Positions 1-64,000 of a stretch of DNA of 64,000 nucleotides are shown here, one piece after another. Under the pieces are notes generated by a model. The model searched no databases. It was not told the DNA's origin and saw nothing but the letters and a program-made list of their open reading frames with translations. Numbering within the stretch: position 1 is the stretch's first letter; each line of letters opens with the position of its first letter. Both the position numbers and the translations under genes were made by a program. Source of the stretch: Thioclava nitratireducens. GTDB lineage: Bacteria; Pseudomonadota; Alphaproteobacteria; Rhodobacterales; Rhodobacteraceae. The stretch covers positions 1,896,501 through 1,960,500 of the forward strand of contig NZ_CP019437.1 of assembly GCF_001940525.2 (NCBI RefSeq), given 5' to 3'.

Positions 1-545
1 TGCGGCTGCGCGAGGCCACGACCGAGACGCTGCTGACCGAGATTGCCGAGGGCCGCCTCGATGCCGCGATCATCGCCACCCCGGCACCGGAACTGTTCGA
101 GGTCCCGCTGTTCGAGGATCGCTTTCTGCTGGCGGGCACGCCGGACCAGCTGACGATGGTGCGCGGCCTCAGCCCGCAGGCGATCGACCCGGATCAGTTG
201 CTGCTTCTGGATGAGGGGCATTGCCTTGCCGATCAGGCGCTCGCGCTGTGCGGACTGACGCGGGCGGCGCAACGCATCGACCTTGGTGCGTCGTCGCTGA
301 GCACGCTCTGTGCGCTGGCGGGGCAGGCGATGGGGCTGACGCTGGTGCCCGAGATCGCGAGCCTGCAGGAAACGCGCGCCGTCCCGACGCTCGCGCTCAG
401 CCGTTTCGACGAGGAGCCCGCGCGGATGGTCCGGCTGGTGCGGGCCCGCGAGGTCTCCGATGCCGAGGCATGGTTCGATCCGCTGGTGCGCGTGTTGCGA
501 AAGGCGGGCGAGGGGCTGGTCGCGCAGGCGCGCAGACGGTTCTGA
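1..545 (+). CDS. oxyR: OxyR-type LysR regulator, C-terminal part (5' end outside window)
   Basis: The reading frame is open from base 3 to the stop at 543-545, giving about 180 residues of a LysR substrate-binding domain; the N-terminal helix-turn-helix lies upstream of the window. The frame contains DEGHCLADQALALC, with cysteine codons at 222 and 249. This nine-residue spacing matches the peroxide-sensing pair Cys199/Cys208 of E. coli OxyR, within the same GHC-x2-DQA context. By family knowledge, peroxide forms a disulfide between the two and switches the regulator on. The next gene, on the opposite strand and convergent, encodes a peroxiredoxin, which fits an oxidative-stress locus. Identification is firm from the redox motif; the regulon cannot be read here. 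Confidence 0.9.
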   Translation, partial: RLREATTETLLTEIAEGRLDAAIIATPAPELFEVPLFEDRFLLAGTPDQLTMVRGLSPQAIDPDQLLLLDEGHCLADQALALCGLTRAAQRIDLGASSLSTLCALAGQAMGLTLVPEIASLQETRAVPTLALSRFDEEPARMVRLVRAREVSDAEAWFDPLVRVLRKAGEGLVAQARRRF

Positions 546-574
546 CCGCCGCCGCGCGCCCCGTGGCTTAGAGC

Positions 575-596
575 GCCGGCCCGAAACCGGGCCGGC
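575..596. terminator. Hairpin between convergent oxyR and peroxiredoxin genes
   Basis: A GC-rich inverted repeat has arms GCCGGCCCG at 575-583 and CGGGCCGGC at 588-596 around a 4-base loop. It sits in the 57-bp gap between two convergent stop codons, so it probably ends both transcripts. There is no clear T run, so terminator strength is uncertain. Confidence 0.5.
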
Positions 597-602
597 AGTT
601 GG

Positions 603-1151
603 TCACGCCGCCGCTTCGGCGTTGGCGTCGACCAGCCAGTTCAAGACGGTCTCGGGCGAGGACACGCCATAGGGATCTTCGCCGTGGTTGTCTTCGAGGC
701 CGGGCTCCTCGAACCAGGCTTCGATCACGCCGTCATTGACGACGGCCGCATAGCGCCACGACCGCAGACCGAAGCCGAGATTGTCCTTGCGCACCAGCAT
801 GCCGACACGGCGGGTGAACTCGCCCGAACCATCGGGGATCACCTGCACGTTCTCGAGGCCTTGCGCCTTGGCCCACTGGTTCATGACGAAGCTGTCATTG
901 ACCGACAGGCAATAGATCGCGTCGATGCCCTGTTCGGCGAAATCGTCGAAGCCCTTCTCGAAACCGGGCAGCTGGTAGGTCGAGCAGGTCGGCGTGAAGG
1001 CGCCGGGCAGCGCAAACAGCACCACGCGCTTGCCAGCGAAGAAATCCGCGGTGGTCTTGTCCTGCCAGCGGAACGGGTTCGGCCCCTCGATGCTTTCGTC
1101 GCGCACGCGGGTGTGGAAGGTGACGTCGGGCAGTTTCGAACCGGGAAGCAT
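603..1151 (-). CDS. Peroxiredoxin, Prx5-like (AhpC/TSA/redoxin fold)
   Basis: This is a 182-residue thiol peroxidase that reduces hydrogen peroxide and organic hydroperoxides. The peroxidatic Cys56 lies in PGAFTPTCS, the signature of the Prx5 subfamily, and a second cysteine at 81 lies in the YCLSVND segment typical of these proteins. The start at 1151 is chosen because AAGGAG precedes the ATG by about 8 bases and the product then begins like family members; the same frame stays open further upstream, but that extension is arginine-rich and looks like shadow coding. It converges on an OxyR gene, suggesting peroxide-responsive control, although no OxyR site is recognisable in its upstream region. 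No fused glutaredoxin domain is present. Confidence 0.9.
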   Translation of the reverse strand: MLPGSKLPDVTFHTRVRDESIEGPNPFRWQDKTTADFFAGKRVVLFALPGAFTPTCSTYQLPGFEKGFDDFAEQGIDAIYCLSVNDSFVMNQWAKAQGLENVQVIPDGSGEFTRRVGMLVRKDNLGFGLRSWRYAAVVNDGVIEAWFEEPGLEDNHGEDPYGVSSPETVLNWLVDANAEAAA

Positions 1152-1450
1152 AGGGAGGTCTCCTTGATCGGTTGGGAAGGTTGCGTTTTGGAGAGAGGCC
1201 TGACTAACGGATGTCGCTTTCGGTCGCAATCGCTGACTTTGCAGATGCAGCATTCGCCGCGCGACCTTCACAAGGGCCGTTGGCGGATGTCGGCGTTGCG
1301 AATGTTCGTCCCCGCTCTGTCCGCTTGCCACGGCCTCGGGCAGATCGCGCAGCCTCGCGCGGTGTGCAATACTGCCTTTGGGCCTGCGCATTTGCATCCT
1401 GCACGCAATCGGCTTATGTGACGATCAACCGCACTCCGAAAGGATGGATC
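1152..1450. other. Divergent intergenic region, peroxiredoxin / lipA
   Basis: This 299-bp spacer separates two divergent genes and must hold both promoters. Apart from the AAGGAG ribosome binding site of the peroxiredoxin gene, I see no clear operator, hairpin or small gene. Open frames crossing it are extensions of flanking frames. Confidence 0.4.
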
Positions 1451-2401
1451 ATGCGCGATCTCAAGATGCCCGGTGAACGCCACCCCGAAAAGGCGCATCG
1501 CGCCGACAATGCTCAGCCCAAGAAACCCGACTGGATCCGCGTGAAAGCGCCGGTCTCGGAAGGCTACAAGAAGACGCGTGACATTCTGAAGACCAACAAG
1601 CTGGTCACCGTCTGCGAAGAGGCGGGCTGCCCGAATGTCGGCGAATGCTGGAGCCAGGGCCACGCCACCATGATGATCATGGGTGAAATCTGTACCCGTG
1701 GCTGTTCCTTCTGCAACGTGGCCACCGGTCGCCCCGACGCGCTCGACGTGTTCGAGCCGGGCCGCGTCGCCCACGCGGTCGAGACGCTGGGCCTGAACCA
1801 CGTCGTGATCACCTCGGTCGACCGCGACGATCTGGACGATGGCGGGGCGGAGCATTTCGCCCAGACGATCCGCGCGATCCGTCACCGCTCGCCCGACACC
1901 ACGATCGAGATCCTGACGCCGGACTTCCTCAAATGCGAGCCCGCCGCGCTGGAGAAGGTTGTCGAGGCGCGCCCCGACGTGTTCAACCACAATCTCGAAA
2001 CCGTGCCGGGCCTCTATCCCGGCGTGCGCCCCGGCGCGCGCTACTTCCACTCGCTGCGCCTGTTGCAGCGCGTGAAAGAGCTGGACCCGTCGATGTTCAC
2101 CAAATCGGGCATCATGGTGGGTCTGGGTGAAGAGGCGCCGCAGGTCCGTCAGGTGATGGATGACATGCGCTCGGCCGATGTCGATTTCCTGACCATCGGG
2201 CAATATCTGCAGCCGACGCCGAAGCACCACGCGGTGATGCGTTTTGTCACGCCGGAAGAGTTCCGCGACTATGAGAAAGCGGCCTACGGCAAGGGCTTCC
2301 TGATGGTCTCCGCGACGCCGCTGACCCGCTCGAGCTATCACGCGGGCGACGACTTTGCGCGGCTGCGCGAGAACCGGCTGAAGAAGCTCGGCCTGAGCTG
2401 A
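1451..2401 (+). CDS. lipA: Lipoyl synthase
   Basis: This 316-residue radical SAM enzyme inserts two sulfur atoms into the protein-bound octanoyl chain to make lipoyl cofactors of the 2-oxoacid dehydrogenases and the glycine cleavage system. Both iron-sulfur clusters are marked. Cys55, Cys60 and Cys66 ([12 protein letters not shown]) hold the sacrificial auxiliary cluster, and Cys81, Cys85 and Cys88 (CTRGCSFC) hold the radical SAM cluster. The C-terminal RSSYHAGD contains the conserved serine that ligates the auxiliary cluster. The ATG at 1451 has a purine-rich AAAGGATGG upstream and gives the standard length; the frame continues open to 1211, but that extension looks non-coding. It is a single gene with its own terminator; lipB is not adjacent. 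Confidence 0.96.
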
Positions 2402-2424
2402 GCGCGCCAGAAGCGATTTGAAAG

Positions 2425-2450
2425 AACCCGGCCCCGGTGGCCGGGTTTTT
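2425..2450 (+). terminator. Rho-independent terminator of lipA
   Basis: Arms AACCCGGCC (2425-2433) and GGCCGGGTT (2439-2447) form a perfect 9-bp stem with a 5-base loop, followed by a T run (2446-2450), 24 bp after the lipA stop codon. Confidence 0.9.
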
Positions 2451-2620
2451 CATTTCGCGAGTTGGGTGAGTTTTTCTCCAAGCCGAACAGGTCGCGAAAC
2501 TGCAGCGCATCGCGCGCGCCCTGTCTTGACGGTCTGCGACCTGCGGGCATCATCCGGGCCAAGTGATCCGGCGCGCCGATTGCCTGCGTAGCCCTGTCAG
2601 CCAAGCAAGAGGAGAGTGTC

Positions 2621-3268
2621 ATGCGCCGCCTGTCGATCGCCTTTCTCGCATCAAGCTTCTGCGTGGGGCTGATGCCGGGCCTAGCCCCGGCCTCGATCTT
2701 CGGTGGCTGGACCGAGCAGCGGTTCTCGCTGTTTTCCTCGAATGACTGGGAACAATCGCCAAACGGCGTGGAGATGCGCTCGGACGGGGCGGTGTCGTTG
2801 ATCTGGCGTGCGCTGCCTCAGGCAGATTGGGGCGCGCGCAAGGCCGCGTGGCAATGGTCGGTCAGCCAAAGCGTCCCGCCGACGAAGCTCGACCGAAAGG
2901 GCGGCGACGATCGCGACCTCTCGCTCTATTTCGTCTTCATGCCAGAGGCGGTCGCCCGGGCCAATCAGGGGGCGGGCATCCGCAAGCTTCTGGCGGTGAA
3001 GGAAGCGCGGGTGCTGATGTATGTCTGGGGTGGCGCGCATGGGCGCGGGGCGCTCTTGCCGTCGCCCTATCTGGGTGCGCGCGGCAAAACGGTGGTGCTC
3101 CGCCCGGCGGGCACCGGATCGCATTCCGAGAGCGTCGATCTGGCGCGCGACTACCAGCGCGCCTTCGGGGGCCAGCCGACGCAGCTCGTGGGGCTGGCGC
3201 TGTCAGGAGACAGCGACGACACCGACAGCGCGATCCGTGCCCGGATCTCGGGGCTGAAGCTGAACTGA
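2621..3268 (+). CDS. DUF3047 family secreted protein
   Basis: The product is a 215-residue protein with a signal peptide (basic MRR, hydrophobic core to about residue 20, then an Ala-Pro-Ala region). The body carries the pattern of DUF3047: a WRV/ALP segment, a KGGDD motif near residue 88, an aromatic YFVF strand, and a VWGG segment followed by a run ending in a sugar- or jelly-roll-like fold. Function of this family is not established. The start has a good AAGAGGAGA ribosome binding site 5-6 bases upstream. It is a lone gene between lipA and a DeoR-type regulator; no operon partner suggests a role. I cannot assign a substrate. Confidence 0.8.
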   Translation: MRRLSIAFLASSFCVGLMPGLAPASIFGGWTEQRFSLFSSNDWEQSPNGVEMRSDGAVSLIWRALPQADWGARKAAWQWSVSQSVPPTKLDRKGGDDRDLSLYFVFMPEAVARANQGAGIRKLLAVKEARVLMYVWGGAHGRGALLPSPYLGARGKTVVLRPAGTGSHSESVDLARDYQRAFGGQPTQLVGLALSGDSDDTDSAIRARISGLKLN

Positions 3269-3364
3269 CCGCGCCACACGGCCTCCGGTGATTTCACACA
3301 AAAACACTGCCAAGACATGACTTTGTCGGTAACCTGTGGCAGCAAGACCCAAAAGGGGGGCAGG

Positions 3365-4126
3365 ATGGCGCTCAATTTCCGACAGTCCGAAATTCTCGAG
3401 ATCGCGCGCGACGAGGGCCGTGTGGTGGTCGAAGCCTTGGCCGAACGCTTCAATGTCTCGGTCCAGACGATCCGGCGCGACCTGACGGAGCTCTCCGAAG
3501 CGGGGCATCTGGAACGCGTGCATGGCGGGGCGGTGATCCGCACTGGCGTTGTGAATTTCGCCTATGAAGAGCGCCGCCGGATGAACGAGGCGGCGAAGGC
3601 GGCGATCGGGCGGGCCTGTGCGCAGGCGATCCCCGACAACAGCTCCATCGTGCTGACGCTGGGCACCACGACCGAGGCAGTGGCGCGAGAGCTTCTGCAT
3701 CACCGCAACATCACCGTGGTCACGAATAACATCAATGTCGCCAATATCCTGCTGGCCAATGAGAGCTGCGATATCCTCGTCGCGGGCGGCAATCTGCGCC
3801 GCTCGGATGGCGGGCTGGTGGGTGACCTGACGGCGGATTTCATGGGCGAATTCAAAGCCGATTTCGCGGTGATCGGGACCTCCGCGCTCGATTCCGACGG
3901 CGACATGCTCGATTACGATCTCGCCGAAGTGCGCGTCAGCCGCCGGATCTTGCGGCAGGCGCGGCAGAGCTTTCTGGTGACCGACGCGTCGAAGCTGGAA
4001 CGCTCCGCGCCGGTGCGGCTCGCCTCGCTCTCCGACATCGACCGGGTTTTCATCGACAAGCCCTTGCCGGATGCGCTCATGGCGCTTTGCGCGCAATGGG
4101 ACACCGAGATCACCGTGGCGGGGTGA
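3365..4126 (+). CDS. DeoR family regulator, GlpR-like
   Basis: This 253-residue repressor has an N-terminal winged helix-turn-helix (about residues 4-58, with VSVQTIRRDL as recognition helix, then LERVHGGAV) and a C-terminal DeoRC sugar-phosphate-sensing domain with the ribose-phosphate isomerase-like strand-loop motifs (LTLGTTTEAVA, VAGGNLRR, SDGGLVG). The closest well-known group by sequence character is GlpR, the glycerol-3-phosphate repressor, but no glp gene lies nearby, so the ligand remains open. The start MALNFRQ at 3365 is preferred because GGGGGG/AGG precedes it and DeoR proteins typically begin a few residues before the helix-turn-helix. It ends 3 bp before the convergent pcaR stop. 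Confidence 0.88.
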   Translation: MALNFRQSEILEIARDEGRVVVEALAERFNVSVQTIRRDLTELSEAGHLERVHGGAVIRTGVVNFAYEERRRMNEAAKAAIGRACAQAIPDNSSIVLTLGTTTEAVARELLHHRNITVVTNNINVANILLANESCDILVAGGNLRRSDGGLVGDLTADFMGEFKADFAVIGTSALDSDGDMLDYDLAEVRVSRRILRQARQSFLVTDASKLERSAPVRLASLSDIDRVFIDKPLPDALMALCAQWDTEITVAG

Positions 4127-4129
4127 GGC

Positions 4130-4891
4130 TCAGCGCAGCACGCGCCGCAGCCCCGTCTGCACCCGCGTGAGTTCCGGCAGATAGGTCTCTATCAGCGTCT
4201 CCGCCGGATCGGCGCTCGCCGCCATCCCGGTATTGAGCGCGGCCACGACCCGCCCATGGATGTCGTAAAGCGGCACCGCGATGGAGCGCAGCCCAATCTC
4301 CACCTCCTGATCGATCACCGCATAGCCGTCGCGGCGCACCTGATCGATGCGCGCGAGGATTTCGCCCGGATCTGTGAGGCTATAGGCCGTGCGCGGCGTC
4401 AGGTCCGAGGCCTCCACGGCTGCGCGGGCGTCCTCCGGGGGCAGGGCGGCCAGCAACACGCGCCCCATCGAGGTGCAATGCGCCGGAAGGCGCGAGCCCG
4501 GCATCAAGCCGATCGACATCACCCGCCTCTGCGCCGCCCGCGCGAGATAGACGATCTCCGTCCCGTCGAGGATCGAGACCGAGCAGCTCTGCCCGATCCG
4601 ATCGGTCAGCTGATCGAGCCACGGCTGCACGATCTGCGGCAGCGGTAGCGAGGCCAGCGCCCCCATCCCGAGCCGCAGAACCTTCGGCGTCAGCGTGAAG
4701 AACTTGCCGTCGTATTCCGCGTAGCCTTCCGCATTCAGCGTCAGCAGACAGCGCCGCGCCGTGGCCCGGTCGAAGCCCGTCGCCTCCGCCACCTCGGCAA
4801 TCGAGAGCCGCGGCGTCTCGGCCCCGAAACATTCGATGACGCGTAGCCCCTTGGCGAAAGAGGCGATGAAATCGGTCGGTTTGTTCAACAT
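4130..4891 (-). CDS. pcaR: IclR family regulator of the pca genes (PcaR/PobR type)
   Basis: This 253-residue IclR-type regulator has an N-terminal winged helix (residues about 12-70; LSIAEVAEATGFDRATARR) and a C-terminal effector domain with the RLPAHCTSMGRVLLA motif typical of the family. It lies divergent from pcaIJF, which strongly suggests it is PcaR, the beta-ketoadipate-responsive activator. The start is set at 4891 (MLNKPTDF), because further upstream in the frame the sequence contains repeated TGCGAACA elements that look like operators rather than coding sequence. The spacer to pcaI is 104 bp. Confidence 0.88.
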   Translation of the reverse strand: MLNKPTDFIASFAKGLRVIECFGAETPRLSIAEVAEATGFDRATARRCLLTLNAEGYAEYDGKFFTLTPKVLRLGMGALASLPLPQIVQPWLDQLTDRIGQSCSVSILDGTEIVYLARAAQRRVMSIGLMPGSRLPAHCTSMGRVLLAALPPEDARAAVEASDLTPRTAYSLTDPGEILARIDQVRRDGYAVIDQEVEIGLRSIAVPLYDIHGRVVAALNTGMAASADPAETLIETYLPELTRVQTGLRRVLR

Positions 4892-4938
4892 GCGAACAGG
4901 TTTTCGCGCGATGCGAACAAATGTCAAGATGCGCACGA
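4881..4938. promoter_or_regulatory. Candidate PcaR operator repeats upstream of pcaIJF
   Basis: TGCGAACA occurs at 4891-4898 and again at 4912-4919, exactly 21 bp (two helical turns) apart, with a degenerate copy TGCGCACGA at 4930-4938. The first copy also forms an inverted repeat, TGTTC (4882-4886) with GAACA (4894-4898). IclR regulators such as PobR and PcaU bind sets of three about-10-bp repeats, so this arrangement in the divergent pcaR/pcaI spacer is a plausible operator. It overlaps the start codon of pcaR, which would give autoregulation. Confidence 0.55.
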
Positions 4939-4995
4939 AATCCGTGGAAAGCCGTCCCACGCAGGTCTAAATCCAAGCCCTCAGGAGGACCGCAA

Positions 4996-5718
4996 ATGGA
5001 CAAGAGACTTTCCTCGCTGACCGAGGCCGTGGCCGATATTCAAGACGGCGCCACGGTGATGGTCGGCGGTTTCGGCGGCTCGGGGGCGCCGATCGAACTG
5101 ATCCACGCCCTGATCGACCGCTATCTGGAGACCGGATCGCCCAAGGGGCTGACCGTGATCAACAACAACGCAGGCAACGGCCATGTCGGCATCGCCGCGA
5201 TGATCGAGCAGGGTATGGTCAAGAAGATGATCTGCTCTTTCCCGCGCTCGGCCGATCCGACGGTGTTTACCGAACGCTATCTGGCGGGCGAGATCGAGCT
5301 GGAACTGGTGCCCCAGGGCACGCTCGCCGAACGTATCCGCGCGGGTGGTGCGGGCATTCCGGCCTTCTTCACGCCGACCTCCGTGGGCACCGATCTGGCC
5401 GAGGGCAAGCCGGTGCAGCAATTCGACGGCCGCGACTACGTGATGGAGCGCTGGCTCAAGGCCGATCACGCGCTGATCAAGGCCGAGCAGGGCGACGCGC
5501 TTGGCAACCTGACCTACCGGATGGCCGCGCGGAACTTCTCGCCGCTGATGGCGACGGCGGCAGACAAGGTCGTCGTGCAGGTGAGCAAGGCGGTCGAGCC
5601 GGGCGAGATCGACCCGGAAGTCATCGTCACCCCGGGCATCTTCGTGGACGCGATCGTCGAGGTCGCCAATCCCGCCCAGGAAGAAGAGTTGAACCGCGCC
5701 GGAGCCCATCACCCATGA
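4996..5718 (+). CDS. pcaI: 3-oxoadipate CoA-transferase subunit A
   Basis: This 240-residue alpha subunit of a class I CoA transferase moves CoA from succinyl-CoA to 3-oxoadipate in the beta-ketoadipate pathway. The GGFGGSGAP glycine-rich motif (about residues 29-37), NNNAGNG and the CoA-binding region near GTDLAEGK are typical of PcaI/ScoA. The start has AGGAGG 7 bases upstream. The stop overlaps the pcaJ start as ATGA, and the next gene is the matching thiolase, so the set reads as pca rather than acetoacetate degradation. A succinyl-CoA:3-ketoacid transferase function cannot be fully excluded from sequence alone. Confidence 0.9.
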   Translation: MDKRLSSLTEAVADIQDGATVMVGGFGGSGAPIELIHALIDRYLETGSPKGLTVINNNAGNGHVGIAAMIEQGMVKKMICSFPRSADPTVFTERYLAGEIELELVPQGTLAERIRAGGAGIPAFFTPTSVGTDLAEGKPVQQFDGRDYVMERWLKADHALIKAEQGDALGNLTYRMAARNFSPLMATAADKVVVQVSKAVEPGEIDPEVIVTPGIFVDAIVEVANPAQEEELNRAGAHHP

Positions 5719-6398
5719 CCCAGAAACTGACCAATGCACAGATCGCCTGGCGCGCCGCCCAGGACATCGAGGACGGCGCCTATGTGAACCTCGGGATCGG
5801 CTTTCCCGAGATGGTCGCGCGCTTCCAGCCTGAGGGCCGCGAGGCGATCTTTCATACCGAAAACGGCGTGCTGGGCTTCGGTCGCGCGCCCGAGCCCGGT
5901 CAGGAAGACTGGGACCTCATCAATGCCGGGAAAAAGGCGATCACGCTGAAGCCCGGCACCGCGTTTTTCCACCATGCCGACAGCTTCGCAATGGTGCGGG
6001 GCGGGCATCTCGACGTGGCGATCCTCGGCGCTTACCAGGTGGCCGAAACGGGCGATCTGGCGAACTGGTCGACCGGACCGAAAGGCGTGCCGGCTGTGGG
6101 CGGGGCTATGGACCTTGTGCATGGCGCGAAACGCGTGGCCATCATCACCGATCACGTCACCAAGAAGGGCCAGCCGAAGCTGGTGGAGGCCTGCACCTTC
6201 CCGCTGACCGGCGTGGGCTGCGTGACCCGCGTCTATACGTCGCTCGCCGTCGTGGACGTGGTCGATAGCCGCTTCGTCCTGCGTGAAAAGCTCCCCGCGA
6301 TCTCGATGGAGGAGCTGCAATCCGTCACCGGCGCGACCCTCCATGTCGAGGGCGAGGTGGGTGACCTGATCTGTCCCGAGGAGTTGGCCGATGCGTGA
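5715..6398 (+). CDS. pcaJ: 3-oxoadipate CoA-transferase subunit B
   Basis: This 227-residue beta subunit carries the catalytic glutamate (Glu49) in the ENG motif (HTENGVLGFG), which forms the glutamyl-CoA intermediate in class I CoA transferases. NLGIGFPE near the N terminus and GAYQV, MDLVHGAKR and ITDHVTK later are conserved beta-subunit segments. It is translationally coupled to pcaI by ATGA and overlaps the pcaF start by 8 bases. Confidence 0.92.
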   Translation: MTQKLTNAQIAWRAAQDIEDGAYVNLGIGFPEMVARFQPEGREAIFHTENGVLGFGRAPEPGQEDWDLINAGKKAITLKPGTAFFHHADSFAMVRGGHLDVAILGAYQVAETGDLANWSTGPKGVPAVGGAMDLVHGAKRVAIITDHVTKKGQPKLVEACTFPLTGVGCVTRVYTSLAVVDVVDSRFVLREKLPAISMEELQSVTGATLHVEGEVGDLICPEELADA

Positions 6399-7595
6399 CG
6401 CTTATATCTGCGACTATATCCGAACCCCGATCGGCCGTTTCGGCGGCGCTCTGGCACCTGTCCGCGCCGACGATCTGGGGGCGATCCCGCTGAAAGCTCT
6501 GATGGCGCGCAACACGGGTGTCGATTGGGAGGCGGTCGAGGACGTGATCTTCGGTTGCGCCAATCAGGCGGGCGAGGACAACCGCAACGTGGCGCGGATG
6601 TCGGCGCTGCTCGCGGGTCTGCCGGTGAACGTGCCGGGGACCACGATCAACCGGCTTTGCGGCTCGGGATGGATGCGATCATTACCGCAGCCCGTGCGAT
6701 CAAGGCGGGCGAGGCCGATCTGATGATCGCGGGCGGTGTCGAGAGCATGTCGCGCGCGCCCTTCGTGATGCCGAAAGCCGAGGCCGCCTTTAGCCGCGCC
6801 AATGCGGTCTATGACACGACCATCGGCTGGCGCTTCGTGAACAAGCTGATGAAAGAAGCCCATGGTGTCGACTCGATGCCCGAGACGGCGGAGAACGTGG
6901 CCGATGATTTCGGCGTGAGCCGCGAAGATCAGGACGCCTTCGCGGTCCGCTCGCAGGAGGCTGCTGCCAAGGCGATGGAGGCGGGCCGTCTGGCCGAGGA
7001 GATCACCCCGGTCACGATACCGCAGCGCAAGGGAGATCCAGTCGTGGTCGACAGTGACGAACACCCGCGCCCCGGCACGACGCTTGAGGCGCTGGCCAAG
7101 CTGCGGCCCATCGTGCGCCCCGACGGCACGGTCACGGCGGGCAATGCGTCCGGCGTGAACGATGGCGCGGCGGCGCTGATCATCGCCTCCGAGGAGGCCG
7201 TGCGCAAACATGGGCTGACGCCACTGGTGAAGATCTCGGGCGGGGCCGCGGCTGGCGTGCCGCCCCGGATCATGGGCTTCGGACCCGCTCCTGCCAGCAA
7301 GAAGCTGATGGCGCGGCTGGGACTCGCTCAGGACGCCTTCGATGTTATCGAGCTGAACGAGGCCTTTGCCAGCCAAGGTCTGGCCACGCTGCGCGATCTC
7401 GGCATTGCGGATGACGATGCGCGCGTGAACCCCAATGGCGGCGCGATCGCTCTGGGACATCCTCTGGGCATGTCGGGCGCGCGGATCACCGGCACCGCGG
7501 CGCTGGAGCTGGTGCGCCGCAAGGGCCAACGGGCGCTGGCCACGATGTGCATCGGCGTGGGTCAGGGCATCGCCGTGGCGCTGGAGGCGGTGTAA
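6391..7595 (+). pseudogene. pcaF: 3-oxoadipyl-CoA thiolase, frameshifted after the active-site cysteine
   Basis: PcaF cleaves 3-oxoadipyl-CoA to succinyl-CoA and acetyl-CoA. The protein is otherwise normal: MRDAYICDYIRTPIGRFGG opens it, Cys90 sits in NRLCGSG, and [40 protein letters not shown] and the C-terminal CIGVGQG follow. The frame changes at the G run 6666-6668. The first frame (from 6391) reads GSGW and stops at 6723, while the rest continues in the next frame (GMDAIITAAR). Adding one G to the run would restore GSGMDA, the family sequence, so one base is missing. The rest shows no other decay, so a sequencing or assembly error is as likely as a real mutation. It overlaps pcaJ by 8 bp and closes the pcaIJF operon. 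Confidence 0.88.
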
Positions 7596-7776
7596 CCGAG
7601 ACTGCGCCCGCTACGTCCCGGCGGGCTGGCGCATCTGCCATTCGCGCGCCGCTCGGCGAATGGAGGGGCGTGGCGGGGATTGACCGCCCAGCCCGAGGGT
7701 CGCGTGCGCCATCCCACGGACCGGCGCACACCCTTTCAGATGGAGCGTGTCTCCGCTTGAGCCGCCCCTCCGCCAC

Positions 7777-8829
7777 TCATTGCGCAAAGGTATCGCGCCA
7801 GCGCTCCAGAAACCGCGCGGCTTTCATCGTGTCGGTCGCGACCAGCAGCGGCGGGCCCAGTGCGATGAGGCGTTGCAAGGTCAGCGTCTCGTCGCTGTCG
7901 CTGCCGCCCCCGTCATTCGCGATCGGGTCGATCAGCTTGGTCTGCGCCAGCGCCCGTTGGCCCGCGGGTGAGAGCAGAAAATCCAGCAGTTTGGCGGCGG
8001 TCGGATCTGGCTCGGGCCCCGGAAGGTAGGCCGCGCGCGAGAGCACCAGCGTGTAATCGGCGGGCGCGATGATACCCAGATCGGGATTGTCGCGCGCCGC
8101 CTGCGCCGCGTAGGAGCCGAGGATGTTGTAGGCGATCAGGTAGCGGCCGCCCGCGACACCGTCGATGATCTCGGCCGAGCAGCAGGTCGCGACCGCGCCG
8201 GAGCGCGCAAAGGCTTCCATCAAGCCGCCGAAGGTGCTGGCCTCCTGACTGTCGAGAAAAGCGAAGAGGAACCCCAGCCCTGAATCCGCTATGTCATAGG
8301 TCGCGATCTTGCCGGTATAGGGCGATTGCGCGGGCCGCAGCAGGTCGACCAGATCGAAACGCGTGCGCGGCACGTCCTCGGGCGGAACCAGCGCGCGGTT
8401 GTAGATCATCACCGCGGGTTCGCGCGAGATGCCCCAGACCTGATCGCGCCAGCGCAGATCCTTCGGCAGTGCCGTAGTCTCGGGCGAGATCCATGTGGCG
8501 GCGCAATTGTCGTTCACCAGCTTGACCACATGTTGCACGCCCGAGCTGATCACCAGTTCGGCGCCGGGCTTGCCCTTCGCGCAATCGGCCTCGGAGATAT
8601 CGTAGAGGTCGTTCGAGCCCCATTGCTCGAACCGGATCGCGAGGCCGGGCTGGGTGTCGAGAAACGCCTTGATCGCGGGGGCGAGGATATTGACGTCGGT
8701 CGTGGTGCGCAGGGTGATCTTGCGGGCGGGCTGATCTGGGCCGAAGGTGCGGACGGCCTCGGGCTCTGCGGCCAAAAGGGGGACGCTCAGGCACAGCCAG
8801 AGCGACAGGGACAGGAGCGTGCGGATCAT
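7777..8829 (-). CDS. Periplasmic binding protein linked to a TctDE-like two-component system
   Basis: This 350-residue protein has a signal peptide (hydrophobic residues 3-20, ending LLAAEP) and the two-lobed fold of extracellular solute-binding proteins of the iron/spermidine type (KITLRTTTDVN, FEQWGSNDLYDI, AYNILGSYAA, YLPGPEP). It is the last gene of a tctD-tctE-like operon and its ATG overlaps the kinase stop as ATGA. That linkage suggests that it senses the ligand in the periplasm for the kinase or pre-binds it, rather than serving an importer, since no permease or ATPase gene is adjacent. The ligand is unknown. Paired cysteines (CC near residue 222) occur within the mature part. Confidence 0.8.
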   Translation of the reverse strand: MIRTLLSLSLWLCLSVPLLAAEPEAVRTFGPDQPARKITLRTTTDVNILAPAIKAFLDTQPGLAIRFEQWGSNDLYDISEADCAKGKPGAELVISSGVQHVVKLVNDNCAATWISPETTALPKDLRWRDQVWGISREPAVMIYNRALVPPEDVPRTRFDLVDLLRPAQSPYTGKIATYDIADSGLGFLFAFLDSQEASTFGGLMEAFARSGAVATCCSAEIIDGVAGGRYLIAYNILGSYAAQAARDNPDLGIIAPADYTLVLSRAAYLPGPEPDPTAAKLLDFLLSPAGQRALAQTKLIDPIANDGGGSDSDETLTLQRLIALGPPLLVATDTMKAARFLERWRDTFAQ

Positions 8830-10238
8830 GGTGCCTCCTCGGCTCGGGGCAGGGTGATCGCGATGGTGAAGCCTGCCGCATCGCTTTCCATCTCCAGCGT
8901 GCCGCCATAGGTCTCGGCCACCGATTGCGCAATGGCGAGACCCAGCCCGCTGCTCGCGCCGCGCCGCCGCGTGTCCGTGCGCCCAGGCGCGAAACGCTCG
9001 CCCAGGCGCGCGCGCAGTTCGGGGGAGGGGCCGGGCCCCGCATCGCGCACCCAGAGCCGGGCGCGCCCGTCGCGCAGCTCCGCGCCGATGGTGACCGGGG
9101 CCTCGCCATGCGCCAGCGCGTTGCCGAGCAGGTTCTTCGCCGCCTCCGACAGCGAGAGCTCATCGGCCAGCACGGGCACCTCCGCCTCGGCGATCTCCAG
9201 CCGGATGTCGCTGCCCGGCGCGAGAGCCGCATGATCGCCTTCCTCGAAGATATCCAAGGCGATGTTGCGCAGATCGACCCGCTCGCGCCGCGCACTGTCG
9301 GCGCGGTGGATCACAAGCGCGCGCGACAGCATCTGATCGAGCAGGCGGCTCAGCCGCACCGTTCCGGAATGCATCTTCGCGACGATCTGGTCGCGCCGCG
9401 CCGGGTCGTCTTCCTCGGCGGCGAGGTCGGATTGCGCGCGCAGGGCGGCGACGGGTGTCCGCAACTGATGCGCGGTGTCCGAGATCAGGCTTTTCATCGT
9501 GGCGAACTGCCGGTCGAGCCGCCCCATGAACCCGTTCGTGGCCTGCACCAGCACATCGACCTCGCGCGGGACGGCGGCGCGGATCGGGGTCAGGTCCTGC
9601 GGATCGCGTTCCGAGATGCCATGAGCCAGCCGCTCCAGCGGGCGCAGCGCGCTATGCACGATGATGATCGCGAAAGCGAGCATGGCGATGCCGCCGACCG
9701 CCAGCCCGCCAAGCGCGTTGCGAGTGATGCTGAGCGCAAGCTGGGTGCGCGCCCGCAGGGTTTGCCCCACGATCACCTCCACCGTGCCGGAGAACTGGCG
9801 TTCCGCGAAACGGCGCGTGACCCGGATGTAGCGCGCGGGCTCTCCCTTGAAGCGCGCATCGTAAAGCTCCGAGTCCTGTGCCGTCGTGTTCGGGCGGGGA
9901 AGGTCCTTGTAGCCTGTGAGCACCGCGCCTTTAGGCCCGCTGACCTGATAGGCGATGCGGTCGTCGGGGGCGAGGGCCAAGAGTTCGAAGGCTGAGACCG
10001 GAAGATCGACCACCGGCGCGCCGTCGCGGATCGAGATCGAAGCGGCGATGTCATTGGCGGCCCCCACCAGCAACCGGTCGAAGGCGTCGCGGGCCGCCGT
10101 GCGCCCATAGGCGAAGGCTGCGAGCGCGAGGATCAGTCCGCCGACGATCATCAGCCCCGACAGCCCGGTCACCAGCCGCGCGGTCAGGGATCGCGTGGCG
10201 GCGAGGCCGGTGTCGTGGGAGCGCGCGCCGTCAGACAT
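8826..10238 (-). CDS. tctE: Sensor histidine kinase, TctE-like
   Basis: This 470-residue membrane kinase has a first membrane helix at about 25-45, a periplasmic sensor of about 125 residues (2CSK-N type), a second helix at about 175-196, a HAMP-like linker (LRPLERLAHGISERDP) and the HisKA phospho-acceptor His257 in DTAHQLRTP. A HATPase domain with N (NLLGNALAHG), G1 (RDAGPG) and G2 (GLGLAIAQ) boxes follows. Position next to an OmpR-type regulator and divergent to tctCBA identifies it as TctE-like; by homology it governs uptake of tricarboxylates or related acids. Its start overlaps the regulator stop by 8 bp. Confidence 0.88.
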   Translation of the reverse strand: MSDGARSHDTGLAATRSLTARLVTGLSGLMIVGGLILALAAFAYGRTAARDAFDRLLVGAANDIAASISIRDGAPVVDLPVSAFELLALAPDDRIAYQVSGPKGAVLTGYKDLPRPNTTAQDSELYDARFKGEPARYIRVTRRFAERQFSGTVEVIVGQTLRARTQLALSITRNALGGLAVGGIAMLAFAIIIVHSALRPLERLAHGISERDPQDLTPIRAAVPREVDVLVQATNGFMGRLDRQFATMKSLISDTAHQLRTPVAALRAQSDLAAEEDDPARRDQIVAKMHSGTVRLSRLLDQMLSRALVIHRADSARRERVDLRNIALDIFEEGDHAALAPGSDIRLEIAEAEVPVLADELSLSEAAKNLLGNALAHGEAPVTIGAELRDGRARLWVRDAGPGPSPELRARLGERFAPGRTDTRRRGASSGLGLAIAQSVAETYGGTLEMESDAAGFTIAITLPRAEEAP

Positions 10239-10911
10239 CGCCGTCGCGCGCCGCCAGACGGTAGCCGCGTCCGCGCAGGGTCTCGATCTCGACCCCGCTG
10301 CCGGTAAGCTTCTTGCGCAGCCGAGCTATATAAAGCTCGATCGCGTTGTCGCCCGGCACGGCGTCGTCGAAGGCGTAAAGCCCCTCGTGCAGCCGGTCCT
10401 TCGACATCACTTGCCCCGCATTGCGCATCAGAATTCCCAGCAGCGCGAATTCGCGGCCCGTCAGTTTCAGCGCCTGATCTCCGACCGAGGCGCTGCCCGC
10501 CGTTGCGTTGTAGCGCAGATGTCCGAGTTCGAGATCGGCGGAGCGGTCGGTCGCCTGACGTCGCCCGATCGCATGAAGTCTTGCTTCCAACTCACGGTGA
10601 TCAAAGGGTTTTACGAGGTAGTCGTCCGCCCCGAGCTGGAAGGCGGAGATCTTGTCGTCGACCGAGAATTGCGCGGTCAGCATCAGCACCGGCATCATCG
10701 CGGCCTGCGCGCGCATCTCGCGCAAGAGGTCGGTGCCGCTGCCATCGGGGAGGTTGATGTCGAGGATCACCGCGTCATAGGCCTGCACCGCCAGAAAATC
10801 GCGCGCCTCCTCTACGGTGGCGGCGAGATCGCAGGCCATGCCGGACCGCGCAAGCCGACGCTGCGTGGCCTCGGCCAGTTCCTCGGCATCCTCCACTAGC
10901 AGAAGCCGCAT
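10231..10911 (-). CDS. tctD: OmpR-family response regulator, TctD-like
   Basis: This 226-residue regulator has a receiver domain (acidic pair at 7-8, phospho-acceptor Asp51 in ILDINLPDG, Lys101 in YLVKPF) and a C-terminal winged-helix Trans_reg_C domain ending in RGRGYRL. It is the first gene of the three-gene operon with tctE and the binding protein. The spacer to the divergent tctC contains a direct and inverted repeat that fits an OmpR/PhoB-type binding site. Confidence 0.9.
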   Translation of the reverse strand: MRLLLVEDAEELAEATQRRLARSGMACDLAATVEEARDFLAVQAYDAVILDINLPDGSGTDLLREMRAQAAMMPVLMLTAQFSVDDKISAFQLGADDYLVKPFDHRELEARLHAIGRRQATDRSADLELGHLRYNATAGSASVGDQALKLTGREFALLGILMRNAGQVMSKDRLHEGLYAFDDAVPGDNAIELYIARLRKKLTGSGVEIETLRGRGYRLAARDGDV

Positions 10912-10933
10912 CCATCCTCCCCGTTTCGGCTCC

Positions 10934-10961
10934 GAACCTGTGACAGGTTCGTGACAGGTTC
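10934..10961. promoter_or_regulatory. Candidate TctD operator between tctD and tctC
   Basis: TGACAGGTTC occurs twice, at 10941-10950 and 10952-10961, with an 11-bp period, the usual spacing of half-sites for OmpR/PhoB-family regulators. The first copy is also the right arm of a perfect palindrome, GAACCTGT (10934-10941) and ACAGGTTC (10943-10950). It lies in the 114-bp divergent spacer of the regulator and transporter operons. Confidence 0.65.
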
Positions 10962-11025
10962 AAGCGGTAAAACCCGACCCATAGCCCGCTGCGGGAGGCA
11001 ACGGGCGGACAGTGGAGGATATACC

Positions 11026-11991
11026 ATGGCTTTTAAACTCATGCGCGCGGCGATTGCTGCCGCGGCGCTCACCGTCGCGACCGGCGCGTCGGCACAGGAA
11101 TGCATCGCACCGGCGAACCCCGGCGGCGGCTGGGACTTCACTTGCCGTCAGGTCGGCAAGACCATGCAGGATCTGGGTCTTATCGACTCGACCATGCAGG
11201 TCGTGAACCTCGCCGGCGGCGGCGGTGGCGTGGCCTTCGCCGAAGTGGTGAACAAGCGCAACGACGACGATAACCTGATCGTCGCGGCCTCCTCGGCCAC
11301 CGCGACCCGTCTGGCGCAGGGCGCCTATCCGGGCAACTCGATGGATCAGGTCCGGTGGGTCGGGTCGATCGGCGCGGATTACGGCGTGATCGCCGTGGCT
11401 GCCGACAGCGACATCCAGACGCTTCCGGAACTGCTCGACAAGATCAAGGCCGACCCGAACTCGGTCTCCGTCGCGGGCGGCTCGGCCGTGGGTGGCTGGG
11501 ACCACCTCAAGGTTCTGATCGCGGCTGACGCTTACGGCATCGACGATGTGCGCAAGGTCAAGTACATCGCCTTCGACGGCGGCGGCGAAGCGGTGACCCA
11601 GCTTCTCGCGGGTTCGGTCCAAGCCTTTACCGGCGATCTGTCGGAAGCCAAGGGCTTCGTCGATTCCGGCGATATCCGCGTGATCGCGGTGCTGGCACCC
11701 GAGCGTCTGGACGGTGAATTCTCGAAATTCCCGACCGCGAAAGAGCAGGGCATCGATGCGATCGGCGCCAACTGGCGCGGCTTCTACGCACCGGGCGGCA
11801 TGTCCGACGAAGCCTATCAGGCTTGGGTCGACAAGGTCGGCAAGCTCTACGCTTCGGACGAGTGGAAGCAGGTGATGGCGGCCAACGGTCTGGCCCCGCT
11901 CGACCTGCAGGGCGCCGAATTCGAGGCCTTCGTCGAGAAGTCGGTCCAGCAGATCCAGGACATCTCGCGCCAGATCGGCATCATCAAGTAA
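11026..11991 (+). CDS. tctC: Tripartite tricarboxylate transporter binding protein
   Basis: This 321-residue periplasmic protein of the TctC (Bug) family has a signal peptide (about 1-24, ending GASAQE). It also has the family ligand-loop pattern IAPANPGGGWD near the N terminus and the second conserved region AGGGGGVAFAEV. It binds an organic acid and hands it to TctAB. The start at 11026 has GGAGG about 9 bases upstream and starts directly at the signal peptide. It heads tctCBA, and a stable hairpin follows it, so its transcript may be made in excess over the membrane genes. Confidence 0.92.
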   Translation: MAFKLMRAAIAAAALTVATGASAQECIAPANPGGGWDFTCRQVGKTMQDLGLIDSTMQVVNLAGGGGGVAFAEVVNKRNDDDNLIVAASSATATRLAQGAYPGNSMDQVRWVGSIGADYGVIAVAADSDIQTLPELLDKIKADPNSVSVAGGSAVGGWDHLKVLIAADAYGIDDVRKVKYIAFDGGGEAVTQLLAGSVQAFTGDLSEAKGFVDSGDIRVIAVLAPERLDGEFSKFPTAKEQGIDAIGANWRGFYAPGGMSDEAYQAWVDKVGKLYASDEWKQVMAANGLAPLDLQGAEFEAFVEKSVQQIQDISRQIGIIK

Positions 11992-12006
11992 GCGAGACAC
12001 CCATGC

Positions 12007-12035
12007 GCGCGGCGGGCCCAAGGGCGCCGCCGCGC
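12007..12035 (+). terminator. Hairpin between tctC and tctB (attenuating or stabilising)
   Basis: Arms GCGCGGCGG (12007-12015) and CCGCCGCGC (12027-12035) form a 9-bp GC stem, followed by CTTCATTT. It lies within the operon, and similar hairpins behind binding-protein genes are known to limit read-through or protect the upstream mRNA. The T run is weak, so it is probably not a full terminator. Confidence 0.5.
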
Positions 12036-12057
12036 CTTCATTTCAAGGGAGGGGATC

Positions 12058-12489
12058 ATGAGTGATCGCATCTTCGGCGCCGTCGGCCTGTGCCTCGCGC
12101 TGTTCTACGGCTGGGCGACGCTGCAAATCCAAGAAAGTTTCCTGTCGGATGCGGTGGGGCCGAAAACCTTTCCGCTGGTGATCGCGGTGATCCTCGGGCT
12201 GGCTTCGCTCGCGATCCTGCTCAAGCCCGATCCCGACCCGGTCTGGCCGAGCCTCTCGCGGCTCGCTGAAATCCTCGCCGCCGTCGTGGTGATGATCCTC
12301 TATGCGGAATTCCTGCCCATCGCGGGCTTCCTGATCGCGACCGCTTTTGCCAGCGCCTACCTGACATGGCGGCTGGGCACGCGTCCGCTGCAATCCGTCG
12401 TCGTCGGCGTCGCCACCTCGATCGGTATCTACGTAATTTTCAAGCTGGTGCTGGGGCTGTCGCTCGCCAGCGGCCCCTTCGGTTTCTGA
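12058..12489 (+). CDS. tctB: Tripartite tricarboxylate transporter, small membrane subunit
   Basis: The 143-residue protein has four predicted membrane helices (about 7-23, 37-55, 72-90 and 112-140) and the short loops of TctB. It is the small integral membrane partner of TctA. GGAGGGG precedes the ATG, and tctA begins 6 bp after its stop. Confidence 0.9.
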   Translation: MSDRIFGAVGLCLALFYGWATLQIQESFLSDAVGPKTFPLVIAVILGLASLAILLKPDPDPVWPSLSRLAEILAAVVVMILYAEFLPIAGFLIATAFASAYLTWRLGTRPLQSVVVGVATSIGIYVIFKLVLGLSLASGPFGF

Positions 12490-12495
12490 GGTGAA

Positions 12496-14037
12496 ATGAT
12501 GGACACCCTGATGTCACTCGCAGACGGTTTTCACACCGCTCTGACCTTCGAAAACCTGCTGCTCGCGCTTTTGGGCACGTTCCTCGGCACCATGATGGGC
12601 GCGCTGCCCGGTCTCGGCCCGTCCAACGGCGTCGCGATCCTGATCCCGCTGGCGTTTACGCTGGGGCTGGGAGCCACGCCCTCGCTGATCTTGCTCACGA
12701 GCGTCTATTACGGGGCGATGTATGGCGGGCGGATCAGTTCGATCCTGCTGAATATTCCGGGCGACGAACCCGCGATGATGACCTGTCTCGACGGCTACCC
12801 GATGGCCAAGAAGGGGCTTGCGGGCGAGGCGCTGTCGCTCTCGGGTATCGCAAGCTTCGTGGGTGCTTTCATCGCCACCTGGGGCCTGATCCTGCTGGCA
12901 CCGCAGCTGGTGAAATTCGCGCTGCTGTTCGGTCCGGCGGAATATTTCGCGCTCTTCGCGCTGGCCTTTGCCACGCTGGGCGGGGTCTCCTCGACCAATC
13001 AGGCGAAATCGGCCTTCGCCGCGATGCTGGGCCTCGGCCTGTCGGTGATCGGGGTGGACACCCAGACCGGCGTGCCGCGTCTGACCTTCGGCGAGGTGCA
13101 CCTCTATGACGGGCTCGATTTCCTAGTCGCGATCGTCGGTCTTTTCGCGCTGTCGGAAGTGTTCATCTTCCTCGAGCACCGCCACGGTTCGGCCACCGGC
13201 GCGGGTCACAAGGTCTCGGTCGGGCGCATCACACCCCCGTGGAAGATGGTGAAAGAGACGACGCCTACCATGCTGCGCTCGTCGCTCTTGGGCTTCGTCG
13301 CGGGCGTGCTGCCGGGGGCAGGGGCGTCGCTGGGCTCCTTCATCTCCTACTCGATGGAGAAGAAGCTGGTGGACCGCAAGAACACCTTCGGCACGGGCGA
13401 CCCGCGCGGTGTCGCGGCCCCCGAGGCGGGCAACAATGCGGCCGCAGGCGGTGCGCTTGTGCCGATGCTGGCGCTCGGCGTGCCGGGCTCGGGGACGACC
13501 GCCGTGCTGCTGGCGGTGCTTCTGTCGCTCAACATCACGCCCGGCCCCTTGCTGTTCCAGAACAACCCCGATGTGGTCTGGGGTCTGATCGCGGCGCTGT
13601 TCATCGCCAACTTCATGCTGCTTGCGATGAACATCCCGATGGTGGGCATCTTCACCCGCGTCCTGATGATCCCGCCGCGCATCCTGATGCCGATCGTTGC
13701 GATGGTGTCCTTCGTGGGGATCTACGGGATTTCCGGCTCCAGCTTCGATCTGCTGGTGATGATCGGCTTCGGCGTGATGGGCTGGGTACTGCGCAAGCTC
13801 GACGTGCCGCTGGTGCCGATCATTCTCGGCACGCTTCTGGGCAACACGATGGAGAACAACCTGCGTCGGGCGGTCACGATCTCGAATGGCGATTACGGAA
13901 CGCTGGTCGGCAGCCCGCTGGCAATCGGCCTGTGGACCGTGGCGATTGTCGGCTTCATCCTGCCGCTGTTCCTTGGGCGCTTCGTGAAAGCGCGGATGCA
14001 TGAGCGCCGCGATGACGAGGGTGCGATCGAAGACTGA
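12496..14037 (+). CDS. tctA: Tripartite tricarboxylate transporter, large permease subunit
   Basis: This 513-residue permease has about 11-12 membrane helices. It shows the duplicated glycine/proline motifs of TctA: GALPGLGPSNGVA near residue 35 and GVLPGAGASLG near residue 275, each in a repeat half. Other conserved segments are YGGRISSILLNIPG and PMLALGVPGSGTTA. It uses a cation gradient to import the acid bound by TctC. The start may be the first or second of two adjacent ATG codons (12496, 12499). Confidence 0.94.
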   Translation: MMDTLMSLADGFHTALTFENLLLALLGTFLGTMMGALPGLGPSNGVAILIPLAFTLGLGATPSLILLTSVYYGAMYGGRISSILLNIPGDEPAMMTCLDGYPMAKKGLAGEALSLSGIASFVGAFIATWGLILLAPQLVKFALLFGPAEYFALFALAFATLGGVSSTNQAKSAFAAMLGLGLSVIGVDTQTGVPRLTFGEVHLYDGLDFLVAIVGLFALSEVFIFLEHRHGSATGAGHKVSVGRITPPWKMVKETTPTMLRSSLLGFVAGVLPGAGASLGSFISYSMEKKLVDRKNTFGTGDPRGVAAPEAGNNAAAGGALVPMLALGVPGSGTTAVLLAVLLSLNITPGPLLFQNNPDVVWGLIAALFIANFMLLAMNIPMVGIFTRVLMIPPRILMPIVAMVSFVGIYGISGSSFDLLVMIGFGVMGWVLRKLDVPLVPIILGTLLGNTMENNLRRAVTISNGDYGTLVGSPLAIGLWTVAIVGFILPLFLGRFVKARMHERRDDEGAIED

Positions 14038-14049
14038 TCGCACCCCCAA

Positions 14050-14084
14050 GCGCAGGCACCGCACCTCCCCCGCGGTGCCTGCGC
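14050..14084. terminator. Long hairpin after tctA
   Basis: A perfect 13-bp stem, with arms 14050-14062 and 14072-14084 around a 9-base loop, lies 13 bp after the tctA stop. No T run follows directly; it precedes a second hairpin that does have one. Confidence 0.6.
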
Positions 14085-14097
14085 CGGATTGAAGGCA

Positions 14098-14130
14098 GGG
14101 GCGGCGGTGGTCAATCCGCCGCCCCTTTTT
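14098..14130 (+). terminator. Rho-independent terminator of tctCBA
   Basis: Arms GGGGCGGCGG (14098-14107) and CCGCCGCCCC (14116-14125) make a perfect 10-bp stem with an 8-base loop, followed by TTTTT (14126-14130). It ends the tctCBA transcript just before the convergent dehydrogenase gene. Confidence 0.9.
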
Positions 14131-14142
14131 GCCTCCGATCCG

Positions 14143-14946
14143 TTACTGCGTGGTCCAGCCACCATCGACCGGAATGGACGTACCGGTCACGTTGTGCGCG
14201 ATCGGCGCACAGAGCCAAAGCGCGAGCGCCCCGATCTCGGACGGGTCCGAGAGACGTCGCGTCGGCTGCTTCTCCGCCAGAAGATCCGCGATCCCCGCGG
14301 CCCGGTCGCCGCCATGGGCCGCTGCGCGTTCCGCGATCTGCGGCCCGAGGATGTCGGTTTCGGTCCAGCCCGGACAGATGCAGTTCACCGTCACGCCGCC
14401 CGCTTCACGCGTGCCCGCCTGCGCATATTCCAGCGCCGCGACGCGGCTCATGCCGACGAGGCCGAATTTCGAGGCGACATAGGGCGCCTTGTTGGCCGAG
14501 GCCACAAGCCCATGCACCGAGGCGATATTGATCACCCGCCCGTAGCCGCGCTCGGCCATGTCCGGCATCGCGCGGCGCATCGTATGGAATGCACCCGAGA
14601 GGTTCACCGCGAGCACCGCGTTCCAGATCTCGGGCGTGGCGTCGGCAAGGCTGGTGGTGCGCTGGATGCCTGCGTTGTTCACGAGGATATCCGCGCCGCC
14701 CCACTCCGCGACCGCGTCCATCATCGCGTCGATTTGCGTGGGATCGGCCATGTCGGCGTCGAAGAACTTCACCTCGGGCGAACCCGCCTTTTCCAGCACC
14801 GCCGTCGCCTTGGCGATCTGCGCCTCATCGGCCAGCCCGTGCAGCGCGATACGCGCGCCCGCCTCGGCCAGCGACTTGGCGATGGCGAGCCCGATCCCCT
14901 GCACCGAGCCTGTCACCAGTGCGGTCTTTCCCTCCAGTTGCGACAT
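14143..14946 (-). CDS. 3-Hydroxybutyrate dehydrogenase-like SDR
   Basis: This 267-residue short-chain dehydrogenase has TGSVQGIG (cofactor loop), NNAG (90-92), and catalytic Ser143, Tyr156 and Lys160 (YVASK). The C terminus (LLAEKQPTRRL, then GTSIPVDGGWTTQ) matches D-3-hydroxybutyrate dehydrogenases, which have LL-EKQP and PVDGGWTAQ at these points. It would oxidise 3-hydroxybutyrate to acetoacetate. It is the last gene of a three-gene operon with an acyl-CoA ligase and a thiolase; its ATG shares one base with the ligase stop. GGAGGAGGA lies just upstream. A different 3-hydroxyacid substrate is possible. Confidence 0.8.
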   Translation of the reverse strand: MSQLEGKTALVTGSVQGIGLAIAKSLAEAGARIALHGLADEAQIAKATAVLEKAGSPEVKFFDADMADPTQIDAMMDAVAEWGGADILVNNAGIQRTTSLADATPEIWNAVLAVNLSGAFHTMRRAMPDMAERGYGRVINIASVHGLVASANKAPYVASKFGLVGMSRVAALEYAQAGTREAGGVTVNCICPGWTETDILGPQIAERAAAHGGDRAAGIADLLAEKQPTRRLSDPSEIGALALWLCAPIAHNVTGTSIPVDGGWTTQ

Positions 14947-16447
14947 CAATCCTCCTCCGTCACCAGTTTGCGCAGCTCGGTTTTCAGAACCTTGCCGTAA
15001 TTGTTCTTGGGTAGCTGCGCGATCACGCGATACGCCTTCGGGCGCTTGAACCGTGCGATCTGCTCGCAGCAGTGTTGATTGAGGGCGGCCGGGTCGATCT
15101 CGGCTCCCGGCGCAGGCGTGACGAAGGCCACGACGCTCTCGCCCCATTCCGGGTCGGGTTTGCCGACCACCGCGACCTCATGGACCGATGGGTGCAGCAG
15201 CAGAACCTCCTCGACCTCGCGGGGATAGATGTTGGTGCCGCCCGAAATGATGACATCCTTGGAGCGATCCTGCAGCGTGACGAAGCCGTCCGCATCCATC
15301 GTGCCCAGATCGCCGGTCCAGAGCCAGCCGTCGCGGAGCGCCTTCGCACTCGCCTCCGGGTTCTGCCAGTAGCCCGACATCACCGCCGCGCCGCGCACGA
15401 GGATCTCGCCGGTCTCGCCAGCGGGCAGGGGCGGCCATCGGGATCAGCGATCCGCACCGAGACCGGGCTATGCGCGAGCCCGACCGAGGCCAGTCGTTCG
15501 CGCCAGCGCGGGTGGGTGCGATCCGCCACCAGCTCGCGCGACAGGGCGGTGATCGTCATCGGGCTCTCGCCCTGGCCGTAGATCTGCACGAAGCGCGGCC
15601 CCATCACCTCGACTGCCTCGATGATATCGGCGACATACATCGGTCCACCGCCATAGACGATGGTCTTGATGCCCTCGCCGGTTTGCCCCGCGGCGCGGGC
15701 GCGGTCCACCAGACGACGGATCATGGTGGGGGCGGCGAACATCGAGACATGTTGCAGCTTCGGCGCGAGGTCGAGAATTTCGTCGGCCTCGAACCCGCCC
15801 GAGCGCGGCACCACATGGCGCGCGCCGCGCATCACATGGACGAAGTTGTAAAGCCCCGCGCCATGCGACATCGGCGCGGCGTAGAGGATCGCGTCCTGCG
15901 GCTCGACGCTGTCGACGTCCGAGAAATACCCCAGACACATCGCCTGCACATTGGCCGAGGTGATGCACACGCCCTTGGGCCGCCCGGTCGTGCCGGAGGT
16001 GTAGAACAGCCAGACCGTCTGGTCGGCGGCGATCTCGACCGGGGCGAGCATCGGGACATGGTGCAGGAGATCGGCATAGGCCGGGCCTCTCAGGTCCACC
16101 GTCGCGACGCCCAGATCGCTTTCCGGACCCCCGGTGAAGGCAAGCTTCGCCTCTGAAGCCTCGATGATCCATGCGGCCTCGCGCGGGTGCAGCTTGCCGT
16201 TGATCGGCACCGCCACTGCACCTGCGAACCACGCGCCATACATCGCCTCGAGATATTCCGGGCAGTTCTTCGCGAACAGCGCGACGCGGTCGCCCGGAGC
16301 GATCCCTTTCGCGACCAGCGCAGCCCCGATCCGGGCAGCGCGATCGGCGAATTCCGCATAGGTGGCGCGCAGCTCCTCGCCCTGCAGCAGCGCGGGGGCG
16401 TCGGGGGTGCGGATCGCGCTGCGGATCAGCCACTCCGCCGGGTTCAT
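14946..16447 (-). pseudogene. Acyl-CoA synthetase (AMP-binding), one-base frameshift
   Basis: This ligase activates a carboxylic acid as acyl-AMP and then acyl-CoA. The N-terminal part (start 16447) has the AMP motif YTSGTTGRPKG, IYGQGESPMT and the lid region. The C-terminal part has WLWTGDLGTMDADGF, RSKDVIISGGTNIYPREVEE and the catalytic lysine region NNYGKVLKTELR. The two parts lie in different frames. At the G run 15428-15431 one base is missing (minus strand reads GRPCPLARP instead of GRPLPAGETGE). Restoring one base joins them into about 500 residues. There is no other sign of decay, so a homopolymer sequencing error is plausible. It sits between a thiolase (ATGA overlap) and a 3-hydroxybutyrate dehydrogenase-like gene; the substrate is probably a short or medium oxo- or hydroxy-acid. 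Confidence 0.85.
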
Positions 16448-17610
16448 GCCGCGCGCTCCGCTTCGAGGATCGAGCAGTAATTCGCGACGCCCGAGCCGCC
16501 CATATTGAAGACGCAACCCAGTTCCGCGCCGGGCAGTTGCATCTCGCCCGCCTGACCGGTGAGCTGCATCGCGGCCAGCACATGCATCGACACGCCGGTC
16601 GCGCCCACGGGATGCCCCTTGGCCTTCAGCCCGCCCGAGAGGTTCACCGGAAGCTTCCCGTCGCGCAGCACGAGCCCGTCGTCGATGGCGCGCGCGCCGG
16701 CGCCTTGCGGCACCAGCCCCATCGCCTCGTAGACGAGCAATTCCGCGATGGTGAAACAGTCATGGACCTCGGCGAAGGAGAGATCACCGACCCCCACGCC
16801 CGCCGAAGCATAGGCACGGCGGAAAGCCTCCGCCGGGCCCTCGAAGGCCAGCAGATCGCGGCGCGACATCGGCAGGTAGTCATTGACCTGCTCGGCGGCG
16901 CGGAAACCTATGGAATTGGCGAAATCGCCCGCGCGGTCGTCCGCGACCATGACCAGCGCCGCCGCCCCGTCGGAGATCAGCGAGCAATCGGTCATCCGCA
17001 GCGGCGGGGCGATCATCGGGTTCTTGTCGCTCACCGTGTTGCAGAACTCGAACCCCACATCCTTGCGCATCTGCGCCAGCGGGTTGGCGAGCGCATTGTG
17101 GTGGTTCTTCGCCGCGATCCGGGCCAGCGCGGCCGAGCGGTCGCCATGCGACTGATAATAGGCCTGCGCGAAACGCGCGAAAATCTGCGGGAACGAAACG
17201 CCCGCCTCCTCCATCTGGTAAGATGCCCCGGCCAGTGCCTCGGTCACGCCAGCGGTGTCCTTCGCGGTCATCTTCTCGGCCCCGATGACCAGCGCGGCCT
17301 TCACCCGGCCCGAGCGGATCGCATCGCGCGCGGCATAGATCGCAGCCGAGCCCGACGCGCAGGCGTTCTCGACGCGGGTCGCAGGCGTGAAGCGCAGCTT
17401 GTCGTCGATCCCCAGCGCCAGCGAGCTTGCGAACCCGTCCGGCACCAGCCCGGAGTTGAAATGCCCCAGCCAGATGCCGTCGATCTCTGCCGGGTCGATC
17501 CCGGCGTGCTCCAACGCGCCGCCGCCCGCTTCGAGAACCAGATCCTCGAGCGTGCGCCCCTCCAGCTTGCCGAATTTCGTATGGCCCCAGCCGACGATCT
17601 TCGCGTCCAT
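16444..17610 (-). CDS. Thiolase family protein (acetyl-CoA acetyltransferase / SCP-x type)
   Basis: The 388-residue protein has the thiolase fold with the nucleophile Cys84 in VENACASGSAA, and SGGLKAKGHPVGATG with the catalytic His near residue 338. The HDCFTIAELLVYEAMG segment is typical of the SCP-x/thiolase-like branch rather than classical biosynthetic thiolases. It probably cleaves a 3-oxoacyl-CoA. It is the first gene of an operon with the acyl-CoA ligase and the 3-hydroxybutyrate dehydrogenase-like gene, and diverges from a PAS-LuxR regulator. GGAGAG precedes the ATG at 17610. Confidence 0.85.
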   Translation of the reverse strand: MDAKIVGWGHTKFGKLEGRTLEDLVLEAGGGALEHAGIDPAEIDGIWLGHFNSGLVPDGFASSLALGIDDKLRFTPATRVENACASGSAAIYAARDAIRSGRVKAALVIGAEKMTAKDTAGVTEALAGASYQMEEAGVSFPQIFARFAQAYYQSHGDRSAALARIAAKNHHNALANPLAQMRKDVGFEFCNTVSDKNPMIAPPLRMTDCSLISDGAAALVMVADDRAGDFANSIGFRAAEQVNDYLPMSRRDLLAFEGPAEAFRRAYASAGVGVGDLSFAEVHDCFTIAELLVYEAMGLVPQGAGARAIDDGLVLRDGKLPVNLSGGLKAKGHPVGATGVSMHVLAAMQLTGQAGEMQLPGAELGCVFNMGGSGVANYCSILEAERAA

Positions 17611-17675
17611 GCGGCTCTCCTCCCAATGGTTCTCCGTTGCGGCGGAGACTAGCGCAGGGGCGGCACGACCTCTAT

Positions 17676-17687
17676 TCGTAGAACTAC
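17676..17687. promoter_or_regulatory. Palindrome in the thiolase / PAS-LuxR spacer, candidate operator
   Basis: CGTAGAACTACG is a perfect inverted repeat (5-bp arms, 2-base centre) in the 94-bp divergent spacer, close to the regulator start. LuxR/NarL-type regulators commonly bind short palindromes of this size. The assignment to the adjacent regulator is inference. Confidence 0.4.
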
Positions 17688-17704
17688 GCTATCGGGAGAA
17701 GAGG

Positions 17705-18271
17705 ATGGAGCAGGACCTGCTGGACAGCGATGACATGGCGGTGCTGGCCTTCGATCATGCGCCGGTCGGGCTGGCGGTCACCCGCAATCGGGTGATCGAG
17801 CGGTGCAACGCGCGGTTTTGCGAAACCTTCGGCTATGCCGAAGACGAGTTGCCGCAGCGCTCGCTCGCGGTGCTCTACCCGTCGCAGGAGGAGTTTCTGC
17901 GCATCGGCGAGATCGGGTCGCGGCGGATGCGTGAGACCGGGCGCTATGCCGATGAGCGGATCATGCAGCGCCGGAACGGGGCACTGTTCTGGTGCCGGGT
18001 GCGCGGGCAATCCCTGACGCCGGACGATCCTTTCGCGCGCGCGGTCTGGAGCTTTGCGGATCTCTCGGAATCGCGCCCCGTCGCCGATCTGACGGCGCGA
18101 GAGCGGCAGGTGGCAGCCCTTCTGGCCGAGGGGCAGACCAACAAGGAAATCGCGCGGGTGCTGGAGCTGTCGCCGCGCACGGCAGAGGCGCATCGCGCGC
18201 GGCTGCAGGCCAAGCTCGGCGCGCGCAACACTGCCGAATTGGTGGCGCGGCTGACGGGGCTGCCGCTGTAA
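17705..18271 (+). CDS. PAS and LuxR-type helix-turn-helix regulator
   Basis: The 188-residue protein has a PAS domain at about 10-122 (AFDHAPVGLAVT, then NARFCETFGYAEDEL and a WCRVRG strand) and a LuxR/NarL-type DNA-binding domain at 129-188 (LTARERQVAALLAEGQ-NKEIA). There is no receiver or autoinducer-binding domain, so it is neither a classical response regulator nor a quorum sensor. It probably senses a small ligand through the PAS pocket and controls the divergent thiolase-ligase-dehydrogenase operon. The start at 17705 has GGGAGAAGAGG upstream. The frame is also open further upstream into the thiolase gene, but that part is antisense to it and was excluded. Confidence 0.85.
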   Translation: MEQDLLDSDDMAVLAFDHAPVGLAVTRNRVIERCNARFCETFGYAEDELPQRSLAVLYPSQEEFLRIGEIGSRRMRETGRYADERIMQRRNGALFWCRVRGQSLTPDDPFARAVWSFADLSESRPVADLTARERQVAALLAEGQTNKEIARVLELSPRTAEAHRARLQAKLGARNTAELVARLTGLPL

Positions 18272-18290
18272 GGCTTATTCCAGATGAAAA

Positions 18291-18310
18291 AGGGGCGCTC
18301 GAGCGCCCCT
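18291..18310. terminator. Bidirectional terminator between convergent genes
   Basis: AGGGGCGCTC followed directly by GAGCGCCCCT is a perfect 20-base palindrome in the 56-bp gap between the PAS-LuxR gene and the convergent sensor gene. It is preceded by AAAAA, which gives a U run when read on the minus strand. Confidence 0.75.
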
Positions 18311-18327
18311 TCGAGTTCGCTCCCTCG

Positions 18328-19434
18328 TCAGGGATTGGGTGTGGGTTCCCGTGGGACGCCGTTCTTGGGCGACAGTTTGCTCTGGATGATCGCGAGAGCG
18401 CTCGACAACGAGGCGGCCTCACGCGAGCTTGTCGCCTCTTCGGGGAAGACGTAATTGCCGTCCGCGATGCTCTTGGCATCCCGTGCGAGCCGCTCGACCG
18501 GGCGCAGCAGCAGCTTAAGGAAGACCAGCGTCACGATCAGCATGCACAGCGCCGCCGCCGCGACCGTCGCCAGCGTCACCTGCGTCAGCATCGGAAGATC
18601 GGTCGAAACGTTGTCGCGGCGCAGGACCGCGAAGACCCGCCAGCCGAAGTTGGGCAGCTCGTCCTCGACGAAATTCGGTGCGAAAGCATAGGTTTCCCCG
18701 TTCTTGTCGTCCACGATGTGGAAGACGCCGGAGGACTTGCTGCGCAGGCTCGCGCCCGATGTCAGATTGTCGGGGAGGGGGGTGCCGTGGTGACGGGTGT
18801 CGATCACGGTATCGCCGTTGATGTCCTGCACGACCACGTCGATGCCAAGCTCCTTGCTGGCTTCGAACAGGAAACTGCGCACCCACGCGATCCGCACGCG
18901 GTAGACCAGCACACCGGCCTTCTGTCCGTTCGCGCCTTTCACCGGGGTCGAGAGGTTCAGGTAACGCTCCGGCTCGCCGGTCTGCGCATTGGTGATCACC
19001 TCGGTGATGGAATCGATCGACGGCACGCGTATGCCGTCGCGGAACCACCGCTTGGAGCTGACATTCTTGCCGACGTCATAGCCGTTCGAGCCGGAGATGA
19101 TCGTGCCATCGGGCGCGGCGAAGCCTGCCCAGGCGACCTGACCGCCGGTCCGCGAGACGGCGTCCATGAACCTGTCGATGTCGTCTTGCGTTGCAGAACC
19201 GAGGGCCCGCGCCACGGCGTGCATACTGTCCCATTCCCGCGTCAAAGCCGTGTTGAAGCTGAGCGCGATCGCGTCCGAGCCTCGGAGGACCAATTTGTGC
19301 TCGATAGCTACCTGGTACTCGTGGGCCCGGTCCGAGACGATCTTTGCGACGAAGACTGCAGTCGCGGCCACGACAAGTACCATCGCCATAGCGGTACGCA
19401 GGAAAATGCCCCCGAGATTGTGATTTCGACGCAT
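18328..19434 (-). CDS. Membrane sensor with periplasmic Cache domain and HAMP, no output domain
   Basis: The 368-residue protein has a membrane helix at about 9-31 and a large periplasmic double-Cache-type domain (SSKRWFRDGI, TPVKGANGQKAGVLVYRV, VQDINGDTVIDT). A second helix lies at about 285-308, followed by a HAMP-like segment (LLLRPVERLARDAKSIADGNY). It then ends after about 40 residues, without kinase, cyclase or methyl-accepting domain. Chemoreceptors and GGDEF proteins share this front end, so it may act through a partner or be a shortened derivative. The ATG at 19434 is preferred over 19440, because GAGG lies directly against the first ATG but about 6 bases before the second. Its neighbour, a beta-glucan synthase operon, is usually c-di-GMP controlled; a link is speculation. 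Confidence 0.72.
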   Translation of the reverse strand: MRRNHNLGGIFLRTAMAMVLVVAATAVFVAKIVSDRAHEYQVAIEHKLVLRGSDAIALSFNTALTREWDSMHAVARALGSATQDDIDRFMDAVSRTGGQVAWAGFAAPDGTIISGSNGYDVGKNVSSKRWFRDGIRVPSIDSITEVITNAQTGEPERYLNLSTPVKGANGQKAGVLVYRVRIAWVRSFLFEASKELGIDVVVQDINGDTVIDTRHHGTPLPDNLTSGASLRSKSSGVFHIVDDKNGETYAFAPNFVEDELPNFGWRVFAVLRRDNVSTDLPMLTQVTLATVAAAALCMLIVTLVFLKLLLRPVERLARDAKSIADGNYVFPEEATSSREAASLSSALAIIQSKLSPKNGVPREPTPNP

Positions 19435-19720
19435 GGTCATCCTCGTTTCAATCCTAAGTTATGTACAGGAGGGAACGCCTATAAGTCATAGTTAATGGTT
19501 AATTACGGCGAGAAAGTGGTGTCGGGTTGTTGTTGTGAACCTTTTTGCGGGACCGGGGTCAGGCCGCTTGCAAAGCGCAAATCGACGCCGAACACTCGCC
19601 ATCGAAGGATACGCGTTGTTCCCGTATTGGACGGCGCTGAAAAACATGAGTTTCCCTAAGGTTAAGGGGAAGCAGAGGAGGCCGCCAAGGTCTCAGGCAG
19701 AGCTATACAGGATTCGCAGA
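19435..19720. other. Divergent spacer upstream of sensor and small secreted protein
   Basis: About 286 bp between two divergent genes. It is more AT-rich near 19440-19510 (TTAATGGTTAATTA), a likely promoter area. An imperfect inverted repeat (TTCCC near 19652, GGGAA near 19667) is present. I see no convincing small gene. Confidence 0.35.
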
Positions 19721-20299
19721 ATGCACAAGATTCACTGGCGGAGCGTCGCGCTCGCGACGTCGCTGACACTGTCGCTGGGGCCGGTCTCGCCCGCCCGTGC
19801 AGACGGGACGTTCTTGCAGGCCGATCTCGGGACGAACACCTCCGATGCGGTGTTTGCGATATCGCGCGGCAAGGTGAGTTTCGGCGCGAATTTCTCTGAT
19901 TACGAGGGCGGCTGGTCGACCGGGGCCGTGGTGACGCGTGACTTCGCGCTTGGGGGAATCGGAACGCTGAAGGTCGGGCCCAGCATCGGGCGGACGCTGT
20001 CGGACGATAACTGGCGACTCGGGGTGCGGGCGGGACTGGAGCACTATTCGCCCACCCGATTCGGGCATGTCTTCCTGCTGGCCCAGTACAACACGATCGA
20101 TCAGGATTGGTTCGCGCTGTTTCAGGCCGGGAATCGCTCCGGTCTGGGGCTCGAGCTTTCGGCGGGGGGAAGCGACACTTATTCCGAGCGGACGATTGCG
20201 GTGACCCAGAAAATCGGCGACGGGCCGGTCTCGATCCGGGCTGGCTGGCGGGCCTTCGCCAAGGAAGCCTTCGCGGGTCTTTCCATCAACACCTATTGA
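19721..20299 (+). CDS. Small secreted beta-rich protein of unknown function
   Basis: The 192-residue product has a signal peptide (MHKIHWRSVALATSLTLSLG, cleavage near SPARA-DG). The mature part alternates polar and hydrophobic or aromatic residues in strand-like runs (FGANFSDYEGGW, GLELSAGG, INTY at the C terminus), which resembles a small outer-membrane beta barrel. A terminal aromatic Y supports that. I do not recognise a family. It converges on the bgsA-like glycosyltransferase gene, with only 17 bp between stops. A role in polymer export is possible but unsupported. The first Met of the signal peptide was chosen as start, as the upstream extension is arginine-rich. Confidence 0.6.
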   Translation: MHKIHWRSVALATSLTLSLGPVSPARADGTFLQADLGTNTSDAVFAISRGKVSFGANFSDYEGGWSTGAVVTRDFALGGIGTLKVGPSIGRTLSDDNWRLGVRAGLEHYSPTRFGHVFLLAQYNTIDQDWFALFQAGNRSGLGLELSAGGSDTYSERTIAVTQKIGDGPVSIRAGWRAFAKEAFAGLSINTY

Positions 20300-20316
20300 T
20301 GCCTGCCGTCGCAGGG

Positions 20317-22305
20317 TCACTCGTCCGACGAGTATTTCGGCAGGAAACGGCGGTAGATGTCGTGCAGGAGGGCGCCCGGGCGGACATGGCTGACGCCGGG
20401 CTCGTCGCCTTCCGCGTAGAAGCGCACGAAGAGCTGTTCGCGCTGCTCCTCGGTCGGGAGCAGCTGCAACCGCGCGCCGTCCCGCGTCTTCGCGATGACG
20501 TAGCACTCGATCGGGCCGGTGATCTGGTCGATCGTCAGTTTGCCGCGGGTCTGTTCCGGTAAGGTCAGGCCGCGAAGGCGCACCGTGTCCATCGTGAAGG
20601 AGGTCATCCAGACCCAGTATTCCACGCCGTCGGAGTCGAAGGAAATCCGCTCGGGCTTGTCCGCGACATGGATTTCGCGCCGGGGCAGCTCCACACAGGC
20701 GCGACAGGTCGCGGCGAGCAGGAACAGATTGTAGATGGTCCAGAACAGGATCACCCATTTACCGTCCCCCGCGTCGAAATAGGCGAAGCGATCCCAGATG
20801 ATCCCGATCAGAAGGCCGCCCAGCGTCAGGAAAAGCAGGATCAGGAAGGGCATCATGATCCGCCACTGCACGACGACTTTCGACCGATCCCCGCCTTTCG
20901 CGGTCACCGAGAACGGGTGGCCATGGGGGCGCAGCAGACCTGTGAAGGCGGCGCGAGCGATCGGGATCGCGCCGATCAATTGGCTGACATCGTTCAGGAT
21001 CGGCACGACCATACCGCGGCTGAGCATGTTGAGCGTCATCAGGCTCCACAGGTAGTAGACGCCGAAATAGCTCAGTACGTCCGCGAGGCCCGCATTCACC
21101 ACCGTGATGTTGAAATACCAGTAGAGCAGCGGATAGCAGATCGCCGCGATCCGGAAGGGGAAGGTCGTGGTCCAGTAGAGGATCGAGTCGATCACGCTCC
21201 AGCGGTCGCGCAGGCGCAGGTTGCTCTTCGAGAACGGTCCGAGCGAGGAGCGCGCGATCTGCATCAGGCCGAGGCACCAGCGGGCGCGCTGGGTGATGTA
21301 TTCCTTGAGGCCTTCCGGGGCGAGCCCCTCGGTCAGCGGCTCGGCCAGATAAACGGTGCGCCAGCCCGCGTTCTGCAACGCCAGCGTCAGCATGAAATCC
21401 TCGGTCACGCTCTCGGTGTTGAAGCCGCCGATCTCGCGCAGCGCGCTCCAGCGGCAGACCGAGGAGGTGCCGCAACAAAAGGCGATCCCCCAGCCGTCGC
21501 GCGACGGCTGCATCTGATCGAAGAAGAAACGCTGCTCGTCGGGATAGGAGCTGTCGAGGCGGAAATTGTGCTGGATCGGGTCGGAGTTGAAGAAGTGTTG
21601 CGGCGTCTGCACGAGCCCCACTTCGGGGTCGTGAAACAGCGCCAGCGTGCGTGAGATGAAGCCGCGATGGGGCACGAAATCCGCATCGAGGATTGCGACG
21701 AAGTCGGGCTGCACCTCTTCTTCGGCCAGCCGGTCCAGCGCGTGGTTGATATTGCCCGCCTTCTGCCCTTCGTTGTCGGCCCGGCGCATGTAGCGCACGC
21801 CCTTGGCCTCGCAGAAATCGCGCAGCCAGTCGCGGCGGCTGTCGTCGCAGACGATGATCGTCTTGTTGCGGTGACGCAGGAACTTCGCGCCCACGATGGT
21901 GCGTTCGAGAACGTCGCGATCCTCGTTATAGGTGGCGATCAGGATCGCGACGAGCGGCTCTCGCTCGGTCGGGAGATTGACGTATCGATCCGCGTCCTCG
22001 CTGCGCAGCTTGATCCGCGACAGGACCAGAAAGGCGCTGAGCGAGCCGATCATGGTCAGACCTTCGAGTGCATAGAGCGACCAGCTCGCCAGCGCGTCCA
22101 GCGTCAGGCCGGGCGGGGCGAGGGTCTCGGTTCCGCGCCACCAGATATAGCGCAGCGCCAGAACGGCGCTGATCCCCAGCAAGACCGCGCGGTGCCAGTT
22201 GCGCCGCGTGTTGACGAAGCTCGGCAGGATGGCCGTGATGCCCACCACGAGGATGAGCTGCATCGCCGCCGAGCCAAGCTCTCCCAGTTGCGGATAGAAG
22301 AACAT
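20317..22305 (-). CDS. bgsA: Processive family 2 glycosyltransferase, BgsA-like mixed-linkage beta-glucan synthase
   Basis: The 662-residue inner-membrane synthase has two or three N-terminal helices, then a GT2 catalytic domain with the D (CDDS, 153-156), DxD (LDADF, 206-210), TED (301-303) and QxxRW (QRARW, 339-343) motifs of cellulose-synthase-like processive enzymes. Four or so further helices (about 360-540) and a C-terminal cytosolic tail of about 120 residues follow; I see no clear RxxxR PilZ signature in the tail. No bcsB, bcsZ or bcsC is present; instead it pairs with one HlyD-type gene 12 bp upstream. That two-gene layout and the length near 660 match the bgsBA locus of Sinorhizobium meliloti, which makes a linear (1,3),(1,4)-beta-glucan under c-di-GMP control. 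Curdlan- or cellulose-like product is the alternative. Confidence 0.7.
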   Translation of the reverse strand: MFFYPQLGELGSAAMQLILVVGITAILPSFVNTRRNWHRAVLLGISAVLALRYIWWRGTETLAPPGLTLDALASWSLYALEGLTMIGSLSAFLVLSRIKLRSEDADRYVNLPTEREPLVAILIATYNEDRDVLERTIVGAKFLRHRNKTIIVCDDSRRDWLRDFCEAKGVRYMRRADNEGQKAGNINHALDRLAEEEVQPDFVAILDADFVPHRGFISRTLALFHDPEVGLVQTPQHFFNSDPIQHNFRLDSSYPDEQRFFFDQMQPSRDGWGIAFCCGTSSVCRWSALREIGGFNTESVTEDFMLTLALQNAGWRTVYLAEPLTEGLAPEGLKEYITQRARWCLGLMQIARSSLGPFSKSNLRLRDRWSVIDSILYWTTTFPFRIAAICYPLLYWYFNITVVNAGLADVLSYFGVYYLWSLMTLNMLSRGMVVPILNDVSQLIGAIPIARAAFTGLLRPHGHPFSVTAKGGDRSKVVVQWRIMMPFLILLFLTLGGLLIGIIWDRFAYFDAGDGKWVILFWTIYNLFLLAATCRACVELPRREIHVADKPERISFDSDGVEYWVWMTSFTMDTVRLRGLTLPEQTRGKLTIDQITGPIECYVIAKTRDGARLQLLPTEEQREQLFVRFYAEGDEPGVSHVRPGALLHDIYRRFLPKYSSDE

Positions 22306-22317
22306 GCCGTCCCGCCC

Positions 22318-23457
22318 TCAGCGCAGGAAGTCGAGGGGGCGGCGCTCGAAGAATACCCGCCCGGTCCGCCCCACGGGACAGTCGAGATCGGGATCCGATT
22401 TCAGTTCCGGGACGAGAAGGGTCACGTCGTAACGCTCGAGATGTTCCTTGTTCGGCGCGATCGCGAGATGCTGGTAGACATCCGCCGCGCCACTCCCTGC
22501 GAGCCGGGCGACCGTCGCGTCGTAAATCCTGTCGCGCGAAGCCAGTTTGAACGTCGCGGAATCGCCCACCTTGAGGCTGTTATAGACCCCTTCGCTCACC
22601 GAGGCGGTCACCAGCGGGACGTCGCAATCGACAAGCTCCATGATCGGATCGCCCCGCTGCACCGTCACGCCATCCGCCTGCAGTGTCTCCCAGTAGATCC
22701 CGTTCGCAGGCGAGGTCACATGGCTGGAGGACATCGTGGTCACCCGCGTCTGTTCCTGCGCGCGGCGGTCTTCCAGCGTCTTGAGGCGGGTCTGGGCCTC
22801 CGTGAGGTTCGCTTCGAGCGAGGCGATCGCCCCGTCCAGATCGGCACCGCGCTGTTCGGAGCTCGGCGCGTCGTTATAGCCGTCGCCGAGAAAGACGCCC
22901 GACTTGGCCGCGTCGAGCGAAATTTCGAGCAGCGCCACGTCTTCGCGCGCCTGCATCAGAGGAGCGGTGTCCGTGGTGGCGGGCGGGGCGGTCTGCGCAA
23001 CCTTGGTCGCGCTCGTCTCCGAGCCTTGCGCCTTCGGCTGGAGCCGGTCGAGCCGCGCGCGGGCGAATTTCAGCTTGGTCTCGATCTCGGCAATGCGATG
23101 TTCGCGATAAATCTTGGTGCGCTCGCCATAGGATTTGCGTTGCGCCCGTTTTGCGTCGAGATCGCTCTCGATACGATCGACGGTTGCCTGCGCGTTCGCG
23201 ACCTCCATCCGCAGGTCGTCGAGCCGCGTCCTGTCGGGCAGGCTGTCATCTACAGTGGCAAGTCGTTCGCCCTTGGCGACATCCGCGCCGAGCGGGCGCT
23301 TCGGCATCGAAAGCTTGCCCGCAGTGCTACTGCGTACGGTGACGACGGGCGCATTGACGACGGCGTCGGCACTGACGCCCGACATCTGCTCTCCGACGAT
23401 GACCCAAAGAGCGCCCGCGACGAGGACAAGGCCGATGACGGGGCGTAGCGTTTTCAA
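22318..23457 (-). CDS. bgsB: HlyD-type membrane fusion protein, BgsB-like
   Basis: The 379-residue protein has one N-terminal membrane helix (about 5-23), a lipoyl/barrel-sandwich half (VVTVRSSTAGKL), a long coiled-coil stretch (about 80-150 and 180-240 with heptad-like charged runs), the second barrel half (SPANGIYWETLQADGVTVQRGD) and a beta-barrel domain. Such periplasmic adaptors help polymer passage through the periplasm. It precedes the bgsA-like synthase in a two-gene operon, the order seen for bgsBA. An Alg44-like role is possible, but the cytosolic PilZ domain of Alg44 is missing. Confidence 0.7.
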   Translation of the reverse strand: MKTLRPVIGLVLVAGALWVIVGEQMSGVSADAVVNAPVVTVRSSTAGKLSMPKRPLGADVAKGERLATVDDSLPDRTRLDDLRMEVANAQATVDRIESDLDAKRAQRKSYGERTKIYREHRIAEIETKLKFARARLDRLQPKAQGSETSATKVAQTAPPATTDTAPLMQAREDVALLEISLDAAKSGVFLGDGYNDAPSSEQRGADLDGAIASLEANLTEAQTRLKTLEDRRAQEQTRVTTMSSSHVTSPANGIYWETLQADGVTVQRGDPIMELVDCDVPLVTASVSEGVYNSLKVGDSATFKLASRDRIYDATVARLAGSGAADVYQHLAIAPNKEHLERYDVTLLVPELKSDPDLDCPVGRTGRVFFERRPLDFLR

Positions 23458-23716
23458 TTCGAGGCTCCTCGAGAATGCGCGTTTCAGCGGGGCGGGGCGA
23501 TGACGCCAGACAACTTATAAACGTAACGTAATTGCAAGATGCAACCCAAGGCCGATAGGGAAATTTGATCTGTGATCTATGCGCTATGCCCATGCGGCTG
23601 GCGGTGGCGGCAGCGGCGGCGTTGGGCGGGCGCCTTGCCTGAACTATCCGTCAATAAGATGAGGGCAATTCACGCGTCCGTGATATGCTTCTTCCTCTCA
23701 GGAGGAGGATTCATCC

Positions 23717-24631
23717 ATGACCGACCCAGCCAACGCGCGTCGCTTGACGGCGGCCGATTTCGACCAGGAACTTCTCGATCTTTATGACTATTATGTCCAT
23801 GGCAAAATCTCGAAACGGGAATTTCTCGACCGCGCGGGGAAATGGGCGGTGGGTGGCCTGACCGCCGTCGCGATTCTCGGGGCACTCGCGCCGAATTACG
23901 CGCTCGCCCAGCAGGTGGCCGAGGACGATCCCGACATTCAGGGCGAGGACATAACCTATCCCAGCCCGAATGGCACCGGCGAGATCACCGCCTATCTGGT
24001 GCGCCCGACGCAGATCGACCCGGACAATCCGCCGGCCGCTATCCTCGTCGTGCACGAGAACCGCGGCCTCAATCCCTATATCCGCGACGTCGTTCGCAGG
24101 CTCGCCAAGGCGGGATTCGTGGCGATGGGGCCCGATGGGTTGTCCTCTCTCGGCGGCTATCCGGGCAATGACGACGAGGGGCGCGAGATGCAGCGCAGTC
24201 TCGATCAGGGGGCGCTGCTCAATGATTTCTTCGCGGGATTCGAGTATCTCCAGACGCTCGACGGCACCAACGGCAAGGTCGGCGCGACCGGATTCTGCTA
24301 TGGCGGGGGCGTGGTGAACAAGCTCGCTGTCGCCTACCCGGAAATGGGCGCGGGCGTGCCGTTCTACGGGGCCGCGCCCGACAGCGCACAGGTCGCAATG
24401 ATCGAGGCGCCGCTACTGATCCAACTCGCCGCGCTCGATCAGCGCATCAATGCGATGTGGCCCGAGTATCAAAAGGCGCTCGAGGAAAACGACAAGCGCT
24501 ACGAGGCTTATATCTATCCGGGCGTGAACCACGGGTTCCACAACGACACGACGCCGCGCTACGACGAGGCCGCCGCTAAGCTGGCAGAGGAGCGCATGAT
24601 CGCGTGGTTCCGGACCTACCTCGCCGGGTGA
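23717..24631 (+). CDS. Dienelactone hydrolase family protein, YghX-like, probably exported
   Basis: The 304-residue alpha/beta hydrolase has the nucleophile Cys194 in GFCYGGG, Glu114 in HENRG and His272 in NHGFHND, the Cys-Asp-His arrangement of dienelactone hydrolases. About 30 residues of acidic N-terminal extension precede a KREFL sequence (33-37) and a hydrophobic stretch to about 62 ending YALAQQ. This resembles a twin-arginine signal in which one Arg is Lys, as found in YghX relatives. The natural substrate is unknown. A strong AGGAGGAGG lies 10 bases before the ATG. It stands alone before a thiamine-diphosphate enzyme gene. Confidence 0.82.
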   Translation: MTDPANARRLTAADFDQELLDLYDYYVHGKISKREFLDRAGKWAVGGLTAVAILGALAPNYALAQQVAEDDPDIQGEDITYPSPNGTGEITAYLVRPTQIDPDNPPAAILVVHENRGLNPYIRDVVRRLAKAGFVAMGPDGLSSLGGYPGNDDEGREMQRSLDQGALLNDFFAGFEYLQTLDGTNGKVGATGFCYGGGVVNKLAVAYPEMGAGVPFYGAAPDSAQVAMIEAPLLIQLAALDQRINAMWPEYQKALEENDKRYEAYIYPGVNHGFHNDTTPRYDEAAAKLAEERMIAWFRTYLAG

Positions 24632-24741
24632 TCTGCCGCGCTTGCGACGTGCCGGGGGTGCGCTCGGATTTGGCGCGTGCTACGCCTCTCGCAGATCCGC
24701 GCCGAAGCGCGGAGCGGCACAAGAGGGAGAGAGGCGCGCGC

Positions 24742-26418
24742 ATGAGAAACGGTGGTCAACTTCTGGTCGAGAGCCTCGTAGGGCTCGGTGCGCGCAAGGC
24801 GTTTGGGGTGCCGGGCGAAAGCTATCTCGCGGTGCTCGATGCGCTGCACGACACGCAAGGCACGCTCGATTTCGTGCTGTGCCGTCAGGAAGGCGGGGCG
24901 AGTTTCATGGCCGCCGCATATGGTAAGCTGACCGGGGAGCCGGGCATCTGCATGGTGACGCGCGGCCCCGGGGCGACCAATGCCTCGATCGGGGTGCATA
25001 CCGCGATGCAGGATTCCGCACCGATGATCCTCTTCGTGGGGCAGGTCGGCACCGATATGAAGGGCCGCGAGGCGTTTCAGGAGCTCGATTACAAGGCGGT
25101 TTTCGGGACGATGGCGAAATGGGCGGTCGAGATCGACCGGGTCGAACGTATCCCCGAAATTCTGTCGCGGGCCTGGACGATGGCTGTGAGCGGGCGGCCC
25201 GGCCCGGTCGTGGTTGCGCTGCCCGAGGACATGCTGACCGCGATGACCGAGGCCGCGCCGCTTGGCGCGCCCGTCCGGATCACCGAGCCGCAGCCCGATC
25301 CGACGGCGATGGGCGAACTGCGCGAGATGCTCGCCGGGGCCGAGCGTCCCTTGATCCTCTACGGTGGGTGCAACTGGCGCGGGGACGGCACGTCGCCCAT
25401 TAAGTTCTTCGCGGAAGCTTCTGATATCCCTGTGCTTTCGGTCTTTCGCTATCAAGACCAGTTCGACAATAATTCACCCGTTTTCTGTGGCGATGCGGGC
25501 GTCGGGATGGCGCCGCATGTGAAGCGTCTGATGCGCGAGGCCGACGTGATCCTCGCGATCAATGCGCGCTTTGGCGAGAATACGACCGACGGCTACACGC
25601 TTCTCGACGTGCCGCAGCCCGCGCAGCGGCTGATCCATATCCACGGCTCCGATCTGGAGATCGGCAAGATCTACCGTCCCGAACTTGGCATCCATGCCGG
25701 ACCGAACGCCTTTGCCGCCGCACTTGGCGCAATGGACCCGGTCAAAGGCGGCTGGGCCGATTGGCGCGCCGAGGGACGGGCGGCCTATGACGCTGGCTTC
25801 GATCTGCCGGAGCTGCCCTCGCCGGTCGATATGGGCAAGGTCTGCGCCTATCTGCGCGAAGAACTCCCCGAGGACATGATCCTGACCAACGGGGCGGGCA
25901 ATTTCGCGGTCTGGCCGGGGCGGTTCTTCCGCTTCGGGCCGAAGGCCACGCTGCTTGCGCCGCAATCGGGGGCGATGGGCTATGGGGTGCCCGCCGCGAT
26001 TGCCGCCAAGGTGGCGCAGCCCGAGCGGACCGTGGTCTGCTTCGCGGGCGACGGCGATTTCCAGATGACCTCGCAGGAGCTTGCCACCGCCGCGCAGGCG
26101 GGCGCACAGCCGATTATTCTGATCCTCAATAACGGGATTTACGGCACGATCCGCGCCCATCAGGAGCGCAATTATCCGACCCGCGTGTCGGGCACGACGA
26201 TGGCGGTGAACCCGGATTTCGCGGCGTTGGCGAAGGCCTATGGCTTCCACGGCGAGCGGGTCGAGCGGACGGAGGATTTCGCCGCCGCCTTTGAACGTGC
26301 GCGGGCGTCCGAGACCGGCGCGGTGCTGGACCTCGTGATCTCGCCCGAGGCGCTGACCCCGCGCCAGTCGCTCTCGGCGATGCGTTCGGCGGCACTGGAG
26401 GCGGGCAAGGGGCGCTGA
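24742..26418 (+). CDS. Thiamine-diphosphate enzyme, acetolactate synthase-like
   Basis: The 558-residue protein has the three-domain layout of the acetohydroxyacid synthase/benzoylformate decarboxylase group. Glu50, which activates the cofactor, sits in CRQEGGASFMA. A central FAD/NAD-like domain follows, and the C-terminal metal-diphosphate motif GDGDF runs to NN (GDGDFQMTSQELA to ILILNNGIYG). The N-terminal FGVPGESYLAVLDAL is typical of the family. It is not clearly IlvB, as no small regulatory subunit follows, and it lacks traits I would expect of sulfoacetaldehyde acetyltransferase. The substrate is open. The start at 24742 follows a purine-rich AAGAGGGAGAGAGG. Confidence 0.75.
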   Translation: MRNGGQLLVESLVGLGARKAFGVPGESYLAVLDALHDTQGTLDFVLCRQEGGASFMAAAYGKLTGEPGICMVTRGPGATNASIGVHTAMQDSAPMILFVGQVGTDMKGREAFQELDYKAVFGTMAKWAVEIDRVERIPEILSRAWTMAVSGRPGPVVVALPEDMLTAMTEAAPLGAPVRITEPQPDPTAMGELREMLAGAERPLILYGGCNWRGDGTSPIKFFAEASDIPVLSVFRYQDQFDNNSPVFCGDAGVGMAPHVKRLMREADVILAINARFGENTTDGYTLLDVPQPAQRLIHIHGSDLEIGKIYRPELGIHAGPNAFAAALGAMDPVKGGWADWRAEGRAAYDAGFDLPELPSPVDMGKVCAYLREELPEDMILTNGAGNFAVWPGRFFRFGPKATLLAPQSGAMGYGVPAAIAAKVAQPERTVVCFAGDGDFQMTSQELATAAQAGAQPIILILNNGIYGTIRAHQERNYPTRVSGTTMAVNPDFAALAKAYGFHGERVERTEDFAAAFERARASETGAVLDLVISPEALTPRQSLSAMRSAALEAGKGR

Positions 26419-26430
26419 GCGCCTGCCGCC

Positions 26431-27126
26431 TCAGAACGTCTCGACCCAGGGGCGCAGCGTGATCTCGTTTGTCCAGGCGCTGCGATCCTGCTCGATCAGT
26501 TGGCGGTAGGTCTTCGCGATCGCCTCGGGGCGCAGCATCGAGCCGGGCTCGTCCGGCGCCTCGCTGCGACCGGGGTTGAGGATCATTCCGTCGATATTCA
26601 CCCAGGCGACATGGATACCCTTGGGGTGCAACTCTCGCGCCATGCTCTCCGCCAGCCCGCGTTGCGCGAATTTGCCCATCGCGAAGGGGGCGGAGCGTGC
26701 GAACCCTTTAACCCCGGCGGAGGCTCCGGTGAACAGGATCGTGCCGCGAGTGCCGTCGGCGGGCTCCGCCGTCAGCATCCGGCGCGCGGCGTGTTTGCCG
26801 GTGAGAAACGCCCCGATCGCAGTGATCTCGACGGCGGCGCGGACCTCTTCGGCGTCGAGCTCCGCAACCGGGCCGCGCACCCGTCCCGAGGGGTTGTAGA
26901 CCACGACGCGCGGCGGCTCTGGCAGAGCGTCGAACAGCGCCGCGATGGCGGCCTCGTCGGTCGCGTCCAGCTGCACCGTGCGCGCACCGATTTCCTCGGC
27001 CAGCGCCTGCATCCGCACGGTGCTGCGTGCTGCGAGAGTCAGGTCATAATCGGGCGCAAGCTCCCGCGCCACGGCGGCGGAAAGCCCGTCGCCCACCCCG
27101 ATGATCACCGCCTGTGCCTTGCTCAT
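26431..27126 (-). CDS. Atypical SDR-family protein lacking the catalytic tyrosine
   Basis: The 231-residue protein has a Rossmann N terminus (IIGVGDGLSAAVA), NPSG in place of NNAG (78-81), and a strand ending FTGAS. At the position of the YxxxK motif it reads FAMGK (Phe148, Lys152), so the catalytic Tyr is replaced by Phe. Either it has a non-redox or altered role, or another residue donates the proton. It converges on the thiamine-diphosphate enzyme gene 12 bp away. The start at 27126 is supported by AAGGAGG upstream. Binding partners or substrate cannot be inferred. Confidence 0.75.
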   Translation of the reverse strand: MSKAQAVIIGVGDGLSAAVARELAPDYDLTLAARSTVRMQALAEEIGARTVQLDATDEAAIAALFDALPEPPRVVVYNPSGRVRGPVAELDAEEVRAAVEITAIGAFLTGKHAARRMLTAEPADGTRGTILFTGASAGVKGFARSAPFAMGKFAQRGLAESMARELHPKGIHVAWVNIDGMILNPGRSEAPDEPGSMLRPEAIAKTYRQLIEQDRSAWTNEITLRPWVETF

Positions 27127-27455
27127 GGCCTTTCCTCCTTGCTCGGTTTCGGTTCCCGCGCGCGCCGCGGATGCCCTATGACATAGTCCGGTGCGACAGG
27201 GGCCCAAACCGGGCCTCGCGTCCGCGCCAGCGACAGCTTACCCGAAAAGTTTAAGATGCGAGCGCCTGATCACGATCGGGCAGACGGCCCCGAAACCGGC
27301 GAGCCCGGTTATCGAACAGACCAGCAGGCGGCCCGGCCAGTGGCGGCGACCGGCAGATGATCGGTCAGCAGGATTGCCTGCAGCGGGGTCGCGGGCGCGC
27401 CGTCAGCAGCGCCACGCCCACGCCCTGCGTACAGGCCCGGCTGACCGTTCTGTCT
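27127..27455. other. Spacer upstream of the atypical SDR, no gene seen
   Basis: These 329 bp lie between the SDR start and the stop of the upstream Gfo/Idh gene on the same strand. Translations of both strands give only short, low-complexity frames without recognisable motifs. A promoter for the SDR gene should lie in the part next to 27126; no terminator with a T run is visible. Confidence 0.4.
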
Positions 27456-28580
27456 TCAGGCCACGCGGCGCCAAGGCTGCGCAGGGAAGTGCACGGCCTC
27501 GCCGGTCTCGATCGAGCGTTGCACGGCCTGACCGATCGCGACCGCGGCCCAACCATCTTCCAGCGTGACCTCGGGTGCTGCGCGCTCCCCGCGCACGAGA
27601 GCGAGGAAGCCGACATGCTGGTGATAGGTGGAGCCGTTGTGATCGCCAGCGGCGAGCAATTCCTCGGGCACGGGCAACTCGCGCTCCACCGGGCCCTTCG
27701 GATCGCGCGGCGAGATCACCAGCTTCGGTACCGGCGGCAGACCCAGATGCTCGGGCCAGAAGCGGGTCGGGCCGGGCACCAGCGCCTCGATCTTGCCGTT
27801 GGGCCCGACGGCGGTGACCTCCTCCTGATAGCGCGCGCCCTCGGCATACATGCACAGTTCCAGCATCGCCCGCGCGCCGTTCTCGAATTCGACGATCGCG
27901 AAGCCCGCGTCGAGGATGTCGGGTGCTCCGTCCTCGGAGACGTGGTTCACCGGCGCAGGAGCCGAGGCCATGACGCGCACCGGCTCGGACTTCAGCGCGA
28001 GGCGCATCAGGTCGAAGAAGTGGCAGCATTTCTCGACGAAGGTGCCGCCGGTATAGCGATTGAAGCGGTTCCAGTTGCCGACCTTGAACAGGAAGGGGAA
28101 GCGGTGTTCGCGGACCGTGAGCATGGTGATCCCGCCCGTCGCTGCCTCGGCCTCGTCGAGGAAAGCGGCGATCGGCGGCATGTAGCGATATTCCATCGCG
28201 ACCCAAACCGGCGCGGGGTAGTTGTCGCGGAAGGCTTGCAGCCGCTCGGCATGGGTCGGGTCGGTGAAGAGCGGCTTTTCCACGAGCACCGGCAGCGGGC
28301 GTGTCGATGCGATTTCTTCGAGCTGTTCGAGATGGCGGAAGTTCGGGCTGGTGATGACGAGGCAGTCGAGCGCCTCCACCGCCAGAAGCTCCGCCACCGA
28401 CGCCACCATTTGCGCCCTCGGCGCGAGCGTCTGCGCGGCCTGCGCCATCTCTGCGTCGGGCTCGAAGATCGCCGCGACCTCCGCCCCGTCGAGCAGTGCG
28501 ATATTACGCAGGTGTTCCTGTCCCATCATGCCGCAGCCGATCATGCCGTAGCGAACGGGTTCCGTCTTGGTGGCGCTCAT
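27456..28580 (-). CDS. Gfo/Idh/MocA family protein, candidate NAD-dependent sulfoquinovosidase (GH188-like)
   Basis: The 374-residue protein has an N-terminal Rossmann fold (MIGCGMMGQEH, residues 13-23), the VEKPL nucleotide/catalytic lysine motif near residue 100, and a C-terminal alpha/beta dimer domain with the EYRYMP and GGTFVEKCCHFFD region that carries the catalytic His of the family. By itself it could be any sugar dehydrogenase. Context narrows it. It lies next to a GntR regulator and opposite a SmoC-SmoB-SmoA set. Sulfoquinovose clusters of Roseobacter-group bacteria that lack the GH31 sulfoquinovosidase are known to carry an NAD-dependent glycosidase of this superfamily (GH188), which works by transient C3 oxidation. 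No GH31 gene is present in the window. The function is inferred, not proven. Confidence 0.65.
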   Translation of the reverse strand: MSATKTEPVRYGMIGCGMMGQEHLRNIALLDGAEVAAIFEPDAEMAQAAQTLAPRAQMVASVAELLAVEALDCLVITSPNFRHLEQLEEIASTRPLPVLVEKPLFTDPTHAERLQAFRDNYPAPVWVAMEYRYMPPIAAFLDEAEAATGGITMLTVREHRFPFLFKVGNWNRFNRYTGGTFVEKCCHFFDLMRLALKSEPVRVMASAPAPVNHVSEDGAPDILDAGFAIVEFENGARAMLELCMYAEGARYQEEVTAVGPNGKIEALVPGPTRFWPEHLGLPPVPKLVISPRDPKGPVERELPVPEELLAAGDHNGSTYHQHVGFLALVRGERAAPEVTLEDGWAAVAIGQAVQRSIETGEAVHFPAQPWRRVA

Positions 28581-28590
28581 CCGAGCCTCC

Positions 28591-29307
28591 TCATCTCATG
28601 CGTTGAACGTAATGCGCGCGGCTGGTGTCGAACCATGTGCGCGAAAATTCGACCGGGGCAGACCCGTCGGCCCAGCTGAAGCGCTCGATATAGCCAGCGG
28701 TCTCACCGGGGCGGCAGTCGAGCTCCGACGGCCCCCAGTCCGGCATCGGGGCGAAGCTGACCCGGTCTTCGGCGCTCGCGATCCAGAAACCGAGCGCGCG
28801 TTGGTAGTAGGCGTAAAGCGAGTCCTCGAGATCCTCGGCTTTCACCTCGCCCTTCGAGGCGTCGAGCCAGATTTCCTCCGCCGCGACTGGCGTCTCATCG
28901 AGGAAACGCAGGCGGCGCACCCGGCTCGCACGCAAGGCTGTGCCGAAGGCAGGCAGGTCGGCGGGCTTGTCCATCACGTCGACCGAGAGGATGCGGGCAT
29001 TCGGGAAGCCGCCGCCCGAGAGCAGTTCGATCCGCAGCATGGAGTAGAAATGGTCGCGCAGGTTGCGGGTGCGGATGTAATTGCCCGAGCCTTGCACACG
29101 CTCCAGCAGGCCTTTCTCCTCGAGATCCTCCAGCGCGCGCCGCAACGTCCCCACCGCGATCTTCAGCTGCGCGGACATCGTCCGTTCCGGGGGCAGACGC
29201 TCCCCGTCGGTGAGTCGTCCCGCCGCGATATCTCGAATCAGCATCTCGGAAATCTGCTGATAGATCGGCAGTCCGGTGCGCTCTGACCCTTGATTTGCCT
29301 GTGTCAC
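28591..29307 (-). CDS. GntR/UTRA transcriptional regulator of the sulfoquinovose-type cluster
   Basis: The 238-residue regulator has a GntR winged helix (residues 14-78: PIYQQISEMLIRDI, RLPPERTMSAQL, GTLRRALEDLEEKGLLERVQGSGNYI) and a C-terminal UTRA effector domain of the HutC subfamily. It is divergent from the monooxygenase operon and lies 10 bp upstream of the Gfo/Idh gene on the same strand. It therefore probably represses both until a sulfosugar-derived ligand appears. Agrobacterium uses a different regulator family for its smo genes, so this would be a lineage-specific solution. Confidence 0.85.
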   Translation of the reverse strand: MTQANQGSERTGLPIYQQISEMLIRDIAAGRLTDGERLPPERTMSAQLKIAVGTLRRALEDLEEKGLLERVQGSGNYIRTRNLRDHFYSMLRIELLSGGGFPNARILSVDVMDKPADLPAFGTALRASRVRRLRFLDETPVAAEEIWLDASKGEVKAEDLEDSLYAYYQRALGFWIASAEDRVSFAPMPDWGPSELDCRPGETAGYIERFSWADGSAPVEFSRTWFDTSRAHYVQRMR

Positions 29308-29323
29308 TTGGTCGCCCCAAAAA

Positions 29324-29348
29324 TTGATACAGTATTGATCTATATCAA
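29324..29348. promoter_or_regulatory. Candidate GntR operator in the divergent spacer
   Basis: TTGAT occurs at 29324-29328 and 29335-29339 (11-bp period), and ATCAA at 29344-29348. The second TTGAT and ATCAA form an inverted repeat with a 4-base centre, and TTGATA (29324-29329) pairs with TATCAA (29343-29348) at longer spacing. It lies 17 bp upstream of the GntR gene and about 50 bp upstream of the monooxygenase start. Confidence 0.5.
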
Positions 29349-29399
29349 GGCGGCTGCTAAGTGAAGGGAAATCGAACGGGAATCGCGAGGGAGGAACGC

Positions 29400-30554
29400 A
29401 TGACTGTTGTGCCGGTAAGATCGGCCGATCTCGATGCCGCGGAGGTGTCCTGGTTCTCGGCGCTTTGCTCGGATGATTATCGCTATCTGGGCCAGCCCGA
29501 AGGCGATCTGCGCTCCAGCTGGGCGCATTGCTCCGACATCGTGCGCGAAGCCGAGCGGCAGGGGTTCCGCAACATCCTGTGCCCGTCGAGCTATCAGGTG
29601 GGCCAAGACACGCTGAGCTTCGTCGCGGGTGCCAGCCAGATCACGAACCGGATGAATTTCCTCGCCGCCGTGCGCTGCGGGGAGATGCAACCGATCATGC
29701 TGGCGCGGACCATCGCCACGCTCGACCACATGCTCGAGGGGCGTCTGACGGTGAACATCATCTCGTCCGATTTCCCGGGCGAGAAGGAAGAGAGCGAATT
29801 CCGCTACCAGCGCTCGCGCGAGGTTGTGGAGATCCTCAAACAGGCCTGGACCCGCGACGAGATCAATTACGAAGGTCAGATCTACAATTTCAAAGGCCTC
29901 ACCACCGACCCGGCGAAGCCTTATCAGCAGGGCGGCCCGCTCCTTTATTTCGGGGGCTATTCCCCGGCGGCGGTCGAGCTGTGCGCAGAGCATTGCGACG
30001 TCTACCTGATGTGGCCCGAGACCAAGGAAGAGCTGGAAGGCCGGATGAAGGTCGTCAACGAGGCCGCCGAGCGTCATGGCCGTGTGCTCGATTACGGGCT
30101 GCGGGTCCATGTGATCGTGCGCGACACCGAGGCCGAGGCGAAGGAATACGCGCAGGAGCTGGTGTCCAAGCTCGATGACGAGGAAGGTCGCAAGATCCGC
30201 GAGCGGGCGCATGATGCAAGCTCGCTCGGCGTGTCGAAACAGGCGCGCAACCGCGAGATCGCGGATGAGAGCGGCTATGTCGAGCCGAACCTCTGGACCG
30301 GGGTCGGGCGCGCGCGCTCTGGCTGCGGTGCGGCGCTGGTGGGCTCGGCCGATCAGGTGCTCACGAAGCTCGAGGAATATCGCAAGATGGGCATTCGCGC
30401 CTTCATCCTCTCGGGCTATCCGCATATCGACGAGGCCCGCCAGTTCGGCCGTCTCGTGATGCCGCATCTCGACACGGTCTCGCTGCCCGAAGTCTATGGC
30501 CGCGTCCCGATGGGGCCGCCCGCAACACCGCTCGCAGAAGGGGAACGCCGTTAA
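29400..30554 (+). CDS. smoC: Flavin-dependent monooxygenase, candidate sulfoquinovose monooxygenase
   Basis: The 384-residue LLM-class (bacterial luciferase-like, SsuD-related) enzyme has a TIM barrel with MLEGRLTVNIISSDFPGE, the FMN-phosphate region corresponding to SsuD, and YQRSREVVEILKQAWTRDEINYEG, a hallmark of SsuD/SmoC relatives. SsuD-like enzymes cleave C-S bonds of sulfonates with reduced FMN and oxygen. Following it are an aldo-keto reductase that resembles SmoB and a flavin reductase, the exact enzyme set of the sulfo-SMO pathway. It would convert sulfoquinovose to 6-oxo-glucose and sulfite. The start at 29400 has GGGAGGA upstream; the start/stop overlap with the next gene is one base. 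Alkanesulfonate monooxygenase is the alternative. Confidence 0.72.
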   Translation: MTVVPVRSADLDAAEVSWFSALCSDDYRYLGQPEGDLRSSWAHCSDIVREAERQGFRNILCPSSYQVGQDTLSFVAGASQITNRMNFLAAVRCGEMQPIMLARTIATLDHMLEGRLTVNIISSDFPGEKEESEFRYQRSREVVEILKQAWTRDEINYEGQIYNFKGLTTDPAKPYQQGGPLLYFGGYSPAAVELCAEHCDVYLMWPETKEELEGRMKVVNEAAERHGRVLDYGLRVHVIVRDTEAEAKEYAQELVSKLDDEEGRKIRERAHDASSLGVSKQARNREIADESGYVEPNLWTGVGRARSGCGAALVGSADQVLTKLEEYRKMGIRAFILSGYPHIDEARQFGRLVMPHLDTVSLPEVYGRVPMGPPATPLAEGERR

Positions 30555-31444
30555 TGGAAAAGATCGACCTCACCTCCGACGTGGCGCTCAGCCGGATCGT
30601 CTATGGCATGTGGCGCCTCGGCGACGATGCCGATACCTCGCCCGCCCATGTGCGCGCCAAGATCGACGCCTGTCTGGAGCAGGGGATCACCACCTTCGAC
30701 CATGCCGACATCTATGGCGGCTACACGGCGGAGGGCATCTTCGGCGCGGCGATGCGCGAGGACCCGTCGCTGCGCGATCAGATGGAAATCGTCACGAAAT
30801 GCGACATCATCGTCTCGGCGGGGCGTCATTCCCACCGCAAGGTGAAGCACTACGATACCTCGCGCGCGCATATCGAAGCCTCGGTCGAGACCTCGCTGCG
30901 GGAGCTTGCCACCGACCGGATCGATCTGCTGCTGATCCACCGCCCCGATCCGCTGATGGATCATCACGAAACAGGCGCTGTGCTCGATGATCTCGTAGCC
31001 TCGGGCAAGGTGCGTGCGGTGGGCGTGTCGAACTTCCGCCCCAGGGACTGGGAACTGCTGCAATCGGCGATGAAGACGCCGCTCGTGACCAACCAGATCG
31101 AGATCAGCCTCGGCTGCCTCGCGCCCTTCACCAATGGCGACCTGGCCTTCCACCAGCGTCAGTCCCAACCCCCGATGGCATGGTCGCCGCTGGGTGGCGG
31201 CGCGCTGATGACAGGCGAGGGCCCTGTGCAGGCGGTGCTCGACGAGATCGCGCAGGCGCAGGGCGTCGATCGCGCAGCTGTCGCGACCGCTTTCCTGCTT
31301 GCCCATCCGGCGCGGATCATCCCGGTGATGGGCACCAACAATCTCGAGCGCATCGCGAAGCTCTCCGATGCTTTGAAGGTTCAGATCGACAGGGAGACGT
31401 GGTTCCGCCTCTACGAGGCCGGACTCGGTCAGGAGGTCCCATGA
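30554..31444 (+). CDS. smoB: Aldo-keto reductase, candidate 6-oxo-glucose reductase
   Basis: The 296-residue AKR has the catalytic tetrad Asp49, Tyr54, Lys82 and His129 (DHADIYGGYT, VTKCD, LIHRP) and the C-terminal nucleotide-binding GTNNLERI. It belongs to the YdhF-like group. The opening residues and overall length recall the Agrobacterium SmoB that reduces 6-oxo-glucose to glucose; I compared from memory only. It lies directly between the monooxygenase and the flavin reductase, coupled to both (1-base and ATGA overlaps). Together these point to the second step of oxygenolytic sulfoquinovose breakdown. Confidence 0.75.
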   Translation: MEKIDLTSDVALSRIVYGMWRLGDDADTSPAHVRAKIDACLEQGITTFDHADIYGGYTAEGIFGAAMREDPSLRDQMEIVTKCDIIVSAGRHSHRKVKHYDTSRAHIEASVETSLRELATDRIDLLLIHRPDPLMDHHETGAVLDDLVASGKVRAVGVSNFRPRDWELLQSAMKTPLVTNQIEISLGCLAPFTNGDLAFHQRQSQPPMAWSPLGGGALMTGEGPVQAVLDEIAQAQGVDRAAVATAFLLAHPARIIPVMGTNNLERIAKLSDALKVQIDRETWFRLYEAGLGQEVP

Positions 31445-31962
31445 TGAACGCCACCCGCCAGTTTACCCCGCGCACCTTCGTGCCGGGTCCCGAGAACACC
31501 CGCCTGCTGCGCGACGCCTTCGGGCGTTTCGCGACAGGCATCACCATCGTGACCGCCGCCAGCGAGAATGGCCCGGTCGCGATCACGGCGAACAGTTTCT
31601 CTTCGGTCTCGCTCGATCCGCCGCTGGTGATCTGGGCCCCGGACCGCAATTCGCGACGTTTCGTGCATTTCGAGAAGGCCGAGCATTACGCGATCCACGT
31701 GCTCGCCGCCGATCAGGACGATCTCTGCTTTGCGACTACGAAGAACGCCCACGCGCTGCTCGATCACGCCTATCACCTGAACGATCACGGCGTGCCGCTG
31801 ATCGACGGTTGCCTCGCGCGGTTCGAATGTCACCGCGTGGCCTGTCATGAGGGCGGCGACCACCTGCTGGTGCTGGGTCAGGTCGAGCGCGCGGTGATGC
31901 GTGACGATGGCGATGCGCTGGCCTTCTACCGCGGCCAGGTGCGGCGCATCGAGATGAACTGA
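31441..31962 (+). CDS. smoA: Flavin reductase of the monooxygenase, SmoA-like
   Basis: The 173-residue protein has the FMN-binding split barrel of the flavin reductase family (LRDAFGRFATGITIVTA, ITANSFSSVSLDPPLVIW, LVLGQVERA). It would reduce FMN with NAD(P)H and supply it to the upstream monooxygenase. AGGAGG lies 5 bases before the ATG at 31441, which overlaps the reductase stop as ATGA; a second ATG follows immediately. The length matches small partner reductases. Confidence 0.82.
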   Translation: MMNATRQFTPRTFVPGPENTRLLRDAFGRFATGITIVTAASENGPVAITANSFSSVSLDPPLVIWAPDRNSRRFVHFEKAEHYAIHVLAADQDDLCFATTKNAHALLDHAYHLNDHGVPLIDGCLARFECHRVACHEGGDHLLVLGQVERAVMRDDGDALAFYRGQVRRIEMN

Positions 31963-31976
31963 GACGGCACATATAC

Positions 31977-32012
31977 GGCCCGGGCCGCGCAGGAGGAGCG
32001 CGGCGCCGGGCC
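31977..32012 (+). terminator. Hairpin between flavin reductase and TRAP genes
   Basis: Arms 31977-31990 and 31998-32012 pair with one bulged base to give a long GC stem with a 7-base loop. No T run follows, so it probably acts as attenuator or RNA stabiliser rather than a full stop. It separates the catabolic enzyme genes from the transporter genes. Confidence 0.45.
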
Positions 32013-32043
32013 TTCAAGGGATCGCGAGGGAGGAAACGCGCGC

Positions 32044-32631
32044 ATGACCCTGCTGACAATCCTGGCCAGGCCGCTGGTCCGGCTGAACGACATCCTGCTC
32101 GCGATCGGACGCTGGGCGGGCGTCGTCGCCGTGGCGGCGATGGTCATCGCGATCCTGATCCAGATCTGGTTTCGCTACGTGCTCAACAACGCGCTGCCCT
32201 GGCCTGACGAGGCGGCGCGGTTCTGCATGCTCTGGATGGGGGGGCTGATGGCGCCCTCGGCCTTCCGCTCGGGCGGGTTCGTGGCGATCGACATGCTCGC
32301 GGCGATGCTGCCGAAGCTGGTCGCGCGCGGCCTGACGCTGGTGCTTCTGGTGTTCTCGCTGATGGTCTCGGTCGCGGCGCTGAAACTCGGCTGGGACGGG
32401 ATCACCGGCTTTGGCGGCAAATTCGCGACCGCCTCTCTCTGGGTGCCCGACAGCCTGGCCTTCGACGCCTGGATCCGTGTGCCGCGCAGCTGGATGATGG
32501 CCTCGCTCGTGGTGGGCTTCGCGCTTCTGGTGCTGGTCAATATCGAGCTGATCCTGCGCAACCTACTGGCCCTGCGCACCGGAGACGACCCGCTGCCGCC
32601 CGTGCTCGCGATCGCTGGAGGGGCAGAGTGA
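32044..32631 (+). CDS. TRAP transporter small permease subunit (DctQ type)
   Basis: The 195-residue protein has four predicted membrane helices (about 24-44, 58-76, 93-113 and 149-170) and the DctQ landmark FRYVLNNALPWPDEAARF. It links the large permease DctM and the periplasmic binding protein. GAGGGAGGAAA precedes the ATG. Its stop overlaps the next gene by GTGA. The transporter lies directly after the SmoCBA-like genes on the same strand, so it probably imports the sulfosugar or its glycoside. Confidence 0.88.
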   Translation: MTLLTILARPLVRLNDILLAIGRWAGVVAVAAMVIAILIQIWFRYVLNNALPWPDEAARFCMLWMGGLMAPSAFRSGGFVAIDMLAAMLPKLVARGLTLVLLVFSLMVSVAALKLGWDGITGFGGKFATASLWVPDSLAFDAWIRVPRSWMMASLVVGFALLVLVNIELILRNLLALRTGDDPLPPVLAIAGGAE

Positions 32632-33920
32632 TGCTGGTCTGGTTCCTTCCGCTTTTCCTCGTCCTGATCCTGATCGGCTTCCCGATCTTCTTCGCGCTGC
32701 TCGCGGCCCCGGGCGCGATGCTGCTCCTGAACGGGCAGGAGCGCGACTTCGCGCTGCTTTACCGCAACCTTTACAACGGGATGGACAGCTTCCCGCTGCT
32801 CGCCATCCCGTTCTTCATGCTCGCCGGCGAGATGATGAACTCGGGCGGCATCACGCGCCGTCTGGTGGAATTCTCTGAGGCGATGATGGGCCATCTGCGC
32901 GGCGGCCTCGCGCATGTGAACATCCTGTCCTCGATGCTGTTCGCGGGGCTTTCGGGCTCGGCAGTGGCCGATACGTCCGCGCTGGGCTCGATGCTGATTC
33001 CGGCGATGGAGCAGCAGGGCTACACCCGTAAATTCGCCGCTGCGATCACCGCGGCCAGTTCGGTGATCGGGCCGATCATCCCGCCTTCGGGCATCATGAT
33101 CATCTATGCCTATGTGATGGGCCAGTCGGTCGCGGCGCTTTTCCTTGCGGGGATCGTGCCTGGCGTTCTGGTCGGTGTCGGGCTGATGGTGATGGTCAAG
33201 TTCATGGCCAACAAGCACGGGTTTCCGCCCGCCTCGAAGAAACACACATGGCCCGAGCGGGGACAGGCGAGTTTGCGCGCCTTCTTCCCGCTGATGACGC
33301 CGGTCATCATTCTGGGCGGTATCTTGGGCGGCGTCTTCACCCCGACCGAGGCCGCCGCGATCGCCGTGGCCTACGCGCTGATCGTCGGCCTCTTCATCCT
33401 GCGCACGCTGCGCTGGAGCGACCTGCCGCATATCCTGATGCGGGCGGGGCTGACGTCCTCGGTGGTGCTGCTGCTGGTGGGCGCGGCGATGGCGTTCAAG
33501 ACGGTCGTCAGCCTGTCGCACGCCCCCGAAGCGCTGGCGGAGTTCATCCTCGGCCTGTCGCAGAACCCGTTGATCCTGCTGTTCCTGATCAACATCCTGC
33601 TGTTCATCGTCGGGATGTTCCTCGACGCGGGCCCCGCGATCATCGTGCTGGGGCCGATCCTCGCGCCGATTTTCACCGGGCTCGGGGTCGATCCGATTCA
33701 TTTCGCGATCATCATGAGCGTGAACCTGACCGTGGGGCTCGCCACGCCGCCGATGGGGCTGGTGCTGTTCGTGGCCGCCGCGGTGTCGAAGGAACGGGTG
33801 GAGACCATCGCCCGCGCGATCCTGCCGTTCCTCGCGGTCGAAGTGGCCGTGATCTTCCTGATCACCTACTTCCCCGCGATTTCGATGACCATTCCCCGTC
33901 TGACGGGGTTCGCCAACTAA
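32628..33920 (+). CDS. TRAP transporter large permease subunit (DctM type)
   Basis: The 430-residue permease has 11-12 hydrophobic helices and the DctM motifs IPFFMLAGEMMNSGGI, SSVIGPIIPPSGIMIIYAYV and LTVGLATPPMGLVLFVAA. It uses the sodium gradient. The start is GTG at 32628 (overlapping the DctQ stop) or ATG at 32631; both fit the ribosome binding site GGAGGGG. It is the second gene of the TRAP set. Confidence 0.93.
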   Translation: MMLVWFLPLFLVLILIGFPIFFALLAAPGAMLLLNGQERDFALLYRNLYNGMDSFPLLAIPFFMLAGEMMNSGGITRRLVEFSEAMMGHLRGGLAHVNILSSMLFAGLSGSAVADTSALGSMLIPAMEQQGYTRKFAAAITAASSVIGPIIPPSGIMIIYAYVMGQSVAALFLAGIVPGVLVGVGLMVMVKFMANKHGFPPASKKHTWPERGQASLRAFFPLMTPVIILGGILGGVFTPTEAAAIAVAYALIVGLFILRTLRWSDLPHILMRAGLTSSVVLLLVGAAMAFKTVVSLSHAPEALAEFILGLSQNPLILLFLINILLFIVGMFLDAGPAIIVLGPILAPIFTGLGVDPIHFAIIMSVNLTVGLATPPMGLVLFVAAAVSKERVETIARAILPFLAVEVAVIFLITYFPAISMTIPRLTGFAN

Positions 33921-33947
33921 AACGATACTGAAGCATATAGGGAGGAA

Positions 33948-35021
33948 ATGATGCTCAGAACTTTCGTGAAATCGCTTGCGCTGGGGGCCGTGCTGGCCTC
34001 GGGGCTCGGCATGGCCGCGCAGGCTCAGGACGATACGATCACGCTGCGCGCGGTCGCCAACTCGAACACGAATGACGAGGATTACGACGGTCTCGTCGTG
34101 TTCAAGAACTATGTCGAGAACGCCTCGAACGGGAAGATCAAGGTCGACCTCTTCATTGGCACGCAGCTGTGCTCGAACGGGGCAGAGTGTCTGCAGGGCA
34201 TCGCGGATGGCTCGCTCGACATCTACATCTCGACCTCGGGCGGGGCTGCGGGGATCTTCCCCTATGTGCAGGTGCTTGACCTGCCGTATCTGATGCCGAA
34301 CGACCGGGTTGCCGAAGAGGTGCTGACCCATACCGACTTCACCTCGCAGCTGCGCAAGATGGCGCTGGCGGACAGCGACAACATGATCCGCCTGATGACG
34401 ATCGGAAACACCGGCGGCTGGCGCAACTTCGCCAACACCAAGCACACGGTGAAAACGCCCGAGGATCTGAAAGGCATGAAAATCCGCACCATCGTCGCGG
34501 ACCTGCCGCAGGAGCTGGTGAAAGCGATGGGTGCCTCGCCGACCCCGATCCCGTGGCCGGAACTGTTCACCGCGCTGCAGACCGGCGTCGTGGACGGCAC
34601 CAAGAACGGCATCACCGACATCATGAACATGAAATTCCCCGAGGCCGGGCTGAAATACGTCACGCTCGACGGGCATGCCTACATGGCGGCGCTGTGGTGG
34701 ATGAACAACCAGAAGTTCAAGGACATGTCGCCCGACATGCAGCGCGTGATCGTGGACGGGTTCGCGGCGCTCCAGCAGGCGACCTTCGCTTCGCCCAAGC
34801 GCAAGTCGATTGCCGCCTATGAGGAGTTCAAGAAGGACGGCGGCGAGATCTACGTGCCGACGCCCGAGCAGAAGAAGCAGTTCCAAGATGCGGCGCAGCC
34901 GGTCTATGGCTGGTTCAAGGACAACGTCCAGAACGGTGGCGAAGTGTTCGACGACCTGCAATCCGCGGTCGACGAGGCTTCGAAGACGGTCGATGCCGAG
35001 CGCGCGAGCGAACTGAACTGA
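33948..35021 (+). CDS. TRAP transporter substrate-binding protein (DctP family)
   Basis: The 357-residue periplasmic protein has a signal peptide (about 1-26, GMAAQAQD) and the DctP fold. GMKIRT with Arg180 is the conserved arginine that normally pairs with the carboxylate of the ligand. GWRNF with Arg159 and the YMAALWWMN segment are further family landmarks. A sulfonate could take the place of the carboxylate at this arginine, which would fit the linkage to a sulfoquinovose pathway. Two cysteines (75 and 81) lie close together. GGAGGAA lies directly before the ATG pair (33948, 33951); the second ATG has better spacing. Confidence 0.9.
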   Translation: MMLRTFVKSLALGAVLASGLGMAAQAQDDTITLRAVANSNTNDEDYDGLVVFKNYVENASNGKIKVDLFIGTQLCSNGAECLQGIADGSLDIYISTSGGAAGIFPYVQVLDLPYLMPNDRVAEEVLTHTDFTSQLRKMALADSDNMIRLMTIGNTGGWRNFANTKHTVKTPEDLKGMKIRTIVADLPQELVKAMGASPTPIPWPELFTALQTGVVDGTKNGITDIMNMKFPEAGLKYVTLDGHAYMAALWWMNNQKFKDMSPDMQRVIVDGFAALQQATFASPKRKSIAAYEEFKKDGGEIYVPTPEQKKQFQDAAQPVYGWFKDNVQNGGEVFDDLQSAVDEASKTVDAERASELN

Positions 35022-35042
35022 GCCTTCGCGCTTTGAAATGAT

Positions 35043-35075
35043 AGACCCCGCGCTACCCGGCGCGGGGTCTTCTTT
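35043..35075 (+). terminator. Rho-independent terminator after the TRAP genes
   Basis: Arms AGACCCCGCGC (35043-35053) and GCGCGGGGTCT (35060-35070) form an 11-bp stem with a 6-base loop, followed by TCTTTT. It closes the smo-TRAP operon. Confidence 0.9.
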
Positions 35076-35104
35076 TGGCTAACTTTCGGTGGGGTAGGGT
35101 TCGC

Positions 35105-35341
35105 TCAGGCCGATAGCCACCGCTCGAGCTTGCCGCTATCCGGCAGGCCGCCCGTATGCACCAGCTTCCCGTCGACCGAGACGCCGGGGGTCGACATCAC
35201 GCCTGCCATGGCGATCGCGCGGGGGTCGGTAACCTTCTCGACCGACACCTCGATGCCGAGCTTGGCGGCCGCTTCCTTGACCAACTCCTCGGTCTTTTCG
35301 CAGCGCTTGCAGCCGGGGCCGTAAACCTTGACGTCCTTCAT
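35105..35341 (-). CDS. Small thioredoxin-like protein (CxxC)
   Basis: The 78-residue product has a thioredoxin fold with the redox pair Cys11 and Cys14 in PGCKRC and the cis-proline loop STPGV at about 50-54. It belongs to the short redox-active disulfide group (thioredoxin_3). It starts 11 bp after the stop of a COG0701 permease gene, with AAGGAG upstream of the ATG at 35341. The two are often found as a pair; the permease also has a CSC motif, so the small protein may serve as its thiol partner. The longer open frame through here belongs to the antisense of the permease. Confidence 0.8.
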   Translation of the reverse strand: MKDVKVYGPGCKRCEKTEELVKEAAAKLGIEVSVEKVTDPRAIAMAGVMSTPGVSVDGKLVHTGGLPDSGKLERWLSA

Positions 35342-35352
35342 ATCTTTTCTCC

Positions 35353-36414
35353 TTAGAACAATGCGTTGAACAGGAAGCCGACGGCAAGGATCCCGCTGGC
35401 GACAACCCCGATGAAGACCGCGATCAGGCGCAGTTTCAGGACCTGACGCAGGATGATCATCTCGGGCATCGACAGCGCGATCACCGACATCATGAAGGCC
35501 AGAACCGTACCGAGCGCCGCGCCCTTGCCCAGAAGCGCCTCGACGATCGGGATGACGCCAGCGGCGTTGGTGTACATCGGTACGCCCATCAGCACCGCCG
35601 CGGGCACCGACCACCACGTGCCCGAACCCATGATACGCACCATCAGGTCTTGCGGGACATAGCCGTGGATCAGAGCGCCCATCGCGATACCGATGATGAT
35701 CCAGATCCAGACCCTGGAGAAGATCTCGCGCACCGCCTCGAGGCCAAGGCGATAGCGGTCGGTCATACTTAGTTCGTCGCTCTCGACCGCGCCCGGGGTG
35801 GTCGCGCCGGAATGGATGTCGCGCACCCAGTCCTGCAGCCAGCCCTCGACATGGAGCCTGCCGATCACCCAGCCCGCGACGATCGCGATGGCGAGTCCGA
35901 AGCCGAGATAGACCAGCGCCACGGGCCAGCCGACGAGGCCGATGAGCAGGATCAGCGCCACTTCGTTGACCATCGGGGCTGCGATCAGGAACGAAAAGGT
36001 GACGCCCAGCGGGATGCCTGCGGAGACGAAGCCGATGAAGAGCGGCACCGCCGAGCAGGAGCAGAACGGCGTCAAGACGCCCAAGCCCGCCGCCATCACG
36101 TTGCCGACGCCCTCGCGCTTGCCCGAGAGAAGCGCGCGGGTTTTTTCCGGGCTGAAGAAGCTGCGCACGACCCCCATCGCGAAGACGATCAGGGTGAGCA
36201 GCATCATCACTTTCGGGACGTCGTAGAAGAAGAAGGCCAGCGCCTCGCCAGTATGCGTGTCGCGAGTGACCGGCAGGAACGAGACGATCCATTCGGAGAG
36301 GGCCGGGAGCTGGCGGTAGATCCCCCACCACGCGACGAGGCCTGCCGCGACGACCACGCTCCACGCCCAGCCGGGCATCCCGCCATGCGGGGTTTCATGC
36401 TGTGTCACACTCAT
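35353..36414 (-). CDS. COG0701 family permease (ArsP/YraQ-like)
   Basis: The 353-residue membrane protein has eight or more helices and two repeat-like halves. FCSCSAVPLFIGF near residue 118 and MYTNAAGVIPIVEALL near residue 255 are characteristic of the permease family that includes ArsP, the organoarsenical exporter, and YraQ. The substrate cannot be deduced. No ArsR-type regulator gene lies adjacent. It is followed by the small CxxC thioredoxin-like gene. The ATG is at 36414. Confidence 0.82.
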   Translation of the reverse strand: MSVTQHETPHGGMPGWAWSVVVAAGLVAWWGIYRQLPALSEWIVSFLPVTRDTHTGEALAFFFYDVPKVMMLLTLIVFAMGVVRSFFSPEKTRALLSGKREGVGNVMAAGLGVLTPFCSCSAVPLFIGFVSAGIPLGVTFSFLIAAPMVNEVALILLIGLVGWPVALVYLGFGLAIAIVAGWVIGRLHVEGWLQDWVRDIHSGATTPGAVESDELSMTDRYRLGLEAVREIFSRVWIWIIIGIAMGALIHGYVPQDLMVRIMGSGTWWSVPAAVLMGVPMYTNAAGVIPIVEALLGKGAALGTVLAFMMSVIALSMPEMIILRQVLKLRLIAVFIGVVASGILAVGFLFNALF

Positions 36415-36576
36415 GTCGCGTTCCCCTTGAAACTCGTTCGGTGAGGGGGCCGCAAAACGCGACCCGGTGCCTCATCACGGGCAGATTAGCGCCGGGGGCA
36501 CGGGTCGCTTCAATGCGCTCGATCAAGTTGGGCGCAATTTCTCATGTCCTGCTGCGAAAGGTCGCGGCTGCGGAAG

Positions 36577-37347
36577 TCAGGAAGGATCGCGCGCGATGTT
36601 ACGCTCCATGAGCCGCTGGAACAGCCCGGGCGAGGCGCGGTTGATCCACCACGCGAGCCGCGCGACGCGGCCTACCGGGATCATCGGGCGGTTGCGCTTC
36701 AGCCCGGCGAGGATCACCTGCGCGGCAGCCTCGGGCGTCATGTAATCCACCCCGTCCGCAGCCGCTCCGGGACGTGCGATGCCGTCTGATTGCCGCTCGG
36801 CCCGGTCTAGATTTGTCGCCACGAAGGAGGGGGCTGCGATCTGCACACGCACGCCGTGAGAGGCCTCCTCCGAACGCAACGATTTGAAGAACCCTTCCAA
36901 CGCATGTTTCGACGCTGCATAGGCGGTGCGGTGATAGAGCGGCGAGAATCCCGCCACCGAAGAAATCGCCAGATGCGTGCCGTGGCTTTCCCGCAGCGGT
37001 TCGAGGAAATGCCGCGCCATCGCGGTTGCCGCGAAATAGTTGATTTCGAAGACCTTGCGATGTGCGGCCTCGCTCAGCTCGGAGAACGGCCCGATCTGGG
37101 TGACGCCCGCGTTGTAGATCGCGAGCTCGATCCGGGGGTGACGTGCGCGGATGTCATCGCAGGCTGTCTCCAGTTGCGCCGGATCGGTCAGATCGCACGC
37201 GATGGCCTCTTCATTCGGCGCGGCGGTAAGGCCCGAGATATTCCGGTCGAGCAGCACGACCTGCCAGCCCTCGGCGCGCAGCCCCGCCGAGAGCGCCTGC
37301 CCAAGCCCCCCGGCGCCGCCCGAGATTACCGCGACGCGCGCGCTCAT
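36577..37347 (-). CDS. Short-chain dehydrogenase/reductase
   Basis: The 256-residue classical SDR has GGAGGLG (10-16), NAGV, and catalytic Ser130, Tyr143 and Lys147 (YAASK). The C terminus after about residue 225 is hydrophobic/basic. It is the last gene of a four-gene operon (flavin monooxygenase, BASS transporter, epimerase, SDR), overlapping the epimerase stop as ATGA. The operon partners suggest an alicyclic or steroid-like substrate. Confidence 0.85.
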   Translation of the reverse strand: MSARVAVISGGAGGLGQALSAGLRAEGWQVVLLDRNISGLTAAPNEEAIACDLTDPAQLETACDDIRARHPRIELAIYNAGVTQIGPFSELSEAAHRKVFEINYFAATAMARHFLEPLRESHGTHLAISSVAGFSPLYHRTAYAASKHALEGFFKSLRSEEASHGVRVQIAAPSFVATNLDRAERQSDGIARPGAAADGVDYMTPEAAAQVILAGLKRNRPMIPVGRVARLAWWINRASPGLFQRLMERNIARDPS

Positions 37348-38282
37348 AGCCCGGCCTCGCGCGCCCAGAGGTCAAAGACTTCGGCGCTGGTCAGCTCTGG
37401 CGTGTAGCCGAAGACTTCCTTCAATGCGTCGTTGGCAAGGACGGGGCGGTATTGCAGAAAGCGCACCTGTTCGGGCCCGTAGCGGCTCAGGCCCAGCGGA
37501 TGGGCGATGGCGAGCGCGGCCTTGATGCCGAGCGCGGGCAGGCGGCGCACCGGTTTGCCGAGACGTCTTGCGAGGTCGGTGACGCCCAGTGCGCCGTCTC
37601 CCGCGACGTTGAAGATGCCAGGCGGGCCATCGGTCGCGGCACGTATAAGGATGCGCGCCAGATCGCGGGTCCAGATGAAGACGAAAGGGCTCTCGCAACC
37701 CCGGATCGCGAGCAGGCGCGGCTTGCGAAACAGCGCGGTGATCTGGTTGTCGGTGCCCTTCCCAAGAACCGTTCCGACCCGCAGCACGACCTGCTCGAGG
37801 GCACGGTGGGTGGCGCGCGCTTCGGCCAGCATCTCCTCGACCTGCCGCTTGTGATCGGCATAGGCGAACTCGGGATTGCCGCGCACCGGATCGCTTTCGC
37901 GCAGCGGCACGGGGTTGTCGGCGTGATAGCCATAGGCCGCGCCCGACGAAGTCACGACAAGTCGCCGCACGCTGACCGAAAGCGCAGCCGCGAGCACCTT
38001 GCGCGTGCCCTCCACATCGACGCGGTAGGCTAGCTCGCGGCCCATGCCGGGACCGGGCGTCACGATGGAGGCGAGATGCACGATCACCTCTGGCCGTTCG
38101 CGCGCGATGACCTTGCCGGGAGCGTCGGTGGTGACGTCCATCGCCACGAAGCGCACGGCTTCAGGCAGCGTCTCGGGGGATGCCAGATCGGTCGCGATGA
38201 CCTCGTGGCCACTTTCGGCGAGTTCTGCGGTCAGCACGCGGCCGATCATGCCGCCCGCACCGGTAATCAGGATCCGGGTCAT
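37344..38282 (-). CDS. NAD-dependent epimerase/dehydratase family protein
   Basis: The 312-residue extended SDR has the GAGGMIG dinucleotide loop (8-14), HLAS and TSSGA, and the Tyr141-x3-Lys145 pair (YADHK). A VGTVLGKG segment and a C-terminal substrate region (WTRDLARIL, FNVAGDGALGVTDLARRLG) follow, as in 3-beta-hydroxysteroid dehydrogenase/isomerase-like or atypical epimerases. It is coupled by ATGA overlaps to both neighbours in the flavin monooxygenase operon. Confidence 0.82.
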   Translation of the reverse strand: MTRILITGAGGMIGRVLTAELAESGHEVIATDLASPETLPEAVRFVAMDVTTDAPGKVIARERPEVIVHLASIVTPGPGMGRELAYRVDVEGTRKVLAAALSVSVRRLVVTSSGAAYGYHADNPVPLRESDPVRGNPEFAYADHKRQVEEMLAEARATHRALEQVVLRVGTVLGKGTDNQITALFRKPRLLAIRGCESPFVFIWTRDLARILIRAATDGPPGIFNVAGDGALGVTDLARRLGKPVRRLPALGIKAALAIAHPLGLSRYGPEQVRFLQYRPVLANDALKEVFGYTPELTSAEVFDLWAREAGL

Positions 38283-39181
38283 CGCGCGGCCTCCTTTCGT
38301 CTCATGAATGTCGAGATCGCGAAGCCCGCGATGATGTGCCAGATGCCCCAGAAAGCCGCGACGATTGCCATGCCGCCCAAACCTCCGAAGAAGGCGAATA
38401 TCAGCACGAGGCCGAGCCCTGAATTCTGGATACCCGTCTCGATGGTGATCGCGCGCCGGTCGAAGGGCGAAAGCCGCGCCAGCGTCGCGGTGCCATAGCC
38501 TCCCGCAAACGCCAGCGCATTGTGCAGCACCACCATCCCCGCGATCAGCCCGACGAATTGGACGAAATAGGACCAGTTGGCGCTGAGCGAGAGCGCCACG
38601 AAAGCCACGAAAATCGCCATCGACACCCATTTCAGCGGATCGCGAATGCGGGTCGTCAGATCGTAGCGGTAATGGTTCAGCGCGATCCCGGCGATCAGCG
38701 GCAACAGCAGCATGACACCCACGGTGATCGCCACGCTCACCGGGTCGATATGGGTCTCGTGCAGCAGCGCGCGCGTCGGGGCGTAAAGGCTGCCCCAGAA
38801 CGCGATATTGAGCGGCGTCAGCACGATCGCCGCCACCGTGGCGAAGGCGGTCAGCGAGACCGACAGCGCCGTGTTCCCGCCCGCCCGATGGGTGAAGAAG
38901 TTCGAGACATTCCCGCCGGGACAAGCCGCGACGAGGATCAGCCCGAGCGCAATCGACGGGCTGGGCTGCAGCGCCAGCACCAGCCCGAAGGTCAGCGCGG
39001 GCAGCACCAGAAACTGCGACGTGAACCCCACGATCAGCGCCCAGGGCCTGCGCACCAGCGGGCGGAAATCGCGGGGGGAGAGGTCGATCGCGACTGAGAA
39101 CATGACGATGCCGAGGATCGCGTTGAGCAGATGCAGAGCGCCGGGGCTGAAATTCAGCCGGACCGCGTCGAGCCCGGTCAT
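38279..39181 (-). CDS. Bile acid:sodium symporter (BASS) family transporter
   Basis: The 300-residue membrane protein has about ten helices and the family landmarks ACPGGNVSNFFTHRAGGNTALSVSLT and ITIETGIQNSGLGL, which contain the crossover-helix sodium-site residues of BASS proteins. It probably moves an amphipathic or organic anion with sodium. It lies between a flavin monooxygenase and an epimerase gene in one operon, with 4-bp overlaps. Confidence 0.85.
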   Translation of the reverse strand: MTGLDAVRLNFSPGALHLLNAILGIVMFSVAIDLSPRDFRPLVRRPWALIVGFTSQFLVLPALTFGLVLALQPSPSIALGLILVAACPGGNVSNFFTHRAGGNTALSVSLTAFATVAAIVLTPLNIAFWGSLYAPTRALLHETHIDPVSVAITVGVMLLLPLIAGIALNHYRYDLTTRIRDPLKWVSMAIFVAFVALSLSANWSYFVQFVGLIAGMVVLHNALAFAGGYGTATLARLSPFDRRAITIETGIQNSGLGLVLIFAFFGGLGGMAIVAAFWGIWHIIAGFAISTFMRRKEAAR

Positions 39182-40497
39182 GCCGGGGCCTTCCCGCCGA
39201 GCGCCTTGATCCAGCCGGTGACCGCCTTGCGATAGGTCGCCTTGTCCACGTAATAGGCCATCCGCGCGAGCTTGAGATAGGCCATGCCGCCGGTCGCGCG
39301 CTCGAACCCCTCGGCCTTCTTCGCCTGCAGGCGCTTCGCGGCCTCCGATCCCTCGCGCAGCCCGCGAATGTAGCGCGCCACCATCTCGGCTTGTTCGTGA
39401 CGGCCCTGCCAGCCAAGCCCGCTCGCCTCGAGCATTCCCAGCACGAAGAGATCGTCGCGCTTGGGGTGCATCGCGTTAAGGTACAGATGCGGCGCGTCGC
39501 CTTGCCAGTTCAGCAGCTCCGGCGCGATGAAGGGGTAGTGCAGCTTGTAGCCGGTGGCCGCGAGGATCATGTCATACTCGGCCTGCGCGCCATCCTTGAA
39601 GTGCACCGTTTTGCCGTCGAGCCTTTCGATATCCGCGCGCACTTTCAGATCGCCGTGACCTGCGTGGAACAGCACCAGCGAGTTCACGATCGGATGGCTC
39701 TCGTAGAGTTTGTAATCGGGCTTGGGAAACCCGTATTTCTGCGGATCGCCGACGAACCATTTCAGCAGCGCGCCGTCGATCTTGCGCTTGAGCCACATCG
39801 GCAGCTTGATTGCGCCGCCTAGCGTGTCGGCGGGTTTGCCGAAGACGTATTTCGGCACGAAGTAATAGCCGCGTCGCATCGAAAGATCGCAGCTTTTGCC
39901 GTGATGGATCGCGTCCACCGCGATGTCGCAGCCCGAATTGCCCGCGCCCACGACGAGCACGCGCTTGCCGGTGAATTGCGACGGGTCGCGATAGGCCGAG
40001 GAGTGGATCAACTCGCCGTCGAACTGGCCGGGGAACTCCGGCATGTTCGGTTCGGAGAGCGTGCCATTGGCGATCAGAACGCCTGCATAGATCTCAGAAT
40101 GCTCGCCCTCGCTATCGCGCCAACTGACCCGCCAGCCTTCGCCATCGCCGCCCAGCGGTTCAACCTTCGTCACCTTGGCGTTGAAGCGGTAATGGCGCCG
40201 AATGTCGAAATGATCGGCGAAATCGCGGAAATACTGCGCCATCTCGCGGTGGCTGGGATATTCCGCCACCTCCTCGCGCATCGGGAAATCGGTGAATTCC
40301 GTCATCCGCTTCGAGGAAATCAGATGCGCGCTTTCATACATCGTCGAATGCGCGCCCTCGATATCCCAGAGCCCGCCCACATCGCTGTGCAGCTCGAACC
40401 CCTGATAGTCTACCCCTTGTTCGCCCAGCACCTTGGCCGCGGCCAGACCCATCGGGCCCGCGCCGATCAGGGCGAACCTGCCCCTCGTATCTGTCAT
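39178..40497 (-). CDS. Flavin-containing monooxygenase (FMO/Baeyer-Villiger-like)
   Basis: The 439-residue class B flavoprotein has the FAD motif GAGPMG (about 13-18), the FMO fingerprint FPGQFDGELIHSSAY near residue 155 (F-x-G with HS-x-x-Y), and the second Rossmann motif GAGNSG for NADPH. ATGYK near the C-terminal half is the usual class B signature. It oxidises a nitrogen, sulfur or ketone substrate. It is first in an operon with a BASS transporter, epimerase and SDR, and diverges from a TetR regulator with a palindromic operator between them. The start at 40497 has GGAGACG upstream. Confidence 0.87.
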   Translation of the reverse strand: MTDTRGRFALIGAGPMGLAAAKVLGEQGVDYQGFELHSDVGGLWDIEGAHSTMYESAHLISSKRMTEFTDFPMREEVAEYPSHREMAQYFRDFADHFDIRRHYRFNAKVTKVEPLGGDGEGWRVSWRDSEGEHSEIYAGVLIANGTLSEPNMPEFPGQFDGELIHSSAYRDPSQFTGKRVLVVGAGNSGCDIAVDAIHHGKSCDLSMRRGYYFVPKYVFGKPADTLGGAIKLPMWLKRKIDGALLKWFVGDPQKYGFPKPDYKLYESHPIVNSLVLFHAGHGDLKVRADIERLDGKTVHFKDGAQAEYDMILAATGYKLHYPFIAPELLNWQGDAPHLYLNAMHPKRDDLFVLGMLEASGLGWQGRHEQAEMVARYIRGLREGSEAAKRLQAKKAEGFERATGGMAYLKLARMAYYVDKATYRKAVTGWIKALGGKAPA

Positions 40498-40525
40498 CTT
40501 GCGTCTCCTCCCAGACGTTTTTAAA

Positions 40526-40541
40526 TTGAACCATTGTTCAA
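40526..40541. promoter_or_regulatory. TetR-type operator between monooxygenase operon and TetR gene
   Basis: TTGAAC (40526-40531) and GTTCAA (40536-40541) form a perfect inverted repeat around CATT, in the 64-bp divergent spacer next to the TetR gene. The core TGAAC-CATN-GTTCA recurs upstream of the acyl-CoA synthetase gene at 45845-45872. Confidence 0.7.
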
Positions 40542-40561
40542 AATAAGCAAGCCCCGATCTG

Positions 40562-41227
40562 ATGACGAAAAAGACGACCGAGAAACAAAGGCTTAGAGCG
40601 CCGTCGAAGCGCTCTCTCGCGAGCCGTTCACGGATTCTCGATGCGGCGGAAACGGTGTTCGCGCGGGACGGATTCGAGGGCGCGAAGGTGCGCGACATCG
40701 CCGCGCTGGCCGAGGTGCCGCTGGGTCTGGTGAACCATCACGGGGGCTCAAAAGAGGCGCTGTTTCGCGAAGTGGTGGAGCGGCGCGCCGAAGAGCTGGC
40801 GCGTCTGCGTCTGGAGGCTCTGGCGCAGGCGAAGGGGCAGGGGGCGCTCGATCTGACGGCGATCCTCGGCTGCTTCTTCCGGCCCTATCTGGCGAAGGCG
40901 GCAGGCAGCGATCCGCAATGGCTGGCCTATGCGCGGCTGGTGGCGATGGTCTCGGCCGATCCGGCCTGGGCCGATATTTCTACCGATCTTTTCGACCCGA
41001 CCGCACAGCGTTTCATGGATGAAATCTGCGCGCTGCATCCCAAGGTGGGCCGGGCGGTGGTGGCAGAAGGGTTCGTCTATTCGGTTGCAGCCCTTCTGGC
41101 CTTCCTCACCTCGGAATGGCGGATCGCGGCGCTGGCCTCGCAGTCCGATGCGCAAGCCTCGGTCGAGGGGCTGGTCGCCTTCTGTGCCGCAGGCTGTGCA
41201 GCGCGCATCGCGCAGGCCGAGACGTGA
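40562..41227 (+). CDS. TetR/AcrR family regulator
   Basis: The 221-residue repressor has a TetR helix-turn-helix at about 20-68 (ILDAAETVFARDGFEGAKVRDIAALAEVPLGLVNHHGGSKEALF) and a variable C-terminal ligand domain. The family YxHF segment is replaced by NHHGG. It is divergent from the flavin monooxygenase operon and probably represses it through the palindrome in the spacer. The TauE/SafE gene follows 4 bp after its stop. No strong ribosome binding site is visible at the ATG at 40562. Confidence 0.88.
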   Translation: MTKKTTEKQRLRAPSKRSLASRSRILDAAETVFARDGFEGAKVRDIAALAEVPLGLVNHHGGSKEALFREVVERRAEELARLRLEALAQAKGQGALDLTAILGCFFRPYLAKAAGSDPQWLAYARLVAMVSADPAWADISTDLFDPTAQRFMDEICALHPKVGRAVVAEGFVYSVAALLAFLTSEWRIAALASQSDAQASVEGLVAFCAAGCAARIAQAET

Positions 41228-41231
41228 CCGG

Positions 41232-41972
41232 ATGCTAAGCGCAACGACCCTGCTGGTCATCACCGCCGTGTTCTTCTCGGCCTTCCTGCGCGGCATTGCG
41301 GGGTTCGGTTTCGCGCTGGCCGCGGTGCCGATCGTCTCGCTGATGGTGCCGCCGATCGAGGCGGTGACGCTGGCGGTGCTGCTGCAGGTCGTGGTCGGGT
41401 GCCGCGATCTTTTCACGCTTCACGGGCATGTGCACAAACCCTCGTTTGCGCGGCTGTCGCTGGGCGCGATTGTGGGCACGCCGGTCGGGATTTTCGCGCT
41501 CAGCGCGGTCAGCGCCGATGCCGCGCGGGTGATGATCGCGCTCGCCGTACTCGCGGGGCTGACGCTGCTGTTGCGCTACAAGCCTGCGCGCCCGCATCCC
41601 CATGGCGGGCTCGCGCTGCTGGCGGGCGTCGCCTCGGGCGCGTTTTCCGGGCTCGCGGCGATGCCGGGGCCGCCCGCAGTGGCCTATTACCTCGGGGCAG
41701 GCACCACGGCGATGCAGACGCGGGCCTCGTTGCTGCTATTCTTCTTCGTGGCCTCGCTGTTGGCAACGCCCGGGCTGATCCTTGCGGGGGCCGTGAATGG
41801 CGATGCGCTCTGGCTGACGCTGGTTTCGGTGCCCGCGCTGGCGCTCGGCACATGGGCGGGCACTACGGCCTTCGCGCGGCTCGACAACGCCCAGTACCGG
41901 ACGATCGCCATCGTGGTCATGGCGATTTCGGCTGTGCTTGCGGGCTGGCGAGGCTTGTCGGTCTATCTCTAG
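41232..41972 (+). CDS. TauE/SafE family permease
   Basis: The 246-residue membrane protein has about eight helices with the duplicated GIAGFGFALAAVPIVSL near the start and GVASGAFSGLAAMPGPP in the second half, typical of the TauE/SafE (COG0730) family, whose known substrates include sulfite and organosulfonates. It starts 4 bp behind the TetR gene. Because the smo-like cluster about 6 kb away should release sulfite, a sulfite-export role is conceivable, but the linkage to TetR suggests another job. Confidence 0.82.
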   Translation: MLSATTLLVITAVFFSAFLRGIAGFGFALAAVPIVSLMVPPIEAVTLAVLLQVVVGCRDLFTLHGHVHKPSFARLSLGAIVGTPVGIFALSAVSADAARVMIALAVLAGLTLLLRYKPARPHPHGGLALLAGVASGAFSGLAAMPGPPAVAYYLGAGTTAMQTRASLLLFFFVASLLATPGLILAGAVNGDALWLTLVSVPALALGTWAGTTAFARLDNAQYRTIAIVVMAISAVLAGWRGLSVYL

Positions 41973-41993
41973 AGCAGGGCGCCGCTTTCGGGC

Positions 41994-43088
41994 TTACCCT
42001 CCGCGCCGCACGCTAGGGGCGCGGGCGAGGATGAACCATTCGCCGATATTCTCGCGGTTGATGAAGCCCACGAAATTGCCGTTCGCCCCCACCACCGCCA
42101 CCGCCGGGATGCGCTGCCGCGCGAAGGCGTCGAGCACGTCGTCCATCCCGGTCTTCAGCGACACGACCGGCACATCGCGGAACATGATCTCGGAGACCGG
42201 TGTCTGGCGGAACTCGGGATCGGGCCGGGCCAGCACGCTCTCGCGGGTGACGAAGCCGAGGATCTGTCCTTCGGGCGAGAGCACGGGAAACTCCGATTGC
42301 GAGCTGTGCAGGATCGCCTGCGCAGCGGTGTCGATCGTATCTTCCGGTGTCAGCGACACGAAGGAGGTGATGACGGCGTCGCGCGCCGCCGCCCGATGGG
42401 CCAGACCGCGCATCGCCGCGTCGGAGCTTTCCGATCCCGCCGCGAAGAAGATGAATACCGCGATCAGCACGAGGATTGGGTTGCCGCTCGTCAGACCCCA
42501 ATAGGCGAAGAGCACGGCGATGACCTGCCCGGTTCGGGCTGCGACCTGCGTCGCTTTCACCCGGTCCATGAACAGCGCGAGCGCCGCTCGGAAGACCCGC
42601 CCGCCATCCATCGGGAAGGCCGGGATCAGGTTGAACGCGACGAGAAGCGCGTTGACCAGCGCAAGCCGGCCCCAGAAACTTTGCGCGGGATTGTCGAGCG
42701 ATTGCAGATCGCTGAGCCAGCCGCGACCGCCGAGGAAGATCGTCAGGATCAGGAAGATCACGACATTGACCGCGGGCCCCGCCACGGCGATCAGAATTTC
42801 CTGCTTGGGATTTTCCGGAATCCGCTCCAGCCGCGCGAGGCCGCCGATCGGCAGAAGCGTGATGTCGGGCGTTCGCACGCCGAACCGCGCCGCCATCGTC
42901 GCATGGCCGAATTCATGGAGCACGACGCAGGCGAAGACCGACAGGATGAAGAGCATGTTGACCAGCGCCGCCTGCGGCCCCTCCGCTGCCCAGGCGGTGG
43001 CGGTGATCCAGATGATCAGCAGAACGAAGGTGACATGGACCCTGAGCACAGTGCCGCCGATCTTGCCGAGTGAATAGGACCAGCTCAT
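41994..43088 (-). CDS. Site-2 protease-like M50 metalloprotease with CBS domains
   Basis: The 364-residue membrane protease has HEFGH (His58, Glu59, His62) in a membrane helix, and a third zinc ligand Asp161 in NLIPAFPMDGG. Cytosolic tandem CBS domains (about 235-355) probably sense a nucleotide. Such proteins act in intramembrane cleavage of signal-anchored regulators. The CBS part is the regulatory half. No obvious anti-sigma factor lies nearby, so the substrate is unknown. Confidence 0.88.
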   Translation of the reverse strand: MSWSYSLGKIGGTVLRVHVTFVLLIIWITATAWAAEGPQAALVNMLFILSVFACVVLHEFGHATMAARFGVRTPDITLLPIGGLARLERIPENPKQEILIAVAGPAVNVVIFLILTIFLGGRGWLSDLQSLDNPAQSFWGRLALVNALLVAFNLIPAFPMDGGRVFRAALALFMDRVKATQVAARTGQVIAVLFAYWGLTSGNPILVLIAVFIFFAAGSESSDAAMRGLAHRAAARDAVITSFVSLTPEDTIDTAAQAILHSSQSEFPVLSPEGQILGFVTRESVLARPDPEFRQTPVSEIMFRDVPVVSLKTGMDDVLDAFARQRIPAVAVVGANGNFVGFINRENIGEWFILARAPSVRRGG

Positions 43089-43203
43089 CTCAACCCTCTC
43101 TTTCCGCCGCGTGATCGTCCCGGGGAAGGGGACGGCACAGCCGAATTCCCGCTGCCCTCAATTTGACCGCTCGATTGCGTCACCACAAGAAGGTGCGACG
43201 CTG

Positions 43204-44193
43204 TTACCCTGTCGAGGGTGCCAAATAGACCTCGCCGGGCGCGAAGGCTCGGAACCGGTCCGCCGCGATCCCGGAGGCCGCGAGGCTTTGACCCAGCAGG
43301 GTGGGCGGCTCCTCGCGCGGCTCGTCGGTCAGCTGGAACGTGCCCCAGTGACAGCCGAGCGCTTGGGCGGGGCCGATATCGGTGAAGATGCGCACGGCCT
43401 CTTCGGGCGCGACATGCTGGGGCTGCATGAACCAGCGCGGCTCATAGGCTCCGATCGGGATCACCGCGATGTCTGGCGCACCGTGCCGGGCGCGGATGTC
43501 GCGAAAAATCGCCCCGTCGCCATAGCCGGTATCGCCCGCGAACCAGATCCGGCTCTGCGGCGTGTCGATCCAGAAGCCGCTCCAGAGAGCCATGCGCCGG
43601 TCGCCGAGGCCCCGTGCCGACCAGTGGTTCGCGGGCGTCAGCGTGACCGAGATCTCTGGGGTCAGCGCGATGCGGTCGTGCCAATCGCCGATCTCGATCC
43701 GCGCCCCGCGTACCGCCTTTCGCACCGTCGCATCGGTCCCTAGCGGCATCACCATCCGTGGACGGTGGCGTTTGTGCAGTTTGCGCAAAGTGACGGTGTC
43801 GAGATGGTCGTAATGGTTATGGCTGATCAGGACCGCGTCGATGGGCGGAAGGTGGTCGAAGGCGATCCCGGGCGCGGTGACGCGCCTCGGCCCGGCAAAG
43901 CGCAGCGGGCTCGCGCGGTCCGACCAGACCGGATCGGTCAGCAGGTTGAGCCCCGCGACCTGAATGAGAACCGAGGCATGGCCGACCATGGTGAGCCGCG
44001 CCGCGTCGCTGCGCTCGGGCGGCACGCTCGGCTCAATGGGGACGTGCTTGGGCCACCGGGCGCGCTGCCCTTCGCGCCGCCATTTGAGGATGTCGCGAAA
44101 GGAGCGATCCGTGGACGGCTGGCCATGCGGGTGAAAACGCTCGCCGTCGAAATGGTCGCTGACCGGGCCGGTGTAATAGCGGTTACGTGCCAT
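43204..44193 (-). CDS. Metallo-beta-lactamase-fold hydrolase (NAPE-PLD-like)
   Basis: The 329-residue protein has the metal-binding SHNHYDHLD motif near residue 125, then NHWSARGLGDRR, the AGDTGYGDG segment with another His/Asp ligand, and GCHWGTFQL. These patterns belong to the YycJ/NAPE-PLD-like MBL group (beta-lactamase superfamily 2) that cleaves phosphodiesters of lipids or similar. The natural substrate here is unknown. It is alone; upstream is an HDAC-family gene on the same strand, 83 bp away. Confidence 0.83.
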   Translation of the reverse strand: MARNRYYTGPVSDHFDGERFHPHGQPSTDRSFRDILKWRREGQRARWPKHVPIEPSVPPERSDAARLTMVGHASVLIQVAGLNLLTDPVWSDRASPLRFAGPRRVTAPGIAFDHLPPIDAVLISHNHYDHLDTVTLRKLHKRHRPRMVMPLGTDATVRKAVRGARIEIGDWHDRIALTPEISVTLTPANHWSARGLGDRRMALWSGFWIDTPQSRIWFAGDTGYGDGAIFRDIRARHGAPDIAVIPIGAYEPRWFMQPQHVAPEEAVRIFTDIGPAQALGCHWGTFQLTDEPREEPPTLLGQSLAASGIAADRFRAFAPGEVYLAPSTG

Positions 44194-44276
44194 TTCGTGC
44201 CTGCTTCAGGTTTTCGCGGAAACTGAGCGGACCGGGCATCGCCTGTCGCGCCCCTGATATGAGCGCGCCCCGGCGA

Positions 44277-45200
44277 TCACTGCGCAAGCGCCTCGAGATG
44301 CGCGGCTGCGCCTTCCGCGAGCGCGGTCGGGTTGTAGCCGCCTTCGAGGCAGGAAACCAAGCGCCCGTCGCAGCAACGGCGCGCGACGCCACGGATCGCG
44401 CTCGTCAGCCACCAGTAATCCCCGGCGGTCCAGAGCAGGCCCGAGATGTCGTCCTCGCGATGCGCGTCGAACCCGGCGGATACGATGATCAAATCCGGAT
44501 TGAAGGCCTCCAACCGGGCAAGCCCGTCCTCCCAGGCGACCTTCATCTCGGACGCGCCGCTGCCACTGGCGAGCGGCAGGTTGAGCACGTTGTCATGCGC
44601 GCCCGTCTCCGACCGCGCCCCAGTGCCGGGCCAGAGCGACTTGGGCTCCTGATGCGACGAGATGAACAGGCTGCGCGGCTCGTCCCAAAGGATATCCTGC
44701 GTGCCGTTGCCGTGATGCACGTCGAAATCGAGCACCGCGACGCGCGACAGGCCGTGACGTTCGAGCGCATGCAGCGCCGCAAGCCCGGTATTGCCGTAGA
44801 TGCAGAACCCCATCGCCCGCGTCCGCGTTGCGTGGTGCCCGGGCGGGCGGGTCGCGACGAACACGCGCTCGGCCTCGCCCGTGAGAACGAGATCGACGGC
44901 CTGCAAGGCCCCGCCCGCGCCCAGGCGGCTCGCACGGCGCGAGCCCGGAGAGACATGCGTGTCCGAATCGAGATCTGCATGCTCCTCACGCGCGAAGACC
45001 TCTTCGAGCGCTTCAAGATAAGCCGCGTCGTGGCCCAGCAGGAGATCCTCGTCGCTCGCCTCGCGCGCCTCGATGACCGGCAGCTCCATCTCGTCGATCA
45101 GGCCGCGCACCGTCTCGAGGCGCCACGGCCGCTCGCGATGGGTGGGCCCGGTGTCGTGAGCGAGGCAATCCTCGTGGGTGATCGTGACGAACGTGCGCAT
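44277..45200 (-). CDS. Histone deacetylase-family (acetylpolyamine amidohydrolase-like) enzyme
   Basis: The 307-residue enzyme has the arginase/deacetylase signature. RPPGHHATRTRAMGFCIYGN supplies the catalytic His pair, DFDVHHGNGT supplies Asp and His metal ligands, and AGFDAHREDDISGL holds the third Asp. Bacterial members deacetylate acetylpolyamines or other small acetamides rather than histones. It is a single gene, and no polyamine gene lies next to it. Confidence 0.87.
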   Translation of the reverse strand: MRTFVTITHEDCLAHDTGPTHRERPWRLETVRGLIDEMELPVIEAREASDEDLLLGHDAAYLEALEEVFAREEHADLDSDTHVSPGSRRASRLGAGGALQAVDLVLTGEAERVFVATRPPGHHATRTRAMGFCIYGNTGLAALHALERHGLSRVAVLDFDVHHGNGTQDILWDEPRSLFISSHQEPKSLWPGTGARSETGAHDNVLNLPLASGSGASEMKVAWEDGLARLEAFNPDLIIVSAGFDAHREDDISGLLWTAGDYWWLTSAIRGVARRCCDGRLVSCLEGGYNPTALAEGAAAHLEALAQ

Positions 45201-45388
45201 GAAGCTCTCCAGAAAGGTCGTATCGGGGGCCTATCGGCGAGTCGCGACCCGCGCCGCGCCGTCGCTCGAACGGTGCTGCCCGTTGCGAAGCTGCGTCAGA
45301 GTTTTGGAAATGACAAGCACCCCCGGACGGAGGACACGTGCCGCCGCCGTCCTGTCGGGTGAAATCTGCGAGTGCGTCGCCCCTGCGC

Positions 45389-45697
45389 TCAGCAGGGCGG
45401 CCCGATCAGAAACACGGGCGGCAGCTCGCGCGCGCGGCGCTCTGCCAGTCGCCGTTTCGCAGTGGCCAGTTTGACCTGCGTGACTTCTAGGCGCAGCAGC
45501 GCCCGGCTGCGCGCATCGTAAAGCCGTCGGATCGGCGAACCCGGATTTCCGATCAACCCCGGACGACGGTTCGCGCTGCGCGGAAACCAGTCGTTCAAGC
45601 CCACGAGCGCGTCGCGCCACGCCTTGTCCGCCTCGATGTAACGCTCGAACGCGAGACTCAATGCGCGGCGGCGTGTCATGAGTTCCGGTCGCATCAT
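45389..45697 (-). CDS. Small basic protein, hypothetical
   Basis: The 102-residue protein is rich in Arg and Leu, with a helical pattern from 8 to 35 and 62 to 92 and a short C-terminal PPVFLIGPPC ending in Cys. No motif is recognisable. Coding is supported by GGGAGGAG before the start (45697 or 45694), but there is no conserved neighbour, and long overlapping frames exist on this strand. It could be a DNA-binding or regulatory protein, but nothing shows this. Confidence 0.5.
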   Translation of the reverse strand: MMRPELMTRRRALSLAFERYIEADKAWRDALVGLNDWFPRSANRRPGLIGNPGSPIRRLYDARSRALLRLEVTQVKLATAKRRLAERRARELPPVFLIGPPC

Positions 45698-45844
45698 CGC
45701 TCCTCCCTCAGAAGATTAGACCACTTCCAACTATAGCAGAAATACCGCGAGTCGTCAGGTTTTGCAGGGCTCCGAAGGCGCGATCGCCTCGAACACGGTT
45801 TCGCGAGCGCAGCATGATTTTCTTGTTTCTGCGGTTTAGGGTTG

Positions 45845-45872
45845 CATTAAATGAACCATCGTTCATTTAATG
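45845..45872. promoter_or_regulatory. Long perfect palindrome upstream of the acyl-CoA synthetase gene
   Basis: CATTAAATGAAC (45845-45856) and GTTCATTTAATG (45861-45872) form a 12-bp-arm perfect inverted repeat around CATC, 63 bp upstream of the synthetase ATG. Its core TGAAC-CATC-GTTCA is nearly the same as the one in the TetR/monooxygenase spacer at 40526-40541. It is probably an operator of a TetR-family repressor. Confidence 0.72.
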
Positions 45873-45935
45873 TGAGCGCCCCAAGGAGGATCATCGGCCG
45901 AATGTGCCGGCGATGGGGAGCCAGAGGAGGAAGTC

Positions 45936-47669
45936 ATGCAAAGCGAGAGCAACCCGCACTCAGATCTCGGCGTGGTGCCGAAACGTGGTCTGGCCCATGT
46001 AGCCGGGCCGACCGATACCCCGCTGATCGAGGATACGATCCCGGCCGTGCTCAAGCGCACTGCCGAGCGTTGGCCCGATCGCGACGGCGCCATCTTCACC
46101 TCGGAGGGCATTCGCTGGACCTGGGCGGAGTTCGCGCAGCGGGTCGACCGGCTCGCCTCGGGGCTGCTCGCGCTCGGGCTTCGGCATGGCGACCGGCTCG
46201 GTATCTGGTCGCCCAACCGTTCGGAATGGCTGCTGACGCAGTTCGCGACGGCGCGGATCGGGGTGATCCTCGTGAACATCAACCCGGCCTATCGCCTGCA
46301 CGAGCTGGAATTTGCGCTGCGCAAGACCGGCTGCCGGGCGCTGGTGCTGGCCGAGACTTTCAAGAGCTCGGATTACCTGTCGATGATCCAACGCCTGCTG
46401 CCGGAGCTTGCGAAGAGTGAGCCCGGTCAGCTGGAAATCATGAAACTGCCCGATCTGCGCGACATCATCACTCTGGGAGAGACCCAGCATCCCGGCTGTC
46501 ATCGCTTCTCGGATGTCGAGGCGATGGGTGCGGCGCAGGACCAAGGCGCGCTCGACGCTCTCACCGAACATCTCGACCCGAACGAGCCGATCAACATCCA
46601 GTTCACCTCCGGCACCACCGGATCGCCCAAAGGCGCGACCCTGACGCATCGCAATATCGTCAACAACGCGCATTTCGTGACCCGCGCGATGCTGGCGACC
46701 GAACAGGACCGCGTCTGCATCCCGGTGCCGTTCTACCATTGCTTCGGGATGGTGATGGGCACGCTGGGCTGCGTCACCAAGGGCGCGGCTATCGTCGTGC
46801 CGAGCGAAGGCTTCGACGCGCCCGTCACGCTGGCATGTGTCGCGGCCGAACGCTGCACCGCACTTTACGGCGTGCCGACCATGTTCGTCGCGATGCTGGA
46901 GCATCCCGATTTCGCGAACCATGACCTTTCGTCGCTTCGCACCGGCATCATGGCGGGCGCACCCTGTCCGATCGAGGTGATGAAGCAGGTGCAATCGAAG
47001 ATGCACATGTCGGAAGTGACGATCGCCTACGGGATGACCGAGACCGCCCCGGTCTCGTTCCAGTCGGCCACCGATACACCCTTGGAAAAACGTGTGTCCT
47101 CGGTGGGTCAGGTGCAGCCGCATCTCGAGGTGAAGATCGTGCGCGAGGATGGCTCGCTCGCCAATGTGGGCGAGCAGGGCGAGCTGCTGACGCGTGGCTA
47201 CTCGGTGATGTGCGGCTATTGGGGCGAGCCCGAGCGTACGAATGATGCGCTCGATGCGGATGGCTGGATGCATACGGGCGATCTCGCCCGGATCGACAGC
47301 GAGGGCTATTGCAACATCACCGGACGGGTGAAGGACATGATCCTGCGGGGCGGCGAAAACGTCTATCCGCGGGAGGTCGAGGAGTTCCTCTACACCCATC
47401 CCGATATCAGTCAGGCGCAGGTCTTCGGCATCCCGGATCACCGGCTGGGCGAGATCGTCGCGGCATGGATCGTGCCGCGCAATGGCGCCGAGTTGACCGA
47501 GGAGGCTATCCGCGAGTTCTGCCGCGACGAGATTGCGCATTTCAAGATTCCGGCGGTGATCCGGTTCAAGGAGAGCCTGCCGCTGACGGTTTCCGGCAAG
47601 CCTCAGAAATTCGTCATGCGCGATGCAATGATCGAGGAGCTGGGGCTCGCGGTCGAGGAAACTGCCTGA
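45936..47669 (+). CDS. Acyl-CoA synthetase (AMP-binding, fatty-acid type)
   Basis: The 577-residue adenylate-forming enzyme has FTSGTTGSPKGATLTHRN (AMP motif, about 225-242), IAYGMTETAPV, WMHTGDLARIDSEGY, GRVKDMILRGGENVYPREVEE and the catalytic Lys near the C terminus (PLTVSGKPQKFVMR). The length and the RGGENVYP segment match medium/long-chain fatty-acyl-CoA ligases of the FadD/ACSF2 branch. It activates fatty or related acids for beta-oxidation. A 12-bp-arm palindrome lies upstream; GGAGG precedes the ATG. It is a single gene. Confidence 0.88.
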   Translation: MQSESNPHSDLGVVPKRGLAHVAGPTDTPLIEDTIPAVLKRTAERWPDRDGAIFTSEGIRWTWAEFAQRVDRLASGLLALGLRHGDRLGIWSPNRSEWLLTQFATARIGVILVNINPAYRLHELEFALRKTGCRALVLAETFKSSDYLSMIQRLLPELAKSEPGQLEIMKLPDLRDIITLGETQHPGCHRFSDVEAMGAAQDQGALDALTEHLDPNEPINIQFTSGTTGSPKGATLTHRNIVNNAHFVTRAMLATEQDRVCIPVPFYHCFGMVMGTLGCVTKGAAIVVPSEGFDAPVTLACVAAERCTALYGVPTMFVAMLEHPDFANHDLSSLRTGIMAGAPCPIEVMKQVQSKMHMSEVTIAYGMTETAPVSFQSATDTPLEKRVSSVGQVQPHLEVKIVREDGSLANVGEQGELLTRGYSVMCGYWGEPERTNDALDADGWMHTGDLARIDSEGYCNITGRVKDMILRGGENVYPREVEEFLYTHPDISQAQVFGIPDHRLGEIVAAWIVPRNGAELTEEAIREFCRDEIAHFKIPAVIRFKESLPLTVSGKPQKFVMRDAMIEELGLAVEETA

Positions 47670-47679
47670 TTTGACGAAA

Positions 47680-47709
47680 GCGCCGCGCGTCTTCCGCGCG
47701 GCGCAATTT
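47680..47709. terminator. Terminator after acyl-CoA synthetase / before MFS gene
   Basis: Arms GCGCCGCGCG (47680-47689) and CGCGCGGCGC (47695-47704) form a perfect 10-bp stem with a 5-base loop, followed by AATTT. It lies between convergent genes and could serve both. Confidence 0.75.
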
Positions 47710-47714
47710 CTGCG

Positions 47715-48959
47715 TCAGCCTACGCTCTTGGGCTTGTGCGTCCCGTTGAGCCGGCTGCGCAGCGGCAGCAGGCCCAGCACCGCCGTCGTCGCGAAGCCCG
47801 CGCCCGCAAGGAAGGTCCATTGCGCGCCGCCGAACTCCCACAGCGCCCCTGCGATCACGCTGGCGATCAGCAGCGCCATGCCGGTGACGAGGTTGAACAT
47901 GCCAAAGGCGGTGCCGCGCAGCTCTGCCGGGACGGCTTCGGCCACCAGCGCGGCCAACAGCCCCTGGGTGAAGCCCATATGCATTCCCCACAGGAGCACA
48001 CCGATCGCAAGACCGCCGATCCCGCCGACCAGCGCGAGCGTCAGGTCCGCCGCGATCAACAGCCCCAGCCCGACCAGCAGCAGCCCGACACGACCGACCC
48101 GGTCGGAAAGCGCCCCGACCGGATAGGCGATCAGCGCATAGACCGCGTTCATCCCCACCAGAACCAGCGGCACCAGCATCACCGGGATGCCGTCGTCATT
48201 GGCGCGCAGGATCAGGAAGGCCTCGCTGAACCGGGCGAGCGTGAACAGCGTCGCGACGACCACGACCCACCAGAACACGTTACCCAAGAGCTTGAGCTCT
48301 GACCGGGCGAGGGGGTTGCGCACCTGCCGCTGCGCGCGGGGATGGGCGGGCTCTTTCACCACGAACAGGATCAGCCCGAGCGACAGGAAAGCCGGGATCA
48401 CCGCGACCCAGAAGACCGAGCGGAAATCGTCCGAGAACAGCCACATCAGCCCGATCGCGGCGAGCGGCCCGAGGAAGGCGCCCACCGTGTCGAGCGATTG
48501 CCGAAGCCCGAAGGCCGCGCCGCGCATCTTGCCCGGCGCGAGGTCGGCGATCAGCGCGTCGCGCGGGGCGCCCCGGATGCCTTTGCCCACCCGGTCGATG
48601 AAGCGCGCGGCCACAAGCCAGTCGAAGGTCGGCGCGAGCGGAAAGATCGGTTTCGTCACAGCCGCCAGCCCGTAGCCGAGCGCGGCCAGCTCCTTGCGCC
48701 GCCCGATCCGGTCCGACAGCGCCCCCGAGAAGACCTTGGTGATCGCGGCGGTGGCTTCGGCGATCCCTTCGATCACACCCACCGCCAGCGCCGTCGCGCC
48801 AAGTCCGGTCATCAGGTAGACCGGCAGCAGCGCATGGATCATCTCGGAGGAGACATCCATGAAAAGCGACACGAACCCCAGCGCCCAGATGCCCATCGGC
48901 AATCCGCGCCCGCGTTTACCTGTCGGGGTTTCCATTGCCTCTTGCGTGTCGTCCGTCAT
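47715..48959 (-). CDS. Major facilitator superfamily transporter
   Basis: The 414-residue protein has twelve hydrophobic helices, with GALSDRIGRRKELAALGYG in the loop between helices 2 and 3, the MFS A-motif. RFIDRVGKGIRGAPRDALIAD follows, typical of the YfcJ/drug efflux-type group. The substrate is unknown. It is co-directional with and 27 bp downstream of the proton ATPase gene, so they may share a transcript. Confidence 0.83.
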   Translation of the reverse strand: MTDDTQEAMETPTGKRGRGLPMGIWALGFVSLFMDVSSEMIHALLPVYLMTGLGATALAVGVIEGIAEATAAITKVFSGALSDRIGRRKELAALGYGLAAVTKPIFPLAPTFDWLVAARFIDRVGKGIRGAPRDALIADLAPGKMRGAAFGLRQSLDTVGAFLGPLAAIGLMWLFSDDFRSVFWVAVIPAFLSLGLILFVVKEPAHPRAQRQVRNPLARSELKLLGNVFWWVVVVATLFTLARFSEAFLILRANDDGIPVMLVPLVLVGMNAVYALIAYPVGALSDRVGRVGLLLVGLGLLIAADLTLALVGGIGGLAIGVLLWGMHMGFTQGLLAALVAEAVPAELRGTAFGMFNLVTGMALLIASVIAGALWEFGGAQWTFLAGAGFATTAVLGLLPLRSRLNGTHKPKSVG

Positions 48960-48986
48960 GTGCCTCCTGCAAGCGCCGTGATGGGC

Positions 48987-51395
48987 TTACTGCCCGCGCG
49001 CTTGTGCCCTGCGATCATAAAGCGCGCGTATGAGCAAGGCCATCGCCCCCTCGAGGGGCAGCCAGACGAGGCAATAGAGCCAGACCAGCAGCGCGGGCCC
49101 CCAGCCGATCGGCGTCACGAACAGCCCATAGACCGCGATCAGCGTGCCCAGCAATTGCGTAGCCTCCGTCGTCGCGAACAGGCGCAGCGCCGGGAAGGGG
49201 CGCCGCCAGAACCAGCTTTGATGGCGCGTGACGAACAGCGTCATGTGCCCCGAGACGAGAAGCTTGAGGAAGATGATCGTCTGGATCTGGTCGCGCGGCA
49301 GGCCGAGATAGGCATCGACGAACCAGAACAGCACGAAGGTCTCGATCACCCCGGTCACGCCAAGCGTCGCCGCCACCGTCAGCACGCGCCGCATGTCCCA
49401 GCGCACCGGGCGTGGCGAGACCGAGACATTGTCGTAGGCGATCATCATGATCGGGAAATCATTCAGCACCGCCAGCAGCACGATCATGATCGCAGTGACA
49501 GGGTAGAAATCGAAGACGAGAATCGAGAGCGTCATGAATAGCAGCACCCGGATCGTCTCGGCGACGCGGAAGGTGGCATAGCTCGTCATCCGCTCGAAGA
49601 TGCGGCGGGCTTCCTCGATTGCCGTGGTGATGATCGACAGGCCCTTGTCGGTCAGCACCAGATCGGCGGCGGCGCGCGCGGCATCGGTCGCGCCGCTCAC
49701 AGCGATCCCGGCATCGGCCTTGCGCAGGGCAGGGGCGTCGTTCACCCCGTCCCCGGTCATCGCGACGATGGAATGCCCGGCCTGAAGCACCTCGACGATC
49801 CGGAACTTGTGTTCGGGCAGGACCCGCGCGAAGCCGTCGGCGGCGCGGACATTGGCCTCCACCGTGGCCGGGTCGCCGTCGAGCAACTCGCCTGCGGGAT
49901 AGATCTTCTGCCCGAGGTCGAGTTTGCCCGCGATCTGGCGCGCGATGGCTTCGTGGTCGCCGGTGATGATTTTGACATCGATCCCCATGTCGCGCGCGTC
50001 CGCGATGGTGCTGGCCGCATCCGGGCGCGGCGGATCGATGATCGGCAGCAGACCAAGGAATTCCCAGTCCTGCCCGGCGCGTTTCTGTGCGGCCCCGAGT
50101 GCGCGGTAGCCCTGCTGCGCAAGGGTTTCGACTTCGTCCTCCACCGCCTTGCGTGCGTCATCTGTCAGCGCTGCAAGCTCCACGATCACCTGCGGCGCGC
50201 CTTTCGCGACTTGCCAGCGATCGGCCTCGTGGCGCAGCTCCGCCTCGCTGCGTTTGCTGACCGGATCGAAGGGCGTGAAGCTGAGGGTCTCGATAGCGTC
50301 GAGCGCAATGCCCGCCGCCGCCGCCAGCACCGCGGTGTCGATCGCATCGGGCGCGTCGCGGTCGCAGGCAAGCGCCGATGCGCGCAGCAGGTCTTCAACC
50401 GCGATGCCCTCTGCCGGGCGCGGATCTTCGACCGTCAACTCGTTGAGCGTCAGCGTCCCGGTCTTGTCCGAGCACAGCACATCGACGCCCGCCAGTTCCT
50501 CGATCGAGACCAGCCGCGAGACGATCGCCTTCATCCGCGCAAGCCGTTCCGCCCCCACCGCCATCGTCACCGACAGAACCGTGGGCAGCGCGACCGGGAT
50601 CGCCGCGACCGTCAGGATCAGCGCGAACTGGATCACCTCGAGCGGCGGGTTGTTCCGCTGAAACGAGACGATCACGATCATCGCCACCAGAACCAGCGCC
50701 GCTGCGATCAGGAAATTCCCGATCTGCATCACGGCCTTCTGGAAATGCGATTTGCCATTCGTGGTCTGCACGAGCGAGGCGGTGTGCCCGAAATAGGTCT
50801 CCATCCCGGTCGCGGTGACTTCGCCGGTCATCTCGCCCAGCTTCACCACCGAGCCGGAATAGGCGCTGTCACCGACCGCCTTGTCGACGGGCAGCGACTC
50901 GCCCGTCAGAGCCGCCTCGTCGATGGAGAGATATTTACCCTCGAACAGTGTCAGGTCAGCTGGGACGATCTGGCCGATCGACAGGCGCACGATATCGCCG
51001 GGCACCAGATCACGCGCCGCGATCTCCTGCCATGTCCCGTCGCGTTTGACCCGCGCACTCGGCGCCAGCTGCGCCTTGAGCGCCGCGATGGCGGAACTCG
51101 CCTTGCTCTCTTCCTTGAAACCCACGGCCGCGTTGAGCAGCAGCATCACGAAGATCACGCCGAAATCGGACCAGTCGCGCAGCACGAGCGACAGAAGCGC
51201 TGCAAGTTCGATCAGCCACGGGATCGGCCCCCAGAAATACCCCGCGATCCGCTGTAGCAGTGTTTTCTCGTCGCTTTTGAGCGCGTTCGGACCGTATCGC
51301 TCGAGCCTCTCTGCCGCCTCTGCCGCGCTCAGACCTGTCTTGCGGTCTGTTTTCGGCACATGCTGCGTCATCGGTTCAGCGACGGTCTGGTCCAT
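48987..51395 (-). CDS. Plasma-membrane proton-efflux P-type ATPase (type III)
   Basis: The 802-residue ATPase has TGES (164-167) in the actuator domain, phosphorylated Asp310 in DKTGTLT, VAKGAPQVI in the nucleotide domain and TGDGVNDAPALRKADAGIAV in the hinge. Length and the LTVAAIPVALPTVLSVTMAVGA helix match the proton-pumping group related to yeast Pma1. It would extrude protons and raise membrane potential. The start at 51395 is preferred, since the upstream 21 residues overlap the preceding hydrolase gene and no second site is better; GGAGA lies upstream. It overlaps the hydrolase stop by 20 bp. Confidence 0.9.
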   Translation of the reverse strand: MDQTVAEPMTQHVPKTDRKTGLSAAEAAERLERYGPNALKSDEKTLLQRIAGYFWGPIPWLIELAALLSLVLRDWSDFGVIFVMLLLNAAVGFKEESKASSAIAALKAQLAPSARVKRDGTWQEIAARDLVPGDIVRLSIGQIVPADLTLFEGKYLSIDEAALTGESLPVDKAVGDSAYSGSVVKLGEMTGEVTATGMETYFGHTASLVQTTNGKSHFQKAVMQIGNFLIAAALVLVAMIVIVSFQRNNPPLEVIQFALILTVAAIPVALPTVLSVTMAVGAERLARMKAIVSRLVSIEELAGVDVLCSDKTGTLTLNELTVEDPRPAEGIAVEDLLRASALACDRDAPDAIDTAVLAAAAGIALDAIETLSFTPFDPVSKRSEAELRHEADRWQVAKGAPQVIVELAALTDDARKAVEDEVETLAQQGYRALGAAQKRAGQDWEFLGLLPIIDPPRPDAASTIADARDMGIDVKIITGDHEAIARQIAGKLDLGQKIYPAGELLDGDPATVEANVRAADGFARVLPEHKFRIVEVLQAGHSIVAMTGDGVNDAPALRKADAGIAVSGATDAARAAADLVLTDKGLSIITTAIEEARRIFERMTSYATFRVAETIRVLLFMTLSILVFDFYPVTAIMIVLLAVLNDFPIMMIAYDNVSVSPRPVRWDMRRVLTVAATLGVTGVIETFVLFWFVDAYLGLPRDQIQTIIFLKLLVSGHMTLFVTRHQSWFWRRPFPALRLFATTEATQLLGTLIAVYGLFVTPIGWGPALLVWLYCLVWLPLEGAMALLIRALYDRRAQARGQ

Positions 51396-52521
51396 TGTGC
51401 GTGTCTCCAGCTTTGGCCCCGAGCTTTCCGAGCCACTGGCCGATTTCCGGCCAGACATTCGAAAGGGTATGGCTGCCCATGAAGAGGCCGATATGCCCGC
51501 CTTCGACGAGGCGGCTCACGATATCCTTGCGCGGCGTGCCGAGCAGCGTCTCGGCGGCAAACACCTGTTCGCGCGTGGTGATGTCGTCCGCCTTGCCCGC
51601 CAGCAGGAAGGCCGGGCAGGTGATCGCGCCCAGATCGAGCTTGCGCCCGAGGCCCTCGAACTCCCCCTTGGCAAACAGGTTCTGTTTGAACAGCAGGTCG
51701 ATCGCCTGCAGGTAATAGCGCCCCGGCAGGTCGATGGGGTTCTCGTACCAGCTCTCGAACCGCTCGGTGCGCTTCATGAAGTTCCGGTCGTCGATATGCT
51801 GGTAGAGATCGACGAACTTGCCGAAATACTGCTGATCGGCATGCATGTTCTTCCAGCCGGTGAGCATGAACCGCCCCGGCATCCGGCCTTCACCCGCCTC
51901 GACCATCTCCTGATAGGCCGAAAGCGGCATCTCATGGGCGAGCTTGCGGATCGGCCCGTGCCCGGCATCGGTGTCGATGGGCGAGCCCGCCAGCACGAGA
52001 CCCGCGACCTTCTCGGGGAAGCGCGCGGCATACATCGCCGACATCCAGCCGCCCTGACACAGGCCAACCAGCATCACCCGCCCGCCGAGATCATCGACCG
52101 CGACATTGATCTCGGCCAGATACTTGTCGATGTCGAAATCGCGCATCTCGGGCGTCGCGCTTTTCCAGTCGGTGCAGAGAACACGCCCCAGCCCTACATC
52201 CAAAAGCGTCTCGATCAGGCTCTGGCCCTTGGCGTAATCCGCGATGGTCGAGGAATGCCCGGCATAGGGCGCATCGACGATCACCGGAATGCCGCCGCCC
52301 GTGCCGCCGAAATCGCGCAGCCGCATCGTGTCGAGATCGAGCAGCACGTCGTTCTTCGTGGCCCATTCCGGGTCGGGCGGGTGCGTGATCTTCTCCGCCT
52401 CGTCGAAATAGGTCAGCCCTTTTTCGACCGCGTCGAGCCCGATCTTCTGCCACTCCATCGCCGCCGCCATCGGCCAGAAGAAGGGAACGCTGTGTTCGTA
52501 GGTATTCTTGGCATCGCTCAT
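51376..52521 (-). CDS. PhaC-like alpha/beta hydrolase (cysteine nucleophile)
   Basis: The 381-residue protein has the lipase-box-like GLCQGG with Cys155, the arrangement of polyhydroxyalkanoate synthases, and a catalytic His near EGGHIGLFMG. An N-terminal extension of about 55 residues precedes the hydrolase core. It is shorter than true PhaC (about 560 or more residues), so it may be a class III/IV-like or related thioesterase-type protein. The start is 52521; its ribosome binding site is weak. Its 3' end overlaps the proton ATPase start by 20 bp, so translation of the two is probably coupled. Confidence 0.75.
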   Translation of the reverse strand: MSDAKNTYEHSVPFFWPMAAAMEWQKIGLDAVEKGLTYFDEAEKITHPPDPEWATKNDVLLDLDTMRLRDFGGTGGGIPVIVDAPYAGHSSTIADYAKGQSLIETLLDVGLGRVLCTDWKSATPEMRDFDIDKYLAEINVAVDDLGGRVMLVGLCQGGWMSAMYAARFPEKVAGLVLAGSPIDTDAGHGPIRKLAHEMPLSAYQEMVEAGEGRMPGRFMLTGWKNMHADQQYFGKFVDLYQHIDDRNFMKRTERFESWYENPIDLPGRYYLQAIDLLFKQNLFAKGEFEGLGRKLDLGAITCPAFLLAGKADDITTREQVFAAETLLGTPRKDIVSRLVEGGHIGLFMGSHTLSNVWPEIGQWLGKLGAKAGDTHNGPDRR

Positions 52522-52671
52522 GTTCGACACTCGCAAGACGCTTTGGTGCACAGATGCACTCTTTTGAGACCCCAAGGCCGGTTGGAATGCAAGTGCAGCG
52601 AAGCCCGAGCGCGCGAACGTGAAACTGATGTGTGGAACGGTGAGGCGGTTTGGGCGGCGGATGACGCTTTC

Positions 52672-53484
52672 TTAATCCGTGCTCAGAAGCGCCGTGATCA
52701 ACGCGCTGGACGGGTCCGACAGCTCCTCGATCACGTCGAAATGGTGCCGCCCGTAGGCGGCGACCAGATCGGAAGACGACCAGTGCTCGGCGAGCAGGGA
52801 CGACTGGCGCAAGAATTCCGGACGCTCCGCCGCGCCGACCCAGACGGTAACCTTCACGCCGGGGCGCAGCTTCAGCAGGGCGGGGCTTTCGCTCGCGGCG
52901 ATCTCGGGCGTGATCCCCAGCCGCGTGTTCATCGAATGCATCTGCAGCGGACGCAGATCATGCACACCGCTTACCGAGATCACCCGCCGGATGCGCGCCG
53001 CGGTTTCGTCGGAGAGCGCGCTCCCCTGAGACACCGACCGCGTCACGAGATGCCCGCCCGCGGAATGGCCGACGAGATGGATCGGGCCCTCCACCAGCCC
53101 AGCCGCGTGATCGATGGCCCGTGCGATCTGCTGCGCGATGCCGGGGATGCTGTTTTCCGGGGCGAGCGTGTAGCCGGGCAGGGCGACGGTCCAGCCCTGA
53201 GACAGCGCGCCTTCCGCCAGATGGGACCACATGTCCTTGCTGAATTTCAGCCAGTAGCCGCCATGCACGAAGACCACGAGCCCCTTGGACGCGCCGTCGG
53301 GGCGGAAGATGTCGATCCTTTCGCGGGGCGCATCCCCATAGGCCACCTCGCTCATCCGATCGGCATGGCGCGACCGGAATTCGGCGGCGCGCTTGGCCCA
53401 CAGATCCGGGTAGCTGCTGCCATTCTCGATATAGCCGCCATTCTCGAAAGCATCTTCCCAGTCGATCCCGCTCAGGTCTTCCAT
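52672..53484 (-). CDS. Kynurenine formamidase-like alpha/beta hydrolase
   Basis: The 270-residue hydrolase has the oxyanion motif HGGYW (74-78) and nucleophile Ser141 in GHSAGG, with the catalytic His in RHHFDVIEEL. This HGGYW pattern is common in arylformamidases of the HSL type. It is divergent from kynureninase, with 173 bp between start codons, which supports hydrolysis of N-formylkynurenine. No tryptophan dioxygenase gene lies in the window. GGGAGAG precedes the ATG at 53484. Confidence 0.8.
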   Translation of the reverse strand: MEDLSGIDWEDAFENGGYIENGSSYPDLWAKRAAEFRSRHADRMSEVAYGDAPRERIDIFRPDGASKGLVVFVHGGYWLKFSKDMWSHLAEGALSQGWTVALPGYTLAPENSIPGIAQQIARAIDHAAGLVEGPIHLVGHSAGGHLVTRSVSQGSALSDETAARIRRVISVSGVHDLRPLQMHSMNTRLGITPEIAASESPALLKLRPGVKVTVWVGAAERPEFLRQSSLLAEHWSSSDLVAAYGRHHFDVIEELSDPSSALITALLSTD

Positions 53485-53657
53485 GTTCTCTCCCGCTCGT
53501 TTCGCATCCTGTACGGAGACAGAGCATATCGCGCGGGATATTGCGAGGGCAGGGTTGGCCGGGTAGCGTGCGCCCGACCCGAAACTTTCGTGATGCATCA
53601 GCAGATTGCCGGGTTTAGAGCCGCGCCGCGGGCCGCGACAACAAGAGGAAGACCATC

Positions 53658-54848
53658 ATGCCGAACCTGCCGAGAAAGCACCTATTCGATCTGCCCGAGG
53701 GGGTGATTTATCTCGACGGGAACTCGCTCGGGCCGCTGCCGCGCGGCGTGGCGGAACGACTGGAGAGCTGCGCGCGCGACGAATGGGGGCGGATGCTCAT
53801 CCGGGGGTGGAACGAAGCGCAATGGATGGATCAGCCCGCCCGCGTCGGCAACCTCATCGGTCGGCTGATCGGGGCGCCGGAAGGGTCGGTCGTGCTGGGC
53901 GATACGCTCTCGATCAAGGTCTATCAGGTGCTGGCCTCGGCGCTCGAGATGCGGCCCGACCGGAAGGTTATCCTGTCGGACAAGGGCAATTTCCCGACCG
54001 ATCTCTATATGGCGGATGGGCTGATCCGCTCACTGGGTCGCGGGCATGAGCTGCGCACGCCCGCCCCGGAAAATGTGGCAGACGCGATCACCGAAGAGGT
54101 CGCGGTGGTGATGCTGACGCAGGTCGATTACCGCACGGGCCGGATGCACGACTTCGAGGCAATCACGCGCAAGGCCCACGCGGTCGGGGCGGTGATGATC
54201 TGGGATCTCGCCCATAGCGCCGGCGCGGTGCCGGTGGACATGACGGCGAACGGGGCCGAATTCGCCGTCGGCTGCACCTACAAATATCTCAATGGCGGCC
54301 CCGGCGCCCCGGCCTTCATCTATGTCCGCCCCGATATTGCCGAGACGGTGCGCCCTGCACTCAGCGGCTGGCTTGGCCATGAGGCGCCCTTCGCCTTCGA
54401 TCTCGACTATCGCCCCGGCCGCGCTGTCGAGCGGATGCGCGTCGGCACGCCGCCGGTCCTGCAGATGACCGCGCTCGAAGAGGCGCTCAAGGTCTGGGAC
54501 GGGCTGACGATGGATGAGGTGCGGGCGCGCTCCGTCGCGTTGTCGGAGCTGTTCATCCGCGAGGTCGAGGCGCGCTGCCCCGAGCTGACGCTGCTCAGCC
54601 CGCGCGGCCCGGGGGCGCGCGGCAGCCAGGTCTCGTTCGGTTTCGCTGACAGTTACGCCGTGGTTCAGGCCCTCATCGCGCGCGGAGTGATCGGGGATTT
54701 CCGCGCCCCCGACGCGATGCGTTTCGGCTTCACGCCCCTTTACCTCGATGAGGGCGACGTGACGCGCGCCGCCGAAATCCTCGGCGAGGTAATGGCCGAG
54801 CGGGACTGGGATACCCCCGCTTTCAAGGCGCGTGGGCGGGTCACTTGA
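53658..54848 (+). CDS. kynU: Kynureninase
   Basis: The 396-residue pyridoxal-phosphate enzyme of the aminotransferase class V fold cleaves kynurenine to anthranilate and alanine. The Schiff-base lysine is Lys209 in CTYKYLNGGPG, and YLDGNSLGP near the N terminus, LTQVDYRTG and IWDLAHSAGAVPVD are conserved in KynU. The length is normal. AAGAGGAAG precedes the ATG. It is divergent to the formamidase and convergent with a LysR gene 21 bp after its stop. Confidence 0.94.
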   Translation: MPNLPRKHLFDLPEGVIYLDGNSLGPLPRGVAERLESCARDEWGRMLIRGWNEAQWMDQPARVGNLIGRLIGAPEGSVVLGDTLSIKVYQVLASALEMRPDRKVILSDKGNFPTDLYMADGLIRSLGRGHELRTPAPENVADAITEEVAVVMLTQVDYRTGRMHDFEAITRKAHAVGAVMIWDLAHSAGAVPVDMTANGAEFAVGCTYKYLNGGPGAPAFIYVRPDIAETVRPALSGWLGHEAPFAFDLDYRPGRAVERMRVGTPPVLQMTALEEALKVWDGLTMDEVRARSVALSELFIREVEARCPELTLLSPRGPGARGSQVSFGFADSYAVVQALIARGVIGDFRAPDAMRFGFTPLYLDEGDVTRAAEILGEVMAERDWDTPAFKARGRVT

Positions 54849-54869
54849 GCGGACGTATTCGAGCTGGCG

Positions 54870-55778
54870 TCAGTCCGGCGACGTGAATTCGGCGACGACC
54901 TCTCGGATCAGCTCGCGCAACCAGACATGGCCCTGATCCCGGCGCAGATGTGGGTGCCATGCGATCTGGCTGGGAAAGGTGCCGAGGTCGACCGGCACGG
55001 GCACGTTGCGCAAGCCGTAGGGTCCGGCGGTCATTGCGGCCACACGGGCAGGCACCGTGGCGATGCCGCCCAGCCGCGCGACGGCGGGCGCAGCGGTCAG
55101 GAAATGCGTGACCACGACGGCCGTGTTGCGGCGCAGACCAGTCGCTTCCGTGCGCTTGTGAACGCCAGTGCGCCAATTGCCGGGCGGCGAGACGACCACA
55201 TGCGGCAGGCTCTCGTAGAGGTCACGATCCAGCATCACGCTTTCCGGCAAGGCTTGCGGCGCGACGATACAGCGGAACCCGTCGTCGAACAGCTCCGAGA
55301 CCACGAGATCCTCAGGCGGCGAGTCGAACCTTCCGACCGCCAGATCGAAGGCCCGACCGGCGAGTTGTCGCGGGTCCAGATCGGGCCCGATCGGCGCGAT
55401 CTCCAGCCGGGCCGACGGGGCCCGCTCCGCAAAGGCGGCAGCGAGCTCCGGCACCAGCACGATCTCGGCGTACGGCCCCAGCAAGAGCCGGAAGCGGCGC
55501 GTGGTGCGCGCGGGATCGAAGGGCTCGGCGGCACGGAAGGCCTGTTCCAGCCGTTCCAGCCCGGCGGCGATGTCGGGCGCGATTTCGAGCGCCTTCTCGG
55601 TCGGCTCCACGCCGTAGCGGGCGCGCAGGAACAGTTCGTCACCCAGCGCCGCACGCAGACGTGACAGCGCAGCGCTCACCGTGCTCTGGGATTGGCCGAG
55701 CCGTTGGGCCGCGGCGGTGACATTGCGTTCTTCCATGACTGCATGGAACACGCGCAAAAGCGATATGTCGGGCGTCAT
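54870..55778 (-). CDS. LysR family regulator
   Basis: The 302-residue regulator has the N-terminal helix-turn-helix (3-62: LLRVFHAVMEERNVTAAAQRLGQSQSTVSAALSRLRAAL) and a periplasmic-binding-protein-like effector domain from about 90. It converges on kynU but diverges from the DJ-1/PfpI gene with 143 bp between, so the latter is the more likely target. An imperfect ATAT inverted repeat lies near its start at 55779-55793. Ligand unknown. Confidence 0.85.
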   Translation of the reverse strand: MTPDISLLRVFHAVMEERNVTAAAQRLGQSQSTVSAALSRLRAALGDELFLRARYGVEPTEKALEIAPDIAAGLERLEQAFRAAEPFDPARTTRRFRLLLGPYAEIVLVPELAAAFAERAPSARLEIAPIGPDLDPRQLAGRAFDLAVGRFDSPPEDLVVSELFDDGFRCIVAPQALPESVMLDRDLYESLPHVVVSPPGNWRTGVHKRTEATGLRRNTAVVVTHFLTAAPAVARLGGIATVPARVAAMTAGPYGLRNVPVPVDLGTFPSQIAWHPHLRRDQGHVWLRELIREVVAEFTSPD

Positions 55779-55921
55779 ATCTCCAGAATATCGATTTCTG
55801 ACGTGGCGTGCATCAATTTCTCGATCAGTAAACGCAACCTATCTCTGCTGGGACGCGTTGACGGCCCGAGACGAACAGGACCGGAAATGCCCTGAAACGC
55901 ACAACCAAGGAGGCCAAACCC

Positions 55922-56605
55922 ATGGCACGCATTCTTATTCTTTCGACCGCAGCCGATGCCCTTGGCGACACCGGCAAGTCCACCGGTGTCTGGTACGAGG
56001 AACTGGCGACGCCCTATTACGCCTTCCTCGATGCCGGTCACGAGGTGAAAGTCGCCACGATCGGCGGCCGCTCGATCCCGATCGACCCGAATTCGGACGT
56101 GACCGGCGACGACGCTCCGGCCTCGGTGACGCGCTTCCGCGACGATGCAGAGGCGAAGGCGGTTCTGGAAAACCCTTCGCGCATCGAAGACGAGGACATC
56201 ACCGCCTACGACGCGCTCTACATTCCCGGCGGCCACGGCGCGATGTACGACCTCGCCGAGAGTGATATCGCCGCGAAGGCGATCAGCACCGCCTGGGATG
56301 GCGGCAAGATCGTCGCCTCCGTCTGTCACGGCCCGGCGGCCTTCGACAAGGTGAAGGACAAGAATGGCGACTCCATCGTGAAAGGCCGCAAGGTCTCCGC
56401 CTTCACCGACAGCGAAGAGCGTGGCGTTGGTCTTGCCGATGTCGTGCCCTTCCTGCTGGAGACCCGCCTGCGCGAACTCGGTGCGAAGTTCGAGAGCGTC
56501 GACGACTGGCAGCCCCATGCGGTCGCCGACGGGCGTCTGGTGACGGGCCAGAACCCGGCGTCGTCCGAGGCGGCGGCGAAAGAAGTACTGGCCCTGCTGG
56601 GCTGA
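55922..56605 (+). CDS. DJ-1/PfpI family protein (Hsp31/YhbO-like)
   Basis: The 227-residue protein has the nucleophile elbow SVCHGPAA with Cys135 and His136, the acidic partner in the first part, and IPGGHGAMYD typical of the Hsp31-like branch. Members act as glyoxalase III/deglycase-like or chaperone proteins in carbonyl stress. AAGGAGG lies a few bases before the ATG. It precedes an SDR gene by 66 bp on the same strand. Confidence 0.87.
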   Translation: MARILILSTAADALGDTGKSTGVWYEELATPYYAFLDAGHEVKVATIGGRSIPIDPNSDVTGDDAPASVTRFRDDAEAKAVLENPSRIEDEDITAYDALYIPGGHGAMYDLAESDIAAKAISTAWDGGKIVASVCHGPAAFDKVKDKNGDSIVKGRKVSAFTDSEERGVGLADVVPFLLETRLRELGAKFESVDDWQPHAVADGRLVTGQNPASSEAAAKEVLALLG

Positions 56606-56671
56606 TATCGAGAGGCGCTGCCCGGTCCGGGTGGCGCCTTCTTCGTTCCCACCAAATTCAGAGAGGCTGAC

Positions 56672-57355
56672 ATGTCGAAAATCATTCTCATCACCGGCGC
56701 CTCCACCGGGATCGGCGAGAGCTGCGCGCGCCATGCGGTCGAGGCGGGTCACAAGGTGGCGTTGGCCGCACGCTCCGAGGACAAGCTCGAAGCGCTGGTC
56801 AAGGATCTGGGCGAAGAAAACGCCCTCGCGCTGCCCACCGATGTCACCGACCCCGATGCGCAGGAGCGCATGGTCGCCCGCGCGGTGGAGCATTACGGTC
56901 GGCTCGACGTGGTTCTGGCCAATGCGGGCGTCGGCGCCTCGGCGCGCGGCACCGAGGCCGGATCGGTCGAGAGCTTCCAGAAGATGATCGAGGTGAACTG
57001 TCTCGCCGTGACCTACACCGCGAAATTCACCCTGCCGCATCTGCGCGCCTCCAAGGGGCATATGGTGCTGACCGGCTCGAAGGCGTCGCAGGGCGCGATG
57101 TTCGGCTCGGTCTATTCGGCGACCAAGTGGTTCATCCGCGGCTATGCCGACAATCTCGGCGAGGAGCTAGGTGAAGCCGGTGGCCGCGTCACCTGCCTGC
57201 ATCCGGGCATGGTCGATACGCCGTTCTTCGACGAGGCGAAACCCGACGCGCTGCGCCCCGACGACATCGCGCGCGCCTTCCTCTTCGCGATCGATCAGCC
57301 GGATCACGTCCTGATCCCGCATCTGCCGGTTTATCCGAAGCCGAAGAAAGACTGA
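56672..57355 (+). CDS. Short-chain dehydrogenase/reductase
   Basis: The 227-residue classical SDR has TGASTGIG (8-15), NAG (84-86), and catalytic Ser136, Tyr148 and Lys152 (YSATK). The C terminus HPGMVDTPFFDEAKPDAL is typical of YdfG-like oxidoreductases of unclear substrate. It follows the DJ-1/PfpI gene closely and may form an operon for carbonyl detoxification; that is inference. Confidence 0.85.
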   Translation: MSKIILITGASTGIGESCARHAVEAGHKVALAARSEDKLEALVKDLGEENALALPTDVTDPDAQERMVARAVEHYGRLDVVLANAGVGASARGTEAGSVESFQKMIEVNCLAVTYTAKFTLPHLRASKGHMVLTGSKASQGAMFGSVYSATKWFIRGYADNLGEELGEAGGRVTCLHPGMVDTPFFDEAKPDALRPDDIARAFLFAIDQPDHVLIPHLPVYPKPKKD

Positions 57356-57361
57356 TCGGGT

Positions 57362-57385
57362 CGGGGCGCGTCTGTTCGCGCCCCG
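57362..57385. terminator. Hairpin between SDR and RND pump genes
   Basis: Arms CGGGGCGCG (57362-57370) and CGCGCCCCG (57377-57385) make a 9-bp stem with a 6-base loop in the 32-bp gap between convergent stops. No strong T run is present. Confidence 0.6.
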
Positions 57386-57387
57386 TC

Positions 57388-60300
57388 TCAGACGGGCAGG
57401 GCGTCGACCGGGTGTTCGACAGGAGGCTCCGGCGCCTCCGGCTCGGGATCGGCGGTGCGGACGCCGAAATCCTCGAGCACGGCGAGGATCGCCGGGGTCA
57501 CGAAGAGCGACAGCACCGTCGCCGCGCTCAGACCGAAGGCGAGGCTCGCCACGATCGGGCGCAGGAATTGCGCCTGCGTCGAGCTCTCCAGCAAAAGCGG
57601 GCCGAGCCCGACCACCGTCGTCAGCGAGGTCAGGAAGATCGCGCGAAAGCGATCGCGCACGGCCTCCTTTCCAGCCTCGAGCATCGGGGGTCCGGTCGCG
57701 CGTCTCTCGCCGATGAATGCGTCGAGCAGGATCGCGTCGTTCACCACCACGCCCGCCAGCGTCGCCAGCCCCACGAGGCTCGGCAGCGAGAGCGGCAGGC
57801 CCAGCAGTACATGCCCCCACATCACGCCGATCAGGCTGAGCGGGATCGTCGCGATCACCGCGACGGGTCGGATGAAGCTGCCCATGTAGAAGGCCAGCAG
57901 CAGGTAGACCCCGACCGCCCCCGCCGTCATGAAGCGCGCAAGCGACGCGCCGGTGGTCGCGGTGTCCTGTTCCTCGCCCAGAACCTGCACCTTCACGTCG
58001 GGACGCTTCTGCGCCAGTTCGGGCAGGTAATCGGCCCGCATTGCCGCCATCAACTCGCGCGAATTGGCCCGCGTCGGGTCGATCGTGCCCTGCACCGAGA
58101 CCGCGCGCTGCCCGTTCACATGGGTGATCGTGGTGTAACCGCGCGTCTCGCTGACCGTCGCCACCGCCGAGAGCGGCACCAGCGCGCCGTTCTTACCCGG
58201 CACTCGCAGCGCCAGAACGTCGCCGATAGCGCGCCGTTCGAAGGGCGCGAGCCGGGCCACGATATCGACCTGACCGCGCGCATCGGCGAAGCTGACCGCG
58301 CTGTCGCCACGGAAGGCTGCGCGCAGCTCACCGGCCAGCGCGGCAGGCGTCACGCCCAGCAGGTTTGCGACGCCCGGCTTCATCCGCACCACCAGCTCGG
58401 GCTTGCCCGGCTGCAGATCGAAGGTCACGTCGCGTACCCCGTCGAAGCCGCGGAAGAAGCGGCGCAACTCGCGCGCGGTGGTCGCCAGTTCGCCAAGATC
58501 CGGGCCGGTGACGAGCAGATCGATCGGTTTGCCGCCCGCGCCGCGCTCCTTGTCGGTGATCCGGAAAGCGGCCATGTCGGGCATCTTGCCAACCAGCTGC
58601 TTCCAGCGGTCGAGCACAGTGCCGACATCGGTGGTGCGCGTCCCTGCGGGCAGAAGCGAAGCGCTCACCGTCGCCATGTTCGGTCCCGTGGTCGGGCTGT
58701 CGGCATTGCTGCCATAGGTGATCGTGTAGCTTCGGACGAGCGGCTGGCCGTCTGGTTGAGCGGGGCTCAGTTCGGCATCCATTTCCTTGAGAGCCTTGAC
58801 GACCTTGCTCACCCGCGCTTCGGTCAGCGACAGCGGTGCGCCCGCAGGCAGCAGAAGCCGCGCCTCGACCGTGTCGCTCTCCAGCGTCGGGAAGCTCTGG
58901 TATTTCAGGAAGCCCCCGGTGAAGGGCGCGATCGAAAGCGACACGAGGAAAATCGCGAGCCCTATGGTCAGGTAGCGCCAGCGTAGCGCCACCCCGGCAA
59001 GCGGCACGATGACCCGGTCGCGCAGCCGATCAAACGCGCCGTTCACCGCGCGCTGCACGGGGCCGGGACGCATGTCGTGGCGCAGCGAGTGGCGCATATG
59101 GGCGGGCAGGATCAGGAAGGCTTCGATCAGGCTGACCGTCAGCGTGATAAGCAGCACGATCGGGATGTATTTCAGCAGCGCGCCGATATTGCCGGTCAGG
59201 AAGCTGAGCGGCCCGATCACCATTGCCGTGGTCAGGAAGGAGGCCAGAACGCCGGGAAAGACCTGCATCGTGCCTTTGACGGCTGCGACTTGCGCAGGTT
59301 CGCCCTGTTGCCGACGGCGTACGATGTTTTCGGAGATCACGATCGCATCGTCCATCAACAGGCCCGTCGCGACCAAGAGCGCCACCATCGTCATCATGTT
59401 GATCGTGTAGCCGAGGAATTGCATCGCGAAGATCGCGCCGAGGAAGCTGATCGGCAGGCCCATCGCGACCCAGAAGGACATGCGCAGCCCGAAGAACAGC
59501 CACATCGCGACCAGCACGAGGATCAGACCCTGCAACCCGTTGACCCCGATGATGCGCAGGCGCTCGACGATGTTGCGCGTGGAATCCGCCGAGATCGCGA
59601 GCTGGATATTGCCCGGTGCCTCGGCCTGCGCCTGCGCCATCTCGCGATCAAGCGCGGCCCGCACCCGCAGCGCATCCTGCGAGGCGGTCTTCTGGACCGA
59701 GACGATGGCGGCACGCTTGCCGTCGAAATAGGTGGCCTGCGAGGGATCGGCGAAGCCTTCGCGGATCGTGGCGACGTCGCCCAGCCGCACCTCGCCGCCC
59801 GCGGCACTGCCCGCAATCGGGATCTGCGCCAGCTCGGCAGGCGTGCGCCTCTCGCCGAGGAATCGGATCGCGACTTCGCCCGATCGCCCCTCGAGCGAGC
59901 CCGCGGGCATGTCGAGGCTGTAGCGCGCCAGCGTCGCACCCACGGCGCCCATGTCGAGCCCGAAGCGCTCCAGCGCGGAACGGTCGAACTCGATCGCGAT
60001 TTCGCGGTCGGAAAAGCCGTTCACCGAGACCAGCGAGATCGCGGGATCGGCGCGCAGTTGATCGGCGAAGCTCTGGGCATAGGCGTAGAGCACCGCCGGA
60101 TCGTCCGGCCCGGTCACCGCCACCGACGAGACCGAGGCGGTGCGCTCGACGATCTGCACCACCGGATCGTCAGCCTTGTCGGGGAATGAATTGATCCCGT
60201 CCACCGCGTCCTTGATGTCGTTGTAGAAGCGCGTCATATCCGCGCCCTCGATCATCTCTGCGGTGATCTGGGCGCTGTTGTCGCGCGCGAGGCAGGTCAG

Positions 60301-60531
60301 CTTCGCAAGGTTCTCGACCCGCGTGAGGATTGGATCGGTCACGGTGCAGATGCCGGTCTCGACCTCCGAAGGGGCGGCGCCGGGATAGGTGATACGGACC
60401 GAGACATCCGAGGGCGGGGTCGCCGGAAAGGTGTCGCGCTGCAGGCTCGGCAGCGCCATCAGCCCGAGGCCCGCAATCGCGATCATCGCGATATTGGCCG
60501 CCGTGCGATGGCCGGCAAAAAGCGCGATCAT
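57388..60531 (-). CDS. RND efflux pump, inner-membrane transporter
   Basis: The 1047-residue pump has the twelve-helix RND layout with two periplasmic loops. GLLMDDAIVISENIVRRRQQ near residue 390 contains the paired membrane aspartates of AcrB-type transporters, and the second half repeats with a VVNDAILLDAF helix. The periplasmic porter segments (SFPDKADDPVVQIVER, VSVNGFSDREIAIEF) are typical of the CusA/HAE-like group of alphaproteobacteria. It is coupled to the adaptor gene upstream by ATGA overlap at 60528-60531. Its substrate is unknown; no outer-membrane factor gene is adjacent. Confidence 0.93.
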   Translation of the reverse strand: MIALFAGHRTAANIAMIAIAGLGLMALPSLQRDTFPATPPSDVSVRITYPGAAPSEVETGICTVTDPILTRVENLAKLTCLARDNSAQITAEMIEGADMTRFYNDIKDAVDGINSFPDKADDPVVQIVERTASVSSVAVTGPDDPAVLYAYAQSFADQLRADPAISLVSVNGFSDREIAIEFDRSALERFGLDMGAVGATLARYSLDMPAGSLEGRSGEVAIRFLGERRTPAELAQIPIAGSAAGGEVRLGDVATIREGFADPSQATYFDGKRAAIVSVQKTASQDALRVRAALDREMAQAQAEAPGNIQLAISADSTRNIVERLRIIGVNGLQGLILVLVAMWLFFGLRMSFWVAMGLPISFLGAIFAMQFLGYTINMMTMVALLVATGLLMDDAIVISENIVRRRQQGEPAQVAAVKGTMQVFPGVLASFLTTAMVIGPLSFLTGNIGALLKYIPIVLLITLTVSLIEAFLILPAHMRHSLRHDMRPGPVQRAVNGAFDRLRDRVIVPLAGVALRWRYLTIGLAIFLVSLSIAPFTGGFLKYQSFPTLESDTVEARLLLPAGAPLSLTEARVSKVVKALKEMDAELSPAQPDGQPLVRSYTITYGSNADSPTTGPNMATVSASLLPAGTRTTDVGTVLDRWKQLVGKMPDMAAFRITDKERGAGGKPIDLLVTGPDLGELATTARELRRFFRGFDGVRDVTFDLQPGKPELVVRMKPGVANLLGVTPAALAGELRAAFRGDSAVSFADARGQVDIVARLAPFERRAIGDVLALRVPGKNGALVPLSAVATVSETRGYTTITHVNGQRAVSVQGTIDPTRANSRELMAAMRADYLPELAQKRPDVKVQVLGEEQDTATTGASLARFMTAGAVGVYLLLAFYMGSFIRPVAVIATIPLSLIGVMWGHVLLGLPLSLPSLVGLATLAGVVVNDAILLDAFIGERRATGPPMLEAGKEAVRDRFRAIFLTSLTTVVGLGPLLLESSTQAQFLRPIVASLAFGLSAATVLSLFVTPAILAVLEDFGVRTADPEPEAPEPPVEHPVDALPV

Positions 60532-61913
60532 TGCGCGGCCCCCGCGGGCTTGGCGGCGTCGCCCTCGGGCGCGGCTCCTTTGCCGCCGCCGCCACCACCG
60601 CCACCACTGCCCGGTTGCGGGCTCGACGGTGTCTGACCAAGCGCCTCGGCGGCGATCTCCGCCTTGCGAGCCTCGTCCTCGGTCGCTTTCACCGCCATGC
60701 CCGGTACCGCGATCGACGGGTCGGTGATCACCAGTTGATCGCCCGCCTTGAGACCCTGTGCGATCACCGCCAGATCGCCCGAGACGAAGCTGGTCTTAAC
60801 TGCGCGCTTCGCCAGCGTCCCATCCTCGGAGACGACCATTGCACTCCCACCCGCCACCGCTTCGGCGGGCACGACGAGCAGGCTCTGCTTGGGCGCGGCG
60901 AGTTCCACCGCGACGACCATGTTGCGCCGGAGGGGCGGGCGCTCGCCCGCCTGCGCCTGACCCAACGGATCGTCGACCCGCACCACGACGGGCGCGCTTT
61001 GCGTGGTCTCGTCGATCGCGTCGCCCATCCGCTCGACCCGGGCCTTCCAGACAATGGGATGCTCGGGTTCGGGCAAGGTGACGCGCGCCTTCAGATCCGT
61101 GACCTTCGTGCCGTCGCCCGCGAGCCGGAGCAGGGGCCCCATCCGCCCGATCGGGAATTGCGCCGAGATGTCGACGGCCTCGATGCCTTCGCCGCTCAGC
61201 AGGACCTGACCGCGATTGACGTATTGCCCGAGATCCGCGTCGAGCGAATTGACCCGCAGGTCGAAAGGCGCCGTGATCGTCGACAGCCCGATCGCACGGT
61301 CGATTGTCGCCGCCTGCGTATCCAGCACTTCGCGCTCTGCCTCGTTCAGCTTCAGCTGGCTTTCGAGATCGGCGACCTTGGTCTGCGCGGTCAGCAGTTG
61401 GCGGCGCACCCCGTCGAGTTGGGTTTGAGTGATCCGGCCCAGATCGTGGAGAGATTTCTGCCGGTCGAACTCATCCTGCGCCAGCGCGAGGTCGGATTGC
61501 GCCAGTTCCAGGCTCGTGCGCACCGTATCGTCCTTGACCTTCGAGGCGGCGACCTGCGCCTCGAGACTGGCGCGCTGCAGTTTCAGATCGCTGTCGTCGA
61601 TGGTGAAAAGCGGCGTGCCTTTCGCCACGATGTCACCGGGCGCGAGCGGCTCTGCGATGTCGCGGATCTCGCCCTCGATCCGGGCGATGGCGCGCCACTC
61701 GCGCACCGGGGCGACCATGCCGTAGCCGCTGACGCGCGGGATCATCTCGGTGGGCGCGAGCGTGATCACCCGCACCAGCGCCGCCGGGCGGTTCGCCTCG
61801 CTCGGACTGGGCAGCGATTTCAGATCGCCCGCAAAGACGATCGCCGCCACACCGAGAGCGGTCGGCACCGCCACCATCGCGAGCCTTGCCAGACCCGTGC
61901 CAATTCCCGCCAT
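60528..61913 (-). CDS. RND efflux periplasmic adaptor (HlyD/AcrA type)
   Basis: The 461-residue adaptor has an N-terminal membrane helix (about 8-30), the lipoyl halves (IAEPLAPGDIVAKGTPLFTI and VNRGQVLLSGE), a coiled-coil hairpin (about 100-205) and beta-barrel/membrane-proximal domains. The C terminus ends in a run of eight glycines followed by a Lys/Ala/Pro-rich tail. The start is uncertain. An ATG at 61913 has GAGGGA at proper distance, while 61925 (ATG) and 61928 (GTG) have weaker sites; I chose 61913. It precedes the pump gene. Confidence 0.88.
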   Translation of the reverse strand: MAGIGTGLARLAMVAVPTALGVAAIVFAGDLKSLPSPSEANRPAALVRVITLAPTEMIPRVSGYGMVAPVREWRAIARIEGEIRDIAEPLAPGDIVAKGTPLFTIDDSDLKLQRASLEAQVAASKVKDDTVRTSLELAQSDLALAQDEFDRQKSLHDLGRITQTQLDGVRRQLLTAQTKVADLESQLKLNEAEREVLDTQAATIDRAIGLSTITAPFDLRVNSLDADLGQYVNRGQVLLSGEGIEAVDISAQFPIGRMGPLLRLAGDGTKVTDLKARVTLPEPEHPIVWKARVERMGDAIDETTQSAPVVVRVDDPLGQAQAGERPPLRRNMVVAVELAAPKQSLLVVPAEAVAGGSAMVVSEDGTLAKRAVKTSFVSGDLAVIAQGLKAGDQLVITDPSIAVPGMAVKATEDEARKAEIAAEALGQTPSSPQPGSGGGGGGGGKGAAPEGDAAKPAGAAQ

Positions 61914-62140
61914 GATGTCCCTCATCACTCATGTCTTTTCACTATCTACCCAGAACTTCGCGCATCGACCTAGCGTAAATGTGACGCACCCCCCGGAGGG
62001 AGGGGGACGCGCGCGGCGCGAGCCTCTCAATACCAAAGACGATCGGAGCAAGGCTTGGCGGGCGCGGGCCGGGCCCTACACTCAACCTAGATCACATCTC
62101 GAGACGACCACAGCCACCTGTTCAGGGAGCCAGACACGCC

Positions 62141-63046
62141 ATGAAATATCCTCTTATCCTGGCCGCCGCGGTCTTCGGGGGCGCACTCGCCTCCACCGCG
62201 CAGGCCGATATCACCGTCTCCTCCAAGATCGACACCGAGGGCGGTCTCTTGGGCAATATCATCGCGCTATCGCTGGAAAATGCCGGGATGCCGGTGGAGC
62301 GGCGGCTGCAATTGGGCGGCACGCAGGTCGTTCGCAAGGCGATCCTCGCGGGCCAGATCGACATCTATCCCGAATATACCGGCAACGCGGCCTATTTCTT
62401 CAACGAGGCCGATAGCGATATCTGGAAGGATGCGGCAAAGGCCCATGAGCGCGCGGCCGAACTGGACAAGCAGAACGATATCACCTGGCTCGATTCCGCG
62501 CCGGCCAACAACACCTGGGCGATTGCGGTGACGGGCGATCTGGCCAAAAAGAACGACCTCACCACCATGTCCGATTTCGGCAACTGGGTGTCGAATGGCG
62601 GTGACGTGAAGCTCGCGGCCTCGACCGAATTCGTTTCGTCCCCCGCCGTGCTGCCCGCGATGGAAAAGGCTTACGGATTCAAGTTGAGCCCCGATCAGAC
62701 CGTGGTTCTCTCGGGTGGCGACACGGCGGCGACCATTCAGGCGGCGGCGCGCGGCACTTCGGGCGTGAACGCGGCGATGGCCTATGGCACCGATGGTGGC
62801 GTGGGCGCGGCGGGGCTCGTCGTGATGGAAGACGACAAGGGCGTGCAGCCGGTCTACGAGCCCACCCCGATCGTGCGCGACGCGGTGCTGAAGGAATATC
62901 CGAAGATCCCCGAAGTGCTGAACCCGATCTTCGACAAGCTCGACATGCAGACGCTTCAGAAACTTAACGGCCGTATCCAGGTCGGCGGTGAACCCGCCGA
63001 GGCGGTCGCGAAGGATTACCTGACGCAGATCGGGGTGTTGAACTGA
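62141..63046 (+). CDS. Osmoprotectant-type ABC transporter binding protein (OsmF/YehZ-like)
   Basis: The 301-residue periplasmic protein has a signal peptide (about 1-22, STAQAD) and the type II binding fold of the OpuAC/YehZ group. SSKIDTEGGLLGNIIALSLENAG opens the mature part, and IDIYPEYTGNA, AASTEF and MAYGTDGGVG follow, the usual glycine-betaine-like pocket landmarks. It precedes the permease gene, which begins about 11 bp behind its stop. Substrate within the betaine/choline group or another quaternary compound. Confidence 0.88.
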   Translation: MKYPLILAAAVFGGALASTAQADITVSSKIDTEGGLLGNIIALSLENAGMPVERRLQLGGTQVVRKAILAGQIDIYPEYTGNAAYFFNEADSDIWKDAAKAHERAAELDKQNDITWLDSAPANNTWAIAVTGDLAKKNDLTTMSDFGNWVSNGGDVKLAASTEFVSSPAVLPAMEKAYGFKLSPDQTVVLSGGDTAATIQAAARGTSGVNAAMAYGTDGGVGAAGLVVMEDDKGVQPVYEPTPIVRDAVLKEYPKIPEVLNPIFDKLDMQTLQKLNGRIQVGGEPAEAVAKDYLTQIGVLN

Positions 63047-63057
63047 GCGCCGCAGCG

Positions 63058-64000
63058 ATGCGTGTGCGGGGCGTGACCGCTGGCCTCTCGCCGCCCGGGG
63101 TGCTCTTCGCGCTCTTGGGGCTGGCTGCGATCTTCACGCCTTTCCTGACGCTCGCCGCGAACCGGATCGTGGCGGGCGAGGGGCGCGCCCTGTGGAGCGT
63201 CGCCGCGCCGCAGGTCACGGGGCCCGGGATAGCGCTGATGCTGCTGGGGCTCGCCTTGGGCCTGCCCGCCGCGCGGCCTTACTTGCGCATCGCGGGCGCG
63301 GCGCTTGGCCTCGCGGGACTGGTCTGGCTGCTGATCGCGGGCGCGTCGTTTCTGCTGACCGAGGCGGGCGAGTATGCGCGTGTCTCGCCGGCGGCGGGGT
63401 TCTGGTTCCTGCTGGTGGTCTTCGCGCTGATGATGGCCGACGCGCTTTCCGCGCTGTCGCCGGGGCCTGCAGCGCGGGCGGGAATTTTAGGGCTGGTGAT
63501 CGCGCTCGTCGCGGCGCTGCTGTGGTCGGGGGCGCTGAGCGATCTGTCTATCGCGCAAGAATTCGCGAGCCGCAAGGATGCCTTCTACACCGCGAGCCTG
63601 CGCCATCTGGGCCTTGCGTTTGGCTCGCTGCTGGCCGCGGCGGTGATCGGCCTGCCGCTGGGCGTGATGTGCCACCGCAATGCGGCGCTGCGCGGTGCAT
63701 TGCTTCCGGTGCTGAGCTTCCTGCAGACGATCCCCTCGCTCGCGATGTTCGGGATCATGATCCCGGTGCTGAGCTGGCTGAGCGGGATCATCCCCGGCGC
63801 CCGCGCGATCGGTATTGCGGGGATCGGCTTCGCGCCTGCCTTCCTTGCACTCACCCTCTATTCGCTGCTGCCGGTCGTCGCCAACGTGCTGGCGGGTCTG
63901 CGCAGCGCACCTGCCTCCGCGCTAGAGGCTGCGCGTGGGATGGGCATGACATGGCGCCAGCGTCTGGCGCGGGTGGAACTGCCGCTGGGCTTGCCGGTGG
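63058..64000 (+). CDS. Osmoprotectant ABC transporter permease (YehY-like), 3' end outside window
   Basis: The frame is open from ATG 63058 to the window end (about 314 residues). A hydrophobic N-terminal part with five or so helices (a YehY-like extension) precedes the BPD_transp_1 domain, which starts near FASRKDAFYTASLRHLGLAFGS and includes the EAA loop (ASALEAARGMGMTWRQRL) close to the cut. It pairs with the binding protein upstream. The ATPase gene probably follows beyond the window. Confidence 0.85.
   Translation, partial: MRVRGVTAGLSPPGVLFALLGLAAIFTPFLTLAANRIVAGEGRALWSVAAPQVTGPGIALMLLGLALGLPAARPYLRIAGAALGLAGLVWLLIAGASFLLTEAGEYARVSPAAGFWFLLVVFALMMADALSALSPGPAARAGILGLVIALVAALLWSGALSDLSIAQEFASRKDAFYTASLRHLGLAFGSLLAAAVIGLPLGVMCHRNAALRGALLPVLSFLQTIPSLAMFGIMIPVLSWLSGIIPGARAIGIAGIGFAPAFLALTLYSLLPVVANVLAGLRSAPASALEAARGMGMTWRQRLARVELPLGLPV

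Follow-up and report, generated by a model that had tools for sequence, protein, structure and literature searches.

A predicted sulfoquinovose utilization locus with a TRAP transporter in Thioclava nitratireducens

Gene content and intergenic element

Eight genes, two reading leftward and six rightward, lie between positions 27456 and 35021 of the window, the whole 64,000-nucleotide stretch that was analysed, which is part of contig C1 in a 4.24-Mb genome of three contigs. They are predicted to serve growth on sulfoquinovose (SQ), a sulfur-bearing membrane sugar of plants and algae, and on its glycoside sulfoquinovosyl glycerol (SQGro). The features are as follows.

27456..28580, minus strand: sqgA, predicted GH188 NAD-dependent sulfoquinovosidase with a Gfo/Idh/MocA fold (PDB matches, contact residues)
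28591..29307, minus strand: GntR-family regulator with a UTRA ligand domain, presumed local repressor (Pfam GntR and UTRA)
29322..29348, plus strand: intergenic element AATTGATACAGTATTGATCTATATCAA, candidate operator or promoter region (conservation of the TTGAT repeat)
29400..30554, plus strand: smoC, predicted flavin-dependent, luciferase-like sulfoquinovose monooxygenase (PDB matches, tree)
30554..31444, plus strand: smoB, predicted 6-dehydroglucose reductase of the aldo-keto reductase type (PDB matches)
31441..31962, plus strand: smoA, predicted flavin reductase supplying SmoC with reduced flavin (Pfam Flavin_Reduct; mainly position)
32044..32631, plus strand: DctQ, small membrane subunit of a TRAP transporter (Pfam DctQ)
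32628..33920, plus strand: DctM, large membrane subunit of the TRAP transporter (Pfam DctM; NCBIfam TIGR00786 above cut-off)
33948..35021, plus strand: DctP, TRAP substrate-binding protein, predicted sulfoquinovose/glycoside receptor (Pfam DctP; residues aligned with IseP)

The Pfam domains agree with the annotation of all eight genes and identify DctP, DctQ and DctM together as a full TRAP set. Reading frames touch or overlap at 30554, 31441-31444 and 32628-32631, and on these ORF positions and domains the coordinates, domain calls, contacts and overlaps of the original prediction are borne out. Two other Thioclava genomes share a block with the window from position 27462 to 35066, nearly the limits first proposed.

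An ArsP-type permease gene and an ArsE-like thioredoxin gene lie directly downstream on the opposite strand (35105-36414), outside the conserved cluster. A role for this pair in sulfite handling was considered and rejected, since the permease is unmatched across the 80 nearest smoC loci and also borders the decayed clusters of other Thioclava genomes, which assigns it to the flank.

The regulator gene adjoins the cluster in all of the 80 nearest loci (the best 80 of more) and is present in 61 of the 62 loci of a second sample described below. A TTGAT-N5/6-TTGAT pattern is present in 85 of the 87 gntR-smoC intergenic regions and was absent from all 50 shuffling rounds; these counts show conservation rather than function, because the pattern was picked after inspection of frequent words, the shuffles preserve only the single-base composition and the loci are related to one another. 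Stricter TTGAT forms were found in 46 to 71 of the 87 regions, and an inverted form resembling TTGAT-N4-ATCAA in 41. The anchored consensus of the element is AATTGATACACcATTGATcTACatcaa, with the window copy at 29322-29348; a related pattern matched once in the whole genome, and its reversed control had no match. The element and its single genomic match, in sequences that share ancestry, would fit a dedicated local regulator.

Distribution of the gene set

The gene set was followed in samples of increasing breadth. The first consists of the best 80 of a larger number of smoC loci in the genome collection; here SqgA is encoded in 79 loci, GntR and SmoB in all 80, SmoA in 74 and DctP in 58. The other 22 loci comprise three with DctQ, with or without a partial DctM, beside smoA, two cut by contig ends and 17 without TRAP genes. 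Since these 80 loci are the closest relatives, a second sample was taken in which a single genome represents each genus of the family, with SmoC matched at an E-value of 1e-150 or better; it shares genomes with the first. A close SmoC was present in 61 of the 149 sampled genera, the window's own included. TRAP genes stand beside the cluster in 36 of the 60 other family loci (L085, L086 and L105-L162), are lacking in 20 and could not be followed past a cut in 4, and SqgA is encoded at at least 50% identity in 56 of the 60. With two loci from a phylum sample (L163 and L164) added, the totals cover 62 loci: TRAP genes in 37, none in 21, a cut in 4, SqgA in 57, GntR in 61, SmoB in 59 and SmoA in 51. 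A sample of the class had SmoC at 1e-150 in 9 of 385 genomes, one of them the window's own; among the other eight loci, two of which also belong to the family sample, six carry the TRAP genes of the window, one is cut, and L087 is limited to a distant DctM-like gene.

The identical gene order recurs across many related genomes, so chance does not account for the arrangement. The composition is the ordinary and common Roseobacter-type form, with GH188 and GntR near-universal and the TRAP genes in the majority of family loci, and the description of the cluster as unusual in composition has to be abandoned on these counts. Sulfo-SMO clusters of the Roseobacter clade described by Kaur et al. (2023, PMC10755693) likewise combine the SmoC route with GH188 and have no GH31; in the accessible text of that paper no essential difference from the window is apparent, and a TRAP importer is not mentioned.

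Three of the 21 loci without TRAP genes (L130, L133 and L140) have ABC transporter genes just downstream of smoC that are related to those of locus L025, the respective binding proteins being 85, 79 and 46% identical to that of L025. L025 likewise lacks TRAP genes and has its ABC importer just downstream of the smo genes. The L025 binding protein was expected to match a known SQ receptor, but this support fell away because its six PDB matches are all generic sugar- or substrate-binding proteins. An importer was recognised in a minority of the 21 loci; Pfam searches on loci without TRAP genes covered 10 ORFs of six loci.

The predicted transporter and enzymes

The DctPQM transporter of the window is likely to import SQ or SQGro, judging from its genomic context and the residues of its receptor. 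The receptors form a tight group (mean column identity 77% over 32 proteins). The arginines of DctP are general TRAP features, so the match of its residues R159, R180, N220 and W203, all invariant in 32 relatives, to Arg156, Arg177, Asn217 and Trp200 of IseP is suggestive only. In the isethionate receptor IseP, the accessible text of PMC11668362 describes Arg156, Arg177 and Asn217 as the triad that holds the sulfonate (PDB 8t9t/8te9). Gly156 and Ala248 of DctP stand where IseP has two further isethionate contacts, Tyr153 and His244; both DctP residues are again invariant in the 32 relatives, and the DctP site could therefore take something larger. The predicted DctP structure has a mean pLDDT of 78.0, with values below 50 at residues 203-228, part of the likely pocket, and for this reason only the fold was used; in the fold comparison many TRAP receptors tied, IseP ranking level with ectoine and other receptors. 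Cysteines 75 and 81 of DctP (QLC...ECLQG) are also invariant in the 32 aligned receptors and possibly form a disulfide typical of the group.

It is also conceivable, though we think it unlikely, that the enzymes act on SQ while the TRAP genes are mere neighbours importing another sulfonate or a sugar acid. TRAP genes are missing from a third of the family loci (20 of 60) and from one of the four intact Thioclava clusters, carboxylates are the usual ligands of TRAP receptors, a single-sequence search with DctP places sialic-acid receptors ahead of IseP, and the genome encodes 17 receptors of the DctP family. Against this, the tight TRAP group lies directly downstream in 58 of the 80 nearest and 36 of the 60 family loci, the residues aligned with the IseP sulfonate triad are invariant, and the TRAP genes are the sole importer genes inside the cluster. 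The searched literature yielded no account of a TRAP importer for SQ, and supplementary or other papers may contain one; the single match that paired SQ with a TRAP transporter concerned sulfolactate.

Import of SQ or SQGro by DctPQM would deliver the substrate of SqgA. The best PDB matches of SqgA are 8zn9 (1.3e-155), 8qc2 (6.8e-100, over residues 6-367 of 374) and 8qc3 (1.2e-98, over residues 6-364), and the next, 3q2k, reaches only 1.6e-13. According to the accessible text of PMC10755693, 8QC2 is FlSqgA and 8QC3 is ArSqgA, the founding NAD-dependent sulfoquinovosidases of GH188. The sulfonate contacts given there, Arg166, Leu170 and Lys172, correspond to R160, L164 and K166 in the window SqgA, and the sugar contacts Lys107, Tyr136, Glu189, His193 and His321 to K102, Y131, E183, H187 and H314. 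At a ninth position, Glu163 in the numbering of PMC10755693, ArSqgA has V in the numbering used here and the window protein has R, followed directly by E158, a glutamate that is conserved. By homology and these eight conserved contacts, the protein annotated as Gfo/Idh is predicted to be a GH188 NAD-dependent sulfoquinovosidase. Gfo/Idh proteins are mostly dehydrogenases, and the best NCBIfam match, below its cut-off, is an inositol 2-dehydrogenase; a role as SQ or glucose dehydrogenase rather than glycosidase is nevertheless very unlikely, given matches to GH188 structures at about 1e-98, against 1e-13 or weaker for any PDB dehydrogenase, and the conservation of eight of the nine checked residues at the expected number with the ninth shifted by one.

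The sulfoquinovosidase of Agrobacterium tumefaciens presumably belongs to family GH31, and no GH31 gene was found anywhere in the genome by a search that was positive in 6 of 14 control genomes. The original prediction had listed the sulfoquinovosidase among the functions replaced here, which is right as to GH31, but the Gfo/Idh gene, by homology and contacts, itself appears to encode a sulfoquinovosidase, of GH188. As GH188 is reported to be near-universal in the sulfo-SMO clusters of marine Roseobacter bacteria (PMC10755693), the replacement of GH31 by GH188 is already published. Pathways for other sulfosugars exist (PMC12421959), and the substrate of the cluster might be another 6-sulfonated sugar, sulfofucose for example; this is highly improbable, since the sulfofucose pathway of that paper relies on ED-like enzymes of a different kind and on ABC transporters, and the SqgA contacts agree with those of the SQ-bound structures (PMC10755693).

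SmoC matched the PDB sequences 7olf (3.8e-199) and 7oh2 (3.6e-195) ahead of SsuD-type proteins at 2.6e-62 (1nqk) and weaker, and SmoB matched 7bby (2.9e-124) and 7bbz (3.4e-124) ahead of 7twz (7.5e-64). These four entries have generic PDB names; we take 7olf and 7oh2 to be SmoC structures and 7bby and 7bbz to be SmoB structures, and a literature search on the codes returned nothing. The window SmoC is 74.7% identical to 7olf and 72.8% to 7oh2, against 35.9 and 34.4% to two SsuD-type proteins. In a tree of 32 rows (the window, 27 loci hand-picked from 88 with a full SmoC, 7olf, 7oh2 and the two SsuD-type proteins) a split with support of 100/100 sets the SsuD-type pair apart from the 30 SmoC rows, and the NCBIfam SsuD models score the window SmoC at 264 bits, far below the cut-off of 518. 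Assigning the monooxygenase to the SsuD-type alkanesulfonate enzymes, as a sulfur scavenger whose neighbours are unrelated to it, is thus barely tenable: the two enzyme types share the luciferase-like superfamily and SsuD-type PDB proteins match at about 1e-62, but the tree, the identities and the scores speak against SsuD membership and the neighbourhood with GH188, GntR and SmoB is conserved.

SmoA is without a close structural match (best PDB entry 4xhy, 3.1e-39), and its predicted role in supplying flavin to SmoC is drawn mainly from gene position. The rule of PMC13372026, which scores a genome as sulfo-SMO-positive if SmoB and SmoC are both present, places the adjacent smoC and smoB genes on the positive side, under the PDB assignments assumed above. 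The identities first proposed for SmoC, SmoB and SmoA are thus supported together with the sulfo-SMO pathway, and the monooxygenase falls outside SsuD in the tree.

The locus very probably represents a divergent operon pair for growth on SQ and SQGro by the oxygen-dependent sulfo-SMO route, also called sulfo-ASMO. The reactions in this organism, the TRAP substrate and the regulation outlined here are predictions from gene content, orthology, conserved SqgA contacts, the conserved neighbourhood and the intergenic element. DctP would capture SQ or SQGro in the periplasm for import by DctQM, and cytoplasmic SqgA would remove glycerol via transient NAD-dependent oxidation at C3. SmoC, with reduced flavin from SmoA, would then use O2 to break the C-S bond, yielding sulfite and 6-dehydroglucose, which SmoB would reduce to glucose. 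The TTGAT element is probably the binding site of the GntR/UTRA protein, which would release it in the presence of the sugar.

This is a well-supported, ordinary operon of a known kind, in which the enzymology is known and the role of the importer is putative. The sulfo-SMO cluster of Agrobacterium tumefaciens, as described in the accessible text of PMC9594981, encodes a monooxygenase and a 6-dehydroglucose reductase as the window does, but has an SQGro ABC transporter and another sulfoquinovosidase where the window has the TRAP genes and GH188. We lean, with limited confidence, towards a wider proposal in which DctPQM typifies a TRAP subfamily that brings SQGro into the cytoplasm, where GH188 cleaves it with NAD, and serves as the main route of SQ uptake in the family, TRAP and ABC importers being exchanged beside the same enzymes. 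The enzymes are already known, and it is the importer that decides between use of free SQ and of the commoner glycoside. With a binding triad open to testing in the receptor and a conserved candidate operator, it would become possible to read SQ uptake from genome sequences. If the proposal is true, this DctPQM subfamily would be the main route in the family for an organosulfur compound that is among the most abundant on Earth; SQ production is put at approximately 10 billion tons a year (PMC10755693).

Remnant and relocated clusters in other Thioclava genomes

Counting the genome of the window, 4 of 16 Thioclava genomes encode a full-length SmoC at 91-100% identity, and the nearest SmoC in the genome collection, 99% identical, is that of Thioclava sediminum. 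In genome G003 (locus L104) SqgA, GntR, SmoC, SmoB and SmoA are intact, with no TRAP genes within 19.5 kb. Four genomes (G004, G010, G012 and G014; loci L082, L083, L084 and L093) hold a remnant of the cluster between the flanking genes of the window, matching window positions 27330-35045. What is left there is the terminal portion of sqgA, a fragment of gntR and the final stretch of smoC, with almost no smoA, no TRAP genes and an intact smoB; the smoC remainder has an in-frame stop common to all four genomes and one further deletion in three of them.

The smoB gene at the remnant site is 94-96% identical to that of the window. Among the four genomes its dN/dS is 0.07-0.13 and its dS 0.16-0.25, and because the non-coding remnant differs by only 6-10%, below the smoB dS, any reading of timing or selection from these values is weak. 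The orphan smoB may perhaps have been kept for another use, which would hint at a second role of SmoB.

Two of the four genomes, G004 and G010, also carry an intact 7.6-kb cluster at another site that is common to both (loci L002 and L103). The homology of these two loci to the window ends at the edges of the cluster, as if the cluster moves as a block.
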